Shown in pieces: positions 1 to 64,000 of a stretch of DNA of 64,000 nt (its first letter is position 1; every line of letters begins with the position of its first letter). The notes beneath the pieces were generated by a model. That model made no database searches. It was not told where the DNA came from and saw nothing but the letters and a program-made list of their open reading frames with translations. The position numbers and the translations under genes were made by a program. Origin of the DNA: Spirochaetaceae bacterium (GTDB taxonomy: Bacteria > Spirochaetota > Spirochaetia > Treponematales > Breznakiellaceae); contig JAITJI010000118.1 in NCBI GenBank assembly GCA_031279015.1, positions 33,105-97,104 on the forward strand. The letters are read 5' to 3'.

Positions 1-1
1 C

Positions 2-730
2 GGTTCCGCGGTAAGGGCCTACCGGAAAACCGGCCTTAAGGCGCCCATTGGGATCACCTGGAATCCCAGCACTCCCCGTCCCGCCACCCGGAATGAGGCG
101 GACAAAAAGGCTGCCCTGACGGCCCGGGCGCTGGAAACGGAAGTTTTTATCTACCCCGTTTTGGGTAAAGGGTACCCCGAAATTGTCACCGGGGATTTGG
201 GATTATCCTTCCCCGTACAGTCCGGGGATTTGGAGATCATCGCCCAGCCCATCGACTTTATCGGGGTGAATTACTACAACGAAAGCCCCGTGGCCTTTGA
301 CGGGAAGGCGCCCTTAACATACAGTTCCAAACCTTCCTGGCAGGATACCAGTGAAATGGGCTGGCCCACGGTTCCCCAGGGCTTGAAGCGGCAGCTCGTC
401 TGGATTCAGGAAGTTTCCGGGGGCATCCCCATGTATATCACCGAAAACGGTTACGCCGGAGACGACAAGGTCGATGCCGAAGGCAGGGTCCATGACCGGG
501 AACGGATCCGTTATCTGCGGAAACATCTGGAACTGTGCGGGGATCTTATCAAGGAGGGGATCAACCTTAAGGGCTACTACGCGTGGTCCTTTGCGGATAA
601 TTTTGAATGGGCCTACGGGTATACAAAACGCTTTGGCATTGTGTATGTGGATTATGCCACCCAGAAGCGTTACCCCAAGGACAGCGCCTATTTTTTCCGG
701 GATGTTATTGCCGGATACGGAGAATGGTGA
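2..730 (+). CDS. Beta-glucosidase, glycoside hydrolase family 1 (3' part, 5' end outside window)
   Basis: Frame is open from base 2; IDFIGVNYY, MYITENGY and YYAWSFADNFEWAYGYTKRFGIVYVDY are GH1 motifs. Confidence 0.93.
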   Translation, partial: GSAVRAYRKTGLKAPIGITWNPSTPRPATRNEADKKAALTARALETEVFIYPVLGKGYPEIVTGDLGLSFPVQSGDLEIIAQPIDFIGVNYYNESPVAFDGKAPLTYSSKPSWQDTSEMGWPTVPQGLKRQLVWIQEVSGGIPMYITENGYAGDDKVDAEGRVHDRERIRYLRKHLELCGDLIKEGINLKGYYAWSFADNFEWAYGYTKRFGIVYVDYATQKRYPKDSAYFFRDVIAGYGEW

Positions 731-742
731 TAGTTCCCGCAA

Positions 743-2074
743 ATGGCAGACCCTCTTTTATGGCAGTTACTATTACAGCTTGTCCTGATCGGTATTAACG
801 CGATTTTCGCCTGCGCCGAGATCGCCCTGATATCTGTTAATGATACAAAACTGGAGCAGCTATCCGCCGCCGGGGATAAACGGGCGGGGAAACTCCTCTC
901 CCTGACAAAACAACCCGCCCGGTTTCTGGCTACCATCCAGGTGGGTATTACCCTGGCGGGTTTTTTGGGAAGCGCCTTTGCGGCGGATAATTTTGCCGAT
1001 AAACTCACCCTCCGCTTTGTTTCCCTGGGGATCAAATTGTCCCCGGTGACCCTCAACACCATCTCGGTGGTGATCATCACCATCATCCTGTCCTTTCTCA
1101 CCCTGGTGCTTGGGGAACTGGTTCCCAAACGGATTGCCATGAAAAAGGCGGAGGTCCTGGCCTTTGCCATGTCCGGCCTGATCTACGGCATCTCAAAGGC
1201 CTTTGCCCCTGTGGTGTGGCTCCTCACCAAATCCACCAATACACTGCTGCGGCTTCTGCGGATCGATCCCGAAGCCGAGGACGCGGGGGTTACCGAAGAG
1301 GAGATCCGCATGATGATCGATGTGGGCAGCGCCAAGGGGGCAATTGACGCGGGGGAAAAGGAGATTATCCACAATGTGTTTGAATTTGACGATAAAACTG
1401 TGGTGGAGGTAATGACCCACCGGATCGATGTTGTCCTGCTGCGGTCAAAGGACGATGATGCGGAGTGGGAACGGGTCCTCATGGAAAACCGCCACAGTTT
1501 CTATCCGGTCTGCGGGGAAACTTCCGACGACATCCTGGGTGTCCTCAGCGCCAAAGACTACTTCCGGCTTTCGGATCGCCGCCGCGATTCCGTCATTCGC
1601 TTTGCCCTTCGGCCCGCCGTTTTTATCCCCGAATCCGTCAGGACCGATGTTGTCTTTAAGAACATGAAGAGGAGCCGCAATCACTTTGCCGTGGTTCTGG
1701 ATGAATACGGCGGCATGAGCGGCATCCTGACCATAAACGATCTCCTGGAGCAGTTGGTCGGCGATCTGGGCGATGACAGTACCCTGCCCCCGGAACGTCC
1801 CCTGATAGAGAAAATCGGTCCCCGGCGCTGGCGGATCGGCGGCGCCGTCTCCCTGGACCGGGTGGAAAACGCCCTGGGCCTTCCCCTGCCGGCGGATAAA
1901 TACGATACCTTTGGGGGCTTTGTCTTCAGCCTCCTCGGCCAGGTCCCCGAAGACGGCGCCACCCCGGAACTTGAGGGCTTCGGCCTGGCGATCAGGATCG
2001 CCGCCATCAAGGATCACCGTCTGGAAGAGGCCATTGTATGGCTTAAACCCCAGGATGACTCCGGCGGCCCGTGA
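743..2074 (+). CDS. Hemolysin/CorC family (CNNM + CBS + transporter-associated domain) membrane protein
   Basis: N-terminal TM domain, VMTHRIDVV CBS region, FAVVLDEYGGMSGILTINDLLEQLVGD motif. Confidence 0.9.
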   Translation: MADPLLWQLLLQLVLIGINAIFACAEIALISVNDTKLEQLSAAGDKRAGKLLSLTKQPARFLATIQVGITLAGFLGSAFAADNFADKLTLRFVSLGIKLSPVTLNTISVVIITIILSFLTLVLGELVPKRIAMKKAEVLAFAMSGLIYGISKAFAPVVWLLTKSTNTLLRLLRIDPEAEDAGVTEEEIRMMIDVGSAKGAIDAGEKEIIHNVFEFDDKTVVEVMTHRIDVVLLRSKDDDAEWERVLMENRHSFYPVCGETSDDILGVLSAKDYFRLSDRRRDSVIRFALRPAVFIPESVRTDVVFKNMKRSRNHFAVVLDEYGGMSGILTINDLLEQLVGDLGDDSTLPPERPLIEKIGPRRWRIGGAVSLDRVENALGLPLPADKYDTFGGFVFSLLGQVPEDGATPELEGFGLAIRIAAIKDHRLEEAIVWLKPQDDSGGP

Positions 2075-2164
2075 ACACGGGGATGAATCAATTTTTTTGG
2101 GTTTTTTATGAAATTCGGCAATGGTGTGTTGCCTTTTTTTTGGTGTCTTTGTTATGTTATAAGT

Positions 2165-2184
2165 GTTAACGACCGGTCGGTAAC
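2165..2184. promoter_or_regulatory. TetR-type operator GTTAACGACCGGTCGGTAAC, near-perfect 20-bp palindrome
   Basis: 9 of 10 base pairs symmetric; lies just downstream of TTGCCT-N18-TATGTT and upstream of the TetR gene. Confidence 0.7.
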
Positions 2185-2228
2185 ATTCCCGTGAGGGTTC
2201 TAAGTTGTTGCGCCGGGAAAGGGCATTT

Positions 2229-3425
2229 ATGACAAAATCGGATATCATAGCGGCGGCATTCTGCGCCTGGGGCCGGGAACTCTATCAAACCACCAGTTTG
2301 ACTATGCTCGCCCGGACTCTGGGAGTCACCAAGCCCGCGTTGTACCGGCATTTTAAAAATAAGCAGGCCCTGTTAAAGGGGATGTACGAATCGTTTCTTG
2401 ATGATTACGTCACTGCTATCAAACCTCATTATGACCGGGCAATCGAGGCCGCCGATCCCCGGGAGGGTCTTCTTATCTTTACGCGCGCAGTTATCGACTA
2501 TTATGGGCGGAACATGGACGCCTTTATTTTTTCCCTGATCAAGGTATACGCCGACCTGGAGATCGGCAGCATGCGGGAGCAACTCCTCGTCCGGGGCATG
2601 GATATGCGGAAGCTGGGGCGCCTTGAGGAGAACCGGGATTGTTACCCTTCAACGATTCATCTGCTCATAGCAACCCTGACCTTTGGGGTGGCTTTTTTTC
2701 ATTGTTATGGTCACAGGCCGGAAGAAACCCCTTCGGAAGCTGCGATTCAGGAACTGATCACATCCCTGGAGGAAAAAGCCAGCCGAGGTCTGGGGTTTAA
2801 CAGGGAGTGGGTGGATGGTATTGACTATGAGCAACTGGAACGGTGGGCCGTGGAAAGGGCTATTGAACCCCAGGAAGAGGATGAACTGCTCCGGGCGGTG
2901 GCCGGCGCAGTGGCTGAGGCGGGTCCCTGGAACGCCTCCATGGATATGGTGGCCCGCCGTTCGGGTTTATCCAAAAGCGGCCTCTATGCGCATTTCAGGA
3001 GCAAGCAGGATATGCTCCGGCAGCTTTTTATGATCGAATTTCAACGAATGGCGGATTACGCCGAACTCTGCGTGCGTGAATCGACGGTTCCCGGGGAGCA
3101 GTTATACCTGGCCATCATCAGCATTGGCGTTTACCTCCGTTCCCGGCGGGAGATCCTCATCGCTATGGACTGGGTCAGGACCCGGCGGTTTGACCTGGGC
3201 CTGACGATCCCTCCCCGGATCTACAATATCTTTTCAGACATCAGGATTCCGCAGCCCGGAGCGGGGGAAACCCTGCCGGAACAGTCCGTCCAGTGGATTC
3301 TCTTCCTCATCGTGAACACTTTGATGCGCCGGTCTGTGGGAACGGACTTTCCCGGGATTGCCAATGACAGTTTTAGAAGACTGTACCGGTTTATTGTTTT
3401 GGGTATACAGGGATTTAACTTATGA
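2229..3425 (+). CDS. Transcriptional regulator with two TetR-type HTH domains
   Basis: TSLTMLARTLGVTKPALYRHFKNKQALL and a second copy ASMDMVARRSGLSKSGLYAHFRSKQDMLRQLF in one ORF. Confidence 0.88.
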   Translation: MTKSDIIAAAFCAWGRELYQTTSLTMLARTLGVTKPALYRHFKNKQALLKGMYESFLDDYVTAIKPHYDRAIEAADPREGLLIFTRAVIDYYGRNMDAFIFSLIKVYADLEIGSMREQLLVRGMDMRKLGRLEENRDCYPSTIHLLIATLTFGVAFFHCYGHRPEETPSEAAIQELITSLEEKASRGLGFNREWVDGIDYEQLERWAVERAIEPQEEDELLRAVAGAVAEAGPWNASMDMVARRSGLSKSGLYAHFRSKQDMLRQLFMIEFQRMADYAELCVRESTVPGEQLYLAIISIGVYLRSRREILIAMDWVRTRRFDLGLTIPPRIYNIFSDIRIPQPGAGETLPEQSVQWILFLIVNTLMRRSVGTDFPGIANDSFRRLYRFIVLGIQGFNL

Positions 3426-3577
3426 AACAGCCGCGGTATACTTCGGTATATTGCATTGAGCGGCAAAATGCCGCAAAGGCCGCGCTGTATGCGGGCCTAT
3501 CTCTGTTGGTTGATTCTGCGGATTCGGTGATACAGCACGTTTCCGGAATCAAGTCGTACCCGCCGCTGAGCGGGTAA
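3422..3577 (+). CDS. Putative 51-aa small protein, start overlaps tetR stop (ATGA)
   Basis: Reading frame MKQPRYTSVYCIERQNAAKAALYAGLSLLVDSADSVIQHVSGIKSYPPLSG*; below the size cutoff of the ORF track. Confidence 0.4.
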   Translation: MKQPRYTSVYCIERQNAAKAALYAGLSLLVDSADSVIQHVSGIKSYPPLSG

Positions 3578-3594
3578 ACGGAAGGAGTCATGGT

Positions 3595-5049
3595 ATGATT
3601 CGAGTGTCTTATGGCGCCAGGAGGCGGACTGCCGGTCCGCCGCTCCCGGTATGTATCGTTTTGTTTTTCGTCCTCCCGGGATGTCTGTTCCTGTCGGGGC
3701 AGGAGGGGGGGGGCGCCCCGGTGACCGGACAGAATCCGGATGTCCTGCGGATATCTCCGGATGAGGCGGTGGACATGGCCGTCAAAAACAACCTGAACCT
3801 GGAATCGACCCGGATAGGTACGGAAACCAAGAAGCGCAAGTCCGATCTGTCATGGAATGTCTTCATCCCCTCGGTGGATATTGGGGGGAATTTGATCCGG
3901 TTAAATAAAGAGCCCGCGGGGATGACCATCCCGTTCCCGGATACAATGGGGGGGCCGATATCTATATCCGGCGGTTTCCAGTGGCGTGTGTCGGGTTCCC
4001 TTCAGGTGGCTTTAAACCTCAACTACGCCCTCTTTGAGGGAATGCGGAACACCCGGCTGGACTATGAGGCGGGACTCCTCTCCTATGACAAGGCCAGGGC
4101 CCAACTGGAACGGGATGTGCGGAAGTCCTACTACCAGATGCTGCTTCTGCAGGAAAATATCGCCCTCCTGCGGGAAAACTACGGGGCGGCGGAACGGCGG
4201 GTGGCCATGGCCAGGGCGAACTATCAGTCCGGGCTGATCCCCGAGGTAAACCTCCTCCAGGCCCGGGTGGCCATGGAGAACCTGAAGCCCACGATAGATC
4301 AGGCGGAAAACGGCCTGAAGCTCAGCATGGCCTCCTTTGCCAATAACCTGGGGCTTCCCTACGGTGTCCAGTTTGAGCTGGCGCCGGTAACGGAGGAAAT
4401 GGTTTTTATTCCCCTGGATACGGAGGAGCTTATCTCCAAGGCCGCTTCCGCTCGTCCGGATATTCTGGAATTAAAACAGAACATCCTCCTCCTGAAGAGC
4501 ACCCGGAAGCATACCCTCTATCAGATCTACTCCCCAACCTTGAGCTTGAGCTGGAACGCAGACCCTACCTTTTCCAAAAATCCCTGGAAGGATAACTGGT
4601 TTAAGGGCGATAACTGGAGTCAATCTTCCGGCATGTTCCGGCTGACCCTGGCCTTCAGGCTCAACACCCTGTTCCCCTTTACCTCGGAAGGACAGGGCCT
4701 GAAAACCCTGGATGACAACATCCGAAGCCTCAACATCAGCCTTGCCCAGGCGATCCGGGGGACGGAGATCGAGATCTACAACACCATTCTTACCCTGGAA
4801 GCGGCCCGGAACACCGTAGAAGCCCAGAATCTGACGGTAGAATTGGCGGAACGGACCTACCGGCTCACCGAAGAGGCTTACCGGGCGGGGTTGACCGAAC
4901 TTTTGGACGTACAGAACGCTGAGCTGGAATTGCACAAAGCCCGGATCGGCGTATTAGAACAGCAGTATAACTATATCAGGGGTCTCATTGACCTTGAATA
5001 TGCTATCGGCGTTCCCTTTGGAACCCTTTCCGCAGGAAAGAGGAGTTAA
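3595..5049 (+). CDS. TolC family outer membrane efflux protein
   Basis: Signal peptide; repeated coiled-coil halves (ARANYQSGLIPEVNLLQARV / TEEAYRAGLTELLDVQNAELELHKARIGVLEQQYNYIRGLIDLEYAIG); SD GGAAGGAG. Confidence 0.92.
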   Translation: MIRVSYGARRRTAGPPLPVCIVLFFVLPGCLFLSGQEGGGAPVTGQNPDVLRISPDEAVDMAVKNNLNLESTRIGTETKKRKSDLSWNVFIPSVDIGGNLIRLNKEPAGMTIPFPDTMGGPISISGGFQWRVSGSLQVALNLNYALFEGMRNTRLDYEAGLLSYDKARAQLERDVRKSYYQMLLLQENIALLRENYGAAERRVAMARANYQSGLIPEVNLLQARVAMENLKPTIDQAENGLKLSMASFANNLGLPYGVQFELAPVTEEMVFIPLDTEELISKAASARPDILELKQNILLLKSTRKHTLYQIYSPTLSLSWNADPTFSKNPWKDNWFKGDNWSQSSGMFRLTLAFRLNTLFPFTSEGQGLKTLDDNIRSLNISLAQAIRGTEIEIYNTILTLEAARNTVEAQNLTVELAERTYRLTEEAYRAGLTELLDVQNAELELHKARIGVLEQQYNYIRGLIDLEYAIGVPFGTLSAGKRS

Positions 5050-5052
5050 TCA

Positions 5053-6048
5053 ATGAACAGGAGAAACAGTACAGGAATCCCCTGGAAGGGGACCTTATAC
5101 ATAGGCGCCTTTATGGCGATCATCCTTTTTTCCGGATGTGAACAGATAAAGGCGGCACAGGATAGAATCCGGGGGGTGGGGAACAACCCTAATACGGCAG
5201 CCGCTGTAGTTCCGGAATTGCCGGTTTTTGCGGTGAACACTACCACCGCCGTTAAGGGCCTGATACGGGACTACCTGGCCCTTTCCGGGGATATTATTGC
5301 CGGTTCCACGGTGGATACCTTCTCCGAAGTGGCGGGGAAGGTAACCCGGCTCTACACCGCTGCGGGCAGGCGGGTCCGCAAGGATGATCCCATTGCCGAG
5401 GTGGATCCATCCCGTCCGGGAATGACCTACATACCGGCGGTTGTCAAGGCTCCTATTTCGGGGACCATCGTGACTCTGTCCGCCCAGGTGGGGATGACGG
5501 TGAGTCAGGCGGTGCCCCTGGCCCGGATAGCTGCGGGAAGCGCCCTGGAGATACGGCTCTACGTGGCGGAACGGTTTATCTCCCGGATCGCCCTGCGGCA
5601 GCCCTGCGAAATCACCCTGGACGCCTGGCCGGGGGAGGTGTTCCGGGGCAGCATTACCGAAATAAGCCCGGTGGTAGATCCCGCATCCCGGACCATGGAG
5701 GTACGAGTCAATGTGGAGAATCCCGGCTCAAGGCTCAAGGCGGGGATGTTCGCCAAGGTCAGGATCATCACGGAACAGAAAAGCAATATCGTTAAGATCC
5801 CCGCAGGAGCCCTGATACGGCGTTTTGGGGAGGACTATGTTTTTGTCGTGGAAACAGACCCCGGCAATTCCAAGGGGTATATCGCCCGGCGGAAGGTGGT
5901 AAAGGCGGGGATCCTGATCGACGGGGTCCTTGAAATCCAGGAGGGCCTGGCGGCGGATGACGAGATCATAGTCCGGGGACAGACCCTTTTGGAGGATGGA
6001 ACCCGGATTAACGTGATTGAACGGGTAGCGCCCCTGAGCGTTAATTAA
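5053..6048 (+). CDS. RND efflux periplasmic adaptor (membrane fusion protein) lipoprotein
   Basis: Lipobox FSGC; biotinyl-lipoyl and beta-barrel MFP motifs (VKAPISGTIVTLSAQVGMTVSQ, GMFAKVRIITEQK). Confidence 0.92.
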   Translation: MNRRNSTGIPWKGTLYIGAFMAIILFSGCEQIKAAQDRIRGVGNNPNTAAAVVPELPVFAVNTTTAVKGLIRDYLALSGDIIAGSTVDTFSEVAGKVTRLYTAAGRRVRKDDPIAEVDPSRPGMTYIPAVVKAPISGTIVTLSAQVGMTVSQAVPLARIAAGSALEIRLYVAERFISRIALRQPCEITLDAWPGEVFRGSITEISPVVDPASRTMEVRVNVENPGSRLKAGMFAKVRIITEQKSNIVKIPAGALIRRFGEDYVFVVETDPGNSKGYIARRKVVKAGILIDGVLEIQEGLAADDEIIVRGQTLLEDGTRINVIERVAPLSVN

Positions 6049-6061
6049 GGAGGAGATCGTC

Positions 6062-9000
6062 ATGAGTTTTGCCAAAACCGCGGTTTCGCGGCCTACCACT
6101 ATATTTATCATTTTCCTGCTCCTTATCGGCTTGGGGATTTTTGCTATGGTGAATCTCCCCATCGATCTCTTCCCTGAGATTAACCCCCCCTACCTGGTGA
6201 TATCTACCACCTACACCGGAGCAGGTCCTGAAGAGGTGGAACGGTCCGTCAGCCGGATCCTGGAGGCGGCCCTCTCCGGGGTTTCGAGTCTGGAAAAGGT
6301 GACCTCCACCTCTTCCAAGGGTTCCAGCATGGTGATCCTGGAGTTTACCTACGGGACCGATCTGGCGGACGCATCCAATTCCGTGCGGGACGCCCTGGAA
6401 CGGGTACGGACTTACATGCCCGTCGGGGCGAATAGCCCGATGATATTCCGGTTTGATCCCTCCATGATCCCCATCATGGGCCTCATGGTTACCGGAAACC
6501 GTTCCCCGGAGGAACTGCGGGAAATGGCGGAGGATACCATCGTTCCCCGGATAGAGCAGACCCCCGGGGTAGCCACTGCTTCGGTAAGCGGCGGCCGGCA
6601 GAAGATCATCCGGGTGGAGATCCCCCAGTCCCGGCTTGAGGCCTATGGTCTTACGGTAACCCAGATGCAGCAGATGCTGGCATCCCAGAACGTGCAGGTT
6701 GCCGCAGGGACCATCACCGAAGGGGGTCTTTCCTACCTTCTTACTACCATGGGGGAGTATACTTCCCTGGATCAGATCCGGAACACGGTGATCTCCTACA
6801 AGGGAGGGGGTGTGTCGGGTACCGGTCAGGTGGAATTGCCCCGGAGCGTATACCTTCGGGATGTGGCCAATGTGTTTGAGGGCTACCGGGATGAGACCAG
6901 CACGGTTTATGTAAACGGAGTTCCCGCAGTAATGATGTCGGTCCAAAAGCAGAGCGGCAAGAATGCCGTTCAGACCGCCCGGGATCTGCGGGCCCGCCTT
7001 ACCCGGATGACCCGGGAACTTCCCCAGGATATAAAGATCACGGAGCTCTTCAACACCACCGATCAAATAGAAGATTCCCTGAATCAGGTTACCTCTACCG
7101 CCCTCTCCGGGGGTTTGCTGGCGGTGCTGATCCTCTTTGTCTTCCTCCGTTCCATTAAGCCCACCCTCATTATCGGGATCAGCATCCCCGTATCCATCTT
7201 TATTACCATGATGATGATGTACTTTGCGGGCCTCACCCTGAACCTGATGACCATGGCGGGGCTGGTCCTGGGGATAGGGATGCTGGTGGATAACTCCATT
7301 GTCATCCTGGAAAATATCTACCGTTACCGGGAGAAGGGGGCCAAGCTCCAGTCCGCCGCTGTGCTGGGGGCCCAGGAGATGATCGTGGCCATCATCGCTT
7401 CTACCCTGACAACCATCTGCGTTTTTGCCCCCCTGGTAGCCTTTCAGGGGATGCTGGAAATGGCGGGGGAGATGTTTGCAGGCCTGGCCTTTACGGTGGT
7501 CATATCCCTGGCTATATCCCTTCTGACCGCCATCGTCCTGGTTCCGGTTCTGTCCAGCCATTACTTTCCCCTGGTTACCCGTAAGCAGAAACCTCTCCGG
7601 GGGCCTCTGGCCGCGATTGACCGGGTCTTTGAACGCTTTTTTGCCGGTCTGGAAAATGTCTACCGCCGGGCGATTAGCCGGGTTCTGCGGCACAAGCTGA
7701 TCGTTATTCTGGTGCTCCTGGTTCTTTTTGTGGGAAGCGTCTTTATGATCCCCGTGATAGGCTGGGTTTTTATGCCCGAACAGGCGGCGGATGCGGTTTC
7801 TATTAATGTAATCCTCCCCATGGGCACCCCCCTGCAGGAGACCGAATCCGTATTACGGCAGATCCAGGGTATCGCCGAAAAGGAGGTGAAGGGGTACGAC
7901 CGTATGGTGCTTAACACCGGAGGCGGCGGTATGATGGACATGGGCGGAGGCAGCAATGCGGGGTCCCTGCGGATCAACCTGCCTGAATTTGATAAACGGA
8001 TCGACAGCGCCGACGATATCAAGACAAAAATGCGGGCCCACTTCAATGAATTCCCCGGGGTTATCTTTTCCTTTAGCGGCGGGGGCGGCGCCATGATGAG
8101 CGGCACTCCTATAGATATTGTTATCAGAACCGACAACCTGGTAAAGGGGAAGGCCATTGCGGATCGGATCGCCACCCTGATCCGGGAAGAGATCCCCGAT
8201 GCTACCGAACCCCGGGTGGGCCTCCAAGACGGCCTCCCCCAGATCGAGATTGAGGTTGACCGGGATCGGCTCTACGCCCTGGGGCTTAACACCTACACCG
8301 TGGGGAACGAAATCAAGGCCGCGGTAGACGGCGTTACCGCTACCCGGTACAAGAGCGGGGGCCACGATTACGATGTGGTGATGATCCTCGCCGAAGCGGA
8401 CCGGAACACCAGACCGGCCCTGGATCACATCTTTGTGAACAGCCAGGTAGCCGGCCGGGTACCCCTTTCAGGATTTGCCTCCTACCGGGAGGGCACGGGG
8501 CCTATGACCATCAACCGGGAGAATCAGAGCCGGGTTATCCACGTAACCGCCGGGGCGGTGCCGGGCGCCAGGATCAACATCCTGGAGGAGCAGGTCCGTT
8601 CCCTGGTCACTGCGCAGATCCCCGCGGAGGATGATGTGATCATCGAATACGCCGGGGACAATGCGAATATGATGCGGATGATGAGCCGTTTTGTGCTTAT
8701 CATGGTGGTGGCGGCCTTCCTTGTCTTTGGGGTTATGGCGAGCCTCTTTGAGTCCTTCCGGGATCCCTTAATCATCATCTTTACCATTCCCCTTTCGGTG
8801 ATCGGGATTGTGGCGATTTACCTCATCACCGGAACAACCTTTAACATCCTTACCGCGGTGGGCCTCCTTGTGCTGATGGGGGTTATCGTGAACAACGGCA
8901 TTGTTCTTGTGGACTACACCAACCTGCTCCGTAAGCGGGGATTCTCCCTCCACGACGCCTGTGTGGAAGCTGCGGGGAACCGCCTCAGGCCCATCCTGAT

Positions 9001-9301
9001 GACCACCCTGACCACCATTCTGGGGCTGGTACCCATGGCCTTTTTCCCCGGGGAGGGTTCGGAAATGGTAGCCCCCATAGGGAAAACCGTACTGGGGGGC
9101 CTTTCCTTTGGTACCCTGATGACCCTTTTCCTCATGCCTACCATCTATGCGATCATGAACAAACGTTCCGATGAGCGGACAGCCCGGGCGGAGGCCCGGC
9201 GTGAACGGATCGCTGCGGGTCTCTCCCGAAACCAGGGGCTGAAAAAACAACGGGACGGCGGGGATGCCAAAGCCGCCGGCGTCAGGGAGGCCGGATTATG
9301 A
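6062..9301 (+). CDS. RND efflux inner-membrane transporter (HAE1/AcrB type)
   Basis: 1079 aa, 12-TM organisation, GLVLGIGMLVDNSIVILENIYR and GVIVNNGIVLVDYTNLLRKRG motifs. Confidence 0.96.
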   Translation: MSFAKTAVSRPTTIFIIFLLLIGLGIFAMVNLPIDLFPEINPPYLVISTTYTGAGPEEVERSVSRILEAALSGVSSLEKVTSTSSKGSSMVILEFTYGTDLADASNSVRDALERVRTYMPVGANSPMIFRFDPSMIPIMGLMVTGNRSPEELREMAEDTIVPRIEQTPGVATASVSGGRQKIIRVEIPQSRLEAYGLTVTQMQQMLASQNVQVAAGTITEGGLSYLLTTMGEYTSLDQIRNTVISYKGGGVSGTGQVELPRSVYLRDVANVFEGYRDETSTVYVNGVPAVMMSVQKQSGKNAVQTARDLRARLTRMTRELPQDIKITELFNTTDQIEDSLNQVTSTALSGGLLAVLILFVFLRSIKPTLIIGISIPVSIFITMMMMYFAGLTLNLMTMAGLVLGIGMLVDNSIVILENIYRYREKGAKLQSAAVLGAQEMIVAIIASTLTTICVFAPLVAFQGMLEMAGEMFAGLAFTVVISLAISLLTAIVLVPVLSSHYFPLVTRKQKPLRGPLAAIDRVFERFFAGLENVYRRAISRVLRHKLIVILVLLVLFVGSVFMIPVIGWVFMPEQAADAVSINVILPMGTPLQETESVLRQIQGIAEKEVKGYDRMVLNTGGGGMMDMGGGSNAGSLRINLPEFDKRIDSADDIKTKMRAHFNEFPGVIFSFSGGGGAMMSGTPIDIVIRTDNLVKGKAIADRIATLIREEIPDATEPRVGLQDGLPQIEIEVDRDRLYALGLNTYTVGNEIKAAVDGVTATRYKSGGHDYDVVMILAEADRNTRPALDHIFVNSQVAGRVPLSGFASYREGTGPMTINRENQSRVIHVTAGAVPGARINILEEQVRSLVTAQIPAEDDVIIEYAGDNANMMRMMSRFVLIMVVAAFLVFGVMASLFESFRDPLIIIFTIPLSVIGIVAIYLITGTTFNILTAVGLLVLMGVIVNNGIVLVDYTNLLRKRGFSLHDACVEAAGNRLRPILMTTLTTILGLVPMAFFPGEGSEMVAPIGKTVLGGLSFGTLMTLFLMPTIYAIMNKRSDERTARAEARRERIAAGLSRNQGLKKQRDGGDAKAAGVREAGL

Positions 9302-9615
9302 TACGGATTGAAATTATCGCAAACCATTCGGTAGAGGAGAACATTCTGGATGCCCTTAAGGATGAGGGGGTCGGGAAGTTCTATACCAAATACCCCCAGG
9401 TGTTCGGAGTTGGTTCCACCGGTCCCCGCATGGGGGACGCCATCTGGCCGGAGGAAAATTTTTCCATGGTGATCTGGTGCGAAGCCGACGAGGCTCTGAG
9501 CATTGGGCGGGCGGTGGCCAAGGTGAAGGTCCTGTTCCCCGATGAGGGGATCAAGCTTTTTGGGCTGCAGGAAGGCAAGTTCCCGACGGCAGAGGTCGAC
9601 TTCGACGGGGACTAA
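9298..9615 (+). CDS. PII-like small protein linked to the RND operon
   Basis: ATGA overlap with the RND stop; RIEIIANHSVEENILDALKDEGVGKFY...GVGSTGPRMGD resembles the PII/DUF3240 fold pattern. Confidence 0.65.
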   Translation: MIRIEIIANHSVEENILDALKDEGVGKFYTKYPQVFGVGSTGPRMGDAIWPEENFSMVIWCEADEALSIGRAVAKVKVLFPDEGIKLFGLQEGKFPTAEVDFDGD

Positions 9616-9651
9616 GGGGCGGTTCTCCCTATGGGCCGCCCCAAAAAATGG

Positions 9652-9684
9652 CAAGGCCGGCCAGGATCCCCGGCCTTGTTGTAT
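9652..9684 (+). terminator. Rho-independent terminator of the efflux operon (possibly bidirectional)
   Basis: CAAGGCCGG-N9-CCGGCCTTG hairpin followed by TTGTTGT. Confidence 0.6.
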
Positions 9685-9708
9685 AAACGGGCCGAACCGG
9701 GGGGTGAT

Positions 9709-10524
9709 TCACCCAAAGACCCTCCGCCAGTTTTCATCGATTGCCGCCTCCAGGGCCTCCGGGTTCACCGGTTCCGGTCCGGCCCGCAGGGCCGCCATGG
9801 CCCGGAGAGTGGCCGGTATGTCGGCCCAGCGGGAAAAGGCCGCCCCCCGCCGCGGCTGGTAGGGGGCATCGGTTTCGGTGAGGAGATGATCCAGGGGGAG
9901 GACGGCGCAGGCCCGCATGGCTTCCCGGTGGTTTGTAGTGATGACCGCGCCGAAGGAGAAGTACGCGTTGATCCCCCGGCGGAGCAGGGCTTCCCCTTCC
10001 CCCGCCGTTCCCGAATAGGAATGAAATACCACCGCGGGGAGTTTCCGCAGGATCCCTGCATGGGCAAAGACCCTGTGCATGGCCCGGCGGATGTGGAGAA
10101 CCAGGGGCAGATCCCGGCGGCGGGCGGTTTCCAGGTGGCAGGCGAAGAGTTCCTCCTGGATCCCTTCGGTACTCCTGAACGCGGCGTTGTAAAGGTCAAA
10201 GCCCGTTTCACCGATGGCCCGGAGCCGGCCCTCCGCGGCGAGACTCTCAAGGAGGGCAAGGGATTCCCCGATGATCCCCCGGAATTCCCCGGCGGACTCT
10301 TCCCGGCCTTCCGCTGCGGGCAGTTGGGGATGTACCGCGAAGCAGAGGGCCATGGGGGCCGCGTTCTCCCGCCGGGCCCTTTCGGCAAGGTTCTCATGGT
10401 ACTCAAAATCCCGGCGGTTCCAGGCGCTGGCCGCGGAGGCCACGGAAAAACGGCGGCGTTCCTCTTCGGCCCCGGAGAGGCGTTTGACCAGATCGGCAGG
10501 ATGGGCGTGGGCGCAGGATGCCAT
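9709..10524 (-). CDS. TatD family hydrolase
   Basis: AHAHPADL, AIGETGFDLY, LPLVLHIRRA, LLTETDAPY motifs. Confidence 0.88.
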   Translation of the reverse strand: MASCAHAHPADLVKRLSGAEEERRRFSVASAASAWNRRDFEYHENLAERARRENAAPMALCFAVHPQLPAAEGREESAGEFRGIIGESLALLESLAAEGRLRAIGETGFDLYNAAFRSTEGIQEELFACHLETARRRDLPLVLHIRRAMHRVFAHAGILRKLPAVVFHSYSGTAGEGEALLRRGINAYFSFGAVITTNHREAMRACAVLPLDHLLTETDAPYQPRRGAAFSRWADIPATLRAMAALRAGPEPVNPEALEAAIDENWRRVFG

Positions 10525-10621
10525 GCCCTAGTATACAGGGCCGGACGGCTCCCCTTCAACCGAAGCCTGTAGATGGAACCCATATCTTTTTTTTTATCCC
10601 GGGACCGGTTATAGTCGGTAC

Positions 10622-12061
10622 ATGATGCTCATAAAGGAAATATTGGCCCTGCCCGCGGATTCCCGGGAAATACGGGTATATGGCTGGGTACGGACAAAGC
10701 GGGAGATGAAAAACCTGGTCTTTGTCGAGGTAAACGACGGTTCCTGTATCGACAGTATCCAGTGTACCTTTGAAAGGCGGGAAACCGGGGAGGAAGATCG
10801 ATCCGGAAAGCAGCCCCGGGGGGAAAATTCCTCCGCGGGAGCGGATGTTTTTGTGCCTCCGGAGAACCTGTCTACGGGCGCATCCGTGGAGATATGGGGC
10901 CGCCTTGTGCCTTCCCCCGCCCGGGGCCAGGCGGTTGAGGTAGCCGCCCGGGGACTCCGCGTCATTGGGGAGGCGCCCCCTGAAACCTATCCCCTGCAGA
11001 AGAAACGTCATTCCCCGGAGTTTCTGCGGGAGATAGCCCACCTCCGGGCGCGGACCAATACTTCCGGGGCGGTGGCCCGGGTGCGGAGCCGTTTGGCCTT
11101 TGCCATCCACGAATTTTTTCAGAGCCGGGGTTTTCAGTACATCCACACCCCGATCATCACCGCAAATGATGCGGAAGGGGCGGGGGCCATGTTCCAGGTT
11201 ACCACCCTGGACCTGGAGGCTCTGGCCAGGTCCGGCGCCCCGCCGGATTACAGCAGGGACTTTTTCGGCAAAAAGACCTTTCTCACCGTGTCGGGACAGC
11301 TTGAGGCGGAGACCTATGCCGCCGCCCTCTCCCGGGTCTACACCTTTGGCCCCACCTTCCGGGCGGAAAAATCCAACACCACCCGGCACCTCGCGGAATT
11401 CTGGATGATCGAACCCGAAGCGGCCTTCTTCCATTTGGAGGATAACATGGCCCTGGCGGAGGACTTCCTCAAGACCCTTTTTTCCACGGCGCTTCGGGAC
11501 AACGCCGCGGACCTTGCCTTTTTCGACTCCCACATTGAACAGGGGATCATCGACAACCTACAGTCCCTCTCGGTTTCCCGTTTTGCCTATATGACCTATA
11601 CCGAGGCCATGGAGGAGCTGCGGAAAAATGCGGACCGTTTTGAATTCAAACCCTATTGGGGCTGCGACCTCCAGAGCGAACATGAAAGGTTTCTTACCGA
11701 AACCGTCATCCGGGGACCCCTGATCGTTACCGATTATCCCAAGGAGATCAAGGCTTTTTATATGAAGATGAATGACGACGGCAAAACCGTCCGGGCTATG
11801 GATGTGCTGGTCCCCCGTTTAGGGGAGATTATCGGCGGTTCCGAACGGGAGGAGAATCCGGAAGGGCTGGAGCAGCGAATCATCGGCCTGGGGATGTCCC
11901 CTGCCGATTACTCCTGGTATCTGGACCTGCGCCGTTACGGTACGGTTCCCCATTCGGGGTTTGGTCTTGGCTTTGAACGACTCATCCAGTATGTTACCGG
12001 TATGGCCAATATCAGGGATGTGATCCCCTATCCCCGGGCGGTTGGACAGGCGGAGTTTTGA
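10622..12061 (+). CDS. asnS: Asparaginyl-tRNA synthetase
   Basis: Class II aaRS motifs; FGKKTFLTVSGQLEAETYAAALSRVYTFGPTFRAEKSNTTRHLAEFWMIEPE; RRYGTVPHSGFGLGFERL. Confidence 0.96.
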   Translation: MMLIKEILALPADSREIRVYGWVRTKREMKNLVFVEVNDGSCIDSIQCTFERRETGEEDRSGKQPRGENSSAGADVFVPPENLSTGASVEIWGRLVPSPARGQAVEVAARGLRVIGEAPPETYPLQKKRHSPEFLREIAHLRARTNTSGAVARVRSRLAFAIHEFFQSRGFQYIHTPIITANDAEGAGAMFQVTTLDLEALARSGAPPDYSRDFFGKKTFLTVSGQLEAETYAAALSRVYTFGPTFRAEKSNTTRHLAEFWMIEPEAAFFHLEDNMALAEDFLKTLFSTALRDNAADLAFFDSHIEQGIIDNLQSLSVSRFAYMTYTEAMEELRKNADRFEFKPYWGCDLQSEHERFLTETVIRGPLIVTDYPKEIKAFYMKMNDDGKTVRAMDVLVPRLGEIIGGSEREENPEGLEQRIIGLGMSPADYSWYLDLRRYGTVPHSGFGLGFERLIQYVTGMANIRDVIPYPRAVGQAEF

Positions 12062-13322
12062 GGTGTTCCTCCGTTCTCTCCCGGTTTTTATTTTAGCCCT
12101 TGCCTGTTTTTGTCTCCTCCCCCTCCCGGAGGTCCGGGCGCTGGACCCGGTGGCGGATGCTCCCGGCCTGGGGTCCCGGGCGGCGGTGCTGCTGGATGCG
12201 GCCACGGGAACCCTGCTCTACACAAAGAACCAGCACGAAATCATTCCCCCGGCCTCTCTCACAAAGCTCATGACCATCCACCTGGCGCTGAATGAGGTAA
12301 AGGCGGGAAGGCTCTCCCTGGACGAGCCTATGTCCCCGCCCCGGGAGAGCTGGGCCATCAATCAGCCTCCCCGGTCAAGCCTCATGTTCCTTGCCGCGGG
12401 GCAGCAGGTGAGTCTCCGGGAGCTGCTTTTGGGATTGGCGATTCCCTCGGGGAACGACGCTGCCGTTGCGGTGGCCCTCTGCATTGCCCCCTCGGTGGAG
12501 GCCTTTGCGGCGCTGATGAACCAGGAGGCCCGGCGGATTGGTCTGGTGAATACCCATTTTGTGGAACCTTCAGGAATTTCGGAGTACAACTATACCACCG
12601 CCCTGGAGTTTGCCCGCTTCTGCGGAGTTTACCTTTCCCTGCATCCGGAAACCCTGACGGAATTGCACTCGGTTCCCGAATTCGCCTACCCAAAAACGGA
12701 AAATGTGGGGGCGGCATACCGGAACCGTCCCGGTACGATTGTTCAATACAATCACAACCAGCTTTTGGGGGAGGTTGAGGGGGTGGACGGGCTTAAAACC
12801 GGATATATTGACGAGGCGGGCTACAACATCGCCCTGACGGCGGAGCGGAAGGACACCCGGTTTATTGCGGTGCTTCTGGGCGCTCCCGCCGGTTACGGCG
12901 GCGCCCAGATCCGGGACGAGGATGGCCGGAAACTCCTGGCCTGGGGCTTTGATCATTTCAAGACCCTGCGCCCGGAAACGGGACCCCTGCCGCCGCTGCG
13001 CATTTGGAAGGGCCGGACCGATTGGGTCCCGGTTGTTCCCGGGGAACCCCTGGAATTCACCGTCTATGCCGAAAGGGGAACCTCCCTCTACCAGGAACTT
13101 GTCCTGATAGACCCTGTTGTGGCCCCCCTCCCGGCGGACAGTATCATGGGGACTCTGGTCCTCTCTGACGAAATAGGGGAACTCAGACGGATCCCCCTGG
13201 TTACCACCGAAGCGGTTCAGGCGGGAACCTGGTGGAAACGTCTCCGGGACGGCCTGGCCCTTTTTTTTCGCTCCCTGGCCCGCCGGGGGGGAGGAATCGG
13301 GCAGGGCGCCGGATCATCCTGA
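12042..13322 (+). CDS. D-alanyl-D-alanine carboxypeptidase (DacF/PBP5 type)
   Basis: SxxK (ASLTK), SGN and KTG motifs; start is TTG at 12042 or GTG at 12063. Confidence 0.92.
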   Translation: MDRRSFEVFLRSLPVFILALACFCLLPLPEVRALDPVADAPGLGSRAAVLLDAATGTLLYTKNQHEIIPPASLTKLMTIHLALNEVKAGRLSLDEPMSPPRESWAINQPPRSSLMFLAAGQQVSLRELLLGLAIPSGNDAAVAVALCIAPSVEAFAALMNQEARRIGLVNTHFVEPSGISEYNYTTALEFARFCGVYLSLHPETLTELHSVPEFAYPKTENVGAAYRNRPGTIVQYNHNQLLGEVEGVDGLKTGYIDEAGYNIALTAERKDTRFIAVLLGAPAGYGGAQIRDEDGRKLLAWGFDHFKTLRPETGPLPPLRIWKGRTDWVPVVPGEPLEFTVYAERGTSLYQELVLIDPVVAPLPADSIMGTLVLSDEIGELRRIPLVTTEAVQAGTWWKRLRDGLALFFRSLARRGGGIGQGAGSS

Positions 13323-13416
13323 TTCCCGGACTTGCCCTCTTATTGGAACCTGCGGGTGTAATACCCAAGAACCCGCTTGCCGGTTCGTTCGCAGGGGAGC
13401 TTTAGGGCGAGGTAGT

Positions 13417-13860
13417 TCATTTGGTTAGCAGGAGACCCTTCTTTTTCAGATTCAAAATATATTCGGCATATTTTCTATCCACCACCGCTATATGGGTCAG
13501 GATCCAGTCCTTCAGGTAACGGACAAAGACATTGGGAACAAATTTCTTGCCCTCCTCAAAACTCTTAACATCATCAAAGATCTGTTTTACAAAACCTTCA
13601 TGCTGTTTTTTATGATCCCCAATGCTGGGATACTTAATGTTTTTCAGGATCTTTTCTTCCGCGGCAAAATGATATTTTACATAATCCACCGTTCCATGAA
13701 TGGTTTCAAGAAAATACTTCTGGGCCGCCTCATCCCCCGCCAGACACCCTGCGTATAAAGCGTTGGTTAAATTCACCAGTTCTTTATGCTGCTCGTCAAT
13801 GAGACGGATACCCACTGAATACCGGTCATCCCATGCAACCAAAATTTTACTATCATCCAT
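13417..13860 (-). CDS. Bacteriohemerythrin
   Basis: VGIRLIDEQHKELVNLTNAL, YHFAAEEKILK, HKKQHEGF, WILTHIAVVDRKY diiron ligand pattern; SD GGGAGG upstream. Confidence 0.93.
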   Translation of the reverse strand: MDDSKILVAWDDRYSVGIRLIDEQHKELVNLTNALYAGCLAGDEAAQKYFLETIHGTVDYVKYHFAAEEKILKNIKYPSIGDHKKQHEGFVKQIFDDVKSFEEGKKFVPNVFVRYLKDWILTHIAVVDRKYAEYILNLKKKGLLLTK

Positions 13861-13985
13861 GAAACACACCTCCCTACTCTTATAATAATATTTTTCATAA
13901 AAAAAAACATACAAGGGTGCAATTCGTACCCTTGATGTAAAGCCTGAAACCCGGTAGGCTGTCCCCAAAGAACGGGAGGATAGCC

Positions 13986-15185
13986 ATGAAAAAACGGCCG
14001 GCGGCGGCCCGGTTGGTCTTGGAGGACGGATCGGAATTTTCCGGCTGGTCCTTCGGCAAAGTCCGGTCCCAGGCGGGAGAAGTGGTGTTTACCACCGGCA
14101 TGACCGGTTACCCCCAATCATTAACGGATCCCAGTTTTCGGGGTCAGATCCTGGTATCCACCTATCCTCTGGCGGGTAACTACGGAGTGCCGGTGCATCC
14201 CGAAACAGGGGATCCCTGGCTTGATGAGCAGGGGATCCCCCTCCACTTCGAGTCTCCCCGGATACAGGCCGCCGGCTTTGTGGTGGCTGAGGTTTGTGAA
14301 GAGCCCAGTCACTTTGCCTCCGGGGCTTCCCTTTCCCGGTGGCTCGAAAAAAACAACATCCCCGGCCTCTACGGGATCGATACCCGGTCCCTTACCTCCC
14401 GTCTCCGGGAATCCGGGGTGATGATGGGGAAGATCCTCGTGGAGGGGAGCCGGGAGGTAACCATAGATTCCGGGTTTATCCCCCATCCTGTGGCCGATGT
14501 ATCCCTTCGGGAACCAAGGATCTACTATCCCCATCCTGCCGGGGGGGATTCTCCGCCCCTCAGGGTGGCCCTGGTGGACTGCGGGGTAAAGGCCAACATC
14601 CTCCGCTGCCTCCTTGCCAGGGGGGTCGAGATCATCCGTCTCCCCTGGAACCACGATCTTGGGGGTATCGACTACGACGGCCTCTTCCTCTCCAACGGCC
14701 CCGGGGATCCCAAGGACTGTGGCAGGACCATTGCCACGGTACGAAGGGCCTTTTCCGTGGGCAAACCCATCTTTGGCGTCTGCCTGGGCAACCAGATCAT
14801 GGCCCTGGCCGCAGGAGCGGATACCTACAAGCTTCCCTATGGTCACCGGGGACAGAACCAACCCTGTCTTGAGGCCGGTTCCGCCGGTAATGGCGGCAGG
14901 GTCTTTGCAGGCTCCCCTGCCGGACGCGGCGGCTTTGTGGCGGGACGCTGCTATATCACCAGCCAAAACCACGGCTATGCGGTACGGAGGGAGAGTCTTC
15001 CCAAGACCTGGGAGCCCTGGTTTATCAACGCCAACGACGGGACCATCGAAGGCATCCGGTCAAGCGCCGGCCCCTTTTCGGCGGTACAGTTCCATCCCGA
15101 AGGCTGTCCGGGACCGCGGGATACGGAGTTTCTTATTGACCGGTTCCTGGAGGAAGTGAGACGGAGAAAAGAGGGGCAATCATGA
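13986..15185 (+). CDS. carA: Carbamoyl-phosphate synthase small subunit
   Basis: LEDGSEFSGWSFG; glutaminase GVCLGNQIMALAAGA; overlaps carB. Confidence 0.95.
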   Translation: MKKRPAAARLVLEDGSEFSGWSFGKVRSQAGEVVFTTGMTGYPQSLTDPSFRGQILVSTYPLAGNYGVPVHPETGDPWLDEQGIPLHFESPRIQAAGFVVAEVCEEPSHFASGASLSRWLEKNNIPGLYGIDTRSLTSRLRESGVMMGKILVEGSREVTIDSGFIPHPVADVSLREPRIYYPHPAGGDSPPLRVALVDCGVKANILRCLLARGVEIIRLPWNHDLGGIDYDGLFLSNGPGDPKDCGRTIATVRRAFSVGKPIFGVCLGNQIMALAAGADTYKLPYGHRGQNQPCLEAGSAGNGGRVFAGSPAGRGGFVAGRCYITSQNHGYAVRRESLPKTWEPWFINANDGTIEGIRSSAGPFSAVQFHPEGCPGPRDTEFLIDRFLEEVRRRKEGQS

Positions 15186-18100
15186 CCCGTGACGGTATAC
15201 AAAAGGCGCTGGTCCTCGGCTCAGGGGGGCTCAAGATAGGGCAGGCCGGGGAATTCGACTATTCCGGTTCCCAGGCCCTCAAGGCCCTCCGGGAAGAGGG
15301 GATCGGGACGGTACTCATCAACCCCAATATCGCCACGATTCAAACCAGTGAAGGTATGGCGGATCGCACTTATTTTTTGCCGGTAACGGTGGAATTTGTG
15401 GAACAGGTTATCGAAAAGGAACGGCCCGACGGCCTGCTCCTCTCCTTTGGGGGACAGACCGCCCTCAACTGCGGGGTCTCCCTGGAACGGGAGGGGATCC
15501 TCCGCAAAAACGGGGTCCGGATCCTGGGGACCCCGGTTAAAACCATCGAGGATACGGAAGACAGGGAACGGTTTGTAAATTGCCTGAGGGAGATCGGCGT
15601 CAAGACCCCCCGGAGTATCGCCGTTACCGATACTGAGGCCGCCCTCCGGAGCGCGGAGGAGATAGGCTACCCCGTGATGGTCCGCCTTGCCTATGCTCTG
15701 GGAGGAGCCGGTTCAGGGATCTGCCGGAACAAGGGGGACCTGCGCCGCCGTTGTGACCGGGCCTTTTCAAAAACCAGTGAAGTCCATTCCGTCCCCCAGC
15801 TTCTTGTGGAGGAGTGGCTGGGGGGCTGGAAGGAGATTGAATACGAGGTGGTCCGGGACGCCTTTGACAACTGCATTACCGTTTGTAATATGGAAAATCT
15901 CGATCCCCTGGGGATCCACACCGGGGAGAGTATCGTGGTGGCCCCCTCCCAGACCCTTTCGGATTCGGAGTATCACAAACTCAGGTCCATCGCCATCAGG
16001 GTGATCCGTCACCTGGGGGTGATAGGGGAGTGTAACGTCCAATACGCCCTGGATCCCCGTTCGGAGGACTACCGGGTTATCGAGGTAAACGCCCGGCTGT
16101 CCCGCAGTTCCGCCCTGGCCTCCAAGGCCACCGGTTACCCCCTGGCCTTTGTGGCGGCAAAACTGGCCCTGGGCTACTCCCTTCCGGAGATCGAAAACCG
16201 CATCACCCGGGTAACCGGGTCTTGTTTTGAACCCGCCCTGGATTACTGTGTGGTCAAAGTTCCCCGGTGGGATCTCTCCAAATTCAAGCATGTGGATCTC
16301 CGAATCGGCTCGGAGATGAAGTCCGTAGGGGAGGTGATGTCTATTGGGCGGACCTTTGGGGAGGCCCTGCAGAAGGCCCTGCGGATGACCGGAATTGGCG
16401 CGCCGGGGCTTACTGCGGAGGATAGTTTTTGCGGTCAGGGTTCCGGCAACGGTACGCTTCAGGATGCCTCGGATCTCCGTAATGCCCTGGAAAAACCCAC
16501 GGACCGCCGGATATTCAGCATCTACCGGGCCCTCCGGGATGGCTGGCCGGTGGACCGGATTCACCGGCTTACCAGGATTGACCGCTGGTTTCTCTTTCAA
16601 CTGGCGGCTATTCTGGAAACGGAAAACGCCCTGCGGGACAGCCCTCATATCGACCGGGATCTCCTGATAAGGGCCAAGCGTCAGGGTTTTTCCGACGGCC
16701 GGATTGGGGAATTAACGGGAAGGAGTGAGGGGGATGTCCGTTCCCTCCGGGAGGAGTACCGGATCCGGCCGGCGGTTAAACAGATCGATACCCTGGCGGC
16801 GGAATACCCTGCAAAGACCAACTACCTCTACATGACCTATGCCGGGACGGGGGCCGGGAGCGGAGGCGCCTCAACCGTTCCGCGGGACGATGTGAGCCCC
16901 GCAGGCCGGGGCGTCATGGTTCTGGGTTCCGGGGCCTACCGGATCGGGAGCAGCGTGGAATTTGACTGGTGCTGTGTCAACGCCGCGGAAACCGCCCGGA
17001 AGCTGGGGCGTTACTCCATCATGGTGAACTGTAATCCTGAAACGGTCTCCACTGACTACGACGTGTGTGACCGGCTTTACTTTGAGGAACTCAGCCTGGA
17101 GCGGATTCTGGATATCTACGAGTGGGAACGGCCCGACGGGATCATCCTCTCCATGGGGGGACAGATCCCGAACAACCTGTCCACGGAACTCTACGCCGCA
17201 GGGGCTCTCATATACGGTACCGTTCCCCAGTCCATTGACATGGCGGAGGACCGGAACAAGTTCTCCGCGCTGCTGGATCAACTCGGCATTGAACAGCCCG
17301 AGTGGCGGGAGCTGACGGATCTTGCCTCCGCCCGCTCATTCGCCGCAGAGGTTGGCTACCCCGTACTGATCCGTCCGAGCTATGTTCTCTCCGGGGCGGC
17401 GATGAACGTGGCCTGGGACGATGAGAGCCTGGAAACCTTTTTGGGCCTTGCCGCGGATGTCTCCGCGGAACACCCCGTGGTGATCTCCAAATTTGTGGAG
17501 AATTCCAAGGAGATCGAGATAGACGCCGTGGCAAAACGGGGGGAGATCCTCTTTCACGCCATTACCGAGCACATTGAAAACGCCGGAGTCCACTCCGGGG
17601 ACGCCACGGTGGTGCTTCCCGCCCAGCGGCTCTACATTGAGACCATCCGGAAGACCCGCCGTATAGCGGAACAGATAGCGGATGCCCTTGATATCACCGG
17701 CCCATTCAACATCCAGTTTCTGGCCCAGCGTAACCGGGTCCGGGTGATCGAGTGTAACCTCCGGGCCAGCCGGAGTTTTCCCTTCTGTTCCAAGGTCAGC
17801 CGGGTGAATATGATTGAGCTTTCCGTCAGGGCCATGCTGGATGAACCGGTACAGAGGACCGCCGCCTCTGCCCTGGACCTCCCCTGGGTGGGGGTCAAGG
17901 CCGCCCAGTTCAGTTTCTCCCGGCTTCACGGAGCGGACCCGGTAAGCGGCGTGGAGATGGCCTCCACCGGTGAAGTGGGATGTATCGGGACAGACCTTTC
18001 CGATGCCTTCCTCAAGGCCCTCCTTTCTGTAGGGTACCGGATCCCCCAAAAACGGATCCTTCTCTCTACCGGTACTATTGAAGAGAAACTCGACTTCCTG

Positions 18101-18451
18101 GACTCTGCCCGGCGGCTTGTTGAAATGGGCTATGAGCTCTTCGCCTCCCGGGGGACCGCCAAATTCCTCAGCGCCAACGGAGTCCCCGTGATAACCCTCA
18201 ACTGGCCCCTGGAGTTCCGGGAGCCGAACATTGCAGGTTTCATCAGGCGGCGGGAAATCGACATGATCATCAATATCCCCAAAAACAACCGGGAAACGGA
18301 ACTGAAAAATGATTATCTCATCCGGCGCATGGCGGTGGATTTTGACATTCCCCTCTTTACCAATATCAAGGTGGCCCGGGAGTTCATCGACGCCCTGGTA
18401 TACCGGCGGGAGAAGGGCATGGAGATTAGGGCCTGGGAAGAGTACCGGTAG
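15182..18451 (+). CDS. carB: Carbamoyl-phosphate synthase large subunit
   Basis: LVLGSGGLKIGQAGEFDYSGSQALKAL, duplicated ATP-grasp halves, C-terminal MGS domain. Confidence 0.97.
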   Translation: MTRDGIQKALVLGSGGLKIGQAGEFDYSGSQALKALREEGIGTVLINPNIATIQTSEGMADRTYFLPVTVEFVEQVIEKERPDGLLLSFGGQTALNCGVSLEREGILRKNGVRILGTPVKTIEDTEDRERFVNCLREIGVKTPRSIAVTDTEAALRSAEEIGYPVMVRLAYALGGAGSGICRNKGDLRRRCDRAFSKTSEVHSVPQLLVEEWLGGWKEIEYEVVRDAFDNCITVCNMENLDPLGIHTGESIVVAPSQTLSDSEYHKLRSIAIRVIRHLGVIGECNVQYALDPRSEDYRVIEVNARLSRSSALASKATGYPLAFVAAKLALGYSLPEIENRITRVTGSCFEPALDYCVVKVPRWDLSKFKHVDLRIGSEMKSVGEVMSIGRTFGEALQKALRMTGIGAPGLTAEDSFCGQGSGNGTLQDASDLRNALEKPTDRRIFSIYRALRDGWPVDRIHRLTRIDRWFLFQLAAILETENALRDSPHIDRDLLIRAKRQGFSDGRIGELTGRSEGDVRSLREEYRIRPAVKQIDTLAAEYPAKTNYLYMTYAGTGAGSGGASTVPRDDVSPAGRGVMVLGSGAYRIGSSVEFDWCCVNAAETARKLGRYSIMVNCNPETVSTDYDVCDRLYFEELSLERILDIYEWERPDGIILSMGGQIPNNLSTELYAAGALIYGTVPQSIDMAEDRNKFSALLDQLGIEQPEWRELTDLASARSFAAEVGYPVLIRPSYVLSGAAMNVAWDDESLETFLGLAADVSAEHPVVISKFVENSKEIEIDAVAKRGEILFHAITEHIENAGVHSGDATVVLPAQRLYIETIRKTRRIAEQIADALDITGPFNIQFLAQRNRVRVIECNLRASRSFPFCSKVSRVNMIELSVRAMLDEPVQRTAASALDLPWVGVKAAQFSFSRLHGADPVSGVEMASTGEVGCIGTDLSDAFLKALLSVGYRIPQKRILLSTGTIEEKLDFLDSARRLVEMGYELFASRGTAKFLSANGVPVITLNWPLEFREPNIAGFIRRREIDMIINIPKNNRETELKNDYLIRRMAVDFDIPLFTNIKVAREFIDALVYRREKGMEIRAWEEYR

Positions 18452-18510
18452 CTATGCCGGGTACCGGCAGGGCGGAGAGCCTGGGGTATTTTGAATATGG
18501 TTTGATTTTT

Positions 18511-18538
18511 TGTATAATTTGTATAATTTTGTATAATT
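18511..18538 (+). promoter_or_regulatory. Triple tandem TGTATAATT (-10-like) elements
   Basis: Copies at 18511-18519, 18520-18528 and 18530-18538 in the leader of the GH3-like gene. Confidence 0.6.
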
Positions 18539-18572
18539 ATAGTAAAGAAATTCTCAATAAGGAGCGCTTAAA

Positions 18573-20267
18573 ATGCATCGAGTTAAAGGTTGGTGGTTTA
18601 TCAGGTTTGCCCTGACTCTTGTTGGCAGGAAGGGTATTGGAGAGCTCAAAAAGGCTTCAAAGGACGCCCGGAAGGCCCAGGAGAAGACTCTGCGGAGTAT
18701 TCTTGGCGCTGCAAAGGATACGGTCTATGGCAAAGAGCATCATTTTGAAAATATTCTCAAGGCTTCGAACCCAGAAGAATTGTTCAAGGGGTACAGAAAA
18801 CAGGTTCCGGTTAACGACTATGAGGATATAAAACCCTATATCGAGCGGCATAAACAGGGAGAAGCGGATGTTCTCTTCCCCGGAAAGCCCAAGCTGTACG
18901 CTACTACAAGCGGTACCACCCAGGAGCCAAAATGGATTCCCGTCACCGAACAGTACTACCAGGAAGTCTACAAAGTTATGAATCAGCTCTGGTTTTATAC
19001 CCTTATCGTGAACAAGCCGCAGGTTTTTTATGGTAAGACCCTTTCCATTGTGGGCAAAGCCATAGAAGGAGCCGCTCCCGACGGTACGGTATTCGGGTCC
19101 ATTTCAGGGATCTCCCAGCGGGATATTCCGGGATTCATGGAGGTCCTCCATCCCGCTCCGGCGGATATTTTCCATATTCCCGATTATAAAGCCCGGTACT
19201 ATGCCATTATGCGGATGGGTATTGAGCAGGATATAACCCTGATCATCACCGCCAATCCCAGTACCCTTGTAGAAATGCAGAACAACGCCAACGAATTCTA
19301 CAATGAGTATGTGGAGGATATTGAAAAGGGTACCCTGAGCCATCGTGTTTCCATCCCCGATGATATTCGGGCCATTCTGGAGAAGCGGATCAAGCCGAAT
19401 CCCCAGCGGGCGGAGGAACTGCGGGTCCTGAAGTCCCGGCATGGAACGGTTCTTCCCAAACACTACTGGCCCAACATGCAGATAGTAAACGTCTGGTTTT
19501 GCGGCAATACAAAGATCTTCTTTGATAAAATTAAAGATTCCTTCCCGGAGGACTGCTTTTTCCATGAGATGGGGTATTTTGCCACCGAATGCCGGCCCGG
19601 TATCGTCCTTAAAAGCAATTCTCCGGATACGGTTATCTTTGGGCACAAGATATTTTTTGAATTCATCCACGAATCGGAACTGGAGACTGAGAATCCCCGG
19701 ATATACCAGATGGACGAAGTGAAAAAGGGTGAGCGATACTGCATGATCGTCACCACCTCCGCGGGTCTCTACCGTTATAATATGAACGATCTGGTAGAAG
19801 TTACAGGCTTTGTGAATCAGTTCCCCACCCTCAAACTGATCCAGAAGGTGAACGGCACGGTAAACATCACCGGTGAAAAACTCCACGAACGGCAGTTTGT
19901 GGAGGCGGTCCATGCGGCGGAAAAGGAGACCGGTAACCGGGTGGCCTTTTTCATCGGCTTTGCGGATACCTCTAAAGTAACCTACCGGTTTTACTATGAA
20001 TTTGTTAACGCCGACATAACCCAGGAGAAGGCTGAAAATTTCACCCGGGTTCTGGACGCATACCTGAAAAAGTATAACATCGAATACGAGGCGAAGCGTT
20101 CATCCAATCGTCTGAAAGACCCGGAAACGGCTCTTCTGGTGCGGGAATCCTTTGAGAAGTTCAAGTCTACCTGTATTGATAAGGGATACCGGGACGGCCA
20201 GTTCAAGGTAAACCTCCTGATGCAGGACGAAAAACGTCATGCGATGTTCAAGAAACTGGTACGGTAG
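18573..20267 (+). CDS. GH3 family acyl-adenylate enzyme (auxin/jasmonate-amido synthetase-like)
   Basis: YATTSGTTQEPKWIPVT ATP/AMP motif, TTSAGLYRYNMNDLVEVTGF, GEKLHERQFVEAV are characteristic of the GH3 family. Confidence 0.88.
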   Translation: MHRVKGWWFIRFALTLVGRKGIGELKKASKDARKAQEKTLRSILGAAKDTVYGKEHHFENILKASNPEELFKGYRKQVPVNDYEDIKPYIERHKQGEADVLFPGKPKLYATTSGTTQEPKWIPVTEQYYQEVYKVMNQLWFYTLIVNKPQVFYGKTLSIVGKAIEGAAPDGTVFGSISGISQRDIPGFMEVLHPAPADIFHIPDYKARYYAIMRMGIEQDITLIITANPSTLVEMQNNANEFYNEYVEDIEKGTLSHRVSIPDDIRAILEKRIKPNPQRAEELRVLKSRHGTVLPKHYWPNMQIVNVWFCGNTKIFFDKIKDSFPEDCFFHEMGYFATECRPGIVLKSNSPDTVIFGHKIFFEFIHESELETENPRIYQMDEVKKGERYCMIVTTSAGLYRYNMNDLVEVTGFVNQFPTLKLIQKVNGTVNITGEKLHERQFVEAVHAAEKETGNRVAFFIGFADTSKVTYRFYYEFVNADITQEKAENFTRVLDAYLKKYNIEYEAKRSSNRLKDPETALLVRESFEKFKSTCIDKGYRDGQFKVNLLMQDEKRHAMFKKLVR

Positions 20268-20269
20268 CC

Positions 20270-20968
20270 TTGATCGGGGAGGCGCAAGATCGGATAGCCC
20301 ATGCCCGGGCCCTTATCTTTGATCTGGACGGGACCCTGTACGACACCAAAGGTTTTGCCCGGCGTCTCGTACTGCCCCGGCCTTGGGAGGGGTCCCTCAT
20401 TCTGGCGGAACGGATGATCCGGAGGGACTTATCCGGCTGTGATTACGGTACCCCGGAAGCCTATTACGGGGAATTCTTCTCCCGGATGTCCCAAAGGGTT
20501 AAAAAACCGGCGGAAACGCTGCGGACCTGGTACTTTGACCGGTATGTACCCCGGATGTGCGGCATCTTAGAGCGGTATTATCATCCCCGGCCGGGGACGG
20601 CGGAGCTTTTTGCCTCCCTTGCCGGACGTTCCTTCCCCTTTGCGGTGTATTCGGATTATCCCCTGGCAACGGAACGGCTCTCCGCTCTGGGTATGGACCG
20701 GGCATACGGGAAACGCTACGGCCCGGAACACTTCGGCGCCCAGAAACCTGCGGTCCGTCCTTTCCTCTCCATCGCCGCCGACCTGGGAGTCCCTCCGGAC
20801 CGCACCCTGGTGGTAGGCGACCGGAACGACACCGACGGCGCGGGAGCCGCCGCCGCCGGCATGGCCTATATCGGCATTGTAAACCGCAAAAAGCCGGGGG
20901 AATCTTCCGGCCCTTTGCTTTGCTGGGAGAGCTTTATCACCCTCATGGGGGAGTTTAGCGGCGCCTAA
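20270..20968 (+). CDS. HAD superfamily hydrolase
   Basis: LIFDLDGTLYDT, VYSDYPLATERL, GAQKP, VVGDRNDTDGAGAAAAGM motifs. Confidence 0.92.
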   Translation: MIGEAQDRIAHARALIFDLDGTLYDTKGFARRLVLPRPWEGSLILAERMIRRDLSGCDYGTPEAYYGEFFSRMSQRVKKPAETLRTWYFDRYVPRMCGILERYYHPRPGTAELFASLAGRSFPFAVYSDYPLATERLSALGMDRAYGKRYGPEHFGAQKPAVRPFLSIAADLGVPPDRTLVVGDRNDTDGAGAAAAGMAYIGIVNRKKPGESSGPLLCWESFITLMGEFSGA

Positions 20969-21780
20969 TCCCCCTCACAGGGCCAGGGGTTGTTTTGGAT
21001 CCCCGCCAGTTCCGTGATCCTTCTGTGGCATACCGCCCGGAGAAGATTCACCGCCTCTTTCCGGGACAGGCTAAGGTCCGGGAGGATGGGCTCCCCCATC
21101 CGCAGGGTGATGAGGGGGTAGTTCTTTTTGAACAGCCGGTAGAGCCCCCCGGCGGGCCGGTAGGAAAAGGCCATGGGGATGATGGGGATATTGTATCTGT
21201 AGGCCATGGTAAACATCCCCTTCTTAAAGGGACGGATCGGCTGATAGTAGGGCCAGTTGCTGCCCTCAGGGAACACATGAAACCATTTGCCCTGTTCGTG
21301 GAGCTCATCAAAGGCCCTGCTAAAGGAACGCATCACATGAATATCCGTGGGAACCGGGATGCCCCCCACCAGACGGATAAGATTCCGGTCGGAGCCGGAG
21401 ATGTTTTCCTTCCATGCGGGAAAATATAGGCGCCGGAACCGTACCGCCTGGAGTATACATAAAAAATCCCAGCGGAATACGTGGTTTGATACGGTAAGGG
21501 CGCCCCTGCGGAAGAGGGCCCGGTGTTTTTTCAGAATCTTCCGTCCCTCTATCCGGAGCCCGAACCGGATGGGTGAAATCACAAAAACCAGGGTAAAAAT
21601 TCCCAGATAGATAAGGGCGCTCCGGAACCTGAACCAGGGGGATTTGTCCAGGAAGGGATAGTTTTCATCCAGGATCAGATCAACTTCCCTGGGCTTCAGG
21701 ATCAGGTGTTCGTCAGGCTTACCGGGGTACTCAAGACCGATGTCGGGAATATAAGGGGATAGTTTCAGGTTTTCGTTCAT
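20965..21780 (-). CDS. 1-acyl-sn-glycerol-3-phosphate acyltransferase-like (PlsC family)
   Basis: TVSNHVFRWDFL (NHxxxxD), FPEGSNWPYYQPIRPFKKG; start chosen at MNENLKLS. Confidence 0.85.
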   Translation of the reverse strand: MNENLKLSPYIPDIGLEYPGKPDEHLILKPREVDLILDENYPFLDKSPWFRFRSALIYLGIFTLVFVISPIRFGLRIEGRKILKKHRALFRRGALTVSNHVFRWDFLCILQAVRFRRLYFPAWKENISGSDRNLIRLVGGIPVPTDIHVMRSFSRAFDELHEQGKWFHVFPEGSNWPYYQPIRPFKKGMFTMAYRYNIPIIPMAFSYRPAGGLYRLFKKNYPLITLRMGEPILPDLSLSRKEAVNLLRAVCHRRITELAGIQNNPWPCEGD

Positions 21781-21797
21781 GGCGGCTCCTGCTCCTT

Positions 21798-23660
21798 TTA
21801 ATACAGTCTTGTAAGGTAGGTGGACAGAATTGGTACATAGGTAACGATGAGGATCACGCCAAGTTGGATGAGTAAGAAGGGGATCACATACCGGGATATT
21901 TCCACATAGGGCTTTCTGAACCGGTAGCTTGCCAAAAAGAGATTCATCCCCACCGGGGGAGTCAGGAAGCCTGCCTCCATGTTGATAAGGAAGATGATCC
22001 CCAAATGGACCGGATCGATGCCGTAGACCGCCCCCAAGGGAAAGATGAGGGGCAGAATGATGAGGATGGCGGAGAAGATGTCGATCAGGCAGCCTATTAC
22101 CAGGAGGGACAGGTTCAGGATGAGGAGGAAGAGGTACTTTGAAGATACGGCCCCCTGTATCCACCGGGCAAACCGTTCCGGCCCCTGGGTATCGACGATA
22201 TAGTAGGAGAGGGCCTGGGCCATGGCGAGGATGGAGAGGATCCCCCCGATGATGGAGATGGCCTTGGCGAATACCTGGCCGATTTCAGAGAATTTGATAT
22301 CCCTAAAGATGAAGACCTCCACCACAAAGACATAGATCACCGCCGCGGCGCCTATCTCTACCAGGGAGAAGATCCCGGAAAAATACCCCGCAATAAGCAA
22401 AAAGGGCAGGAGGATCTCCGGGAGCGAGGTTTTCAGGGCTGCCCCCGCCTTTTTTATCCGGAAAGGCTCCCGGGGAACCCTGGTTTTAACCGAGATGATA
22501 ATCCCAAAGAGGATAGTCCCTCCCACCAGGACAAGACCCGGCAATAAGCCCCCCAGGAAGAGGTGGATCGTATTGGTCCGGGTGGTAGCTCCTACCAGGA
22601 TGAGGGGCAGGCTTGGAGGAAAGAGGATGCCGATACCCCCCGAGGCGGTGAGGAGGCCGATGGAAAACTTCGGCGAATAGGCGGTGTTTTCTGAAAGCAC
22701 CGTGTAGAGGATCCCTCCCAGAGCCAGGATGGTTACCCCTGAAGCCCCGGTAAAGGAGGTGAAAAAGGCGCACATACACACCGCCGCAATGATGATCCCC
22801 CCGGGAAACCAACCAAAGAGACTCTTAAAGGTGGCCAGGAGCCGCTCCCCGGCTTTGCTCTCCGAAAGGAAAAAACCCGTCAGGGTAAAGAGGGGGATGG
22901 AGACAAAACTGTTTTGGGTAAGGGTCGTATACACCTGATTGGAGACCACATCCATCTCTCCCCCGGAACCCTGGATGAGGATCAGCGCCGCCGCCCCGAT
23001 AACCACAAACAGGGGGGTTCCCCCCAGGGCCGCCAGGATAAGGACTATCAGAATTGGGATTTTGAGATACCATGCCAGGGTAAAAAACCCATCGCTTATC
23101 CTGAAAGCGGCATCCGGGGTATCAAAGCCCCAAAGAAATTTGAAGATCACCGGCAGGGAACAGACCGTCCCCAGGAGGATCGCCAGAACCGGGAATATCC
23201 GGGCCTTTCCCTGGAGGGGGGTCAGCCGGGCAAAACGGAAGGCCATCACGGCGTAACCTATGGGCAAAACCAGGGCAAAAACCTGATCCGGAATAAAACC
23301 TATTATCTGCGGAGGGGAGAGGTATACTTTAACAAAGGAAACCGAACACCAGGCGAAAATCGTGACCGTAAAGGACGAAAGGAGGCCGGAAACAACCGCA
23401 AAGCTCCTCTTTGTTTTTTCATTACCGCTGTACTGCAAGAGTCCGATGGAAAGATGATCCCCCGTCGCAGTGGCGATCATCCCGGAGAGAAGCCCCAGGA
23501 TTAGCAGCAGATGGATGATGAGTCCCGGGGAAGCGGGCACTCGGGAATGAAAGAACACCCTGAGAAAAGATTCCGTCCCGGGGAGCAGGACGAGACAGAT
23601 AAGGGAAAAATAGCAGATTCCCCTTTCAATGATCAGAAGCAGTGAATTCCTCTTGCCCAT
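21798..23660 (-). CDS. TRAP transporter permease, fused DctQ-DctM
   Basis: N-terminal small-subunit-like TM region followed by a DctM domain (GASGVTILALGGILYTVL, GGIGILFPPSLPLILVG). Confidence 0.9.
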   Translation of the reverse strand: MGKRNSLLLIIERGICYFSLICLVLLPGTESFLRVFFHSRVPASPGLIIHLLLILGLLSGMIATATGDHLSIGLLQYSGNEKTKRSFAVVSGLLSSFTVTIFAWCSVSFVKVYLSPPQIIGFIPDQVFALVLPIGYAVMAFRFARLTPLQGKARIFPVLAILLGTVCSLPVIFKFLWGFDTPDAAFRISDGFFTLAWYLKIPILIVLILAALGGTPLFVVIGAAALILIQGSGGEMDVVSNQVYTTLTQNSFVSIPLFTLTGFFLSESKAGERLLATFKSLFGWFPGGIIIAAVCMCAFFTSFTGASGVTILALGGILYTVLSENTAYSPKFSIGLLTASGGIGILFPPSLPLILVGATTRTNTIHLFLGGLLPGLVLVGGTILFGIIISVKTRVPREPFRIKKAGAALKTSLPEILLPFLLIAGYFSGIFSLVEIGAAAVIYVFVVEVFIFRDIKFSEIGQVFAKAISIIGGILSILAMAQALSYYIVDTQGPERFARWIQGAVSSKYLFLLILNLSLLVIGCLIDIFSAILIILPLIFPLGAVYGIDPVHLGIIFLINMEAGFLTPPVGMNLFLASYRFRKPYVEISRYVIPFLLIQLGVILIVTYVPILSTYLTRLY

Positions 23661-23661
23661 A

Positions 23662-24687
23662 CTATTGCCCGCTCCGGTGGGCTTTGAGCAGGGTTTCAAT
23701 CCGCCTGTAAAGCTCCCGGTTAAAGGTAGTATCCAAAAGCGAAGGAATAATCCGGTTCACATCATCATACCAGATCTGTTCCTGGACCGGACTCAGCTCA
23801 TTGATTATGAGGCCGTATCTGTGCATGGTTGCAATGGCCTCCGCCTCAAGCTGTTGAATGGAGGTGTCCAGTTCCGCCTCCAGCCGTTTGGCTATCCGCA
23901 GCAACGCAGGCTTATGCCGCTCCGGGATGGCCCGCCAGGCAGTTTGATTCATGACAATGCCCCCCATAAAGGGGGCAATGTTGATGGAGGCCATGTTTTT
24001 TGCTATCCCGAAAATTTGCAGGCCCCCCACATTAATGGGGCTCTGGTATACCGCGTCTATCATGCCGCCGTTCAGGTATACCAGCACCTGATTCATAGCT
24101 ACCGGAACCAGTTGATACCCCATGGCCTTAAAGGCGTCCATCAAGGCCGGTTCCTGTTCGTTGATCCCCAATTTTTGCCGCTTCAGGTCTGCGGGAACAA
24201 AAACCGGCGCCTTGGAGAAGAATCTAACCCAGCCCGCCTTTGACCACGCCAGGGTAAAGAACCCCTCCCGGTTGATTCGCTCTTCCAGTTCCGGTTTCAA
24301 GTCGTTCAGGACCAGGTCCAGTTCCGCGTTGTTTCTAATGAGGAAGGGACAGCTAATGGTCATTATTTCGTTATTGGAGGTGATGGAATTTAACCCAAAG
24401 GAACTTAAAATCGCCGCTTGAATCTGGTTTCCCTTGAGTTTACGCAGCACATCCCCTTCACTTCCCGCAACACCGTTATGGTATATCAGCAACTCTACTT
24501 CACCATTGGTAACGGCTCCCCATTCGGCGGCCATCCGGTTCAGCGCCGTCCCCCAGGGGGTCTTTTCAGGGACCAGGGACGCCAGCTTGATGGTAAGCTT
24601 ACGCCGTTGCGCAAAAACCGGTTCGGGGAAAAGCACAACTCCCAGAATAATACAAAAAATCAATAAACGCTTAAAATGTTTCATCAA
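23662..24687 (-). CDS. TRAP transporter substrate-binding protein, DctP family
   Basis: Signal peptide; TIKLASLVPEKTPWGTALNRMAAEW; adjacent to DctQM. Confidence 0.9.
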   Translation of the reverse strand: MMKHFKRLLIFCIILGVVLFPEPVFAQRRKLTIKLASLVPEKTPWGTALNRMAAEWGAVTNGEVELLIYHNGVAGSEGDVLRKLKGNQIQAAILSSFGLNSITSNNEIMTISCPFLIRNNAELDLVLNDLKPELEERINREGFFTLAWSKAGWVRFFSKAPVFVPADLKRQKLGINEQEPALMDAFKAMGYQLVPVAMNQVLVYLNGGMIDAVYQSPINVGGLQIFGIAKNMASINIAPFMGGIVMNQTAWRAIPERHKPALLRIAKRLEAELDTSIQQLEAEAIATMHRYGLIINELSPVQEQIWYDDVNRIIPSLLDTTFNRELYRRIETLLKAHRSGQ

Positions 24688-24861
24688 TCTTCTCTCCGGT
24701 TTTCAGAATCATAAATATGAAAATTTTTTATCCTCTAAAATAGAGCATACTGTTTTTAGTTTCCCAGTTCAACGTTTCACCGGTTTAATATTTTCTCTTG
24801 ACAATTCCGGGGGAGACTCCCACAATACGGGTATCCCAATTACTATACAAGAGAGGTTGTC

Positions 24862-26355
24862 ATGAATCAGAATGTTCCTGAAGTTGTATTAGGGGTAATT
24901 GCGGTTTCCCGGGACTGCTTTGTGCTTTCCCTGTCGGAGAACCGCCGGAGCGCCCTTGTTTCGGCCTGCGGAAACAAGGGTATTTCGATCTACGAAGCTA
25001 AAACCACGGTGGAAAACGAGCGGGACGCGCTCAGGGCGGTGGAGGAGGTAAAGGCCGCGGGCTGTAACGCCCTGATCGTATTCCTGGGGAATTTCGGGCC
25101 CGAAACTCCGGAGACCCTGATCGCCCGGCGCTTTCACGGTCCGGTGATGTACGCTGCCGCGGCGGAGGATACGGGCAAGGACCTTATCAATGGCCGGGGG
25201 GACGCTTACTGCGGTATGCTCAACTGTTCCTACAACCTGGGGCTCCGTAAAATCAAGGCGGTGATCCCCGAATACCCCGTGGGCACGCCCGACGATATTG
25301 CGGACATGGCGGCGGATTTTATCCCCGTAGCCCGGGCCCTCCTGGGGCTTGCCGGCCTCAAGATCATCACCTTTGGCCCCCGGCCCCAGGACTTTTTTGC
25401 CTGCAATGCCCCCATCAAAGGGCTCTACGACATTGGGGTGGAGATCGAGGAAAATTCCGAACTGGATCTCCTGGTTTCTTTCAAGGCCCATAAGGATGAC
25501 AGCCGGATAGCCGGCACGGCAAAGGACATGGCCGAGGAACTGGGCGGCGGGAACCAGTTCCCCGATCTGCTCCCCAAGCTGGCCCAGTTTGAGATAACCC
25601 TCCGGGACTGGGCGGAGGCCCACCGGGGCGCCCGGCAGTACACCGCCTTTGCGAACAAGTGCTGGCCCGCCTTTCCCGGACAATTCGGCTTTGTACCCTG
25701 CTATGTCAACAGCCGCCTCGCCTCCCGGGGCATCCCGGTAAGCTGTGAGGTGGACATCTACGGCGCCCTCAGTGAATACATCGGGGCCTGTGTCTCAGGG
25801 GATGCGGTGACCCTCCTGGATATCAACAACTCGGTCCCTTTGGACCTCTACCAGGCGGATATCCGGGGCAAATACCAGTACACCCTGCAGGACGTATTTA
25901 TGGGATTCCACTGCGGAAACACCCCCATCTGCAAACTCAAAAAAGAGAAAAACACTGCCCTGAAATTCCAGCTTATCCAGAACAGGACCCTGGAAAATGG
26001 CGGCACGCCGGACTTTACCCGGGGCACCCTGGAGGGGGACATCGAAAACGGGCCTATCACCTTTTACCGCCTCCACGGCGGACCCGACGGCGCCCTACAG
26101 GCCTATATCGCCCAGGGGGAGGTGCTCCCCGTGCCGACCCGTTCCTTTGGGGGTATAGGGATCTTTGCCATCCCCGAAATGGGCCGCTTCTACCGGCATG
26201 TACTCATCGCCAAACACTACCCCCACCACGGGGCGGTGGCCTTTGGCAAATACGGCAAGGCCCTCTACACGGTATTTGATTACCTGGGGATACCGGACAT
26301 CGCCTATAACCGGCCCAAGGGGATCCTCTACTGTACCGAGAATCCCTTTGCATAA
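24862..26355 (+). CDS. L-fucose/L-arabinose isomerase family protein
   Basis: GxRD-like N-terminal pattern, CWPAFPGQFGFVPCYVNSRLASRGIPVSCEVDIYGALSEYI, MGFHCGNTP motifs. Confidence 0.85.
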   Translation: MNQNVPEVVLGVIAVSRDCFVLSLSENRRSALVSACGNKGISIYEAKTTVENERDALRAVEEVKAAGCNALIVFLGNFGPETPETLIARRFHGPVMYAAAAEDTGKDLINGRGDAYCGMLNCSYNLGLRKIKAVIPEYPVGTPDDIADMAADFIPVARALLGLAGLKIITFGPRPQDFFACNAPIKGLYDIGVEIEENSELDLLVSFKAHKDDSRIAGTAKDMAEELGGGNQFPDLLPKLAQFEITLRDWAEAHRGARQYTAFANKCWPAFPGQFGFVPCYVNSRLASRGIPVSCEVDIYGALSEYIGACVSGDAVTLLDINNSVPLDLYQADIRGKYQYTLQDVFMGFHCGNTPICKLKKEKNTALKFQLIQNRTLENGGTPDFTRGTLEGDIENGPITFYRLHGGPDGALQAYIAQGEVLPVPTRSFGGIGIFAIPEMGRFYRHVLIAKHYPHHGAVAFGKYGKALYTVFDYLGIPDIAYNRPKGILYCTENPFA

Positions 26356-26411
26356 ACCCGGGTACGGCCCTGCGCACCGTTCCGGTCCGCCCGCCGGGGC
26401 ATCGGATGGGG

Positions 26412-27401
26412 TCATGTTGTTTCTGTGCGCTTCTTAAACTTCTCCCGGTATTCGGGGACCTCGATCATGGGCTGCCGTTCTACGGAAGGGATCTCCGTCA
26501 GCCGCACATGGTGTTGTCCGTTTTGCCGTTCCAGGGTGATGTACCGGGACCCCGGTTCCCGGATCAGCTTTGCCGCGCCGTATTTTTCTGCCCGGAAGTA
26601 AAAGGTGTTGAGGATCCCGTAGGACATCTTGCCCAGGGATGGGGTACTCTGATTCCGGTGTATCCGGGTGTCCAGATCCACCTGGGCCAGCGCGCCTATT
26701 CCCTCCAGGTGAAGGATGTCGATAAGGTGCCCTAACTCTACGCCGTAGCCCACGGAGAAGGGCAGTTTTTCCAGCAGGCTCCGGCGGCCGGCGTATTCCC
26801 CGGAGAGGGGCTGTACCAGCCGGGCCAACTGCGGGTAAAAGAAGGAAAAGAGGGGCCGCACGAGGATCTCCGTAACCCGTCCGCCTCCGGAGGGGGAAAG
26901 CTCTGAAGAGGCCCGGATGGGCCGTTCGTAGAAGGCTTTAACATAACCAATACGGTCATCCTCCAGCAGGGGACCGATGAGGCCGTAGACGAATTTGGGG
27001 GCTATGTTGGATATGTCCGCGTCCACCCAGACGATGATATCCCCCTTGAGCACATAGAGGCTCTTCCAAAGATTCTCCCCCTTTCCCCGGTAGGAGCCGT
27101 ATTTGGGGAGGATCGTCCTGGATGTGTAGACCTGTCCACCGAAGCGTTCCGCCACCTGCCGGGTGTGATCCCGGGATGATGAATCGATCACCGCTATTTC
27201 ATCCACCAGGGGGTAACGGTCCATCAGTTCCGTCCTGAGCACCAGAATCTCCTTGCCAATGGTGGATTCCTCATTCAGGGTGGGGAAAGCCAGGGAAATA
27301 CTGAGGCCCTTTTGTTCTTTTAACTCCACCAGACGGTGGAGATCCTGAAACCGGGAATGATGCCAAGTCCGGCTCAGGAGATCGTCGTCTTCCGGTTTCA
27401 T
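26412..27401 (-). CDS. Family 2/81 glycosyltransferase, glucosyl-3-phosphoglycerate synthase-like
   Basis: ISLAFPTLNEESTIG, EIAVIDSSSRDHT, GKGENLWKSL, VWVDADISNIAPKFVYGLIGPLL. Confidence 0.8.
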   Translation of the reverse strand: MKPEDDDLLSRTWHHSRFQDLHRLVELKEQKGLSISLAFPTLNEESTIGKEILVLRTELMDRYPLVDEIAVIDSSSRDHTRQVAERFGGQVYTSRTILPKYGSYRGKGENLWKSLYVLKGDIIVWVDADISNIAPKFVYGLIGPLLEDDRIGYVKAFYERPIRASSELSPSGGGRVTEILVRPLFSFFYPQLARLVQPLSGEYAGRRSLLEKLPFSVGYGVELGHLIDILHLEGIGALAQVDLDTRIHRNQSTPSLGKMSYGILNTFYFRAEKYGAAKLIREPGSRYITLERQNGQHHVRLTEIPSVERQPMIEVPEYREKFKKRTETT

Positions 27402-28597
27402 TGTTCCCCTCCGCTTAACCGGAGAATGACCGTTTCCAGTAACCGCCGCCCCCATTCAATTGAGTTGATCTCAATGGTATCCTGTTCCCGGCCTTCCTCC
27501 CCCAGGGCGATCCCCAGGGAGATGGCGGGGATCCCCCGGCTGGAAAGGATGGCCGAAATATCGGCGCCCTGCTCTTCGGTAATCTTTATCCGCTGTTCCT
27601 TCATGATTCCCAGCAGGGTGTTCATCAGTTTCCCGCTGACCGCCGGGTCCCCCACGGGTACGCCGGATCTGATCTGCAGATCGATCCGTAGTCCCGGGAT
27701 TCCGGCATTTTCAACCGTGGCCCTGACGGTATTGACGGCCATTTCCAGGAGCGCCCTGTCGGATGATTCCAGTTCCACATCCAGCGCCGCCTCGGTAGGA
27801 TAGCGGCCAAAGGTAGTTGCCGCCTCTATGCGGCGGATGTAGAGCCGGGTGAGGCCGCTGCTGTCCCAGGTGATCCCTGAAAGCCGGCTGGCTACGGAAA
27901 GCAGGGTATCCACCACCGCGGATGGCGCCACGGTTCCCCGGCCGGATGACCGTTCCTGCGTGAGGGAGATCTCCATCCGGCAGGTTCCCCGGGACTGGGT
28001 TGTCAGGGTTCCCAGGCGGAGCCCCCGGATGCCCAGGGCCGCAAAGGGGCGTTCGGAGGACTTTTCAATGAAGGGTAAAAAAAGCTTGTCCGCAGGATCG
28101 TCCCCGGAACGGGCGGCAAAGAGGAGGAGGATGTTCCGGCGGTTCTCCATACCGGGAAAATTCAGCCGCTCCGCCACGGACAGGAGGGCAGCGGCGCCGA
28201 GAATATCCGCCAGGCCAGCGCCCCGGGCAAATTCCGCGTCCAGCCGGGAGAGACTTTCCAGGGGATGCCAACGCCGGGAACCGAGATCCGCAAAGAGGAG
28301 GAGGGGTGGTTTATCGGAGGGGGCCTCCGGACGGATCCATGCCAGAATGTTGCCCTCCGGGTCCACCCGGGGGGTGATCCCCAGGTTTTTCAGCCGTTCC
28401 AGGACAAAAGCGGCCCGCCGTTCTTCCCTGTCTGTTGGAGAGGGCATCTCCGCCAGACGCAGGGCATCCGCCAGCAGATGATCCGCCAGGGGAGACCGGG
28501 ATTTTTGGGAGCGCTGCAGACGCCGGATGGCCCTTCCTCCAAGGCCGGCCAGATCCCTGACGATAGACTGTAGATACTTCCGTAGATTTTTCAACAA
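27398..28597 (-). CDS. M20/M42 peptidase-like protein, metal-binding motifs apparently degenerate
   Basis: Overall M20 layout (PSPTDREERRAAFVLERLKNLGITPRVDPEGNILAW...), but LLLFADLGSRRWH replaces the expected HxD and no EE pair is visible. Confidence 0.6.
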   Translation of the reverse strand: MLKNLRKYLQSIVRDLAGLGGRAIRRLQRSQKSRSPLADHLLADALRLAEMPSPTDREERRAAFVLERLKNLGITPRVDPEGNILAWIRPEAPSDKPPLLLFADLGSRRWHPLESLSRLDAEFARGAGLADILGAAALLSVAERLNFPGMENRRNILLLFAARSGDDPADKLFLPFIEKSSERPFAALGIRGLRLGTLTTQSRGTCRMEISLTQERSSGRGTVAPSAVVDTLLSVASRLSGITWDSSGLTRLYIRRIEAATTFGRYPTEAALDVELESSDRALLEMAVNTVRATVENAGIPGLRIDLQIRSGVPVGDPAVSGKLMNTLLGIMKEQRIKITEEQGADISAILSSRGIPAISLGIALGEEGREQDTIEINSIEWGRRLLETVILRLSGGEQ

Positions 28598-28783
28598 TCC
28601 CTCCGTTTCCAGAATAAGTTATTTTCACTAACATGTCCATTTCTGTTTCCCTGTGTATAAATTTCTATCCCAACCGGCTGTTCTCTTCTTCCGGTTTTCG
28701 ATATACTTAAGAAAAGATGTAAAAACCTCGGGCCTTTACCTCCCCCCCCTGGGTTTTCAGAAATCATAGCAAAGGAGTTCCCG

Positions 28784-30487
28784 GTGGAAGCCTTAAAGAA
28801 GAATCCCGCTTGGAAGGGCCGCCGCGGCCCGGTGGTGCTCGTCATCATGGACGGCGTAGGATACGGTAAGTATACGGAAGGCGATGCGGTGGCCGATTCC
28901 AAGATGTACCATTTGGATGCCATCAAGGCGAAGAGTCCCCACGCCAAACTGAAGGCCCATGGAAAGGCGGTTGGCCTCCCCTCGGACGATGATATGGGCA
29001 ACAGCGAGGTAGGGCACAACGCCATGGGTTGCGGCCGGGTCTTTGAGCAGGGGGCCGCCCTGGTTTCCGCCTCCATCGCCAAGGGGGCCATGTTCACCGG
29101 CGCCGCCTGGCGGGAGATCGTTTCCAATATAACCGGCGCATCCGGGGCTAAGGGTACGTTGCACTTTATCGGGCTCTTTTCCGACGGCAACGTCCACAGC
29201 CACCTGGATCACCTCAAGGCCATGATCCGGCAGGCGAAAAAAGAGGGAATCAAAAAGGTCCGGGTCCACGTGCTTTTTGACGGACGGGACGTGGGGGAGA
29301 CCAGCGCCCTGGAGTACCTGGATCCCTTTGAGGCGTTTCTCAAGGAAGAATGTCAAAGCGCGGGTGATGCCGGCGGTTTCGATGCCCGGATAGCCTCCGG
29401 GGGCGGCCGGATGTGGATCACCATGGACCGTTACGGTGCAGACTGGGCCATGGTGGAACGGGGCTGGAAAACCCACGTTCACGGTGAGGCCCGGCAGTTT
29501 CCAAACGCCCGGGAGGCGGTGGAGACCTTCCGGAAGGAGATCCCCGGGATCATCGATCAGGATCTCAAGGAATTTGTGGTGGCCCGGGAGGGGAAGCCAA
29601 TCGGTCCTATCCTGGATGGAGATTCGGTTGTCTACTTTAACTTCCGGGGGGACAGGGCTCTGGAGATAAGCGCCGCTTTTGAGGAAGATAGGTTTGACAA
29701 ATTTGACCGGGGCCGCCGGCCCGGAATCTGTTATGCCGGGATGATGGAATACGACGGGGACCTCCACGTGCCAAAGCGCTACCTGGTAAGCCCCCCCGCC
29801 ATTGACCGGACCATGGGTGAATACCTGGCCGCCACCGGGGTACGCACCCTGGCCATATCGGAAACCCAGAAGTACGGTCATGTTACCTACTTCTTCAACG
29901 GTAACAGGACCGGTAAATTCGATGACAAACTGGAAGACTATGTGGAGATCAGGAGCGATGTGGTCCCCTTTGAGCAGCGGCCCTGGATGAAGTGCGCCGA
30001 GATCACCGATGAGGTCCTCAAGGCTATTTCCTCGGGAAAATACGACTTTATCAGGCTTAACTACCCCAACGGCGACATGGTAGGCCACACCGGGGTGTAC
30101 CAGGCGGTGGTTTGCTCCATGGAGGGGATGGACATCCAGATTGGCCGCCTTGCCAAAGCGGTGGAGGAGGCCGGGGGGCTTATGGTGATCACCGCAGACC
30201 ACGGCAACTCCGACGACATGTTTGAACACAACAAAAAGACCGGAGAGGTGGTCCGTAAGGAAGACGGCAGCCCCAAGGCAAAGACCAGCCACAGCCTTAA
30301 CCCCGTGCCCTGCATCGTCTATGATCCCGAATACCGGGGGGAGTATGAAACCGAACCCAAGGACGGGGCCCTGCGGGAAGGCCTGGGGATCAGTTCCATT
30401 GCGGCGACCTGCATTGTCCTGCTGGGCTACCTGCCCCCCGGGGATTACGACAAACCGGTATTGCGTGCCAAAGATGCGGAAGCCTGA
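28784..30487 (+). CDS. gpmI: 2,3-bisphosphoglycerate-independent phosphoglycerate mutase
   Basis: VVLVIMDGVGYG, MGNSEVGHNAMGCGRV, HVLFDGRDVGETSALEY, ITADHGNSDDMFE. Confidence 0.95.
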   Translation: MEALKKNPAWKGRRGPVVLVIMDGVGYGKYTEGDAVADSKMYHLDAIKAKSPHAKLKAHGKAVGLPSDDDMGNSEVGHNAMGCGRVFEQGAALVSASIAKGAMFTGAAWREIVSNITGASGAKGTLHFIGLFSDGNVHSHLDHLKAMIRQAKKEGIKKVRVHVLFDGRDVGETSALEYLDPFEAFLKEECQSAGDAGGFDARIASGGGRMWITMDRYGADWAMVERGWKTHVHGEARQFPNAREAVETFRKEIPGIIDQDLKEFVVAREGKPIGPILDGDSVVYFNFRGDRALEISAAFEEDRFDKFDRGRRPGICYAGMMEYDGDLHVPKRYLVSPPAIDRTMGEYLAATGVRTLAISETQKYGHVTYFFNGNRTGKFDDKLEDYVEIRSDVVPFEQRPWMKCAEITDEVLKAISSGKYDFIRLNYPNGDMVGHTGVYQAVVCSMEGMDIQIGRLAKAVEEAGGLMVITADHGNSDDMFEHNKKTGEVVRKEDGSPKAKTSHSLNPVPCIVYDPEYRGEYETEPKDGALREGLGISSIAATCIVLLGYLPPGDYDKPVLRAKDAEA

Positions 30488-30582
30488 ATCTCTGTTGTCA
30501 TTTGACCGGATTAATGGAAACAATCCATGGCGGTACAGACCGGAAATTCCGGCGCTAAGGCCGTACCGGTTTGGGAAGGGGC

Positions 30583-31386
30583 CTATCTTATCAGCCAGGC
30601 AATGATGTAAAAGAGGTAAATATGGGCTGGGTAGAAGATATAAAAGAAGTATTTGTTGCCCCGGCCCCGCTGTCCGTTGTATAAAAGGACCGGTATAATG
30701 GCGGCAACCATAAGCCACTGGGCCTCTTGTCCGCCAAACCATGTAAGGATGCTGACGGCCAATATCACAGCGGCCTGGGCGAGTCTCCAATTCCGCAGCA
30801 GATAAAACAGAATCCCCATGAAGACAAGGACAAATCCGCCTTCAACGGTAATAGGATTGGGCAGAAAGAGCAGCAGTATTACTGCTAAACGGTTTTCAGC
30901 GTTTATGGCGGCGATCATCGCCATGCTCACGGCAAAGGGCAGGAGCATTCCCCCGGCGGCAAGGAAGATGGGACCGGTCTTCTTCTCCCTGATACCCTTT
31001 CGGAAGATGTCGATCATCCACATGTAATAGACCGCCATAAGGAGGGTGCCGAATATGTTGTTGGTCAATACCACCGTCTCAAGGGGCATAAGACGGGAAA
31101 GGAGCATGTTGGCGGCGGTCATAAACAGGAATCCTGCAAGGATATGCAGTATGTATCGTTTTTTGCTCCTGGTATAATAGAAACCTTCCGCGCAGAGAAA
31201 GAGAAACAATGTTGCCACCGGACGGCCGAACCAACTGAACCAATCCGGTATCCCCTGGGCAGAAAACATCTGATGCAGGTGATCCATGACCATCAAGGCC
31301 AGGCCAATATATTTTATAACGCTGCCGCTAAGAAAGGGCCAATGATTTTCTTTTATCGTCAGTATTTTCGTTTCACTTTCCTCCAA
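30583..31386 (-). CDS. TraX-like multi-TM protein
   Basis: IKYIGLALMVMDHLHQ, GRPVATLFLFLCAEGFYYTRSKKRYILHILAGF typical of the TraX family. Confidence 0.8.
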   Translation of the reverse strand: MEESETKILTIKENHWPFLSGSVIKYIGLALMVMDHLHQMFSAQGIPDWFSWFGRPVATLFLFLCAEGFYYTRSKKRYILHILAGFLFMTAANMLLSRLMPLETVVLTNNIFGTLLMAVYYMWMIDIFRKGIREKKTGPIFLAAGGMLLPFAVSMAMIAAINAENRLAVILLLFLPNPITVEGGFVLVFMGILFYLLRNWRLAQAAVILAVSILTWFGGQEAQWLMVAAIIPVLLYNGQRGRGNKYFFYIFYPAHIYLFYIIAWLIR

Positions 31387-31590
31387 AATGCATCCCCTTA
31401 AAACATACTAAATTTTTTAGAGATGCAGAGGTAATTTTCTGTATATTATTGAAGTATATTACGGTGTATGTTCAGGATGCTTTTTTTAATATACTGATTA
31501 TCTCCGGTTTTTCCAAGATTTTGCATAGCATTTCTTTTTTCTTCCTGCTATAATAGGGCAGCCTTTTTACCCATAAACCTGGAGTTGCCG

Positions 31591-32853
31591 ATGAAAAAGA
31601 AAATTGTTCTTGCCTATTCGGGCGGACTGGACACCACGGTGATCATCCCCTGGCTTAAGGAAAATTATGACTGCGACATTGTGGCGGTCTGTGTAGATGT
31701 TGGTCAGGAGGCGGACTGGAAGGTCATTCAACAACGGGCCCTTGATACGGGGGCCCTCTCCTGTCATGTGGCGGATGTTAAAGAGGAATACGTGGAAGAC
31801 TATGTGTGGCCTGCCCTCAAGGCCAACGCCCTTTACGAGGATAAGTACCTGTTGGGAACTTCCACGGCCCGGCCCCTTATTGCCAAGGTGCTGGTGGAAT
31901 ATGCCCGCAGGGAACGGGCGGTAGCCATTGCCCACGGCGCCACCGGAAAGGGGAACGACCAGGTCCGTTTTGATCTGGGGATCATGGCCCTGGCGCCGGA
32001 CATGGAGATCATCGCCCCCTGGCGGATATGGGACCTGAAAAGCCGGGATGAGGAGATCGCCTATCTGGAAGAACGGAAGATCCCCGTGCCCATGAAGAAG
32101 AAGGATTCCTATAGCCGGGACGACAACCTCTGGCATATCTCCCATGAGGGCCTGGAACTGGAGGATCCTTCCTGCGAACCTTCCCTGGGACGGATGCTCA
32201 AGATGACGGTGCCTCCGGAAAAGGCCCCCAATAAACCGGAGTATGTGGAAATTGAATTTGAAAAGGGCATCCCCATAGGGGTAAACGGCAGGAAGCCGGG
32301 CGGGGTGGCCCTTATCCGGACCCTCAATAGCATAGGGGGCGCCCACGGGGTAGGTTTGGTGGATCTGGTGGAAAACCGGGTGGTGGGGATGAAGAGCCGG
32401 GGGGTCTACGAAACCCCCGGGGGCAGCATCCTTTACTACGCCCATCAGGAACTGGAGCATATCTGTCTGGACCGGCAAACCTATGCCTTTAAGCAGCAGG
32501 TCGCCCAGAAGATGGGGGAACTCATCTACGGGGGCCTCTGGTTCACCCCTCTGCGGGAGAGTCTTGCCGCCTTTGTGGACGCCACCCAGAAAACCGTTAC
32601 GGGTACGGTGCGGCTTAAACTCTACAAGGGGTCTGTCTCCTCCGCAGGGGTCTCTTCACCCTGGTCTCTCTACAACGCCAGCATAGCCAGCTTTACCACG
32701 GGGGAACTCTACAACCACGCCGATGCCCGGGGCTTTATCCGGCTCTACGGTCTCTCCGTGTTGGTAAGGGCCCTGATGGAAAAGGGCCTGGGGAAGGCGG
32801 CAAAGAAGCCTGCGGCTAAACCGGATGCCAAATCCAAGGGGACGGCGGGTTAA
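31591..32853 (+). CDS. argG: Argininosuccinate synthase
   Basis: [36 protein letters not shown]-like [30 protein letters not shown]. Confidence 0.97.
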
Positions 32854-32873
32854 CCGAAGGGAGGTTTGTTTCT

Positions 32874-34280
32874 TTGAAAGATCATGGGGATGAACAGGCC
32901 GCCGCCGGGGTTCTCTGGGCAGGACGGCTTGCGGAAAAACCCGGGGCGGAGGCCTTTGCCTTCCAGTCCTCCATAGCGGTGGATAGCCGTCTTGTCCGGG
33001 AGGATATTGCCGGGAGCCGGGTTCATGTGGCCATGCTGGGACGGCAGGGGATAATCCCGGCGGATACCGCCGCCGCCCTGGACGCAGAGCTGGCCCGTCT
33101 GGAGGAGGAACTTGAAGCGGGGAAGCTGCCCATCGATCCCGGGGCTGAGGATATTCATTCGTTTATAGAAGGAATTTTGACGGAACGCCTGGGCGATACG
33201 GGCCGGATGGTCCATGCGGGACGGAGCCGGAACGATCAGGTGGCGGTTGATTTCAGGCTCTACCTTAAAAGGATCGTACCGGAACTCTTGCGGGAGCTTG
33301 CGGAGACCATCAGGGCCCTCCTGAACAAGGCGGAAGAGCATCTGAACTCGGTGATGCCCGGTTATACCCACCTCCAGCGCGCCCAGCCGGTAACCCTGGG
33401 CTACCACCTGACGGCCTGGTGTGCGGGACTTGAACGGGATCTGGGCCGTTTCAGCGATGCCCTTGAACGGCTTGACGAATGTCCCCTGGGAGCGGGGGCC
33501 CTGGCGGGTTCCGGCCTGCCCCTGGACCGGGATTTTAGTTCCCAAGCGCTGGGTTTTCGGGAGCCGGTTCTCAACTCCATGGATGCGGTGGCGGACCGGG
33601 ATTTTGCTCTGGAGCTTGGGGGGGCCTGCGCCATCACCATGATCCACCTCTCCCGTTTCTGTGAAGACGTGGTCCTCTGGGCCAGTGAGGAATTCGGCTT
33701 TATCAACCTGGCGGAAGCCTGGAGCACCGGTTCCTCCATCATGCCCCAGAAGAAGAATCCCGACTTTGCGGAGCTTATCCGGGGCAAGGCGGGGCGGACC
33801 ACGGGGAATCTGGTCGGCCTTCTCAGCCTGCTCAAGGGACTTCCCTATGCCTACGACAAGGACCTTCAGGAAGACAAGGAAAGCCTCTTTGACAGCCTGG
33901 ATACGGTTTTAGCCTGCCTCCGGATGTTCCGGGGGATGATGGAAAGCGCGGCCTTTAACACGGAGCGGATGGAGGCTGCCTGTACCCGCGGGTTTTTGGA
34001 TGCCACCGACGGGGCGGAGTACCTGGTCCGCAGGGGTCTCCCCTTCCGGAAGGCCCATGAAATCACCGCCCGGGTGGTCCGGGACTGTATCGCTGCGGGG
34101 CAGCGGAGCATTGCGGAACGGAGCCTTCCGGAACTCCGGGAGCGGTCGGAGCTCTTTGAGGCGGATGTGTACCAGGCGCTAAGCCCTGCCGCCTCCGTGG
34201 CCGCCCGGAAGCTTTCCGGAGGACCTGCCCCGGAGGAGGTACGGCGGCAGATCGGCATATTACGGAAAAGGTTACGGTGA
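32874..34280 (+). CDS. argH: Argininosuccinate lyase
   Basis: HAGRSRNDQVAVDFRLY, GYTHLQRAQPVTLGYHL, GSSIMPQKKNPDFAELIRGKAGR. Confidence 0.97.
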   Translation: MKDHGDEQAAAGVLWAGRLAEKPGAEAFAFQSSIAVDSRLVREDIAGSRVHVAMLGRQGIIPADTAAALDAELARLEEELEAGKLPIDPGAEDIHSFIEGILTERLGDTGRMVHAGRSRNDQVAVDFRLYLKRIVPELLRELAETIRALLNKAEEHLNSVMPGYTHLQRAQPVTLGYHLTAWCAGLERDLGRFSDALERLDECPLGAGALAGSGLPLDRDFSSQALGFREPVLNSMDAVADRDFALELGGACAITMIHLSRFCEDVVLWASEEFGFINLAEAWSTGSSIMPQKKNPDFAELIRGKAGRTTGNLVGLLSLLKGLPYAYDKDLQEDKESLFDSLDTVLACLRMFRGMMESAAFNTERMEAACTRGFLDATDGAEYLVRRGLPFRKAHEITARVVRDCIAAGQRSIAERSLPELRERSELFEADVYQALSPAASVAARKLSGGPAPEEVRRQIGILRKRLR

Positions 34281-34408
34281 CCGGTTACCCCGGGGCAAAC
34301 CTAATCGCCTGGACCTGCGTCAAGGACGCAAAAAGCTACACCATCTACCGCCTCACCGTAACCATAGACGGCATTACGACTTTCCACTCTTTTCCTGACC
34401 GCGCTTGA
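34277..34408 (+). pseudogene. Short fragment resembling a fibronectin type III-like strand pair
   Basis: VTGYPGANLIAWTCVKDAKSYTIYRLTVTIDGITTFHSFPDRA*; W...V..AxSYTIYR pattern between argH and its terminator. Confidence 0.4.
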
Positions 34409-34419
34409 TCAGCGTGACG

Positions 34420-34456
34420 GCCCGTACAGAGCTTTCGCCCAGTACGGGCTTTTTTT
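34420..34456 (+). terminator. Rho-independent terminator of the argGH region
   Basis: GCCCGTAC / GTACGGGC stem followed by TTTTTTT. Confidence 0.85.
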
Positions 34457-34487
34457 AGCCCTTCGTTATGGCCGGCCTGCGGCGCCC

Positions 34488-35174
34488 CTACCCTTCCGCA
34501 GCCGGCGCTTCATCCTTTTCCGTTTCTTCCTTCCGCCGGGCAACTTCAGGATCGTACCGCAGTTCCAGAAATTTGTTCAGGTAAAACCGGGCGGATCGCG
34601 GATCTTCCAAATGGAATTGATAAATATCGGCGATAAAGAGAAAAAGGTACGGGGCGTTTCTGTTTGTCTCCGTGATGGGGATGAGGACGGAGAGGGCCTC
34701 CCTGTACAGGTTCCGGTTGAAGAGGAGAACCCCCTGTAAAAAACCGGTTTCTCCGGGATCGCCCCCTGCGTTTTGAGCCCGTGTTAAAAAGCTTTCGGCA
34801 GATTGCCAGTCTTTTTTCAGCATGGCCTCTCCGGTCCTGGTTAGAAGCTGCGCCGCAGAAACCATGTGCAGATACAGTATGTATGACGGGTCCGGAAAGG
34901 AGACCTCCAGTTGAAGTTCTTCATATCCTTCTTTCCGTGCAGTAACGGTATACTGCAATTTGGGTTTGATATCCGGAATAGTGAAATGGCCCTGAATATC
35001 GCTTGACACGATATGTTTACCATTTATGTATACCGCTGCGTTGTGTACCGGTTTGTTGTCCCCGTCGTAGATCATGCCGTAGAGGGCCTGTTCACGGTAT
35101 CTTCTTGAGGGGAAAGAGGTACAGGATGCCAGGATGGCAACAAAAAGTACGGCTGTGATTTTCCATTTTTTCAT
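34488..35174 (-). CDS. Lipoprotein with carboxypeptidase-regulatory-like domain and TPR-like region, last gene of T2SS operon
   Basis: Lipobox ILASC; DGDNKPVHNAAVYINGKHIVSSDIQGHFTIPDIKP; helical repeats. Confidence 0.75.
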   Translation of the reverse strand: MKKWKITAVLFVAILASCTSFPSRRYREQALYGMIYDGDNKPVHNAAVYINGKHIVSSDIQGHFTIPDIKPKLQYTVTARKEGYEELQLEVSFPDPSYILYLHMVSAAQLLTRTGEAMLKKDWQSAESFLTRAQNAGGDPGETGFLQGVLLFNRNLYREALSVLIPITETNRNAPYLFLFIADIYQFHLEDPRSARFYLNKFLELRYDPEVARRKEETEKDEAPAAEG

Positions 35175-36028
35175 GGATGGGTCCTCCCTGCAATAAATTG
35201 TGTTTCACCGATTTGGACAACATAGTGATCCGCTGCGGCGCTTATGAGGCGGTTTTCTCCTTCTGAATCCGTACCGGTACCAATTCTGAGTATCCGGCCG
35301 GATTCCCGTTCCTTTACATAGAGCCATTCGGCATTATCGCTGTCCCGGATTATGCCCAGGAAGGTTACCTGGTTTTCCAGCGGTTTGGAGGGGGGCAGGG
35401 GAGGCGGGCTTTCATCCTCCGTTCTGCCGGGGATGTCCGCCGGAACCGGTTTTTCCGCGGGACGGGGCGGATGGAAAGAGCGGGCGAGGATCCGGGGATC
35501 GGCAAGGCCCCTCTGCTCCGGCGGTTTTTTCCCGGCAATGCCGCTGCCGTTTTTCACCCGCAGGGTAATATCTGCAAGGGAGGAGCCGGCGGACGGCTTG
35601 ATACTTATACTGCTGATGTTAACAGAAGAACTGTTTTGGACCTCCGCAAGAAAACTGAAAAACTGAACCGGATTGCAACGAAGCGCAAATTCTGCCGTTT
35701 CATCGCTTCCCTTTCCGCTTATCCTCAGACGTTCAACCTGAATGACGTGATGCCGCAGCAGTGAACGTACTGTTTCGCCGGCAGGCCGCGGCGCGTCAGC
35801 CTGATCCTCCGCCCCGGAGGGGTTTTGTTCCAGCGCCGTCAGCCTGTCCCTGAGATCCGACAGTTGCCTTTCCGGAACAGAAGGGATGCGTTCCGCAGCC
35901 TCCCGGTAATGCCGGATCGATCTGTGGGTTTTGTACAGCCGGATCAGTTCACCGGCATTGCCGGCCGCCAGCAGCAGCGCAAGGCACAGGCCGGATATTG
36001 TTATGACCGTGGCGGATCTATCTTTCAT
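35171..36028 (-). CDS. GspM/PilO-like inner-membrane protein with C-terminal GspC-HR/PilP-like domain
   Basis: N-terminal TM plus coiled coil, ferredoxin-like region, Pro-rich linker, then VTFLGIIRDSDNAEWLYVKERESGRILRIGTGTDSEGENRLISAAADHYVVQIGETQFIAG. Confidence 0.6.
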   Translation of the reverse strand: MKDRSATVITISGLCLALLLAAGNAGELIRLYKTHRSIRHYREAAERIPSVPERQLSDLRDRLTALEQNPSGAEDQADAPRPAGETVRSLLRHHVIQVERLRISGKGSDETAEFALRCNPVQFFSFLAEVQNSSSVNISSISIKPSAGSSLADITLRVKNGSGIAGKKPPEQRGLADPRILARSFHPPRPAEKPVPADIPGRTEDESPPPLPPSKPLENQVTFLGIIRDSDNAEWLYVKERESGRILRIGTGTDSEGENRLISAAADHYVVQIGETQFIAGRTHP

Positions 36029-37124
36029 GAATAATATCTCCTGAAATTATAAATTGTTCTGCCCGGATCTTTGAGGGAGATGCCTGGTGCAGAACCATGC
36101 CGGAAAAACAGGGGGAGGATTCCAGAGCGTGTACCACTCCCAGGGAATCGGCGCCTTCCGCATCCAGGTTAAAACTTGTTTCCCCCAGCGACAGGGATCG
36201 TACCCAGGCGCCCTTAAGGCATGATTCCAGAACACAGATGATCCGGTAGAAATTCCGGTAAAAGACCCCCTGATTGTTTTGTGTGCGGCTGAGTATTTCT
36301 GTAATCTGCTGTTCATACCGGTTTGCGGATTCACGGGCTTCCAGTTTTTCGGTGTGGGCGTCTTTGACACGGGAGAGGATCCCTTCGTACCGCAGGGAAA
36401 GGGAGCGCAGCGGAAAGAACAGAATCCCCAGGCAAAGAACAAGACCGGCAAGGGCGGCGTGTCCGGGATTTCTCTGCTTTCTGCCGTTAAAGACGGCGTA
36501 CTTTTTTCCCCGTAACCCCGCCGCAAGGGTACTGAATTCCAGGGTGTTGACGGGGATACCCTTGAGTTCCCGGGCAGAGAGCAATGATTGGAGGGCGCCG
36601 TGCGGCGGTTCCCTGAGTATGGCGCTTACCGAAAACCCGTCCTTTTCCCCTTCGAGGCTGCCGCACAGAGACGGTATAAGGCCCGCCGGAATTCCGTCTT
36701 GCTCCCCGGCGGTCCAGGATGCGGAGGAATAGCCCGTAACCTCTCCGTTTTCAAACCGGGCCGCTTCCAGCCAGTCCTCCGTCAGGAGCAGGACCAGTTG
36801 TGTCTTTATGCCGGTTTTTTTTCGTCTTGCCATACGGGCCGCCAGGATCATAAAGAAAATGCCGGGGAAAAGGGTTTTGTCCTGCTTGGTACGGATGCTG
36901 CGTATTACCCGGGAGGTGACAAACACAATGGCCCGGTAACGGGGCGCCTGCGCCTTCCTTCCCCTGACGGGGCGGATATAATAGTCAAATTCCGTATCCC
37001 GGGGATCGCCGGGGTAGAGATTCTTCAGATGGGACTCTATGATAAGCCCGGGCGGTTGTGCCTTTAAGCGGGGAATATCCAGCAAAAATACCGGGAATTC
37101 TTCAGGTGAAATTAATAACATCAA
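36018..37124 (-). CDS. GspL-like (PilM/PilN-fused) type II secretion protein
   Basis: Cytoplasmic N-terminal domain, single TM (ALAGLVLCLGILFFPL), coiled coil and periplasmic domain; position in gsp operon. Confidence 0.65.
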   Translation of the reverse strand: MMLLISPEEFPVFLLDIPRLKAQPPGLIIESHLKNLYPGDPRDTEFDYYIRPVRGRKAQAPRYRAIVFVTSRVIRSIRTKQDKTLFPGIFFMILAARMARRKKTGIKTQLVLLLTEDWLEAARFENGEVTGYSSASWTAGEQDGIPAGLIPSLCGSLEGEKDGFSVSAILREPPHGALQSLLSARELKGIPVNTLEFSTLAAGLRGKKYAVFNGRKQRNPGHAALAGLVLCLGILFFPLRSLSLRYEGILSRVKDAHTEKLEARESANRYEQQITEILSRTQNNQGVFYRNFYRIICVLESCLKGAWVRSLSLGETSFNLDAEGADSLGVVHALESSPCFSGMVLHQASPSKIRAEQFIISGDIIHER

Positions 37125-38134
37125 TAGTACCTCTCTTCAATGATGATGTATTCCCCCGGTCCGTTTTGATCCGCCGCACCCCGCGGTAATCTGCATATCA
37201 CCGCCCGGCAGGAAAGCTCCCTGCCCTCTATGCGGACCTCCCAAAACCAGGTTATACACCCCAGGTATTGGAGAAGGGGATTGTCTGTACCGGTCCCCAG
37301 GATAAGGGAGAGTTTTTCCCTGTCCGGAATTCCTGCGGTGCGGAGATTTATCAGTTCCTGCCACCGTGTTTCCGGGGAACTTATTTTGTAATCCGGATAG
37401 GCGATCAGTTCTTTGAGCAGCAGCGAATCGATAAAATTGACGTTCATCAGGGGTTCCGTGTTAATCAGAGGAAAGAGGTCTCCGTAATGGATGCCGAGGA
37501 TCGATGCAAGGGATTCCCGGTCTGCCCGGGTCCGGTTAATGAGCAGGGTTTCTATCCTTTGCCGGATCGATTCGGCGGCGTGTTCCGAACCGGTCAGGGA
37601 AGACACAAGCGTCCGGGCGGCAAATTCATCGATCAGATTAATATTTGCCCAGCCATAGCAGGAAAAGTATTGTTCAAAAACCCCGTCGTCAAAAAAGCGG
37701 TGATAGGCGGCGGCAGACAGGGAAAGGCCATGGTCTTCCCTCCACTGCTGCAGATCATCCGCCGTAAAACCCGGTCTGAACAAGCGGGAAAGGGCTGTTT
37801 TTTCAAAGATATTTTTTCGGATAAAATTTGGATTCAGACGGTCCGAAACAGGGTTTATGGTAATGGTACAGCCGTCTTCGGTTGTGCCGTTCAGGGTCCA
37901 GACCGGATCGTCCGGCCCATTGCCGCCGGGACTGGGATCGGATGCCAGGGCGGCTCGAACCTTCTCCTGAATGATCTTTGCCGCCGCATATTCCCTGTTG
38001 TATCCCTTTGCCCTCTCCTCCGCCCTGATAAGCGGCGCAAGGCAATACCCAAGCCCGCCGGCAAGTGCGGAAAGCAGGAAAAGTGCATAGAGGAATTGGA
38101 GTGATGCAAAACCGGCGCTGCTGTGGTTTTTCAT
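37121..38134 (-). CDS. gspK: GspK-like minor pseudopilin
   Basis: Prepilin-like N-terminus SSAGFASLQFLYALFLLSALAG; about 340 aa with large C-terminal domain; operon position. Confidence 0.75.
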   Translation of the reverse strand: MKNHSSAGFASLQFLYALFLLSALAGGLGYCLAPLIRAEERAKGYNREYAAAKIIQEKVRAALASDPSPGGNGPDDPVWTLNGTTEDGCTITINPVSDRLNPNFIRKNIFEKTALSRLFRPGFTADDLQQWREDHGLSLSAAAYHRFFDDGVFEQYFSCYGWANINLIDEFAARTLVSSLTGSEHAAESIRQRIETLLINRTRADRESLASILGIHYGDLFPLINTEPLMNVNFIDSLLLKELIAYPDYKISSPETRWQELINLRTAGIPDREKLSLILGTGTDNPLLQYLGCITWFWEVRIEGRELSCRAVICRLPRGAADQNGPGEYIIIEERYY

Positions 38135-38706
38135 GGTCCTCCTCCTGCAAGGGGGGTGCATGAAAAATATGCCAGCGAATGAAATGTTGAACCGGAGCGG
38201 GTAAAGCTAAAGCCAATGCCCCGGAATATTTGGTTTTCATCCTCCAGCAAGGTCATGGCGATCCGGTCCGCCGATTCCCAGATGATGCTCCGTTCCTGGC
38301 CCCGGTGATCCCTGGTCTCCATGACAAGCCGGCCTTCTTCGATCCTGAAGCTCAGGGTGTGTTCCCGGATGCCCCCATACCAGGGGATGATAATCTCCTC
38401 CCCGGCAGGCGTTTGTATGATGCCCGGTCTCCGTTCCCAATAGGGAATAACAACAGCCCCAATCCCGGCGCGGATCCGGGTGTCCGCCCTGATGAGGGTC
38501 ACCGCCGTCAAGATCCTGTCCCGGGCCCGGGTAAAGAGTCCGGTGGAGGAGGAGAGCAGGCCGGAAAGGGTAAACATGCAGAGACTGGTAATGCAGAGTC
38601 CGGTCAGGACCTCCGGTATGGTAAATCCCCCTTCCTGTGACGGTTTCTCCGTTGTACTATCCCGCTCCGGCCGTATCCCCGGGGGACGTTTCCGCAGATT
38701 ATTCAT
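38131..38706 (-). CDS. gspJ: GspJ-like minor pseudopilin
   Basis: Prepilin motif QEGGFTIPEVLTGLCITSLCMF; operon position. Confidence 0.75.
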   Translation of the reverse strand: MNNLRKRPPGIRPERDSTTEKPSQEGGFTIPEVLTGLCITSLCMFTLSGLLSSSTGLFTRARDRILTAVTLIRADTRIRAGIGAVVIPYWERRPGIIQTPAGEEIIIPWYGGIREHTLSFRIEEGRLVMETRDHRGQERSIIWESADRIAMTLLEDENQIFRGIGFSFTRSGSTFHSLAYFSCTPLAGGGP

Positions 38707-38992
38707 CTGCCGCCCTCCCTCCGGAAAGCGGCCCGTCCCCGGTGCCGCCGGCCAGGGTGTTCCGTTCCTCAATCAGCCTGACCGCTGCGGCGATCCTGCC
38801 GGTAGCTGCCTTCCCCGCCGCTTCTATGCTTCCGTGGACCAGGAGCGCCGCGATGCCGGTGATGAAGAGGCACAGCAGGGCGTCGAGTAAAACAAAGCCC
38901 CCTTCCGGCCGCCGTTCTCCGTGAAACAAACTGTTGAACCGGTGATGGCGATTGTGTTGATCTTCATTCCCAGGATGTGATGTCCGCGTCAT
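38699..38992 (-). CDS. gspI: GspI-like minor pseudopilin
   Basis: Prepilin-like motif EGGFVLLDALLCLFITGIAALLVHG; operon position. Confidence 0.65.
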   Translation of the reverse strand: MTRTSHPGNEDQHNRHHRFNSLFHGERRPEGGFVLLDALLCLFITGIAALLVHGSIEAAGKAATGRIAAAVRLIEERNTLAGGTGDGPLSGGRAADE

Positions 38993-39428
38993 TTCCCTCG
39001 CCTCCTGCAAGTCCGTCTCCGCCAAAGGATCTGATGTCATAACCTGTACCGGCATGACCCGGTGAACGGTACTCATAGTCGTTCCCCCAGGGGTCCCTTG
39101 GTACGGCTTTGTTCAGGTAGGGACCGTTCCACATTCCTTTTTCCGGCTTCGTGTCCGGTTTTTCCCAAAGGGCGGACAGGCCCTGTAGTTCCGTGGGATA
39201 TTCTCCGCAGTCAAGGAAATAGGCGTCCAGGGAAAGGGCAAAGGTTTCTATCTGGCTTTTCGCAGTAACCACCTTTGCCCGGTCCAGGTATTTAACCGCC
39301 ATGAATCCTACGGAGGAAGTCAAAACCAGTATGATGCCGATTACGATGAGGGTTTCAATAAAGGTCCACCCTCCCGCCGGGTCCTGATAAGGGGGACAGT
39401 GTTTCTCCTGTCCGTTTTTAATATTCAT
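38964..39428 (-). CDS. gspG: Type II secretion major pseudopilin GspG
   Basis: GGWTFIETLIVIGIILVL prepilin motif; YPTELQGLSALW, GPYLNKAVPRDPWGNDYEYRSPG; C-terminal GGDG. Confidence 0.95.
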   Translation of the reverse strand: MNIKNGQEKHCPPYQDPAGGWTFIETLIVIGIILVLTSSVGFMAVKYLDRAKVVTAKSQIETFALSLDAYFLDCGEYPTELQGLSALWEKPDTKPEKGMWNGPYLNKAVPRDPWGNDYEYRSPGHAGTGYDIRSFGGDGLAGGEGNDADITSWE

Positions 39429-39437
39429 AGATGCCTC

Positions 39438-40592
39438 CTATATAAGGTTTCCGTATATTGAAAAGAGGGGAACTATAATGCCGGTTATCATGGCCAGCAT
39501 AAATACCCCCACGGCGGCTATCAGCGCCGGTTCTATGAGCAGCAGTAATCCTGTGGTCTGTCGTTCTATTTCTTCCTGGAAGAAGATGCGGATCCGGGAG
39601 AATATTTTTTCTGTTCTTCCGGATCGTTCTCCAACGGCAATCCACCGGCTCATGTAAACCGGAAAGATCTTTTCCTCTGAAAATGCCTTTGTGATGCTGC
39701 CGCCGTTTATGAGCTTCTCCCGGACTCTCCTCAGGGCCCGGCGATAAGCATGGTTTGTTGTTACCCCGGATGCTTCCCCAATCGCCGTCTCCACCGATAC
39801 GCCGCCGCCGGTTAAAACCTCCATGGCAAAGGTAAAGTTAAGGCTTTCCCAGGAAGAGAAGAATCTGCCAAAGAGGGGCAGGCGAAACAGGAGCGCGTCC
39901 CTGAAGCAGGCAAAGTCTTCATTTGTCCTGCCTGCCCTTTTTGCCAGGAGGAATCCTGCTGTACAGAGGATCAACAGCGCCGGCAGGGCGATGAGTAAAA
40001 TTTCCGCGGTGCGGATGTTTGCCTGTATCTGTTCCGCCGCCTTCCCGGCAAAACCTGCAAAGACAGCTTCCAGTTTTGGGATCACGAACAGAACAAGCCC
40101 AAGCCCTCCCGATACCGCTGCGCCGAGGACCAGGACCGGATAGGCCAGGGCTGCGGAAATTTTGTCCCGCAGTTTTTTTTGATCCCTCAGGTATGCACTG
40201 AGCCGCGGAAATATGCCCTCCACCGATCCGGCCTTATCCCCAATCCCGATCATGCCCCGGTATATGGGTGAAAAGGCGTCCTCCATTGAAGAAACCGCCC
40301 GGGCAAAGGAAAAACCCTTTCTGATAAGGATGGAAAGCCGCTGTCCCAGAAGGCCCGCCGCGGATTTTCCGTTAATCGAAGTAAACACCTCCAGGGCATC
40401 TTTCAGGGAGAGGCCCGAACCGATGAGCAGTTCCATCATTTCGGTAAATTCGAGGACGGCTTTTTTTGAAGGGTTTCCCCTGTTCCGGAAAACAAGGCGC
40501 CCTGTCCCCCTGTTCCGCTCCGGATCCTGTCTGCGGATATAAACAGGATTCGTGCTTTCTTCAATATTACAGCGGAAGTATTCCATCTTCAT
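39438..40592 (-). CDS. gspF: Type II secretion inner-membrane platform protein GspF
   Basis: EMMELLIGSGLSLKDALEVF, SPIYRGMIGIGDKAGSVEGIFPRLSAYLRDQKKLRDKISAALAYP. Confidence 0.93.
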   Translation of the reverse strand: MKMEYFRCNIEESTNPVYIRRQDPERNRGTGRLVFRNRGNPSKKAVLEFTEMMELLIGSGLSLKDALEVFTSINGKSAAGLLGQRLSILIRKGFSFARAVSSMEDAFSPIYRGMIGIGDKAGSVEGIFPRLSAYLRDQKKLRDKISAALAYPVLVLGAAVSGGLGLVLFVIPKLEAVFAGFAGKAAEQIQANIRTAEILLIALPALLILCTAGFLLAKRAGRTNEDFACFRDALLFRLPLFGRFFSSWESLNFTFAMEVLTGGGVSVETAIGEASGVTTNHAYRRALRRVREKLINGGSITKAFSEEKIFPVYMSRWIAVGERSGRTEKIFSRIRIFFQEEIERQTTGLLLLIEPALIAAVGVFMLAMITGIIVPLFSIYGNLI

Positions 40593-42081
40593 CTCCCGGG
40601 GGAATAACAATTTCCCGCACAATTTCCCTAATGGTTGTGATGCCCTCCGCTGCCTTCTTTACGCCTTCCCGGAAGAGGCCGTCCATGCCCCGCTGCCTGA
40701 GGTAGGCGGCGATGACTGTGGTCTTCCCCCCGCCCTGGATCAATTCCTCCAGGCCGGGATCGCTTTGAAACAGTTCCGCTACTACTGTTCTGCCAAGGAA
40801 GCCTGTATAACCGCAGATTTGACAACCCCCGGCGGTGTAGAGAGTCCCCGCCGCGGCCCCGGCCATGTGCAGAATCCGGAGATCCTCCGGTGAAGGGTCC
40901 GCGGGTTTTTTGCAGTGGGGACAGAGGCGGCGGACCAATCGCTGGGCGGCTGCGCCCCGTAGTACCGATGCGATAAGGTATGATTCCATGCCCATATTGA
41001 TAAGCCGGGGGATCACCGAAACCGTATCATTGGTGTGGAGGGTTGACAGCACCAGATGTCCTGTCAGGGCCGCCCTCAGGGCTATCTCTGCTGTGGCGGA
41101 ATCCCGAATCTCCCCTATCATGATCACATTGGGGTCCTGGCGCAGCACCCTGCGGAGGAGCACCTCAAAACCGAGACCTATTTGTTCGTTTATCTGAATC
41201 TGATTTACCCCGGGGACAATAAATTCCACCGGGTCCTCAATGGTGATTATTTTTACCGCATCGGATACGATCTCCCCAAGCATGGCGTTCAACGTTGTGG
41301 TTTTGCCGCTTCCCGTTGGCCCGGTCAGGAGAATCAGTCCGTGGGGAATCCGGATCATCCGTCTGAGCTGGGCAAGCTGTCCGGCGCTGAACCCGAGCTC
41401 CGCCAGGGTGGAAGCCTCTGACTGCCGTCCCAGGATTCGCAGCACGATGGATTCTCCTCCGCTCACCGGTATTATTGATACCCTCAGGTCAACGTCAAAT
41501 TCCCCCAGGGATACGGTGATCCTGCCGTCCTGGGGCTGCCGCCGTTCCAGGATGTTCAGGTTGGCCATGATCTTGATGCGGGATGAAATAGCGGGAAACC
41601 GGCTGTTTTCAATGGTCCGAACCGTCCGCAGCACCCCGTCAATGCGGTACCGTACCCGGATTGCATCTCCGCCAGCCTCCACATGAATGTCTGAAGCGCC
41701 GGAACGGATCCCCTCAATGCAGATGGAGTTAACCAGGTTGATCACCGGTGCATCATTCGCCAATTTGTCCAACAGAACCCGGTCATCCGCAATGGCAGGG
41801 GACACTTCCTTCTCCGGGGCATCGGTCTCTCCAAGCCGGTTTCCCAGGTAGGCGGATAATTCCGCACCCTCCATGGGAATAAAATTTATATGTTTCTTGT
41901 GAAAATTTTGTAAGATGAATTTTGTTTCCTTCTGTTCTTTTTCGGTGATGCCAATCTCCACGGAGTCTTCATTTTCCCGCAGTTTTATTACCCCGTTAAA
42001 ATTGATAAATTCAACGGGATACTGATCCGGACCTTCAGGCAGGGGACTGTATCTGCCCAGGACACCCTTTGTCTGTATCAT
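40567..42081 (-). CDS. gspE: Type II secretion ATPase GspE
   Basis: Walker A GPTGSGKTTTLNAML, IITIEDPVEFIVPGVNQIQINEQIGLGFEVLLRRVLRQDPNVIMIGEIRD, Zn-binding CPHC...CQICGYTG. Confidence 0.96.
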   Translation of the reverse strand: MIQTKGVLGRYSPLPEGPDQYPVEFINFNGVIKLRENEDSVEIGITEKEQKETKFILQNFHKKHINFIPMEGAELSAYLGNRLGETDAPEKEVSPAIADDRVLLDKLANDAPVINLVNSICIEGIRSGASDIHVEAGGDAIRVRYRIDGVLRTVRTIENSRFPAISSRIKIMANLNILERRQPQDGRITVSLGEFDVDLRVSIIPVSGGESIVLRILGRQSEASTLAELGFSAGQLAQLRRMIRIPHGLILLTGPTGSGKTTTLNAMLGEIVSDAVKIITIEDPVEFIVPGVNQIQINEQIGLGFEVLLRRVLRQDPNVIMIGEIRDSATAEIALRAALTGHLVLSTLHTNDTVSVIPRLINMGMESYLIASVLRGAAAQRLVRRLCPHCKKPADPSPEDLRILHMAGAAAGTLYTAGGCQICGYTGFLGRTVVAELFQSDPGLEELIQGGGKTTVIAAYLRQRGMDGLFREGVKKAAEGITTIREIVREIVIPPGDEDGILPL

Positions 42082-44240
42082 CCTTGTTTCCCTCTAATAA
42101 AAGCATGGTAATACCCTTCTATCCGCCGGGATACATCCTGTTCTCCATTTTCATCCCGGCAGATATACGGCACTATGTAAATAACAATTTCTGTTTTTTC
42201 TTTAGTGTCTCCCTGATCCCGGAACAGAAAACCCAGGATGGGGATGTCTCCCAGAATGGGAAACTTTTTTCTGTTCCTGTTGACGTCTTCCTTCATGAGG
42301 CCTGAGAGGATTATCGGTTTTCCCGACGGAGTACGGATATGGGTGTTTACGATCCGTTCCGATGTTGACGGAATGGCCGCGGCGTCTCCCGAGCCGTTGT
42401 TGTTCTGTTTTGAGACGGTGGCATTGACGGACATGGTGATCATATCATCCCCGGAAACCCATCCGTTGAGTGCTACGATCAGGCCTGAACTGATCTCCCG
42501 GGTGACTCCTGTCCGGGTGATGCTGCCGGTGTCGGCGTCGACCTCGAATTCCTGATAGCGGTAGGTGTCGGTGTTCTGAAATTTTATCTCCTGTCCTGAC
42601 AATCCGTTCAGAGTAGTATCGGCGTATACCTGGGCGGTGTTTTCCCCAAGCTGAATACTCAGATTTGCCGCAAACTGATATCCAAATTTTGCCACCACAT
42701 CAAAATTCAAATTGAAAATATTTGACATATTTCCCAGAAAAGAAGTTCCGGGCCTTTCCTCTGTTTTCCCGGCGGAGATGTTTCTGCCGATTTTTATTTC
42801 ATTGTTTTTCATGTATTCAATAACCAGTAACTCATAGCGAATCTGTGGTTTTGGCCGATCTATCAGGGCAAGCTCCCGGAGAAACTCCTCCCGCTTTTCC
42901 CGTCCTCCGGTAAAGAAAAACAGATTGGGAAAACCGGAATCGACCAGATCTTCCCTGGTGACCGAAGGGGGCAGCGTCTTGAAGAGTTCGTCGCTTTTGA
43001 TGTATTTAAGGGTGACAGGATAAGTTTCCTCCTGCCTGTCGATGACGGCAAGGTACTCCTCCAGGGCGGCGTGTCCTTCCGGGCTGCCAAGGGCTACAAA
43101 GGCGTTTACCCCGGGAACAAGAACGGGCGGTACGGGAACCAGCTTTTGCGGGAGAGTCCCGATGATATCCCGGGCATTAAGGTGCCGTATTTCAAAACGC
43201 CGGTAGGCCAGCCCATCCGCCGGGTGATCGATCTGTTCTATAAAATTGACAACAGGATTGATCTCTTCCGGCGTTCCCGTCAGGATCAGGGCGTTGTTGT
43301 TCCTGTCTATTTTGATGATGTTGCCGGCGGCCATTTCTGCAGGCAGTAGGGACGGAAATTCCTGGGCAGAAAGGGTACGCAGTCCGATGATGCGGGTCTC
43401 TTTAAGTTTTTTCAGGGTATCCCTGCGCTGGAGTTCAACGATATAGTACATATCATTCCGGAGGATATAATCCGCATTGCCCTGTTCAAGGATAAGCCGG
43501 AGCATGGTTTCAAAATCCTTGTCCGCAAAATAGCAATTATCCAGCACGGCGTCGGTTTTTGTTAACAGGGAATATTCCCTTTCCGCTTTTTCAAAGAACT
43601 CCGCCAGGAGTTCCTGAAAGCGAATCTGATCCACGTTGACAGAATAGGCATCGCCGGAACGGACGACAGATTTTCTGCCGGGCCGGTTTCGTTCCTGAAT
43701 ATCCGCCGGCAGACGACGGATGTAATAGTAATCCTCCCCTCTTTCAAGGGAATAGCCGGAAAGCCGCAGCATACATATTTCCAGCGCCTTTTGTACTTCC
43801 AGGTTATTCACCGCTACACTGATGGCAATCTGCGGGAGAGGATCGTAGAGAATAGAAGTTTTTATAGTTTTTGCCATAGCCCTGAGCAGCTTTTCAATGT
43901 CCACGCCGTCACCCTGTATGCTGATCCGGCCGGATGCATCGTCCCACGAAAGGTTTATTCGGGACACCCGGATGATGTTTCCCTCCCGCCTGTAGTAGAA
44001 CTTGTAGTTTGAAAGAAACAGCGCCAGGGATTCTTCAAAATCTGATTCGCTGAAATGAAACGAAGCGGTTCCATCCACGGTTTCATCAGGAATGATCGAG
44101 GTGTTTGAAGCTTCCGCAAGCACCATGAGGATATCGACAATGGATTGATTTCTGAAATCCATGCTCCTGATTCGCTGGGCCGCCGCAGATTGGCTTACCC
44201 AGAGGATAAGGAGGATCACGATGCAGTTCCTGTAAGACAT
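42078..44240 (-). CDS. gspD: Type II secretion secretin GspD
   Basis: Signal peptide, repeated N domains, secretin domain ending RIVNTHIRTPSGKPIILSGLMKEDVNRNRKKFPILGDIPILGFLFRDQGDTKEKTEIVIYIVPYI. Confidence 0.94.
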   Translation of the reverse strand: MSYRNCIVILLILWVSQSAAAQRIRSMDFRNQSIVDILMVLAEASNTSIIPDETVDGTASFHFSESDFEESLALFLSNYKFYYRREGNIIRVSRINLSWDDASGRISIQGDGVDIEKLLRAMAKTIKTSILYDPLPQIAISVAVNNLEVQKALEICMLRLSGYSLERGEDYYYIRRLPADIQERNRPGRKSVVRSGDAYSVNVDQIRFQELLAEFFEKAEREYSLLTKTDAVLDNCYFADKDFETMLRLILEQGNADYILRNDMYYIVELQRRDTLKKLKETRIIGLRTLSAQEFPSLLPAEMAAGNIIKIDRNNNALILTGTPEEINPVVNFIEQIDHPADGLAYRRFEIRHLNARDIIGTLPQKLVPVPPVLVPGVNAFVALGSPEGHAALEEYLAVIDRQEETYPVTLKYIKSDELFKTLPPSVTREDLVDSGFPNLFFFTGGREKREEFLRELALIDRPKPQIRYELLVIEYMKNNEIKIGRNISAGKTEERPGTSFLGNMSNIFNLNFDVVAKFGYQFAANLSIQLGENTAQVYADTTLNGLSGQEIKFQNTDTYRYQEFEVDADTGSITRTGVTREISSGLIVALNGWVSGDDMITMSVNATVSKQNNNGSGDAAAIPSTSERIVNTHIRTPSGKPIILSGLMKEDVNRNRKKFPILGDIPILGFLFRDQGDTKEKTEIVIYIVPYICRDENGEQDVSRRIEGYYHAFIRGKQG

Positions 44241-44375
44241 GTTTGTTTTTCCTCCGCCTGAATATTTTTCCCGGAATTGGCAGCATCGATCCGGCGCTGC
44301 TGCCACAGGGATTACTATATATACGATGCGGATGTGGAAATTGCTTTTACCGGAGGAAAAAAATTTTAAATTTTT

Positions 44376-44822
44376 TTAAAAAAGACCGGAAAGACAGTAG
44401 GCCGTCACCGCTCCAAGGCTTAAGAAGGGGGCAAAGGGAATGGGATGTCCGGAATTCTCCGTTGAAAGGCGCCGCCTTACCAGGGCGCCGGCGATTCCCG
44501 TCAATGCGGCAATGGCAAAGGCCAGAAACGCCCCCGGGAGGCCGCAGAACAATCCGACAAGGGCGGCAAATTTTATGTCCCCAATGCCCAGCCCCCGGGT
44601 GCCTAATCGGACGCAGAAAAAAAGGACCCCGCCAAAAAGGGCGGCTCCTCCGTGGCCGGGCAGCGATTCCGGAAGGGCAAAGACCCGAATTGCAAGGATG
44701 ATGAAGAAACAGGGCAGACTCAGCAGATCCGGTATACGGTAACTGCGGATGTCCGTTATCGATATGGGTATGGCAAAGAGCACAAAGACGCAGAGGATAA
44801 GCCGGGTGTAAAGGGTTGTCAT
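44376..44822 (-). CDS. Short prepilin peptidase (A24 family)
   Basis: TDIRSYRIPDLLSLP and GLGIGDIKFAALVGLF catalytic Asp motifs; only 148 aa. Confidence 0.88.
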   Translation of the reverse strand: MTTLYTRLILCVFVLFAIPISITDIRSYRIPDLLSLPCFFIILAIRVFALPESLPGHGGAALFGGVLFFCVRLGTRGLGIGDIKFAALVGLFCGLPGAFLAFAIAALTGIAGALVRRRLSTENSGHPIPFAPFLSLGAVTAYCLSGLF

Positions 44823-44831
44823 GAGCCTGCC

Positions 44832-45710
44832 TCAGTAATAAGATATCCGGTAATCCCCGATTGTCTTGAAGCCGAGCCGCCGGTATACGGTTTGGGCGGT
44901 GGCGTTATGCTTCTTGACAAAAAGGGTCACCCCCCGGCCTTTGGCGGTAAGCTCCAAAACCAGGGCAGCGGTCATGGTGGTAGCTATGCCAAGCCCCCGG
45001 TAGTCGGGATGTACATACACCCCGCCAAGTTGATACCGGGTAAAGGAAACAGCGTTGGTGTTTATCTTGGCAACTATGCGGCCATCCAGTTCTGCCGCCA
45101 ACATGTGTTCCCGGAGGACTATTTGTTCCAGAGACAGCCTGGAAGAGAGGGGGCTGTACACGGCGCCCTTGGGCAGCACCTCTTCCTTCTCATAGGCTGT
45201 CTGGAGGGGAAGGAGTTTTTCCAAATCGGACATATCGGGGGTCCGCAGGTGTAATCCTGCAGGCCCACGGCGCAACAGCATCCGCAGCCGTCCGTTTAAG
45301 GCTTCGGGATCAGGTTCCGCATCCAGGCTCATCAGATCGTAATCGATCCGATCCATGGCGGTGTATACCGGCTGCAACGCCCCCTCCAGCAGCTCCGCGT
45401 CCTCCCGCAGTCCCTGGATCGCATGGAGGGGCCGCGTCCCGGGGAGGAGCCTCAAAAACCGGGGGGCAGGGACGAGCCTTTGACCGTTAAATACCGGAAG
45501 CAGGGACTGACGGCTCCGGATTAAAAGCGCCGGTACCGGCTCCCCAATTCTTCTTCCGGGACCGGCGCTGTACCACACCTGGTCGTCGCCGGGGTTGAGG
45601 TGCAGGAATCGTGCGCAGGCCGTGGTACAGTAGGGTTCCATCTGCCGCAGAAAGGCTTCACAGGCGGCATGTTCCCCCTTTTTCATCCTGCGCCAACGGA
45701 AAGAATCCAT
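44832..45710 (-). CDS. GNAT family N-acetyltransferase
   Basis: YQLGGVYVHPDYRGLGIATTMTAALVLEL, TVYRRLGFKTIGDYRISYY. Confidence 0.9.
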   Translation of the reverse strand: MDSFRWRRMKKGEHAACEAFLRQMEPYCTTACARFLHLNPGDDQVWYSAGPGRRIGEPVPALLIRSRQSLLPVFNGQRLVPAPRFLRLLPGTRPLHAIQGLREDAELLEGALQPVYTAMDRIDYDLMSLDAEPDPEALNGRLRMLLRRGPAGLHLRTPDMSDLEKLLPLQTAYEKEEVLPKGAVYSPLSSRLSLEQIVLREHMLAAELDGRIVAKINTNAVSFTRYQLGGVYVHPDYRGLGIATTMTAALVLELTAKGRGVTLFVKKHNATAQTVYRRLGFKTIGDYRISYY

Positions 45711-47371
45711 CACAGGGGAAGCTTTCCCCGGGCGGGTATTCTACCCAGGAGGGCGGAGAAGCCCGCCACAAAGGATTCCGGCGCGTAACTGTACACCGCA
45801 ATAGCGCCGTCAACCCAGGGCGCCTCCTCCAGATACACCGGGCTTAACACCGAAAAGAGAATCACCCGTTTCCCCAGGGGCCTGAGGAATTTGAGCAGCT
45901 TCAAACCTTCCGCATTGGAAATGCAGAAGATGATCGTGTCCGCTTCACCGGCGTAATACAAAAATTCCGCGGCGGGCCATTCGTCGGAGTACCAATAGGA
46001 ACGGGCCCCGGGATAGGCGTTTCTTCCGGCGTTGAAAAAATCGATAAACTGTCCTGCCAGGAGAACCTTTCCCGCATCTTCGGCACGCAGGGGAATTCCG
46101 GCCGTATCGGCGCCGTTCACCACCGTGACGCTTCGGGCCGCAAGGTCGAGGAAAAAGGCAGCCCCCTCCGGGTCGGGGAGTTTCTCTTCAACCTGCTGCG
46201 GGTCCGGAATACGGGGAACCGCCTTGTCCCCCCGCAGGTAGCGGAGCTTGGCGGTGAGTATCCGCAGGGCCGCATCCCGGACCCGGTCCCGGAACAGGGG
46301 ATCTTCCCTCATGGCGGCGGTGAGACTTGTCCAGACCGGATCGCCCAGGTTAGGGGTCTTTGAAAGCATGATGATATCATTGCCCGCCAGCAGGGCCTGT
46401 TTTGCCGCCCGGGAGAGACTGCCTGCGCTGAGGGTTGCCCCGTTCATCATGAGGTCGTCGGTGATGATAAGCCCTTCATAACCGATACGTTCCCGGAGTA
46501 TATCCCGGAGAAACCAGGACGAAAGGGATGCGGGAACCATCCCTGCGGGGGTTTGCGGAAAGGCGAGGTGGCCGCTCATGATCGCGGGAAGCCGTTCCCG
46601 GGCGAGGATTCGGTAGGGGACCAGTTCCCGGTCCCAGAGCACCTCAAAGGGGATGTCAATCCGGGGAAGCACTCCATGGGAATCCAGGTCCGTATCCCCG
46701 TGGCCGGGGTAGTGTTTGGCTGTGGCGATGATCCCCGCCGCTCCCTGGCCCTTCGCAAAGGCCGCCCCCAGAATCCCCGCCTGACGGGGATCGCTGCCGA
46801 AGGATCGGGGGCCTATCAGGGTGGAACCCCGGTTTGTGTAGAGGTCCACCGTGGGAGCAAAGTTCATGTTGATTCCCAGGAGGGCCAGTTCCCGGCCAAT
46901 ATAGTAGCCCGAAAGGTAGGCGTCCCGGGGAAAACCCGATGCGCCGATGGCCATATTCCCCGGAGTTTCGCTGGTGGCGCCCTTTACGTGCCGAATCCAT
47001 CCCCCCTCCTGATCGGTGGCTACAAAGAGGGGGATGCCGTAGGGCCCTTCCATGGAGGTCTTCTGCAGGGCGCCCACCGTTTCCGCCAGCTTCAGGGTGT
47101 CTCCGGTATTCCAGCCAAATATCTTCACCCCGCCGATGTTCCGCCCTTGAATCCAGTCCATGATGAGAGGCGACGGGGTGGCCCCAACCCAACCGAGCAT
47201 GAAGGTCTGGGCCAGGATATCCTCATCGGTCATCCGGTCGAGGATCCGTGCAGCCAGGACCTCCGCCTCTTCCGGATCATCAAAATGCAGGGCGGCAAGC
47301 CCTTTCCCGGAGACGGGGAAGAACAAAAGAGCCAGGACCAGCACGATCCCGGGAATGCAGGCGCCCCTCAC
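45710..47371 (-). CDS. Glycoside hydrolase family 3, beta-N-acetylhexosaminidase-like
   Basis: VATDQEGGWIRHVKG, ATAKHYPGHGDTDLDSHGVLPRID, LIITDDLMMNGATLSAG. Confidence 0.92.
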   Translation of the reverse strand: MRGACIPGIVLVLALLFFPVSGKGLAALHFDDPEEAEVLAARILDRMTDEDILAQTFMLGWVGATPSPLIMDWIQGRNIGGVKIFGWNTGDTLKLAETVGALQKTSMEGPYGIPLFVATDQEGGWIRHVKGATSETPGNMAIGASGFPRDAYLSGYYIGRELALLGINMNFAPTVDLYTNRGSTLIGPRSFGSDPRQAGILGAAFAKGQGAAGIIATAKHYPGHGDTDLDSHGVLPRIDIPFEVLWDRELVPYRILARERLPAIMSGHLAFPQTPAGMVPASLSSWFLRDILRERIGYEGLIITDDLMMNGATLSAGSLSRAAKQALLAGNDIIMLSKTPNLGDPVWTSLTAAMREDPLFRDRVRDAALRILTAKLRYLRGDKAVPRIPDPQQVEEKLPDPEGAAFFLDLAARSVTVVNGADTAGIPLRAEDAGKVLLAGQFIDFFNAGRNAYPGARSYWYSDEWPAAEFLYYAGEADTIIFCISNAEGLKLLKFLRPLGKRVILFSVLSPVYLEEAPWVDGAIAVYSYAPESFVAGFSALLGRIPARGKLPL

Positions 47372-48309
47372 CGGTAGACTTCATCCTTTAACGCATCAAT
47401 GTAAGCGGCGGCGCTGTGGGCCGCCACGGCTCCCTCTCCGGCGGCGACAACCACCTGCCGGAAAGGGCTGGAACGGACATCCCCCGCCACAAAAAGCCCC
47501 GGCAGGGAACTGGCCATCCTCTGATCGGTCACCAGGTAACCGTTTTCATCGGTCTTGAGGTCCGGCGCCAGGGAGGCTTGGGGAGAAGCTCCGGCAAAGA
47601 TAAACACCGCTTCCGCCTCTTCCTCGTATGTCTCCCCCCGATCCGTCCGTTCCAGTACCACCGATGCAACCTGCCTTTCCCCCCGAATCTCCAGCAGCCG
47701 GGTGTTGAATCGAACTTCAATGGCGGGGTTGTGCAGCACCCGTTCCGCCAGGGCCTTCTGGGCCCGGAATTTTTCCCGCCGGTGAATGAGAATCACCCGG
47801 GAAGACAGGCGGGAGAGGTATTGGGCCTCATCACAGGCCGTATCCCCGCCCCCCGCCACCAGTATCTTTTTCCCCTTAAAGAAGGGCCCGTCACAGACGG
47901 CGCAGTAAGAAACCCCCCGGCCGTAGAACTCCGCCTCTCCCGGTATGTTCAGGGTATGGTGCCTTGTACCGGTGGCGAGGATCACCGCGCAGGCGCTCTT
48001 TTTTTCGCCGTTTCCCAGGCCCAGGATGAAAGCATCTCCCTCTTTGCGGAGGGATACTACGGTCTCACTGAGAAACCGGGCGCCGAATTTTTCAGCCTGA
48101 CGGCGGAGGTCTTCAGCAAAATCATACCCTGTTTTTTCGGGAAATATCCCGGGATAATTTTCCAGCGTATCGATGTTCAGCGCCTGGCCTCCCGGGGCAA
48201 GCTGTTCAATGACAAGAACGTCCAGACTGGCCCGGCTGCCGTACTGGGCCGCGGTCAGACCCGCAGGCCCTGCGCCGATGATTATCAGATCGAAGTCAGG
48301 TTTTACCAT
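47368..48309 (-). CDS. trxB: Thioredoxin-disulfide reductase
   Basis: DLIIIGAGPAGLTAAQYGSRA, SYCAVCDGPFFKGKKILVAGGGDTA, GLFVAGDVRSSPFRQVVVAAGEGAVAA. Confidence 0.94.
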   Translation of the reverse strand: MVKPDFDLIIIGAGPAGLTAAQYGSRASLDVLVIEQLAPGGQALNIDTLENYPGIFPEKTGYDFAEDLRRQAEKFGARFLSETVVSLRKEGDAFILGLGNGEKKSACAVILATGTRHHTLNIPGEAEFYGRGVSYCAVCDGPFFKGKKILVAGGGDTACDEAQYLSRLSSRVILIHRREKFRAQKALAERVLHNPAIEVRFNTRLLEIRGERQVASVVLERTDRGETYEEEAEAVFIFAGASPQASLAPDLKTDENGYLVTDQRMASSLPGLFVAGDVRSSPFRQVVVAAGEGAVAAHSAAAYIDALKDEVYR

Positions 48310-48414
48310 GCAGCCTCCGTAAAAATGCCCCGTCTGCCGGGACCCATGGAACCGTCAACCGGAATTCCATGGAACCATCTTACTATCCCGGTGAAAAGGG
48401 AATATAGTTATTGT

Positions 48415-49971
48415 ATGAAATGCCGTGCACTCCAGTCAATCGTTGTTTTTGGGACCCCTAAGGGTCCTGTCCGTTTTGCCGGCGTTTTGACGATCCTTTT
48501 GTTCTTCGTTCTCCTGCCCCTGAAAGCCCAAAATTCCTCGTTTCCTAATATCGAAGGAGATCCCAAGGCCCGGGAGTACAGCCGCCGGGGCGCTGACGAA
48601 ACCTGCTCCTGGCAGGACCTGGCGGAGATAGCCCTCTGGGCTTCCGGTGCGGAAGCTGCGGGACAGGGCGGGCGGCGGAACCGGGGTTCCGTCCGGGACA
48701 TCATTGCCGGGGCGGTGGCGGATCTGGGCGCCCGGGAGAATCTGCCCCCGGGGCCCCGGGAACGGGGTGAGTACATTATGGAATTCATGCACCGCCGGTA
48801 TCTCAAAACCTATTCCGCCTACCAGACCCTGCTTGACGAGATCTTTGCTTCCGGCCGTTACAACTGTGTTTCCTCTGCGGTACTCTACACGATCCTTGCA
48901 TCGTCGGTGGGACTGGAGGTCCGGGGGATCCTGACCAGGGATCATGCCTTTGTGACGATCAATACCGGGACGGAGCTTATCGACGTGGAGACCACCAACC
49001 CCTATGGTTTCGATCCCGGTAACCGGCGGGAATTTCACGATGAATTCAGCGGGGCTACCGGGTTTGTCTATGTGCCGGCTAAAAATTACCGTGACCGGGT
49101 TTCCATCAGCCGGTTGGAACTGGTGTCCCTTATTCTGACCAACCGGATTGCAGAATACGAAAGACAAGGCCGCTATGGTGAGGCGATACCGCTGGCGGTG
49201 AACCGGGCCATCCTCCTTGCCAATCGGCAGGACCCCGTTTCATCGCCCTTCTTTCACGACCCCCAGGAAGACCTTATGGACCGGCTTTTCAACTACGGGG
49301 CCTCTCTGATAAACGGGGGCAGGGAAGCCGATGCCCTTGCCTGGGCAGCCTTTGCCTGGCCGCGTTACCCCGGCGCCGGTTCCGGGGATGACCCCCGGTG
49401 GCCGCAATTTGTCTATGCGGCTTTAAACAACCAGGTGACGAAACTGCTGCAGTCCGGGCGGATTACCGAAGCCCGGGAGGCTCTGATCCGTAACGACAGG
49501 GCCGGCGATGCCCGGGTCAGCCCCAAGGACAGGCGAGCCCTGGAGATTCTGGTTACGGATGCGGAACTTACCGAACGCATCGGCAGGATAAAAACAGCGG
49601 AGGACGCGGAGGCGGTCTTTACCCTAATCGATCAGGCGGGTTCCACGCTGTCCGCAGCCAGGGCGGAGGAATTCCGTACCTATGTCATTATTAATGAAGG
49701 AAAACGGCGGGCCGCGGCGGAGGGACCCCTGGCGGGTATTGTCTACATCGAAGAGGCCATTGGCCGGTACGGCAGCAACAATGTTCTGGAGAATGCCCTG
49801 CGGGTCTTCAGGCAAAACCAGATAGTGGCCCTGCACAACCGTTTTGCCGATCTTTTTAACCGGAAGGACTTTGAGGGGGCCCGCCGGGTGATACAGGGAG
49901 CCCTCAGGGAATTTCCCGGCAACCGGCAGCTGCAATCGGACCTTGACCGGTTGGAACAGGCCCTGCGGTGA
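48415..49971 (+). CDS. Secreted transglutaminase-like protein with C-terminal helical (TPR-like) repeats
   Basis: Signal-like N-terminus; Cys-His-Asp type motifs GRYNCVSSAVLYTILA, RDHAFVTINT, LIDVETTNPYGFDP; the ORF-track start at 47416 lies antisense over trxB and is not used. Confidence 0.7.
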   Translation: MKCRALQSIVVFGTPKGPVRFAGVLTILLFFVLLPLKAQNSSFPNIEGDPKAREYSRRGADETCSWQDLAEIALWASGAEAAGQGGRRNRGSVRDIIAGAVADLGARENLPPGPRERGEYIMEFMHRRYLKTYSAYQTLLDEIFASGRYNCVSSAVLYTILASSVGLEVRGILTRDHAFVTINTGTELIDVETTNPYGFDPGNRREFHDEFSGATGFVYVPAKNYRDRVSISRLELVSLILTNRIAEYERQGRYGEAIPLAVNRAILLANRQDPVSSPFFHDPQEDLMDRLFNYGASLINGGREADALAWAAFAWPRYPGAGSGDDPRWPQFVYAALNNQVTKLLQSGRITEAREALIRNDRAGDARVSPKDRRALEILVTDAELTERIGRIKTAEDAEAVFTLIDQAGSTLSAARAEEFRTYVIINEGKRRAAAEGPLAGIVYIEEAIGRYGSNNVLENALRVFRQNQIVALHNRFADLFNRKDFEGARRVIQGALREFPGNRQLQSDLDRLEQALR

Positions 49972-50029
49972 CGATAGGCAACAAGTCCGCCCTGGGCGGT
50001 GAATATATTATGGTTAAGGAGAGGACAGC

Positions 50030-52290
<2,261 letters not shown>

Positions 52291-52471
52291 CTACTCCTCC
52301 ATTTGTTTCCATTTGGGTGCGGGCAATAGCTTTGTGTTGGCTACGCTCTGAAAAATATAAAATATCTGCAGCATGAGCACAAGACCGCTTATCAATCCCC
52401 CCCACATGAAAAACCCGGATTCAAGGCGTATTTTTTTTGACAGATTTTCGCAGATACCATACACTGGTTCC

Positions 52472-55400
52472 ATGGCGCGGCAGAATTACGGGGTTAGTCC
52501 CTGGGGAAAGTGGTTTGTTGAGGTCTTGGAGGGTTATGAGATGGGCGCCCGGCTTGACCGGGGGCGCAGTTATGCCAACACGGGAAAAGTTCTATCCCTG
52601 AAGATCGAAGCGGGCAGGGCCATTGCCAAAGTGCAGGGTCACTACCGGTCCTCTTATAAGGTAGAGATAGATTTTCCTCCCCTGGCTGAAAAGCAGCGGG
52701 TTTTTGACCTTATCGAAGAAGACCCCTCCCTGCTTGCCCGGATCGCCGCAGGGGAGCTGCCCGGGGAATTCCTGGAGAAGTTGAAAAGAGAGGGGATCAG
52801 CCTGATCCCCCGGCGCTGGAAGGAGATGCGGCGATCCTGCAACTGTCCCGATTACGGAGACCCGTGCAAGCACATGGCGGCCCTCTACTACGTCATTGCC
52901 CGGGAGATCGATGCGGATCCCCACGTGCTGTTCCGCCTGCGGGGGCTGGATCTGGAGGAACTGTCCCGGCGTTTCGGAACCAGCCTCAACCGGACTCTGA
53001 CGCCGCCCTTTACCGTCGAAGCCGGGGGCGCCGTCAGGGAACGGCCCGAATCTCCCCCTGAATGGGGGGAGATTCCCCGCTGTACCGAACTGATCCTTTC
53101 CCTGCTGCCCTTGGAATCCGCCTTCAGTACCCGGAATTTCGCGGTGGTTCTGGGAGAATTCTACCACCATGCGGCACGATTTGTGTTCTGGGAAGATCCG
53201 GGTATAAAGAGGCCCGGTGCGGAGGATGCCGAAGAGCGCCGTTTTTCCCGCTCCGATTGGAGCCTGGAATGTCCCCGGCCCGGCCCCGGGACGGAACCGG
53301 TACTGCTGCAGAAGGCTATCGACGGGGCTGTTACCCGGTACTCCGTCTGGGAGGCCTTTACCCGGTTCCGCCTCTTTTCCTCCGATGACGGCACGGAAAA
53401 CTATACATTTCTCTACTATCTCTTCAAGTTACTGGGGCTGATCTGCAGCGCCGGGGCCTATATCCCCTGTCCCGTCGTGGACGGGGATACGCTCCGGATC
53501 GTCTGGCTTGTCTTTGAAGGGCTCCCCTCGATCCGGGATGCCCTGGATTCCATCGCCCGCTACGAAGCCCGGATGCTTCCCCTGGCCAAAACGCGGAAAA
53601 ACTCCCCCGGGGCCTCCGGGGCGGCGGATAAGCAGTCCGCGACGAAGCCGGCGGCCGGGCCGGGTTATGCCTCGGGCCGCAGCGTGGTGAACCTCATCGC
53701 CCATGCGGTCCTGAACGAGTGGGTTAAACGGAACTATTTTTCCCTGGGAAGCGTCCGGCAACAGGGGGACGCAGCTTTCAGGGACCTCCTGAACCTCTTC
53801 TTCCGGGGGGAGGGGCTCAATATATCTGCGCCGGCTCAGCGGAGCCTTCCCCTGGTCATTTCCAACTGGCTTGCGGTACTCCGCGTCGATTTTTCCGCCT
53901 ACCGCTACCGGTTCACCCTCAAGACCTCCGGCAAGGAGGACTTTGCCCTCTCCATGGAACTCATTGTTGAAGAGCCTGAAGGAACCGGGGTGATTCCGCT
54001 TAAGGATGTGGCGCATAAGACCGGCGGCGTTGCGGCGCTCAAAGCCCCTACGGCGCTGTCAAACTACCTTCCGGAGCTGCGGATCCTTTTCACCAAAACA
54101 CGGGTGCGGCTCTCCGAAGAGCGGCTGGTATATTTTCTGGACAGCGCTGCGGAGCTGATCTCCCGGCTGGGCATTGAGGTTGTCTTCCCCAGGGAACTCC
54201 ACCGGGAGCTCAAGCCCCGGCTTGTTCTCAAGGGGGAAGCGAAGAAGGCCGCATCCCTGGTGAGCTATCTGAATCTGGACAGCATCCTGGACTGGCATTG
54301 GGAAGTCGCCATCGGAGACCAGACCCTCAGTGCCGAAGAATTTAAGGCCATTACGGCTCAGAAGAAAGCGGTGGTACGGTTTCGGGATCAATTTATCCGC
54401 CTTGATCCTGCGGAAGTATCCCGGCTCTTCAAGCAGGCCGCTGCGGGCGGGAAGATCGGCCCCAACGATTTCCTCAAAGCCTACTTTGCCGGGGACAGCA
54501 TCCTCTCCTTTGATGCGGAGGAGATCATCCGGCGGATCTTTGACGAGAGGGACTATCCCGTACCCGCCGCCCTCAGGGCGGAGCTTCGTCCCTATCAGCG
54601 CCGGGGTTACAACTGGGTTTGTTCCCTCCTGGCCGCCGGATTCGGCTGCATCCTGGCGGACGACATGGGCCTGGGAAAGACCGTCCAGTCTATTGCGGTG
54701 TGCCTCCGCCTCAAGGAGGAGGGCCTGCTCCCGGAAGGGGGCCTTATCATCGCCCCCGCCTCTCTCCTTGAAAACTGGGAACAGGAACTTGGCCGTTTTG
54801 CCCCCTCCCTCAGTGTCGGACGTTACCACGGGTCAAAGCGGGACTTCACCACCGGGAAGGACCTCTTCCTCACCACCTACCAGACTGCCGTCCGGGATGC
54901 GGCGAAACTGGCGGAACGAACCTTCTCCCTTCTCATCGTGGATGAGGCCCACCTCCTCAAAAACGCCGAAACCCGGGGCTCAAAAACCGTCAAGAGTCTC
55001 CGTACCCGTTACCGCCTTGCCCTGTCGGGAACCCCTGTGGAGAACCGGCTGGAAGACCTCCGTTCCCTTTTTGACTTCATCCTCCCGGGCTACCTGGGGA
55101 CGGAAACCGAATTCAGGAAGGCCTACCGCTATCCCATAGAGGTGGAACGCCGGCAGGACCGGGCCGGGGAACTCCGGCGGATCACCGCGCCATTCCTCCT
55201 CAGACGGTTAAAGATCGACAAGGCGATCATCGACGATCTTCCCGAAAAGATCAGCATCAACGAATATGCGGTCCCGGAGAAGGAGCAGGCTGCCCTCTAC
55301 GAGAGTATCGTTAGCGCCGTCCTGGAAAAATCCGCCGGGATGGAGGATCCCGCCGGACGCTCCGCCCTGATTCTCAGCCTGCTCACCAGCCTCAAACAGG

Positions 55401-55972
55401 TCTGCGATCACCCCCGGGTCTACGACAAGGAAAGCCCCGCGGTCTCCACCCTTTCCGGCAAGGCCCGGCTTCTCGTGGCGCTTCTGGAGGATATCCTTGT
55501 CAATCGGGAAAAGGTCCTTGTCTTCAGCCAGTATGTGGAAACCCTGGAGTGCCTGAGGGAGATCATTCAGCACGAACTGGGGGAAGCGGCGCCGATCTAC
55601 CACGGCGGCCTTGTTCAGAAAAAACGCAGTGAGGTGATCGACCGTTTCAGTACCGATCCCGCCTGCCGGATACTCCTCATCAGCCTCCGGGCGGGCGGCC
55701 TGGGCCTCAACCTTACCGCGGCAAGCCGGGTTATCCACTACGATCTCTGGTACAACCCCGCCGTGGAAAACCAGGCCACGGATCGGGCCTTCCGCATTGG
55801 CCAGCGGCAGAACGTCTTTGTCCACCGCTTCATCATGCGGAATACCTTTGAGGAAAAAATAGAAGCCATGCTCACCAGCAAACGGGAACTGGCTGAAATG
55901 ACCGTTTCTTCCGGGGAATCCTGGCTGGCCCGGATGAGCCACGAGGAACTGCGAGCCCTCTTTGACCGGTAG
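52472..55972 (+). CDS. SNF2-family helicase with N-terminal SWIM zinc finger
   Basis: SWIM CNCPDYGDPCKHMAALYYV; ILADDMGLGKTVQSIAV, IVDEAHLLKN, QATDRAFRIGQRQNVFVHRFI. Confidence 0.95.
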   Translation: MARQNYGVSPWGKWFVEVLEGYEMGARLDRGRSYANTGKVLSLKIEAGRAIAKVQGHYRSSYKVEIDFPPLAEKQRVFDLIEEDPSLLARIAAGELPGEFLEKLKREGISLIPRRWKEMRRSCNCPDYGDPCKHMAALYYVIAREIDADPHVLFRLRGLDLEELSRRFGTSLNRTLTPPFTVEAGGAVRERPESPPEWGEIPRCTELILSLLPLESAFSTRNFAVVLGEFYHHAARFVFWEDPGIKRPGAEDAEERRFSRSDWSLECPRPGPGTEPVLLQKAIDGAVTRYSVWEAFTRFRLFSSDDGTENYTFLYYLFKLLGLICSAGAYIPCPVVDGDTLRIVWLVFEGLPSIRDALDSIARYEARMLPLAKTRKNSPGASGAADKQSATKPAAGPGYASGRSVVNLIAHAVLNEWVKRNYFSLGSVRQQGDAAFRDLLNLFFRGEGLNISAPAQRSLPLVISNWLAVLRVDFSAYRYRFTLKTSGKEDFALSMELIVEEPEGTGVIPLKDVAHKTGGVAALKAPTALSNYLPELRILFTKTRVRLSEERLVYFLDSAAELISRLGIEVVFPRELHRELKPRLVLKGEAKKAASLVSYLNLDSILDWHWEVAIGDQTLSAEEFKAITAQKKAVVRFRDQFIRLDPAEVSRLFKQAAAGGKIGPNDFLKAYFAGDSILSFDAEEIIRRIFDERDYPVPAALRAELRPYQRRGYNWVCSLLAAGFGCILADDMGLGKTVQSIAVCLRLKEEGLLPEGGLIIAPASLLENWEQELGRFAPSLSVGRYHGSKRDFTTGKDLFLTTYQTAVRDAAKLAERTFSLLIVDEAHLLKNAETRGSKTVKSLRTRYRLALSGTPVENRLEDLRSLFDFILPGYLGTETEFRKAYRYPIEVERRQDRAGELRRITAPFLLRRLKIDKAIIDDLPEKISINEYAVPEKEQAALYESIVSAVLEKSAGMEDPAGRSALILSLLTSLKQVCDHPRVYDKESPAVSTLSGKARLLVALLEDILVNREKVLVFSQYVETLECLREIIQHELGEAAPIYHGGLVQKKRSEVIDRFSTDPACRILLISLRAGGLGLNLTAASRVIHYDLWYNPAVENQATDRAFRIGQRQNVFVHRFIMRNTFEEKIEAMLTSKRELAEMTVSSGESWLARMSHEELRALFDR

Positions 55973-56005
55973 GCATCGAGGATGTTTGCCGCTATCCGGG
56001 TTCCG

Positions 56006-57997
56006 TCATTTTTTTATGAGCCGGGCCAGCGCTCCGGCGGTAAAGCCCAGGGCTTCCGCTACCTTTGCTGCGGGGCCTGATTCGCCAAAGCGGTCTATGG
56101 AGAGGATGTCCTCCGGTTTTGCCCAGCGCTCCCAACCTGTGCGGATCCCCGCCTCGCAGGTGATCACCCGCGCCCCCGGAGGTATGATGGTTTCCTGGAT
56201 GGCCCTTGGCTGGGACTCAAAGAGTTCCCGGCTTGGCATGGAAACTACCCGGACCTTTCCTCCGGCGGCCTCAGCGGCCTCCAGGGCAAGTCCCACCTCG
56301 GAGCCGGTGGCGATGATCACCCTATCGGGCGGCTCCCCGGTTTCTCCCGCCGAAGCGCCGGAGTTTTTTACGATATAGGCCCCGGTCCGGATGGTGTTTT
56401 TCCAGTCCGGATCCTCCTTGGGGAATACCGTCAGATTCTGCCGGGAGAGGGCAAGAACCGTGGGGCCGTCCTGCCGTTCCATGGCCATAGCCCAGGCGCA
56501 GGCGGTTTCTTCGGCATCGGCGGGCCGGAATACCCTGACGTTGGGGATCGCCCGGAGGCTTGCCAGGTGCTCCACCGGCTGATGGGTGGGGCCGTCTTCC
56601 CCAACGAAGATCGAATCGTGGGTCAGCACATAGATTACCGGTTGCTTCATCAGGGCGGAAAGCCGGAGGGCGGGGCGGAGATAATCGGAAAATACCAGGA
56701 AGGTGGCGCAGAAGCTCCGCAGCCCCCCGTGTAGCTGGATCCCGTTGGAGATTGCCGCCATGCTGAATTCTCTGATGCCAAAGTAGATATAGCGCCCGGA
56801 CCGGGAAGCCGCGCCGTAGACCCCTCCGTCGGGGATCCCTACTGCATTGGGGCTTTTGAGGTCTGCGGAGCCTCCGACCAGGTTTGCGTTGGCCCCTGCC
56901 TGTGCTGCCAGGACCTTGTTCCCCGCCGTCCGGGCGGCAATCTTATCCCCCGCCGCAAAGACCGGAGGATCCGCCGGAATCGCCTTACCCGAATGGAAGC
57001 TGTCCCATTCCTTCCGCTTATCGGGGTTTTCCCGGGACCAGGCCTCAAATTCCGCCCGCCAGGCTTCCCGGGCCTCTTTCCAGGTTTTTGCCTTGGCCTT
57101 AAAGTATTCGGCCGCCCCGGGGGCAACGTAGAATTCCCCGGCTGGTCCCGGGGGTATCCCCAGGCCGGCCTTTGCGGCGCTTACTTCCTCAGGCCCCAGG
57201 GGTGAGCCATGAACTTCCGAACTACCCTGCTTCTTTGGCGAACCCTTCCCGATAATCGAACTGAGGATGATGAGGCTTGGTTTTTCGCTTTCCGCCTTCG
57301 CCTGACCGGTGAGCCGGAGGATCTCCTCAAAATCGTACATGGAACCCCGGAGAACCTGCCAGCCATAGGCTTCATAGCGTTTGGCCACGTCTTCGGTAAA
57401 GGTTATATCCGTGCTGCCGTCGATGGTGATCCGGTTGGAATCGTAGAAGACGATGAGCTTACCCAGCCGCAGATGCCCCGCCAGGGAACTTGCCTCCGCA
57501 GATATCCCCTCCTGGAGACAGCCGTCTCCTGTCAGGGCATAGGTATGGTGATCCACAACGGTCCGTTTATCCGTATTAAACCGGGCGCCCAGCATGGATT
57601 CGGCTATGGCCATTCCCACGGCCATGGCAATCCCCTGGCCCAAAGGCCCCGATGTGGCTTCAATACCGGCAAGGAGCCCGTGTTCAGGGTGCCCTGCGCA
57701 GGGGGACCCTGTCTGCCGGAAATTTTTAATATCCTCCAGGGTGATGTCCTGATACCCCGCCAGGTAGAGCAGGGAGTAGAGGAACATGGAACCATGACCT
57801 GCAGAAAGCACAAACCGGTCCCGATCCGGCCATTTCGGCTCCGAAGGATCGTGACGGAGCAGTTCGCCGTACAGAACGGCCCCCAGTTCCGCTGCGCCCA
57901 GGGGAAGACCCGGATGGCCGGAATTGGCCTTTTGAATCGCATCCATCGTCAGTGCCCGGATACTCAGGGCAACCTTTTCCAAAGCGTTGGTATTCAT
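56006..57997 (-). CDS. tkt: Transketolase
   Basis: MDAIQKANSGHPGLPLGAAELG, ALTGDGCLQEGISAEASSLAGH, THDSIFVGEDGPTHQPVEHLASLRAIPNV; alternative in-frame start at 58039. Confidence 0.96.
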   Translation of the reverse strand: MNTNALEKVALSIRALTMDAIQKANSGHPGLPLGAAELGAVLYGELLRHDPSEPKWPDRDRFVLSAGHGSMFLYSLLYLAGYQDITLEDIKNFRQTGSPCAGHPEHGLLAGIEATSGPLGQGIAMAVGMAIAESMLGARFNTDKRTVVDHHTYALTGDGCLQEGISAEASSLAGHLRLGKLIVFYDSNRITIDGSTDITFTEDVAKRYEAYGWQVLRGSMYDFEEILRLTGQAKAESEKPSLIILSSIIGKGSPKKQGSSEVHGSPLGPEEVSAAKAGLGIPPGPAGEFYVAPGAAEYFKAKAKTWKEAREAWRAEFEAWSRENPDKRKEWDSFHSGKAIPADPPVFAAGDKIAARTAGNKVLAAQAGANANLVGGSADLKSPNAVGIPDGGVYGAASRSGRYIYFGIREFSMAAISNGIQLHGGLRSFCATFLVFSDYLRPALRLSALMKQPVIYVLTHDSIFVGEDGPTHQPVEHLASLRAIPNVRVFRPADAEETACAWAMAMERQDGPTVLALSRQNLTVFPKEDPDWKNTIRTGAYIVKNSGASAGETGEPPDRVIIATGSEVGLALEAAEAAGGKVRVVSMPSRELFESQPRAIQETIIPPGARVITCEAGIRTGWERWAKPEDILSIDRFGESGPAAKVAEALGFTAGALARLIKK

Positions 57998-58012
57998 AAC
58001 AGAACTCCTTAT

Positions 58013-58070
58013 TTTTGGATTGATTCCAAAATATGACATTTTGGAACTGCCTCCCTAGATAATTCCAAAA
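58013..58070 (-). promoter_or_regulatory. Alternating inverted repeats TTTTGGAA/TTCCAAAA in tkt leader
   Basis: Four half-sites at 58013-58019, 58024-58032, 58038-58046 and 58063-58070; central pair is a perfect 9-bp inverted repeat with 5-nt loop. Confidence 0.65.
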
Positions 58071-58137
58071 GGCCGTAACCGGTACGGCCGCAATATCGAA
58101 CCAATTCACCCCCACCGGATAATAGTACAACAGGCTC

Positions 58138-58635
58138 CTAGGAAGCGCCTGTTTTTTCCCATGCCCCTTCGGCATCCGCTATCACCCTGACGATCTCCTC
58201 CCCGGAGACTCTGTTCAAAAGCAGATTCCGGAAATTTTCCTGTTGACAGAAGAAGTTGATCCGGGAAAGGGTGTGGAGGTGCAGCCTTGCGGAAGCCGAA
58301 AGGATAAACAACACCGTATGTACCGGTTCGCCGTCCAGGGCAAACCAATCCACGGGCCGCCGCAGAAAGGCAATAGATACCAGCTGCCCGGATGCATCGG
58401 ATATCAGGGGATTCCGGGGATGGGGCAGGGCGATGCCATGTCCCATTGCGGTAGGCATCAGGGCTTCCCGTTCCAGAACCGCTTTCAGAAGCTGATCCCG
58501 GCTTACCGGCGATGGCAGCCGGATAACATTGATCAGGCTGGTGATAACCTCCTCCGGATCGGCGCCCTCAATATCCCTAAAAACCCCGCCCCTCTTTATC
58601 AAATCGATGAGACTTTCGTCATCCCTTTTTTCCAT
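58138..58635 (-). CDS. PTS EIIA (PtsN/fructose type) protein
   Basis: LLKAVLEREALMPTAMGHGIALPHPRNPL with phosphorylatable His; DGEPVHTVLFILSAS. Confidence 0.85.
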   Translation of the reverse strand: MEKRDDESLIDLIKRGGVFRDIEGADPEEVITSLINVIRLPSPVSRDQLLKAVLEREALMPTAMGHGIALPHPRNPLISDASGQLVSIAFLRRPVDWFALDGEPVHTVLFILSASARLHLHTLSRINFFCQQENFRNLLLNRVSGEEIVRVIADAEGAWEKTGAS

Positions 58636-60748
58636 ATCTTTTCTCCAGTCCCCGTCCCAAAAGGAGTTCTCCCAACAGCCGGTTGCACTCTTCCCGGTCA
58701 AAATCACCGGGACAATAATCCCTGCCCAGTTCCTCCCGGGCCATCCGCCGTTCCGTTTCTCTGCCCTTTTCCAGGGCGGCGAGGAATTTCTTGAACCCCA
58801 GGGGACCGTCAGTGAAGCCCGGCGGAGACGCCCCGGCCCCCGCCACACAACGGATCCGTTCGTCACCGGCAGCTTCCCAAGGGGATAGAAACATGATCTT
58901 TACCGTCCAGTTCTTTCTATATTCATATACTAATTCACTAAAGCCCCGTGTGCACAGATCCCCCAGTTCCTGGTCTCCCGGCAGAACCTGCTGTTCCCCG
59001 GTGGCCTTCCCGGGTGATGTCGATTCCGCCAAAAATTGATAATCCCCGTTGCCCTTCCACCCAAAGAGGATCCGGATGACCTCATGCAATTCGTCGAGGC
59101 AGCAGGATTCGGGAAGGATAACACGGCGCCATATATCCAACCCTCCCAGTCCTAATTGCAGGGTCAGCCAGGAATCGCCGGTGTGGACCCCGGCGGCGCC
59201 GCCCTCATGATCGACGGCAGGACCGTTGGCCGCCTCTCCGGCGGCAACACCGGGGAAGGCCCGGATGACTCTCCCCGGTTTTACCACGGACAGATTGTTC
59301 CGCCGGAAGCTGTCCAGGGACTCCTCTATCAGTTCCTTAATATCCTCGTAGGTTTCGATCATGATATCCAGGGAGTTATCGATAGCCTCCAGTTCCGATT
59401 CTCCGGGAGCATCCTGGATATCGGGATCCTCCAGATCCTCCATTACACCGGCGGCATGATTCTGGATCTGTGAGAGTATCACAAAGGTGTGCTTTGGCAG
59501 CCACTCCCGCTCGATATCTCTCTTTTGCAGTCCCGCCGCCAGATCGATGACCGCAGTATGGAGTTCCCCAACCCGCTGCCGTATGGGACCCTTGGTCTGA
59601 TCCTGAAAGAGGCTGTACTCCCTGCCAAATTCCTCCAGCACATCTATCACATAGTCAATAATGATGACCATCTCCCTTCTCTCCATATTCACCGACGGGG
59701 GAATGATACGCCGGATCAGGTGGTCAAGATCCATGTCGCCCCGGTACAGGGCATCCCGCACATAGGCCTGGACAACATACTCGGAAATGGGGATGTCGTA
59801 CCGGTAGAGAATATCTTCAATGATGGTTCTGTCCGGAACGGCCAGGGTCCCCTCCAGGGTATCCCGGTCAGGAATCTCCTTCCCCGCGTACCAAAAGCGG
59901 CTTTCGATGCCATAGGCTACAGTTTCAATCCGGCTGGTTTTTTCGTAGAGAAATTCCTCCAGGGCATAGGCGGGGAGTTCCCCCATTCGTTTACCGCCAT
60001 ACCAGTAGGCATAGGCGATCTGCTCATCCGTGGAAGCCCCGGGTCCCAGACACTTAAAGGATTCCTCAAAGCCTGTTTCGGCGGCCTCAACCCAGGGGGC
60101 TATATCGGCTTCGGTCCAGGCATCCTTCCCGATCTTGGTTAATTCAAAGACCCCCGTCCTCCAGTTCAGGGTTCGGACCGAAAACCGGTCCCCCGGCACA
60201 AAGGAGGTTTCCCGGTACAGATTCCGCATGTCCAGGGTTTGAATGGAAACCCCCGGCGGGTCCTCAAAGGGGTCACTGTTAAAGGCCGCCTCATTCTGAG
60301 GGTTATCCCGGGCCACATACTGGGGGGCGTACTCCTCCCCCAGAATGGTATAATAGGGATAGAAATCATCCGGCGGCCCCTCGGTCGTGGTAAGGGGCAG
60401 GGGATTCCCCTTCCAGCAGAAACTGTACTGCTGGGGCAGCAGGGCGGAATTGGCAAAGGGTACGCAGCGGTGCCCCGGAATCAGGATCCCGTTGAGCAGT
60501 TCCAGCCGGGTAGGGGTAATAACAAAGAGCAGGGGTTCAAAGAAGCCCCGCCGTGAAATCCAGCGGTTTTCTCCAAGGGAAAAGGCAATGTTCCGTGAAT
60601 CGAGCAGGATGGCAATTTCTGCGGAGAGACGGCCGTTCCGTTTTGGATTGGCGGAGCGGATCCGGGCAGTTACCTCATTCAGACTAAAAGGTTCCGTCGC
60701 CGTTTCGAGAAATTCGTAGAGTGCGTCTTCTTGGCTCACAGTCATCAA
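58619..60748 (-). CDS. Large protein with C-terminal pRiA4b ORF-3-like domain
   Basis: LTLQLGLGGLDIWRRVILPESCCLDELHEVIRILFGWKGNGDYQF fits the plasmid pRiA4b ORF-3-like pattern; N-terminal region uncharacterised. Confidence 0.7.
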   Translation of the reverse strand: MMTVSQEDALYEFLETATEPFSLNEVTARIRSANPKRNGRLSAEIAILLDSRNIAFSLGENRWISRRGFFEPLLFVITPTRLELLNGILIPGHRCVPFANSALLPQQYSFCWKGNPLPLTTTEGPPDDFYPYYTILGEEYAPQYVARDNPQNEAAFNSDPFEDPPGVSIQTLDMRNLYRETSFVPGDRFSVRTLNWRTGVFELTKIGKDAWTEADIAPWVEAAETGFEESFKCLGPGASTDEQIAYAYWYGGKRMGELPAYALEEFLYEKTSRIETVAYGIESRFWYAGKEIPDRDTLEGTLAVPDRTIIEDILYRYDIPISEYVVQAYVRDALYRGDMDLDHLIRRIIPPSVNMERREMVIIIDYVIDVLEEFGREYSLFQDQTKGPIRQRVGELHTAVIDLAAGLQKRDIEREWLPKHTFVILSQIQNHAAGVMEDLEDPDIQDAPGESELEAIDNSLDIMIETYEDIKELIEESLDSFRRNNLSVVKPGRVIRAFPGVAAGEAANGPAVDHEGGAAGVHTGDSWLTLQLGLGGLDIWRRVILPESCCLDELHEVIRILFGWKGNGDYQFLAESTSPGKATGEQQVLPGDQELGDLCTRGFSELVYEYRKNWTVKIMFLSPWEAAGDERIRCVAGAGASPPGFTDGPLGFKKFLAALEKGRETERRMAREELGRDYCPGDFDREECNRLLGELLLGRGLEKRYGKKG

Positions 60749-60862
60749 TACTCTAACTATGCCCTAAAGAGGGGAGCTATGGCAAGGCAGTCAATATTCC
60801 CCATCCGTACCGGGGTGATTTTTCCCAACCTCCTTTTAAGCCTGTTATAAAATGTGTTATTT

Positions 60863-60910
60863 TGACACATATAGAATCCTTAAATGACACACACAGGAAA
60901 TATTGACACA
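60863..60910 (+). promoter_or_regulatory. Three direct TGACACA repeats, candidate enhancer sites for a sigma54 activator
   Basis: 60863-60869, 60885-60891 and 60904-60910, spaced 22 and 19 bp, about 150-190 bp upstream of the sigma54 promoter. Confidence 0.5.
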
Positions 60911-61057
60911 GCTAATAGGGCCGGATACTCCGGGAACCGGTCCGGAACCGTTTGCTCCCCGGCAGGCCGGTCCTGAACCGTGTTTGTAATTTCTTGTATT
61001 ATAAGTAATTATAGCATTGTCTTAAATTGGAAAAATATTTTTTGAATTTCTGAGAAC

Positions 61058-61074
61058 TTGGCACGTTCTTTGCT
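61058..61074 (+). promoter_or_regulatory. Sigma54 (-24/-12) promoter TTGGCACGTTCTTTGCT
   Basis: Matches TTGGCAC-N5-TTGCW with GG-N10-GC spacing, upstream of hsp20. Confidence 0.88.
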
Positions 61075-61159
61075 ATTATATTAATGTGGGAGCAGGAACC
61101 CCGGGCGGAAATGCCGGGGTTCCGGACCCAACATCAAATCAATACCAGGAGGTATAATT

Positions 61160-61654
61160 ATGACGAGTGTATCTTTATATCGGCCGAGGACTATCGAGAA
61201 CGCGTTGAGCGACTTTGATAGGTATTTGGAATCCTTTTTTGGAGAATCCCCTCTGACCCCCGCCGGCAGGACCCTTGGAACCGGCCCCGCGGTTGACATC
61301 CGGGAAACCAATGACGCCTACATGCTTGAGGCGGAACTGCCCGGTTATGACGAGAAGCAGATCCGGATCCACGTGGATGGCCGGACCCTGACCATCGAAT
61401 CCGGCCGGGAAGAGGAAGGCCGGAAGGACAGCGCTTCCCGAAAGGCTGAAAAGAATGGGGAAGCCGCTAAGGATGGGGACCCCCGGTTTATCATCCGTGA
61501 GCGCCGGATCAATTCCTTTAGCCGGAGTTTCCGGCTTCCGGAGGATGCGGATCTTGACGCCATTAGCGCAGGTTTCAAGAACGGCCTCCTTACCCTGGAG
61601 ATCCGGAAGCGGCCCGAAGCGCAAAAACGGTTTATTGAGATAAGCCGTAACTAA
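61160..61654 (+). CDS. Hsp20/alpha-crystallin small heat shock protein
   Basis: PAVDIRETNDAYMLEAELPGYDEKQIRIHVDGRTLTIESGR ... FSRSFRLPEDADLDAISAGFKNGLLTLEI; SD AGGAGGT. Confidence 0.95.
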   Translation: MTSVSLYRPRTIENALSDFDRYLESFFGESPLTPAGRTLGTGPAVDIRETNDAYMLEAELPGYDEKQIRIHVDGRTLTIESGREEEGRKDSASRKAEKNGEAAKDGDPRFIIRERRINSFSRSFRLPEDADLDAISAGFKNGLLTLEIRKRPEAQKRFIEISRN

Positions 61655-61779
61655 TGTCCCCCTCCACCGTGGAACCCAAGCGGTGGTTTGGCGGGGTATT
61701 GAGCCCCGCCTATGAACAAACGGTTTTAGTAAAAACCGTGAAAAGCCCGGCGTGGCGTTTCCCGTACGGGCACAGAAGG

Positions 61780-61825
61780 CCGTTCCCAAAAACCGGTTTA
61801 CCCGGTGTTTTGGGAACGGATTTTT
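61780..61825 (+). terminator. Rho-independent terminator downstream of hsp20
   Basis: CCGTTCCCAAAAACCGG / CCGGTGTTTTGGGAACGG long stem followed by ATTTTTG. Confidence 0.85.
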
Positions 61826-61936
61826 GTTTGCAGCGTTACAATATCCGCCGGGCTGAAACTGCCTCTGATTCCCTTTGTTTTCATGCCGCAGAAGAAGAGA
61901 CAATTCCGGAAAAAGATATTACAATAGGGATATTCT

Positions 61937-62893
61937 ATGAAAATAGTGATATTAGACGGTTACACGGAGAATCCCGGAGATCTCAGCTGGGATGCCTTTG
62001 CAAACCTGGGGGAGCTGCGGGTCTATGACCGGACGCCGCCGGAACGTGTCGTGGAGCGAACAGGAGATGCCGAAGCGGTTATCACCAATAAGACCGTGAT
62101 CACCCGGCAGATCCTGGAGTCCTGCCCTTCCGTAAAGTACATCGGAGTCTTGGCCACGGGCTACAATGTGGTGGATACCGGAGCTGCCCGGGAACGGGGG
62201 ATTCCGGTCTGTAATATCCCCGCCTACGGGACGGCGGCGGTGGGGCAGTTTGCCATCGGGCTGCTCCTGGAGCTCTGTTTGCATATCGGGCGCCATGACG
62301 ATGCCGTACACCGGGGCCGGTGGGAGCGCAACGCCGACTGGTGCTTCTGGGATTACCCCCTCATTGAGCTTGCGGGTAAGACCATGGGGATCATCGGATT
62401 TGGAAGGATAGGTCAGGTCACCGGAGGCATTGCCCGGGCCATGGGGATGCGGGTCCTCGCCTGTGATCCGGTAAGGCGGCAGGACGGGAATCCCGGGGAT
62501 GCCGCCTATGTTTCCCTCGAAGCCCTCTATGCCCGGTCCGACGTGATTGTGCTGCACTGCCCCCTCTTCTCCGACACGGAGGGGCTCATCAACCGGAAGA
62601 GCATTGCACAGATGAAAGACGGAGTTATCATTATCAACAACTCCCGGGGGCCCCTCATTGTAGAGCAGGACTTGGCGGAGGCCCTTAACGCCGGCAAGGT
62701 CTATGGCGCCGGCCTGGATGTAGTCTCCGTTGAACCAATCCGGGGGGACAATCCCCTGCTGACCGCGAAAAACTGCATCATCACCCCCCATATTTCCTGG
62801 GCTTCCCGGGAAAGCCGGCAACGGCTTATGGATATCGCCGTGGAAAACCTGGCCGCCTTTATCCGCGGCAACCCTCTAAACATGGTGAATTAG
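61937..62893 (+). CDS. D-2-hydroxyacid dehydrogenase (glycerate dehydrogenase-like)
   Basis: GKTMGIIGFGRIGQVTGGIARAMGM, VLHCPLFSDTEGLINRKSIAQMKDGVIIINNSRG, TPHISWASRESRQRLM. Confidence 0.94.
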   Translation: MKIVILDGYTENPGDLSWDAFANLGELRVYDRTPPERVVERTGDAEAVITNKTVITRQILESCPSVKYIGVLATGYNVVDTGAARERGIPVCNIPAYGTAAVGQFAIGLLLELCLHIGRHDDAVHRGRWERNADWCFWDYPLIELAGKTMGIIGFGRIGQVTGGIARAMGMRVLACDPVRRQDGNPGDAAYVSLEALYARSDVIVLHCPLFSDTEGLINRKSIAQMKDGVIIINNSRGPLIVEQDLAEALNAGKVYGAGLDVVSVEPIRGDNPLLTAKNCIITPHISWASRESRQRLMDIAVENLAAFIRGNPLNMVN

Positions 62894-62947
62894 GCTCCGT
62901 ACATAGGCATGAAACCGAGGGCATTGCGCAGATCTTGGCCTGACTGC

Positions 62948-63340
62948 TTATCCGGCCGGCTGTTCCCTGGTCACTTTATAGCTTTCATATTGCCGGGAAA
63001 AATAATCGATCTTGTGGATCACCTTCTGCAGATGCCTCTGCATTTCTTCAATCTGCTTTTCTACGATTTTTTTATGTTCCCTGAGCATCTCACAGCGTTC
63101 CGGGAGGGTTTCATTCCCTTTGAGACTCAACTCCACAAAATTTCTGATCTGTTTGATGGACATGCCGGTATTTTTGAGGCAACAGATCAGACCTATCCAC
63201 TCCAGATCGTGTTCAGAATACCGGCGGATACCCTTCAGACTCCGCCCTACGCTGGGGAGCAGTCCCTCATTTTCATAATACCGCAGCACATGGGGAGGCA
63301 GGGCTGTTTTTTCGGATACCTGTTTTATCGTAAAGAACAA
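62948..63340 (-). CDS. MerR family transcriptional regulator
   Basis: FTIKQVSEKTALPPHVLRYYENEGLLPSVGRSLKGIRRYSEHDLEWIGLICCLKNTGMSIKQIRNFVEL. Confidence 0.93.
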   Translation of the reverse strand: MFFTIKQVSEKTALPPHVLRYYENEGLLPSVGRSLKGIRRYSEHDLEWIGLICCLKNTGMSIKQIRNFVELSLKGNETLPERCEMLREHKKIVEKQIEEMQRHLQKVIHKIDYFSRQYESYKVTREQPAG

Positions 63341-63358
63341 AGGAACCCCCTCTGTTCC

Positions 63359-63388
63359 AGCCTAGCATTAACATAAAGTTAAGGTCAA
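63359..63388 (-). promoter_or_regulatory. MerR-type promoter/operator of the merR gene
   Basis: Minus strand TTGACC-TTAACTTTATGTTAATGC-TAGGCT, inverted CTTAAC/GTTAAT in an 18-nt spacer. Confidence 0.6.
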
Positions 63389-63548
63389 CATTCGGGCAAG
63401 GGGTCCTGCCCCGGCAGGAGCGGCCTTCACCGGCGGTTTTGCTGTCCGTTCTCCCTCACCGCAGAACCGGTTTCAATTACCACGCCGCAATGGAAACCTT
63501 TGCAGATGACCGCCGCCGCATTTTTTTTAAAAAAAATGATTTTGAGTA

Positions 63549-63578
63549 TTGACTCTTTTTATTATTTTTTTATATATT
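63549..63578 (+). promoter_or_regulatory. Sigma70-like promoter TTGACT-N18-TATATT
   Basis: -35 at 63549-63554, -10 at 63573-63578 in AT-rich tract. Confidence 0.5.
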
Positions 63579-63726
63579 ATATTTCGGAGCTGATAATAAG
63601 GCTTATGGATATCATTTAACCGGATTTTTTACTTTATTCGCCCTTAGGTATAGCAACGGCAGGAGAGATTGTTTCTAGCCGGTTCAGGCGGAAGAGTCAT
63701 TCAAAAACGTTAATGGTTAAGACGGC

Positions 63727-63756
63727 TTGACAGAAAACGGACAAGTGTGGTATTGT
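63727..63756 (+). promoter_or_regulatory. Sigma70-like promoter TTGACA-N18-TATTGT
   Basis: -35 at 63727-63732, -10 at 63751-63756, followed by the structured non-coding region. Confidence 0.6.
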
Positions 63757-63762
63757 CTGTAA

Positions 63763-64000
63763 ATCCGTTTTTTACGGTTGTTAGGTCACGGTTTTTATAC
63801 GAGTGCATTGAAGGGGATTTAGTCTGCACGGTTCCGGCTGTGTAGTGGTGAGAGTGGAGTTTCCGTAGAGCGGAAACTTTAGTGATCTTTGGCAATAGAG
63901 GGAAGGGGAGGGGCAAACGGGAGACTGTTTGCCGGGAAAGAAGGCGGTATACCGGCAGGGCCGGTATAATGGCCAGCAGTGAGCAGGATGTTTTGCTTAA
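63763..64000 (+). ncRNA. Candidate structured RNA or long leader, truncated by window end, identity unknown
   Basis: Perfect hairpins AGTTTCCG/CGGAAACT (63858-63878), GGCAAAC/GTTTGCC (63912-63933), TATACCGG/CCGGTATA (63948-63968); no plausible CDS. Confidence 0.5.

What the first reader, a model, noticed from the sequence alone, without database searches (positions are those of the whole stretch)
34488..44822. Compact, divergent type II secretion system in a spirochaete
One minus-strand run encodes a short prepilin peptidase, then GspD, E, F, G, I, J, K, L, M/C-like and a lipoprotein, nearly all with overlapping stops and starts. No GspH or stand-alone GspC is visible. Spirochaete T2SSs are little studied, and secretion of glycoside hydrolases (GH1, GH3 and GH51 genes lie in the window) would fit a gut fibre-degrading lifestyle, but that link is inference.
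Basis: partly seen in the sequence, partly recalled or inferred. Interest (0 to 1): 0.72.

Follow-up and report, generated by a model that had tools for sequence, protein, structure and literature searches.

The report
Spirochaete secretion system with fused subunits
A gut spirochaete carries one compact machine of the kind bacteria use to push folded proteins through their outer membrane, and two of its inner-membrane parts (GspM and GspC), normally separate proteins, are joined into one, a fusion that has arisen several times in spirochaetes and bears on how many copies of each part the machine contains.

Summary
In detail: 34488-44822 (minus strand) is one run of overlapping genes, gspO-D-E-F-G-I-J-K-L-[M/C]-lipoprotein. 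It holds the only secretin and the only GspE-type ATPase found in this MAG, and no PilT. GspG passes its curated T2SS cut-off; D, E and F score best against T2SS models, though below cut-off. GspH was not found.

GspC is not missing. Gene 35171-36028 is a GspM-GspC fusion: an N-terminal membrane anchor with a PulM/PilO-like ferredoxin domain, a disordered proline-rich linker, and a C-terminal HR domain matching GspC profiles (hhalign 95.6%, E 1e-8). Relatives such as Brucepastera encode M and C separately, each with its own anchor; the fusion has lost C's. Other treponemes fuse L, M and C into one ~570-aa, single-anchor protein. Of 41 resolved loci, 22 are L-M-C, 8 M-C and 11 separate; the tree needs at least three M-C fusions and one L-M-C fusion.

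Korotkov et al. (2011) used rare PilO-PilP fusions in pili to suggest GspM:GspC = 1:1; Klebsiella measurements gave 1:2. These are direct T2SS examples. T2SS in Spirochaetes is already reported; the fused platform appears undescribed in the library searched. Secretion of the window's glycoside hydrolases is not supported.

The parts
44376..44822 (-). gspO, prepilin peptidase, 148 aa; single A24 domain with both catalytic Asp motifs (TDIRSYRIPD, GIGD), no N-methyltransferase domain
   Evidence: PF01478 E 1e-14; orthologues in 22 loci
42078..44240 (-). gspD secretin, 720 aa (ORF open to 44306); N0 weak, STN/Secretin_N repeats, C-terminal secretin domain, short C-terminal tail
   Evidence: PF00263 E 1e-29, PF03958, PF07660; best NCBIfam TIGR02517, below cut-off; nearest solved structure by sequence is a T2SS GspD; only secretin in the genome
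40567..42081 (-). gspE assembly ATPase, 504 aa, tetracysteine motif present
   Evidence: TIGR02533 491 bits, below cut-off 630; best PDB hit GspE; only PF00437 member in the genome
39438..40592 (-). gspF platform protein
   Evidence: PF00482 E 5e-36; TIGR02120 186 bits, below cut-off
38964..39428 (-). gspG major pseudopilin; leader G|WTFIE and the C-terminal GGEGNDADI segment
   Evidence: PF08334 E 1e-36; TIGR01710 130 bits, above cut-off 89
38699..38992 (-). gspI-like minor pseudopilin with about 65 mature residues, essentially the N-terminal helix only
   Evidence: class III leader G|FVLLD; conserved position and length in relatives
38131..38706 (-). gspJ minor pseudopilin, leader G|FTIPE
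   Evidence: profile-profile match to E. coli GspJ, 94%, E 1e-7, over the N-terminal helix
37121..38134 (-). gspK minor pseudopilin, leader G|FASLQ (no Glu5)
   Evidence: iterated spirochaete profile reaches a gammaproteobacterial protein with T2SSK_1st above cut-off
36018..37121 (-). gspL: reduced actin-like cytoplasmic domain, one TM (~224-242), PilN-like periplasmic domain
   Evidence: iterated profile reaches PilN/T2SSL proteins above cut-off; homologous half of the L-M-C model matches PilM, cyto-EpsL and PulL
35549..36028 (-). GspM half of the GspM-GspC fusion: TM helix, helical stalk and ferredoxin-like domain (residues 1-160)
   Evidence: AlphaFold pLDDT mostly 85-97; Foldseek PulM C-terminal domain and PilO, prob 1.00
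35378..35548 (-). low-confidence proline-rich linker with the LAxxF motif (residues 161-217); C's own TM anchor is missing here
   Evidence: pLDDT mostly 44-67; alignment to separate C genes
35171..35377 (-). GspC HR-domain half of the fusion (residues 218-285), six predicted strands
   Evidence: hhalign of spirochaete C against GspC (PF11356) proteins, 95.6%, E 1.2e-8; pLDDT mostly above 90
34488..35174 (-). lipoprotein: lipobox Cys18, carboxypeptidase-regulatory-like beta-sandwich, TPR region; candidate secretin pilotin
   Evidence: PF13620 E 1e-7, just under cut-off; TPR match to PDB; co-occurs with GspE in 26 of 34 genomes that have either

Best explanation
This is a type II secretion system in which GspM and the secretin-binding HR domain of GspC are one polypeptide. 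Inferred working: the short pseudopilus (G plus I, J, K) is built by GspE/F, and GspL couples GspE to GspM. Each GspM carries, on a flexible linker, one HR domain that docks on the N0 ring of the GspD secretin, so the inner-membrane platform is tied covalently to the arm that reaches the outer-membrane pore and M:C is fixed at 1:1. The co-encoded TPR lipoprotein probably helps the secretin reach or assemble in the outer membrane (a PilF/TadD-like role; inferred). Shown here: gene content, fusion, loss of C's anchor, single copy of the system, recurrence in relatives. Inferred: secretion activity, docking, stoichiometry, pilotin role, substrates.
For: T2SS composition in one locus; single secretin and ATPase, no PilT; M half = PulM/PilO by fold; C half = GspC HR by profile, and the M/C profile reaches PF11356 proteins in gammaproteobacteria; M and C are separate genes, each with one TM, in Brucepastera (closed genome) and ten other contigs, overlapping in nine of the eleven; the L-M-C fusion model matches PilM/EpsL, PulL and PilO; no second C/HR gene in this genome; at least four independent changes on the D+E+F tree; 22 L-M-C, 8 M-C and 11 separate among resolved loci.
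Against: D, E and F score below the NCBIfam T2SS cut-offs. GspE phylogeny leaves T2SS or T4P sistership open. The HR half was not singled out by Foldseek: the best relevant hit, PilP, is E 0.1. The MAG is about 90% complete, so a lone gspC could be in the missing part. No expression or secretion data exist.
Confidence: 0.85

Rival explanations
1. It is a type IV pilus or DNA-uptake pilus rather than a protein-secretion system.
For: GspE groups apart from the sampled T2SS ATPases; ComEC is present in the genome; the prepilin peptidase and secretin are shared types.
Against: No PilT or any second PF00437 ATPase; GspG above its T2SS cut-off; GspK/L/C kin; all in one locus; ComEC occurs in 167 of 200 family genomes while the GspE gene occurs in 28, so the two are not linked.
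Confidence: 0.1
2. The M-C fusion is an assembly or sequencing artefact that joined two genes.
For: The window comes from a fragmented MAG (138 contigs), and the nearest relative L053 ends inside the M half.
Against: An indel error would leave C's membrane-anchor sequence in another frame; instead it is absent, and only about 22 residues separate the M fold from the LAxxF motif. The isolate Treponema bryantii B25 and several other genomes show M-C fusions with one TM.
Confidence: 0.03
3. It is a decaying or silent T2SS.
For: GspH missing, GspI reduced to a helix, single-domain peptidase.
Against: No stops in any gene, catalytic motifs intact; the same reductions are conserved across many relatives.
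Confidence: 0.07
4. The C-terminal domain is a GspB- or PilP-like periplasmic domain rather than GspC HR.
For: Two spirochaete C proteins weakly hit T2SSB (E 0.009); PilP appears in the Foldseek list.
Against: The profile match is to GspC, and stand-alone C has the GspC layout of one TM, linker, short conserved motif and terminal HR. HR and PilP domains are related folds, so the functional reading (secretin contact) would hardly change.
Confidence: 0.1

Closest known systems
Type II secretion systems of Proteobacteria (Pul of Klebsiella, Xps of Xanthomonas, Gsp of E. coli)
   Same: GspD, E, F, G, I, J, K, L, M, O and a GspC HR domain in one operon
   Different: M and C fused; no GspH, no PDZ domain, no separate C anchor; GspI helix-only; single-domain peptidase; TPR lipoprotein in the operon
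PilO-PilP gene fusions of type IV pili (e.g. Pseudomonas putida Q88CU9, cited in PMC3169554)
   Same: Fusion of the homologous pair (PilO = GspM, PilP = GspC HR) in the same order
   Different: There in a type IV pilus and described as a few cases; here in a T2SS, recurrent, and in sister lineages extended to GspL
GspL as a PilM+PilN fusion (PMC10191384)
   Same: Platform proteins merging into fewer polypeptides
   Different: L-M-C proteins of relatives join PilM+PilN+PilO+PilP equivalents in one chain with one TM
Leptospira and other Spirochaetes T2SS (PMC4793230, PMC6668835)
   Same: Same phylum, T2SS-like loci
   Different: Leptospirales GspE lies in a different part of the tree; fusion not reported there
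PilF / TadD TPR pilotins (PMC10499894)
   Same: TPR lipoprotein made with a secretin
   Different: Here preceded by a carboxypeptidase-regulatory-like domain; pilotin role only inferred

Membership tests
Type II secretion system | Secretin GspD | tested here: met
   PF00263; best-scoring NCBIfam model is TIGR02517, below its cut-off; best PDB hits T2SS GspD
Type II secretion system | Assembly ATPase GspE and platform GspF | tested here: met
   TIGR02533 and TIGR02120 are the best models, both below cut-off
Type II secretion system | Major pseudopilin GspG | tested here: met
   TIGR01710 130 bits, cut-off 89
Type II secretion system | Minor pseudopilins GspI, J, K | tested here: met
   leaders and synteny; K through T2SSK_1st kin, J by profile, I by position and leader only
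Type II secretion system | Minor pseudopilin GspH | tested here: not met
   no gene between gspG and gspI; the one N_methyl-like hit in the genome is at gspG. I treat H as dispensable for membership, from general knowledge; this was not tested
Type II secretion system | GspL and GspM platform proteins | tested here: met
Type II secretion system | GspC HR domain that reaches the secretin | tested here: met
   as a domain fused to GspM, without its own TM. Contact with the secretin itself not tested
Type II secretion system | No retraction ATPase, system in one locus | tested here: met
Type II secretion system | GspD/GspE branch with known T2SS | tested here: inconclusive
   GspE forms its own clade apart from both sampled groups; no GspD tree with PilQ references was made
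Type II secretion system | Secretes folded periplasmic proteins | not testable with these tools
   needs a mutant and secretome
Type IVa pilus | PilT retraction ATPase | tested here: not met
   one PF00437 protein in the genome, GspE
Type IVa pilus | Separate PilM, PilN, PilO and PilP | tested here: not met
   L joins the M and N equivalents; M/C joins the O and P equivalents
PilF/TadD-type TPR pilotin | Lipobox and TPR fold, encoded with a secretin | tested here: met
PilF/TadD-type TPR pilotin | Needed for secretin localisation | not testable with these tools
   needs experiment

The most novel reading that the evidence does not exclude
Repeated M-C and L-M-C fusions show that the working T2SS platform has GspC, GspL and GspM in equal numbers (six CLM columns), so the 12-copy GspC seen in Klebsiella is a lineage or preparation feature, and the separate membrane anchors of GspC and even GspM are dispensable for a working machine.
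Probability: 0.35. Interest if true: 0.75.

Novelty: new variant of a known kind. Interest (0 to 1): 0.55.

Why it matters
How many GspC copies link the six-fold inner platform to the 15-fold secretin is open: Klebsiella measurements give C:E:L:M = 2:1:1:1 (PMC6882859), while the Xanthomonas model has six 1:1:1 CLM columns (PMC11981180). Korotkov et al. 2011 argued for GspM:GspC = 1:1 from rare PilO-PilP fusions in pili and called that evidence indirect. Here are recurrent fusions inside T2SS, in organisms that include cultured isolates (T. bryantii M-C; B. parasyntrophica separate), so stoichiometry and the need for the GspC/GspM transmembrane segments can be tested directly. Annotation models that demand a separate gspC or gspM may undercount such systems.

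Tried and rejected
Direct Pfam scans of I, J, K, L and M/C: nothing usable. Profile searches of PDB sequences with the C, M, L and K alignments: no true relative. hhalign against single E. coli GspK, GspL and GspC: not significant, single-sequence profiles. GspE trees: own clade, sister group unresolved, few T4P references available. Competence reading: ComEC is nearly universal in the family and not linked to the T2SS. Flanking genes argG/argH, GNAT, GH3, TrxR and GH51: not conserved next to the T2SS. Promoter-like sites at chance level. Literature: no description of M-C or L-M-C fusion in T2SS found in the held library; subscription papers are not covered.

Full report
WHAT IS THERE. The minus-strand run 44822 to 34488 contains eleven genes in the order gspO, D, E, F, G, I, J, K, L, M/C, lipoprotein. 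All junctions overlap or lie within 10 nt except the 135-nt gap between gspO and gspD. Pfam and NCBIfam identify O, D, E, F and G directly; GspG passes the curated T2SS cut-off (130 against 89 bits), while D, E and F have T2SS models as best match but fall below the cut-offs. The genome (a MAG of 2.69 Mb, 138 contigs, 89.9% complete) has one secretin and one PF00437 ATPase, both in this locus, and hence no PilT. The nearest named sequences are spirochaetes: a Treponema MAG at 89% over the available part of GspE (its contig ends there), Brucepastera parasyntrophica at 70%, other Treponema MAGs, and T. bryantii at 56%.

RELATIVES. Flanks of the GspE matches were compared with iterated profiles of each window gene. 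The same block, O-D-E-F-G-I-J-K-L-M-C-lipoprotein, recurs, whole or cut by contig ends and with some local rearrangements, in about 20 spirochaete contigs. The flanking genes tested (argininosuccinate genes, GNAT, GH3, thioredoxin-reductase-like, GH51) do not recur beside it. In the window's family the lipoprotein and GspE genes co-occur: 26 genomes have both, 2 only GspE, 6 only the lipoprotein, 166 neither (Fisher p about 1e-24, relatedness not corrected).

THE FUSION. The 285-aa gene 35171-36028 is the key feature. In Brucepastera (closed genome) and eight other contigs its two halves match two adjacent overlapping genes; in two further contigs (L017, L023) they match genes at separate places in the cluster. 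Separate M and C proteins each have a predicted TM anchor at the N terminus; the fused protein has one in all. AlphaFold (33-row alignment, mean pLDDT 82) gives a long TM helix and stalk, an alpha-beta-beta-alpha-beta-beta ferredoxin-like domain, a low-confidence linker (about 161-217) and a six-stranded C-terminal domain. Foldseek places the first part with PilO and with the PulM C-terminal domain, probability 1.00. The C part is GspC-like by profile-profile comparison with GspC proteins that pass PF11356 (95.6%, E 1.2e-8, over 61 columns). Foldseek lists PilP, the HR homologue, only weakly (E 0.1), so the HR assignment rests on sequence profiles, synteny and predicted strands. No second copy of either half is found in the genome. 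An indel artefact is unlikely because C's anchor sequence is absent rather than out of frame, and because an isolate genome (T. bryantii B25) has the same architecture.

WIDER PATTERN. Termite-gut and other treponemes carry one protein of about 450-670 aa that combines L, M and C with, in nearly all, one TM near the L position. An AlphaFold model of one of them matches PilM and cyto-EpsL/PulL (cytoplasmic part), the PulL/EpsL periplasmic domain, and PilO. Across 200 family and 394 order genomes (overlapping sets), 41 loci could be classed from open frames: 22 L-M-C, 8 M-C, 11 separate. On a D+E+F tree of 32 loci, M-C occurs at three places separated by well-supported branches (window; T. bryantii pair; L031), and the fewest changes of state among labelled rows is four. 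Because canonical T2SSs keep L, M and C apart, and a fission would have to regain a membrane anchor, repeated fusion is the simpler direction (inference). The order L, M, C in the fused chains equals the gene order, and all three proteins have the same topology (cytoplasmic N terminus, periplasmic C terminus; established knowledge), so each fusion only has to remove a stop and an anchor.

HOW IT PROBABLY WORKS. From established knowledge of T2SS: GspE/F polymerise G-I-J-K pseudopilins, L links E to M, and the GspC HR domain binds the N0 domain of GspD (PMC3169554). Here each M carries its own HR domain on a flexible linker. That fixes M:C at 1:1 unless the chain is cut, and in L-M-C relatives fixes L:M:C at 1:1:1. 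A flexible linker is also what the Xanthomonas model invokes to bridge six arms to fifteen secretin subunits (PMC11981180). The TPR lipoprotein is a reasonable pilotin candidate, as PilF and TadD are TPR lipoproteins acting on secretins (PMC10499894), but this is inference. Substrates are unknown. Of the window's glycoside hydrolases only the GH3 at 45710-47371 has a signal peptide in its N terminus, and its position is not conserved; GH51 lacks one (read from the sequence, no signal-peptide program was run).

ALTERNATIVES. A pilus or DNA-uptake role is disfavoured by the lack of PilT, by GspG, by the GspK/L/C kin and by the lack of linkage with ComEC, but GspE phylogeny does not settle the matter: spirochaete GspE forms its own clade next to both sampled T2SS and Bacillota T4P ATPases. 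The system could be silent; gene integrity and conserved reductions across relatives argue otherwise.

NOVELTY. T2SS in Spirochaetes has been reported in a survey (PMC6668835; see also PMC4793230, on incomplete Leptospira systems). PilO-PilP fusions in pili were noted in 2011 and used to suggest GspM:GspC = 1:1 (PMC3169554). I found no report of GspM-GspC or GspL-GspM-GspC fusion in T2SS in the held library, which does not cover most subscription journals. Klebsiella measurements give two GspC per GspM (PMC6882859), and earlier work held that self-interaction of GspC and GspM transmembrane segments is needed for full function (PMC3815138). The fusions speak to both points and can be tested in cultured species. 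I rate the locus a new variant of a known kind.

Noticed in passing
window 38699-38992 and alignment A9: GspI in these spirochaetes is about 50-65 mature residues, essentially the N-terminal pilin helix without a globular head.
   Followed up: partly
window 44376-44822: Prepilin peptidase is a single A24 domain without the N-methyltransferase part, as in relatives.
   Followed up: partly
L033, L124, L126, L127, L129: Some L-M-C proteins (about 450-500 aa) have lost most of the actin-like cytoplasmic L domain; their single TM lies near residue 70-130.
   Followed up: partly
L132 (Brucepastera genome, 2324000-2342000): A second, divergent T2SS about 55 kb from the first, with L split over two frames (200 and 243 aa) and a separate C.
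   Followed up: partly
L133 and L134 (one order genome, G377): One genome carries two T2SS loci, one of M-C type and one of L-M-C type.
   Followed up: partly
L029 12925-21456 (Treponema socranskii): The cluster stops after gspG and a short gspI-like frame and is followed by a very large (at least 2747 aa) repeat-type secreted-looking ORF instead of J-K-L-M-C-lipoprotein.
   Followed up: no
L012, L013 (Treponema bryantii and kin): The block is split into two convergent halves: D-E-F on one strand and G-I-J-K-L-M/C-lipoprotein-O on the other.
   Followed up: no
window 44832-48309: Overlapping genes for a thioredoxin-reductase-like protein, a signal-peptide-bearing GH3 and a GNAT acetyltransferase run directly into gspO and may share its transcript.
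   Followed up: partly
whole genome, G000:C29:6484-7266: ComEC is present here and in 167 of 200 family genomes, although only about 28 of these carry the T2SS ATPase.
   Followed up: partly
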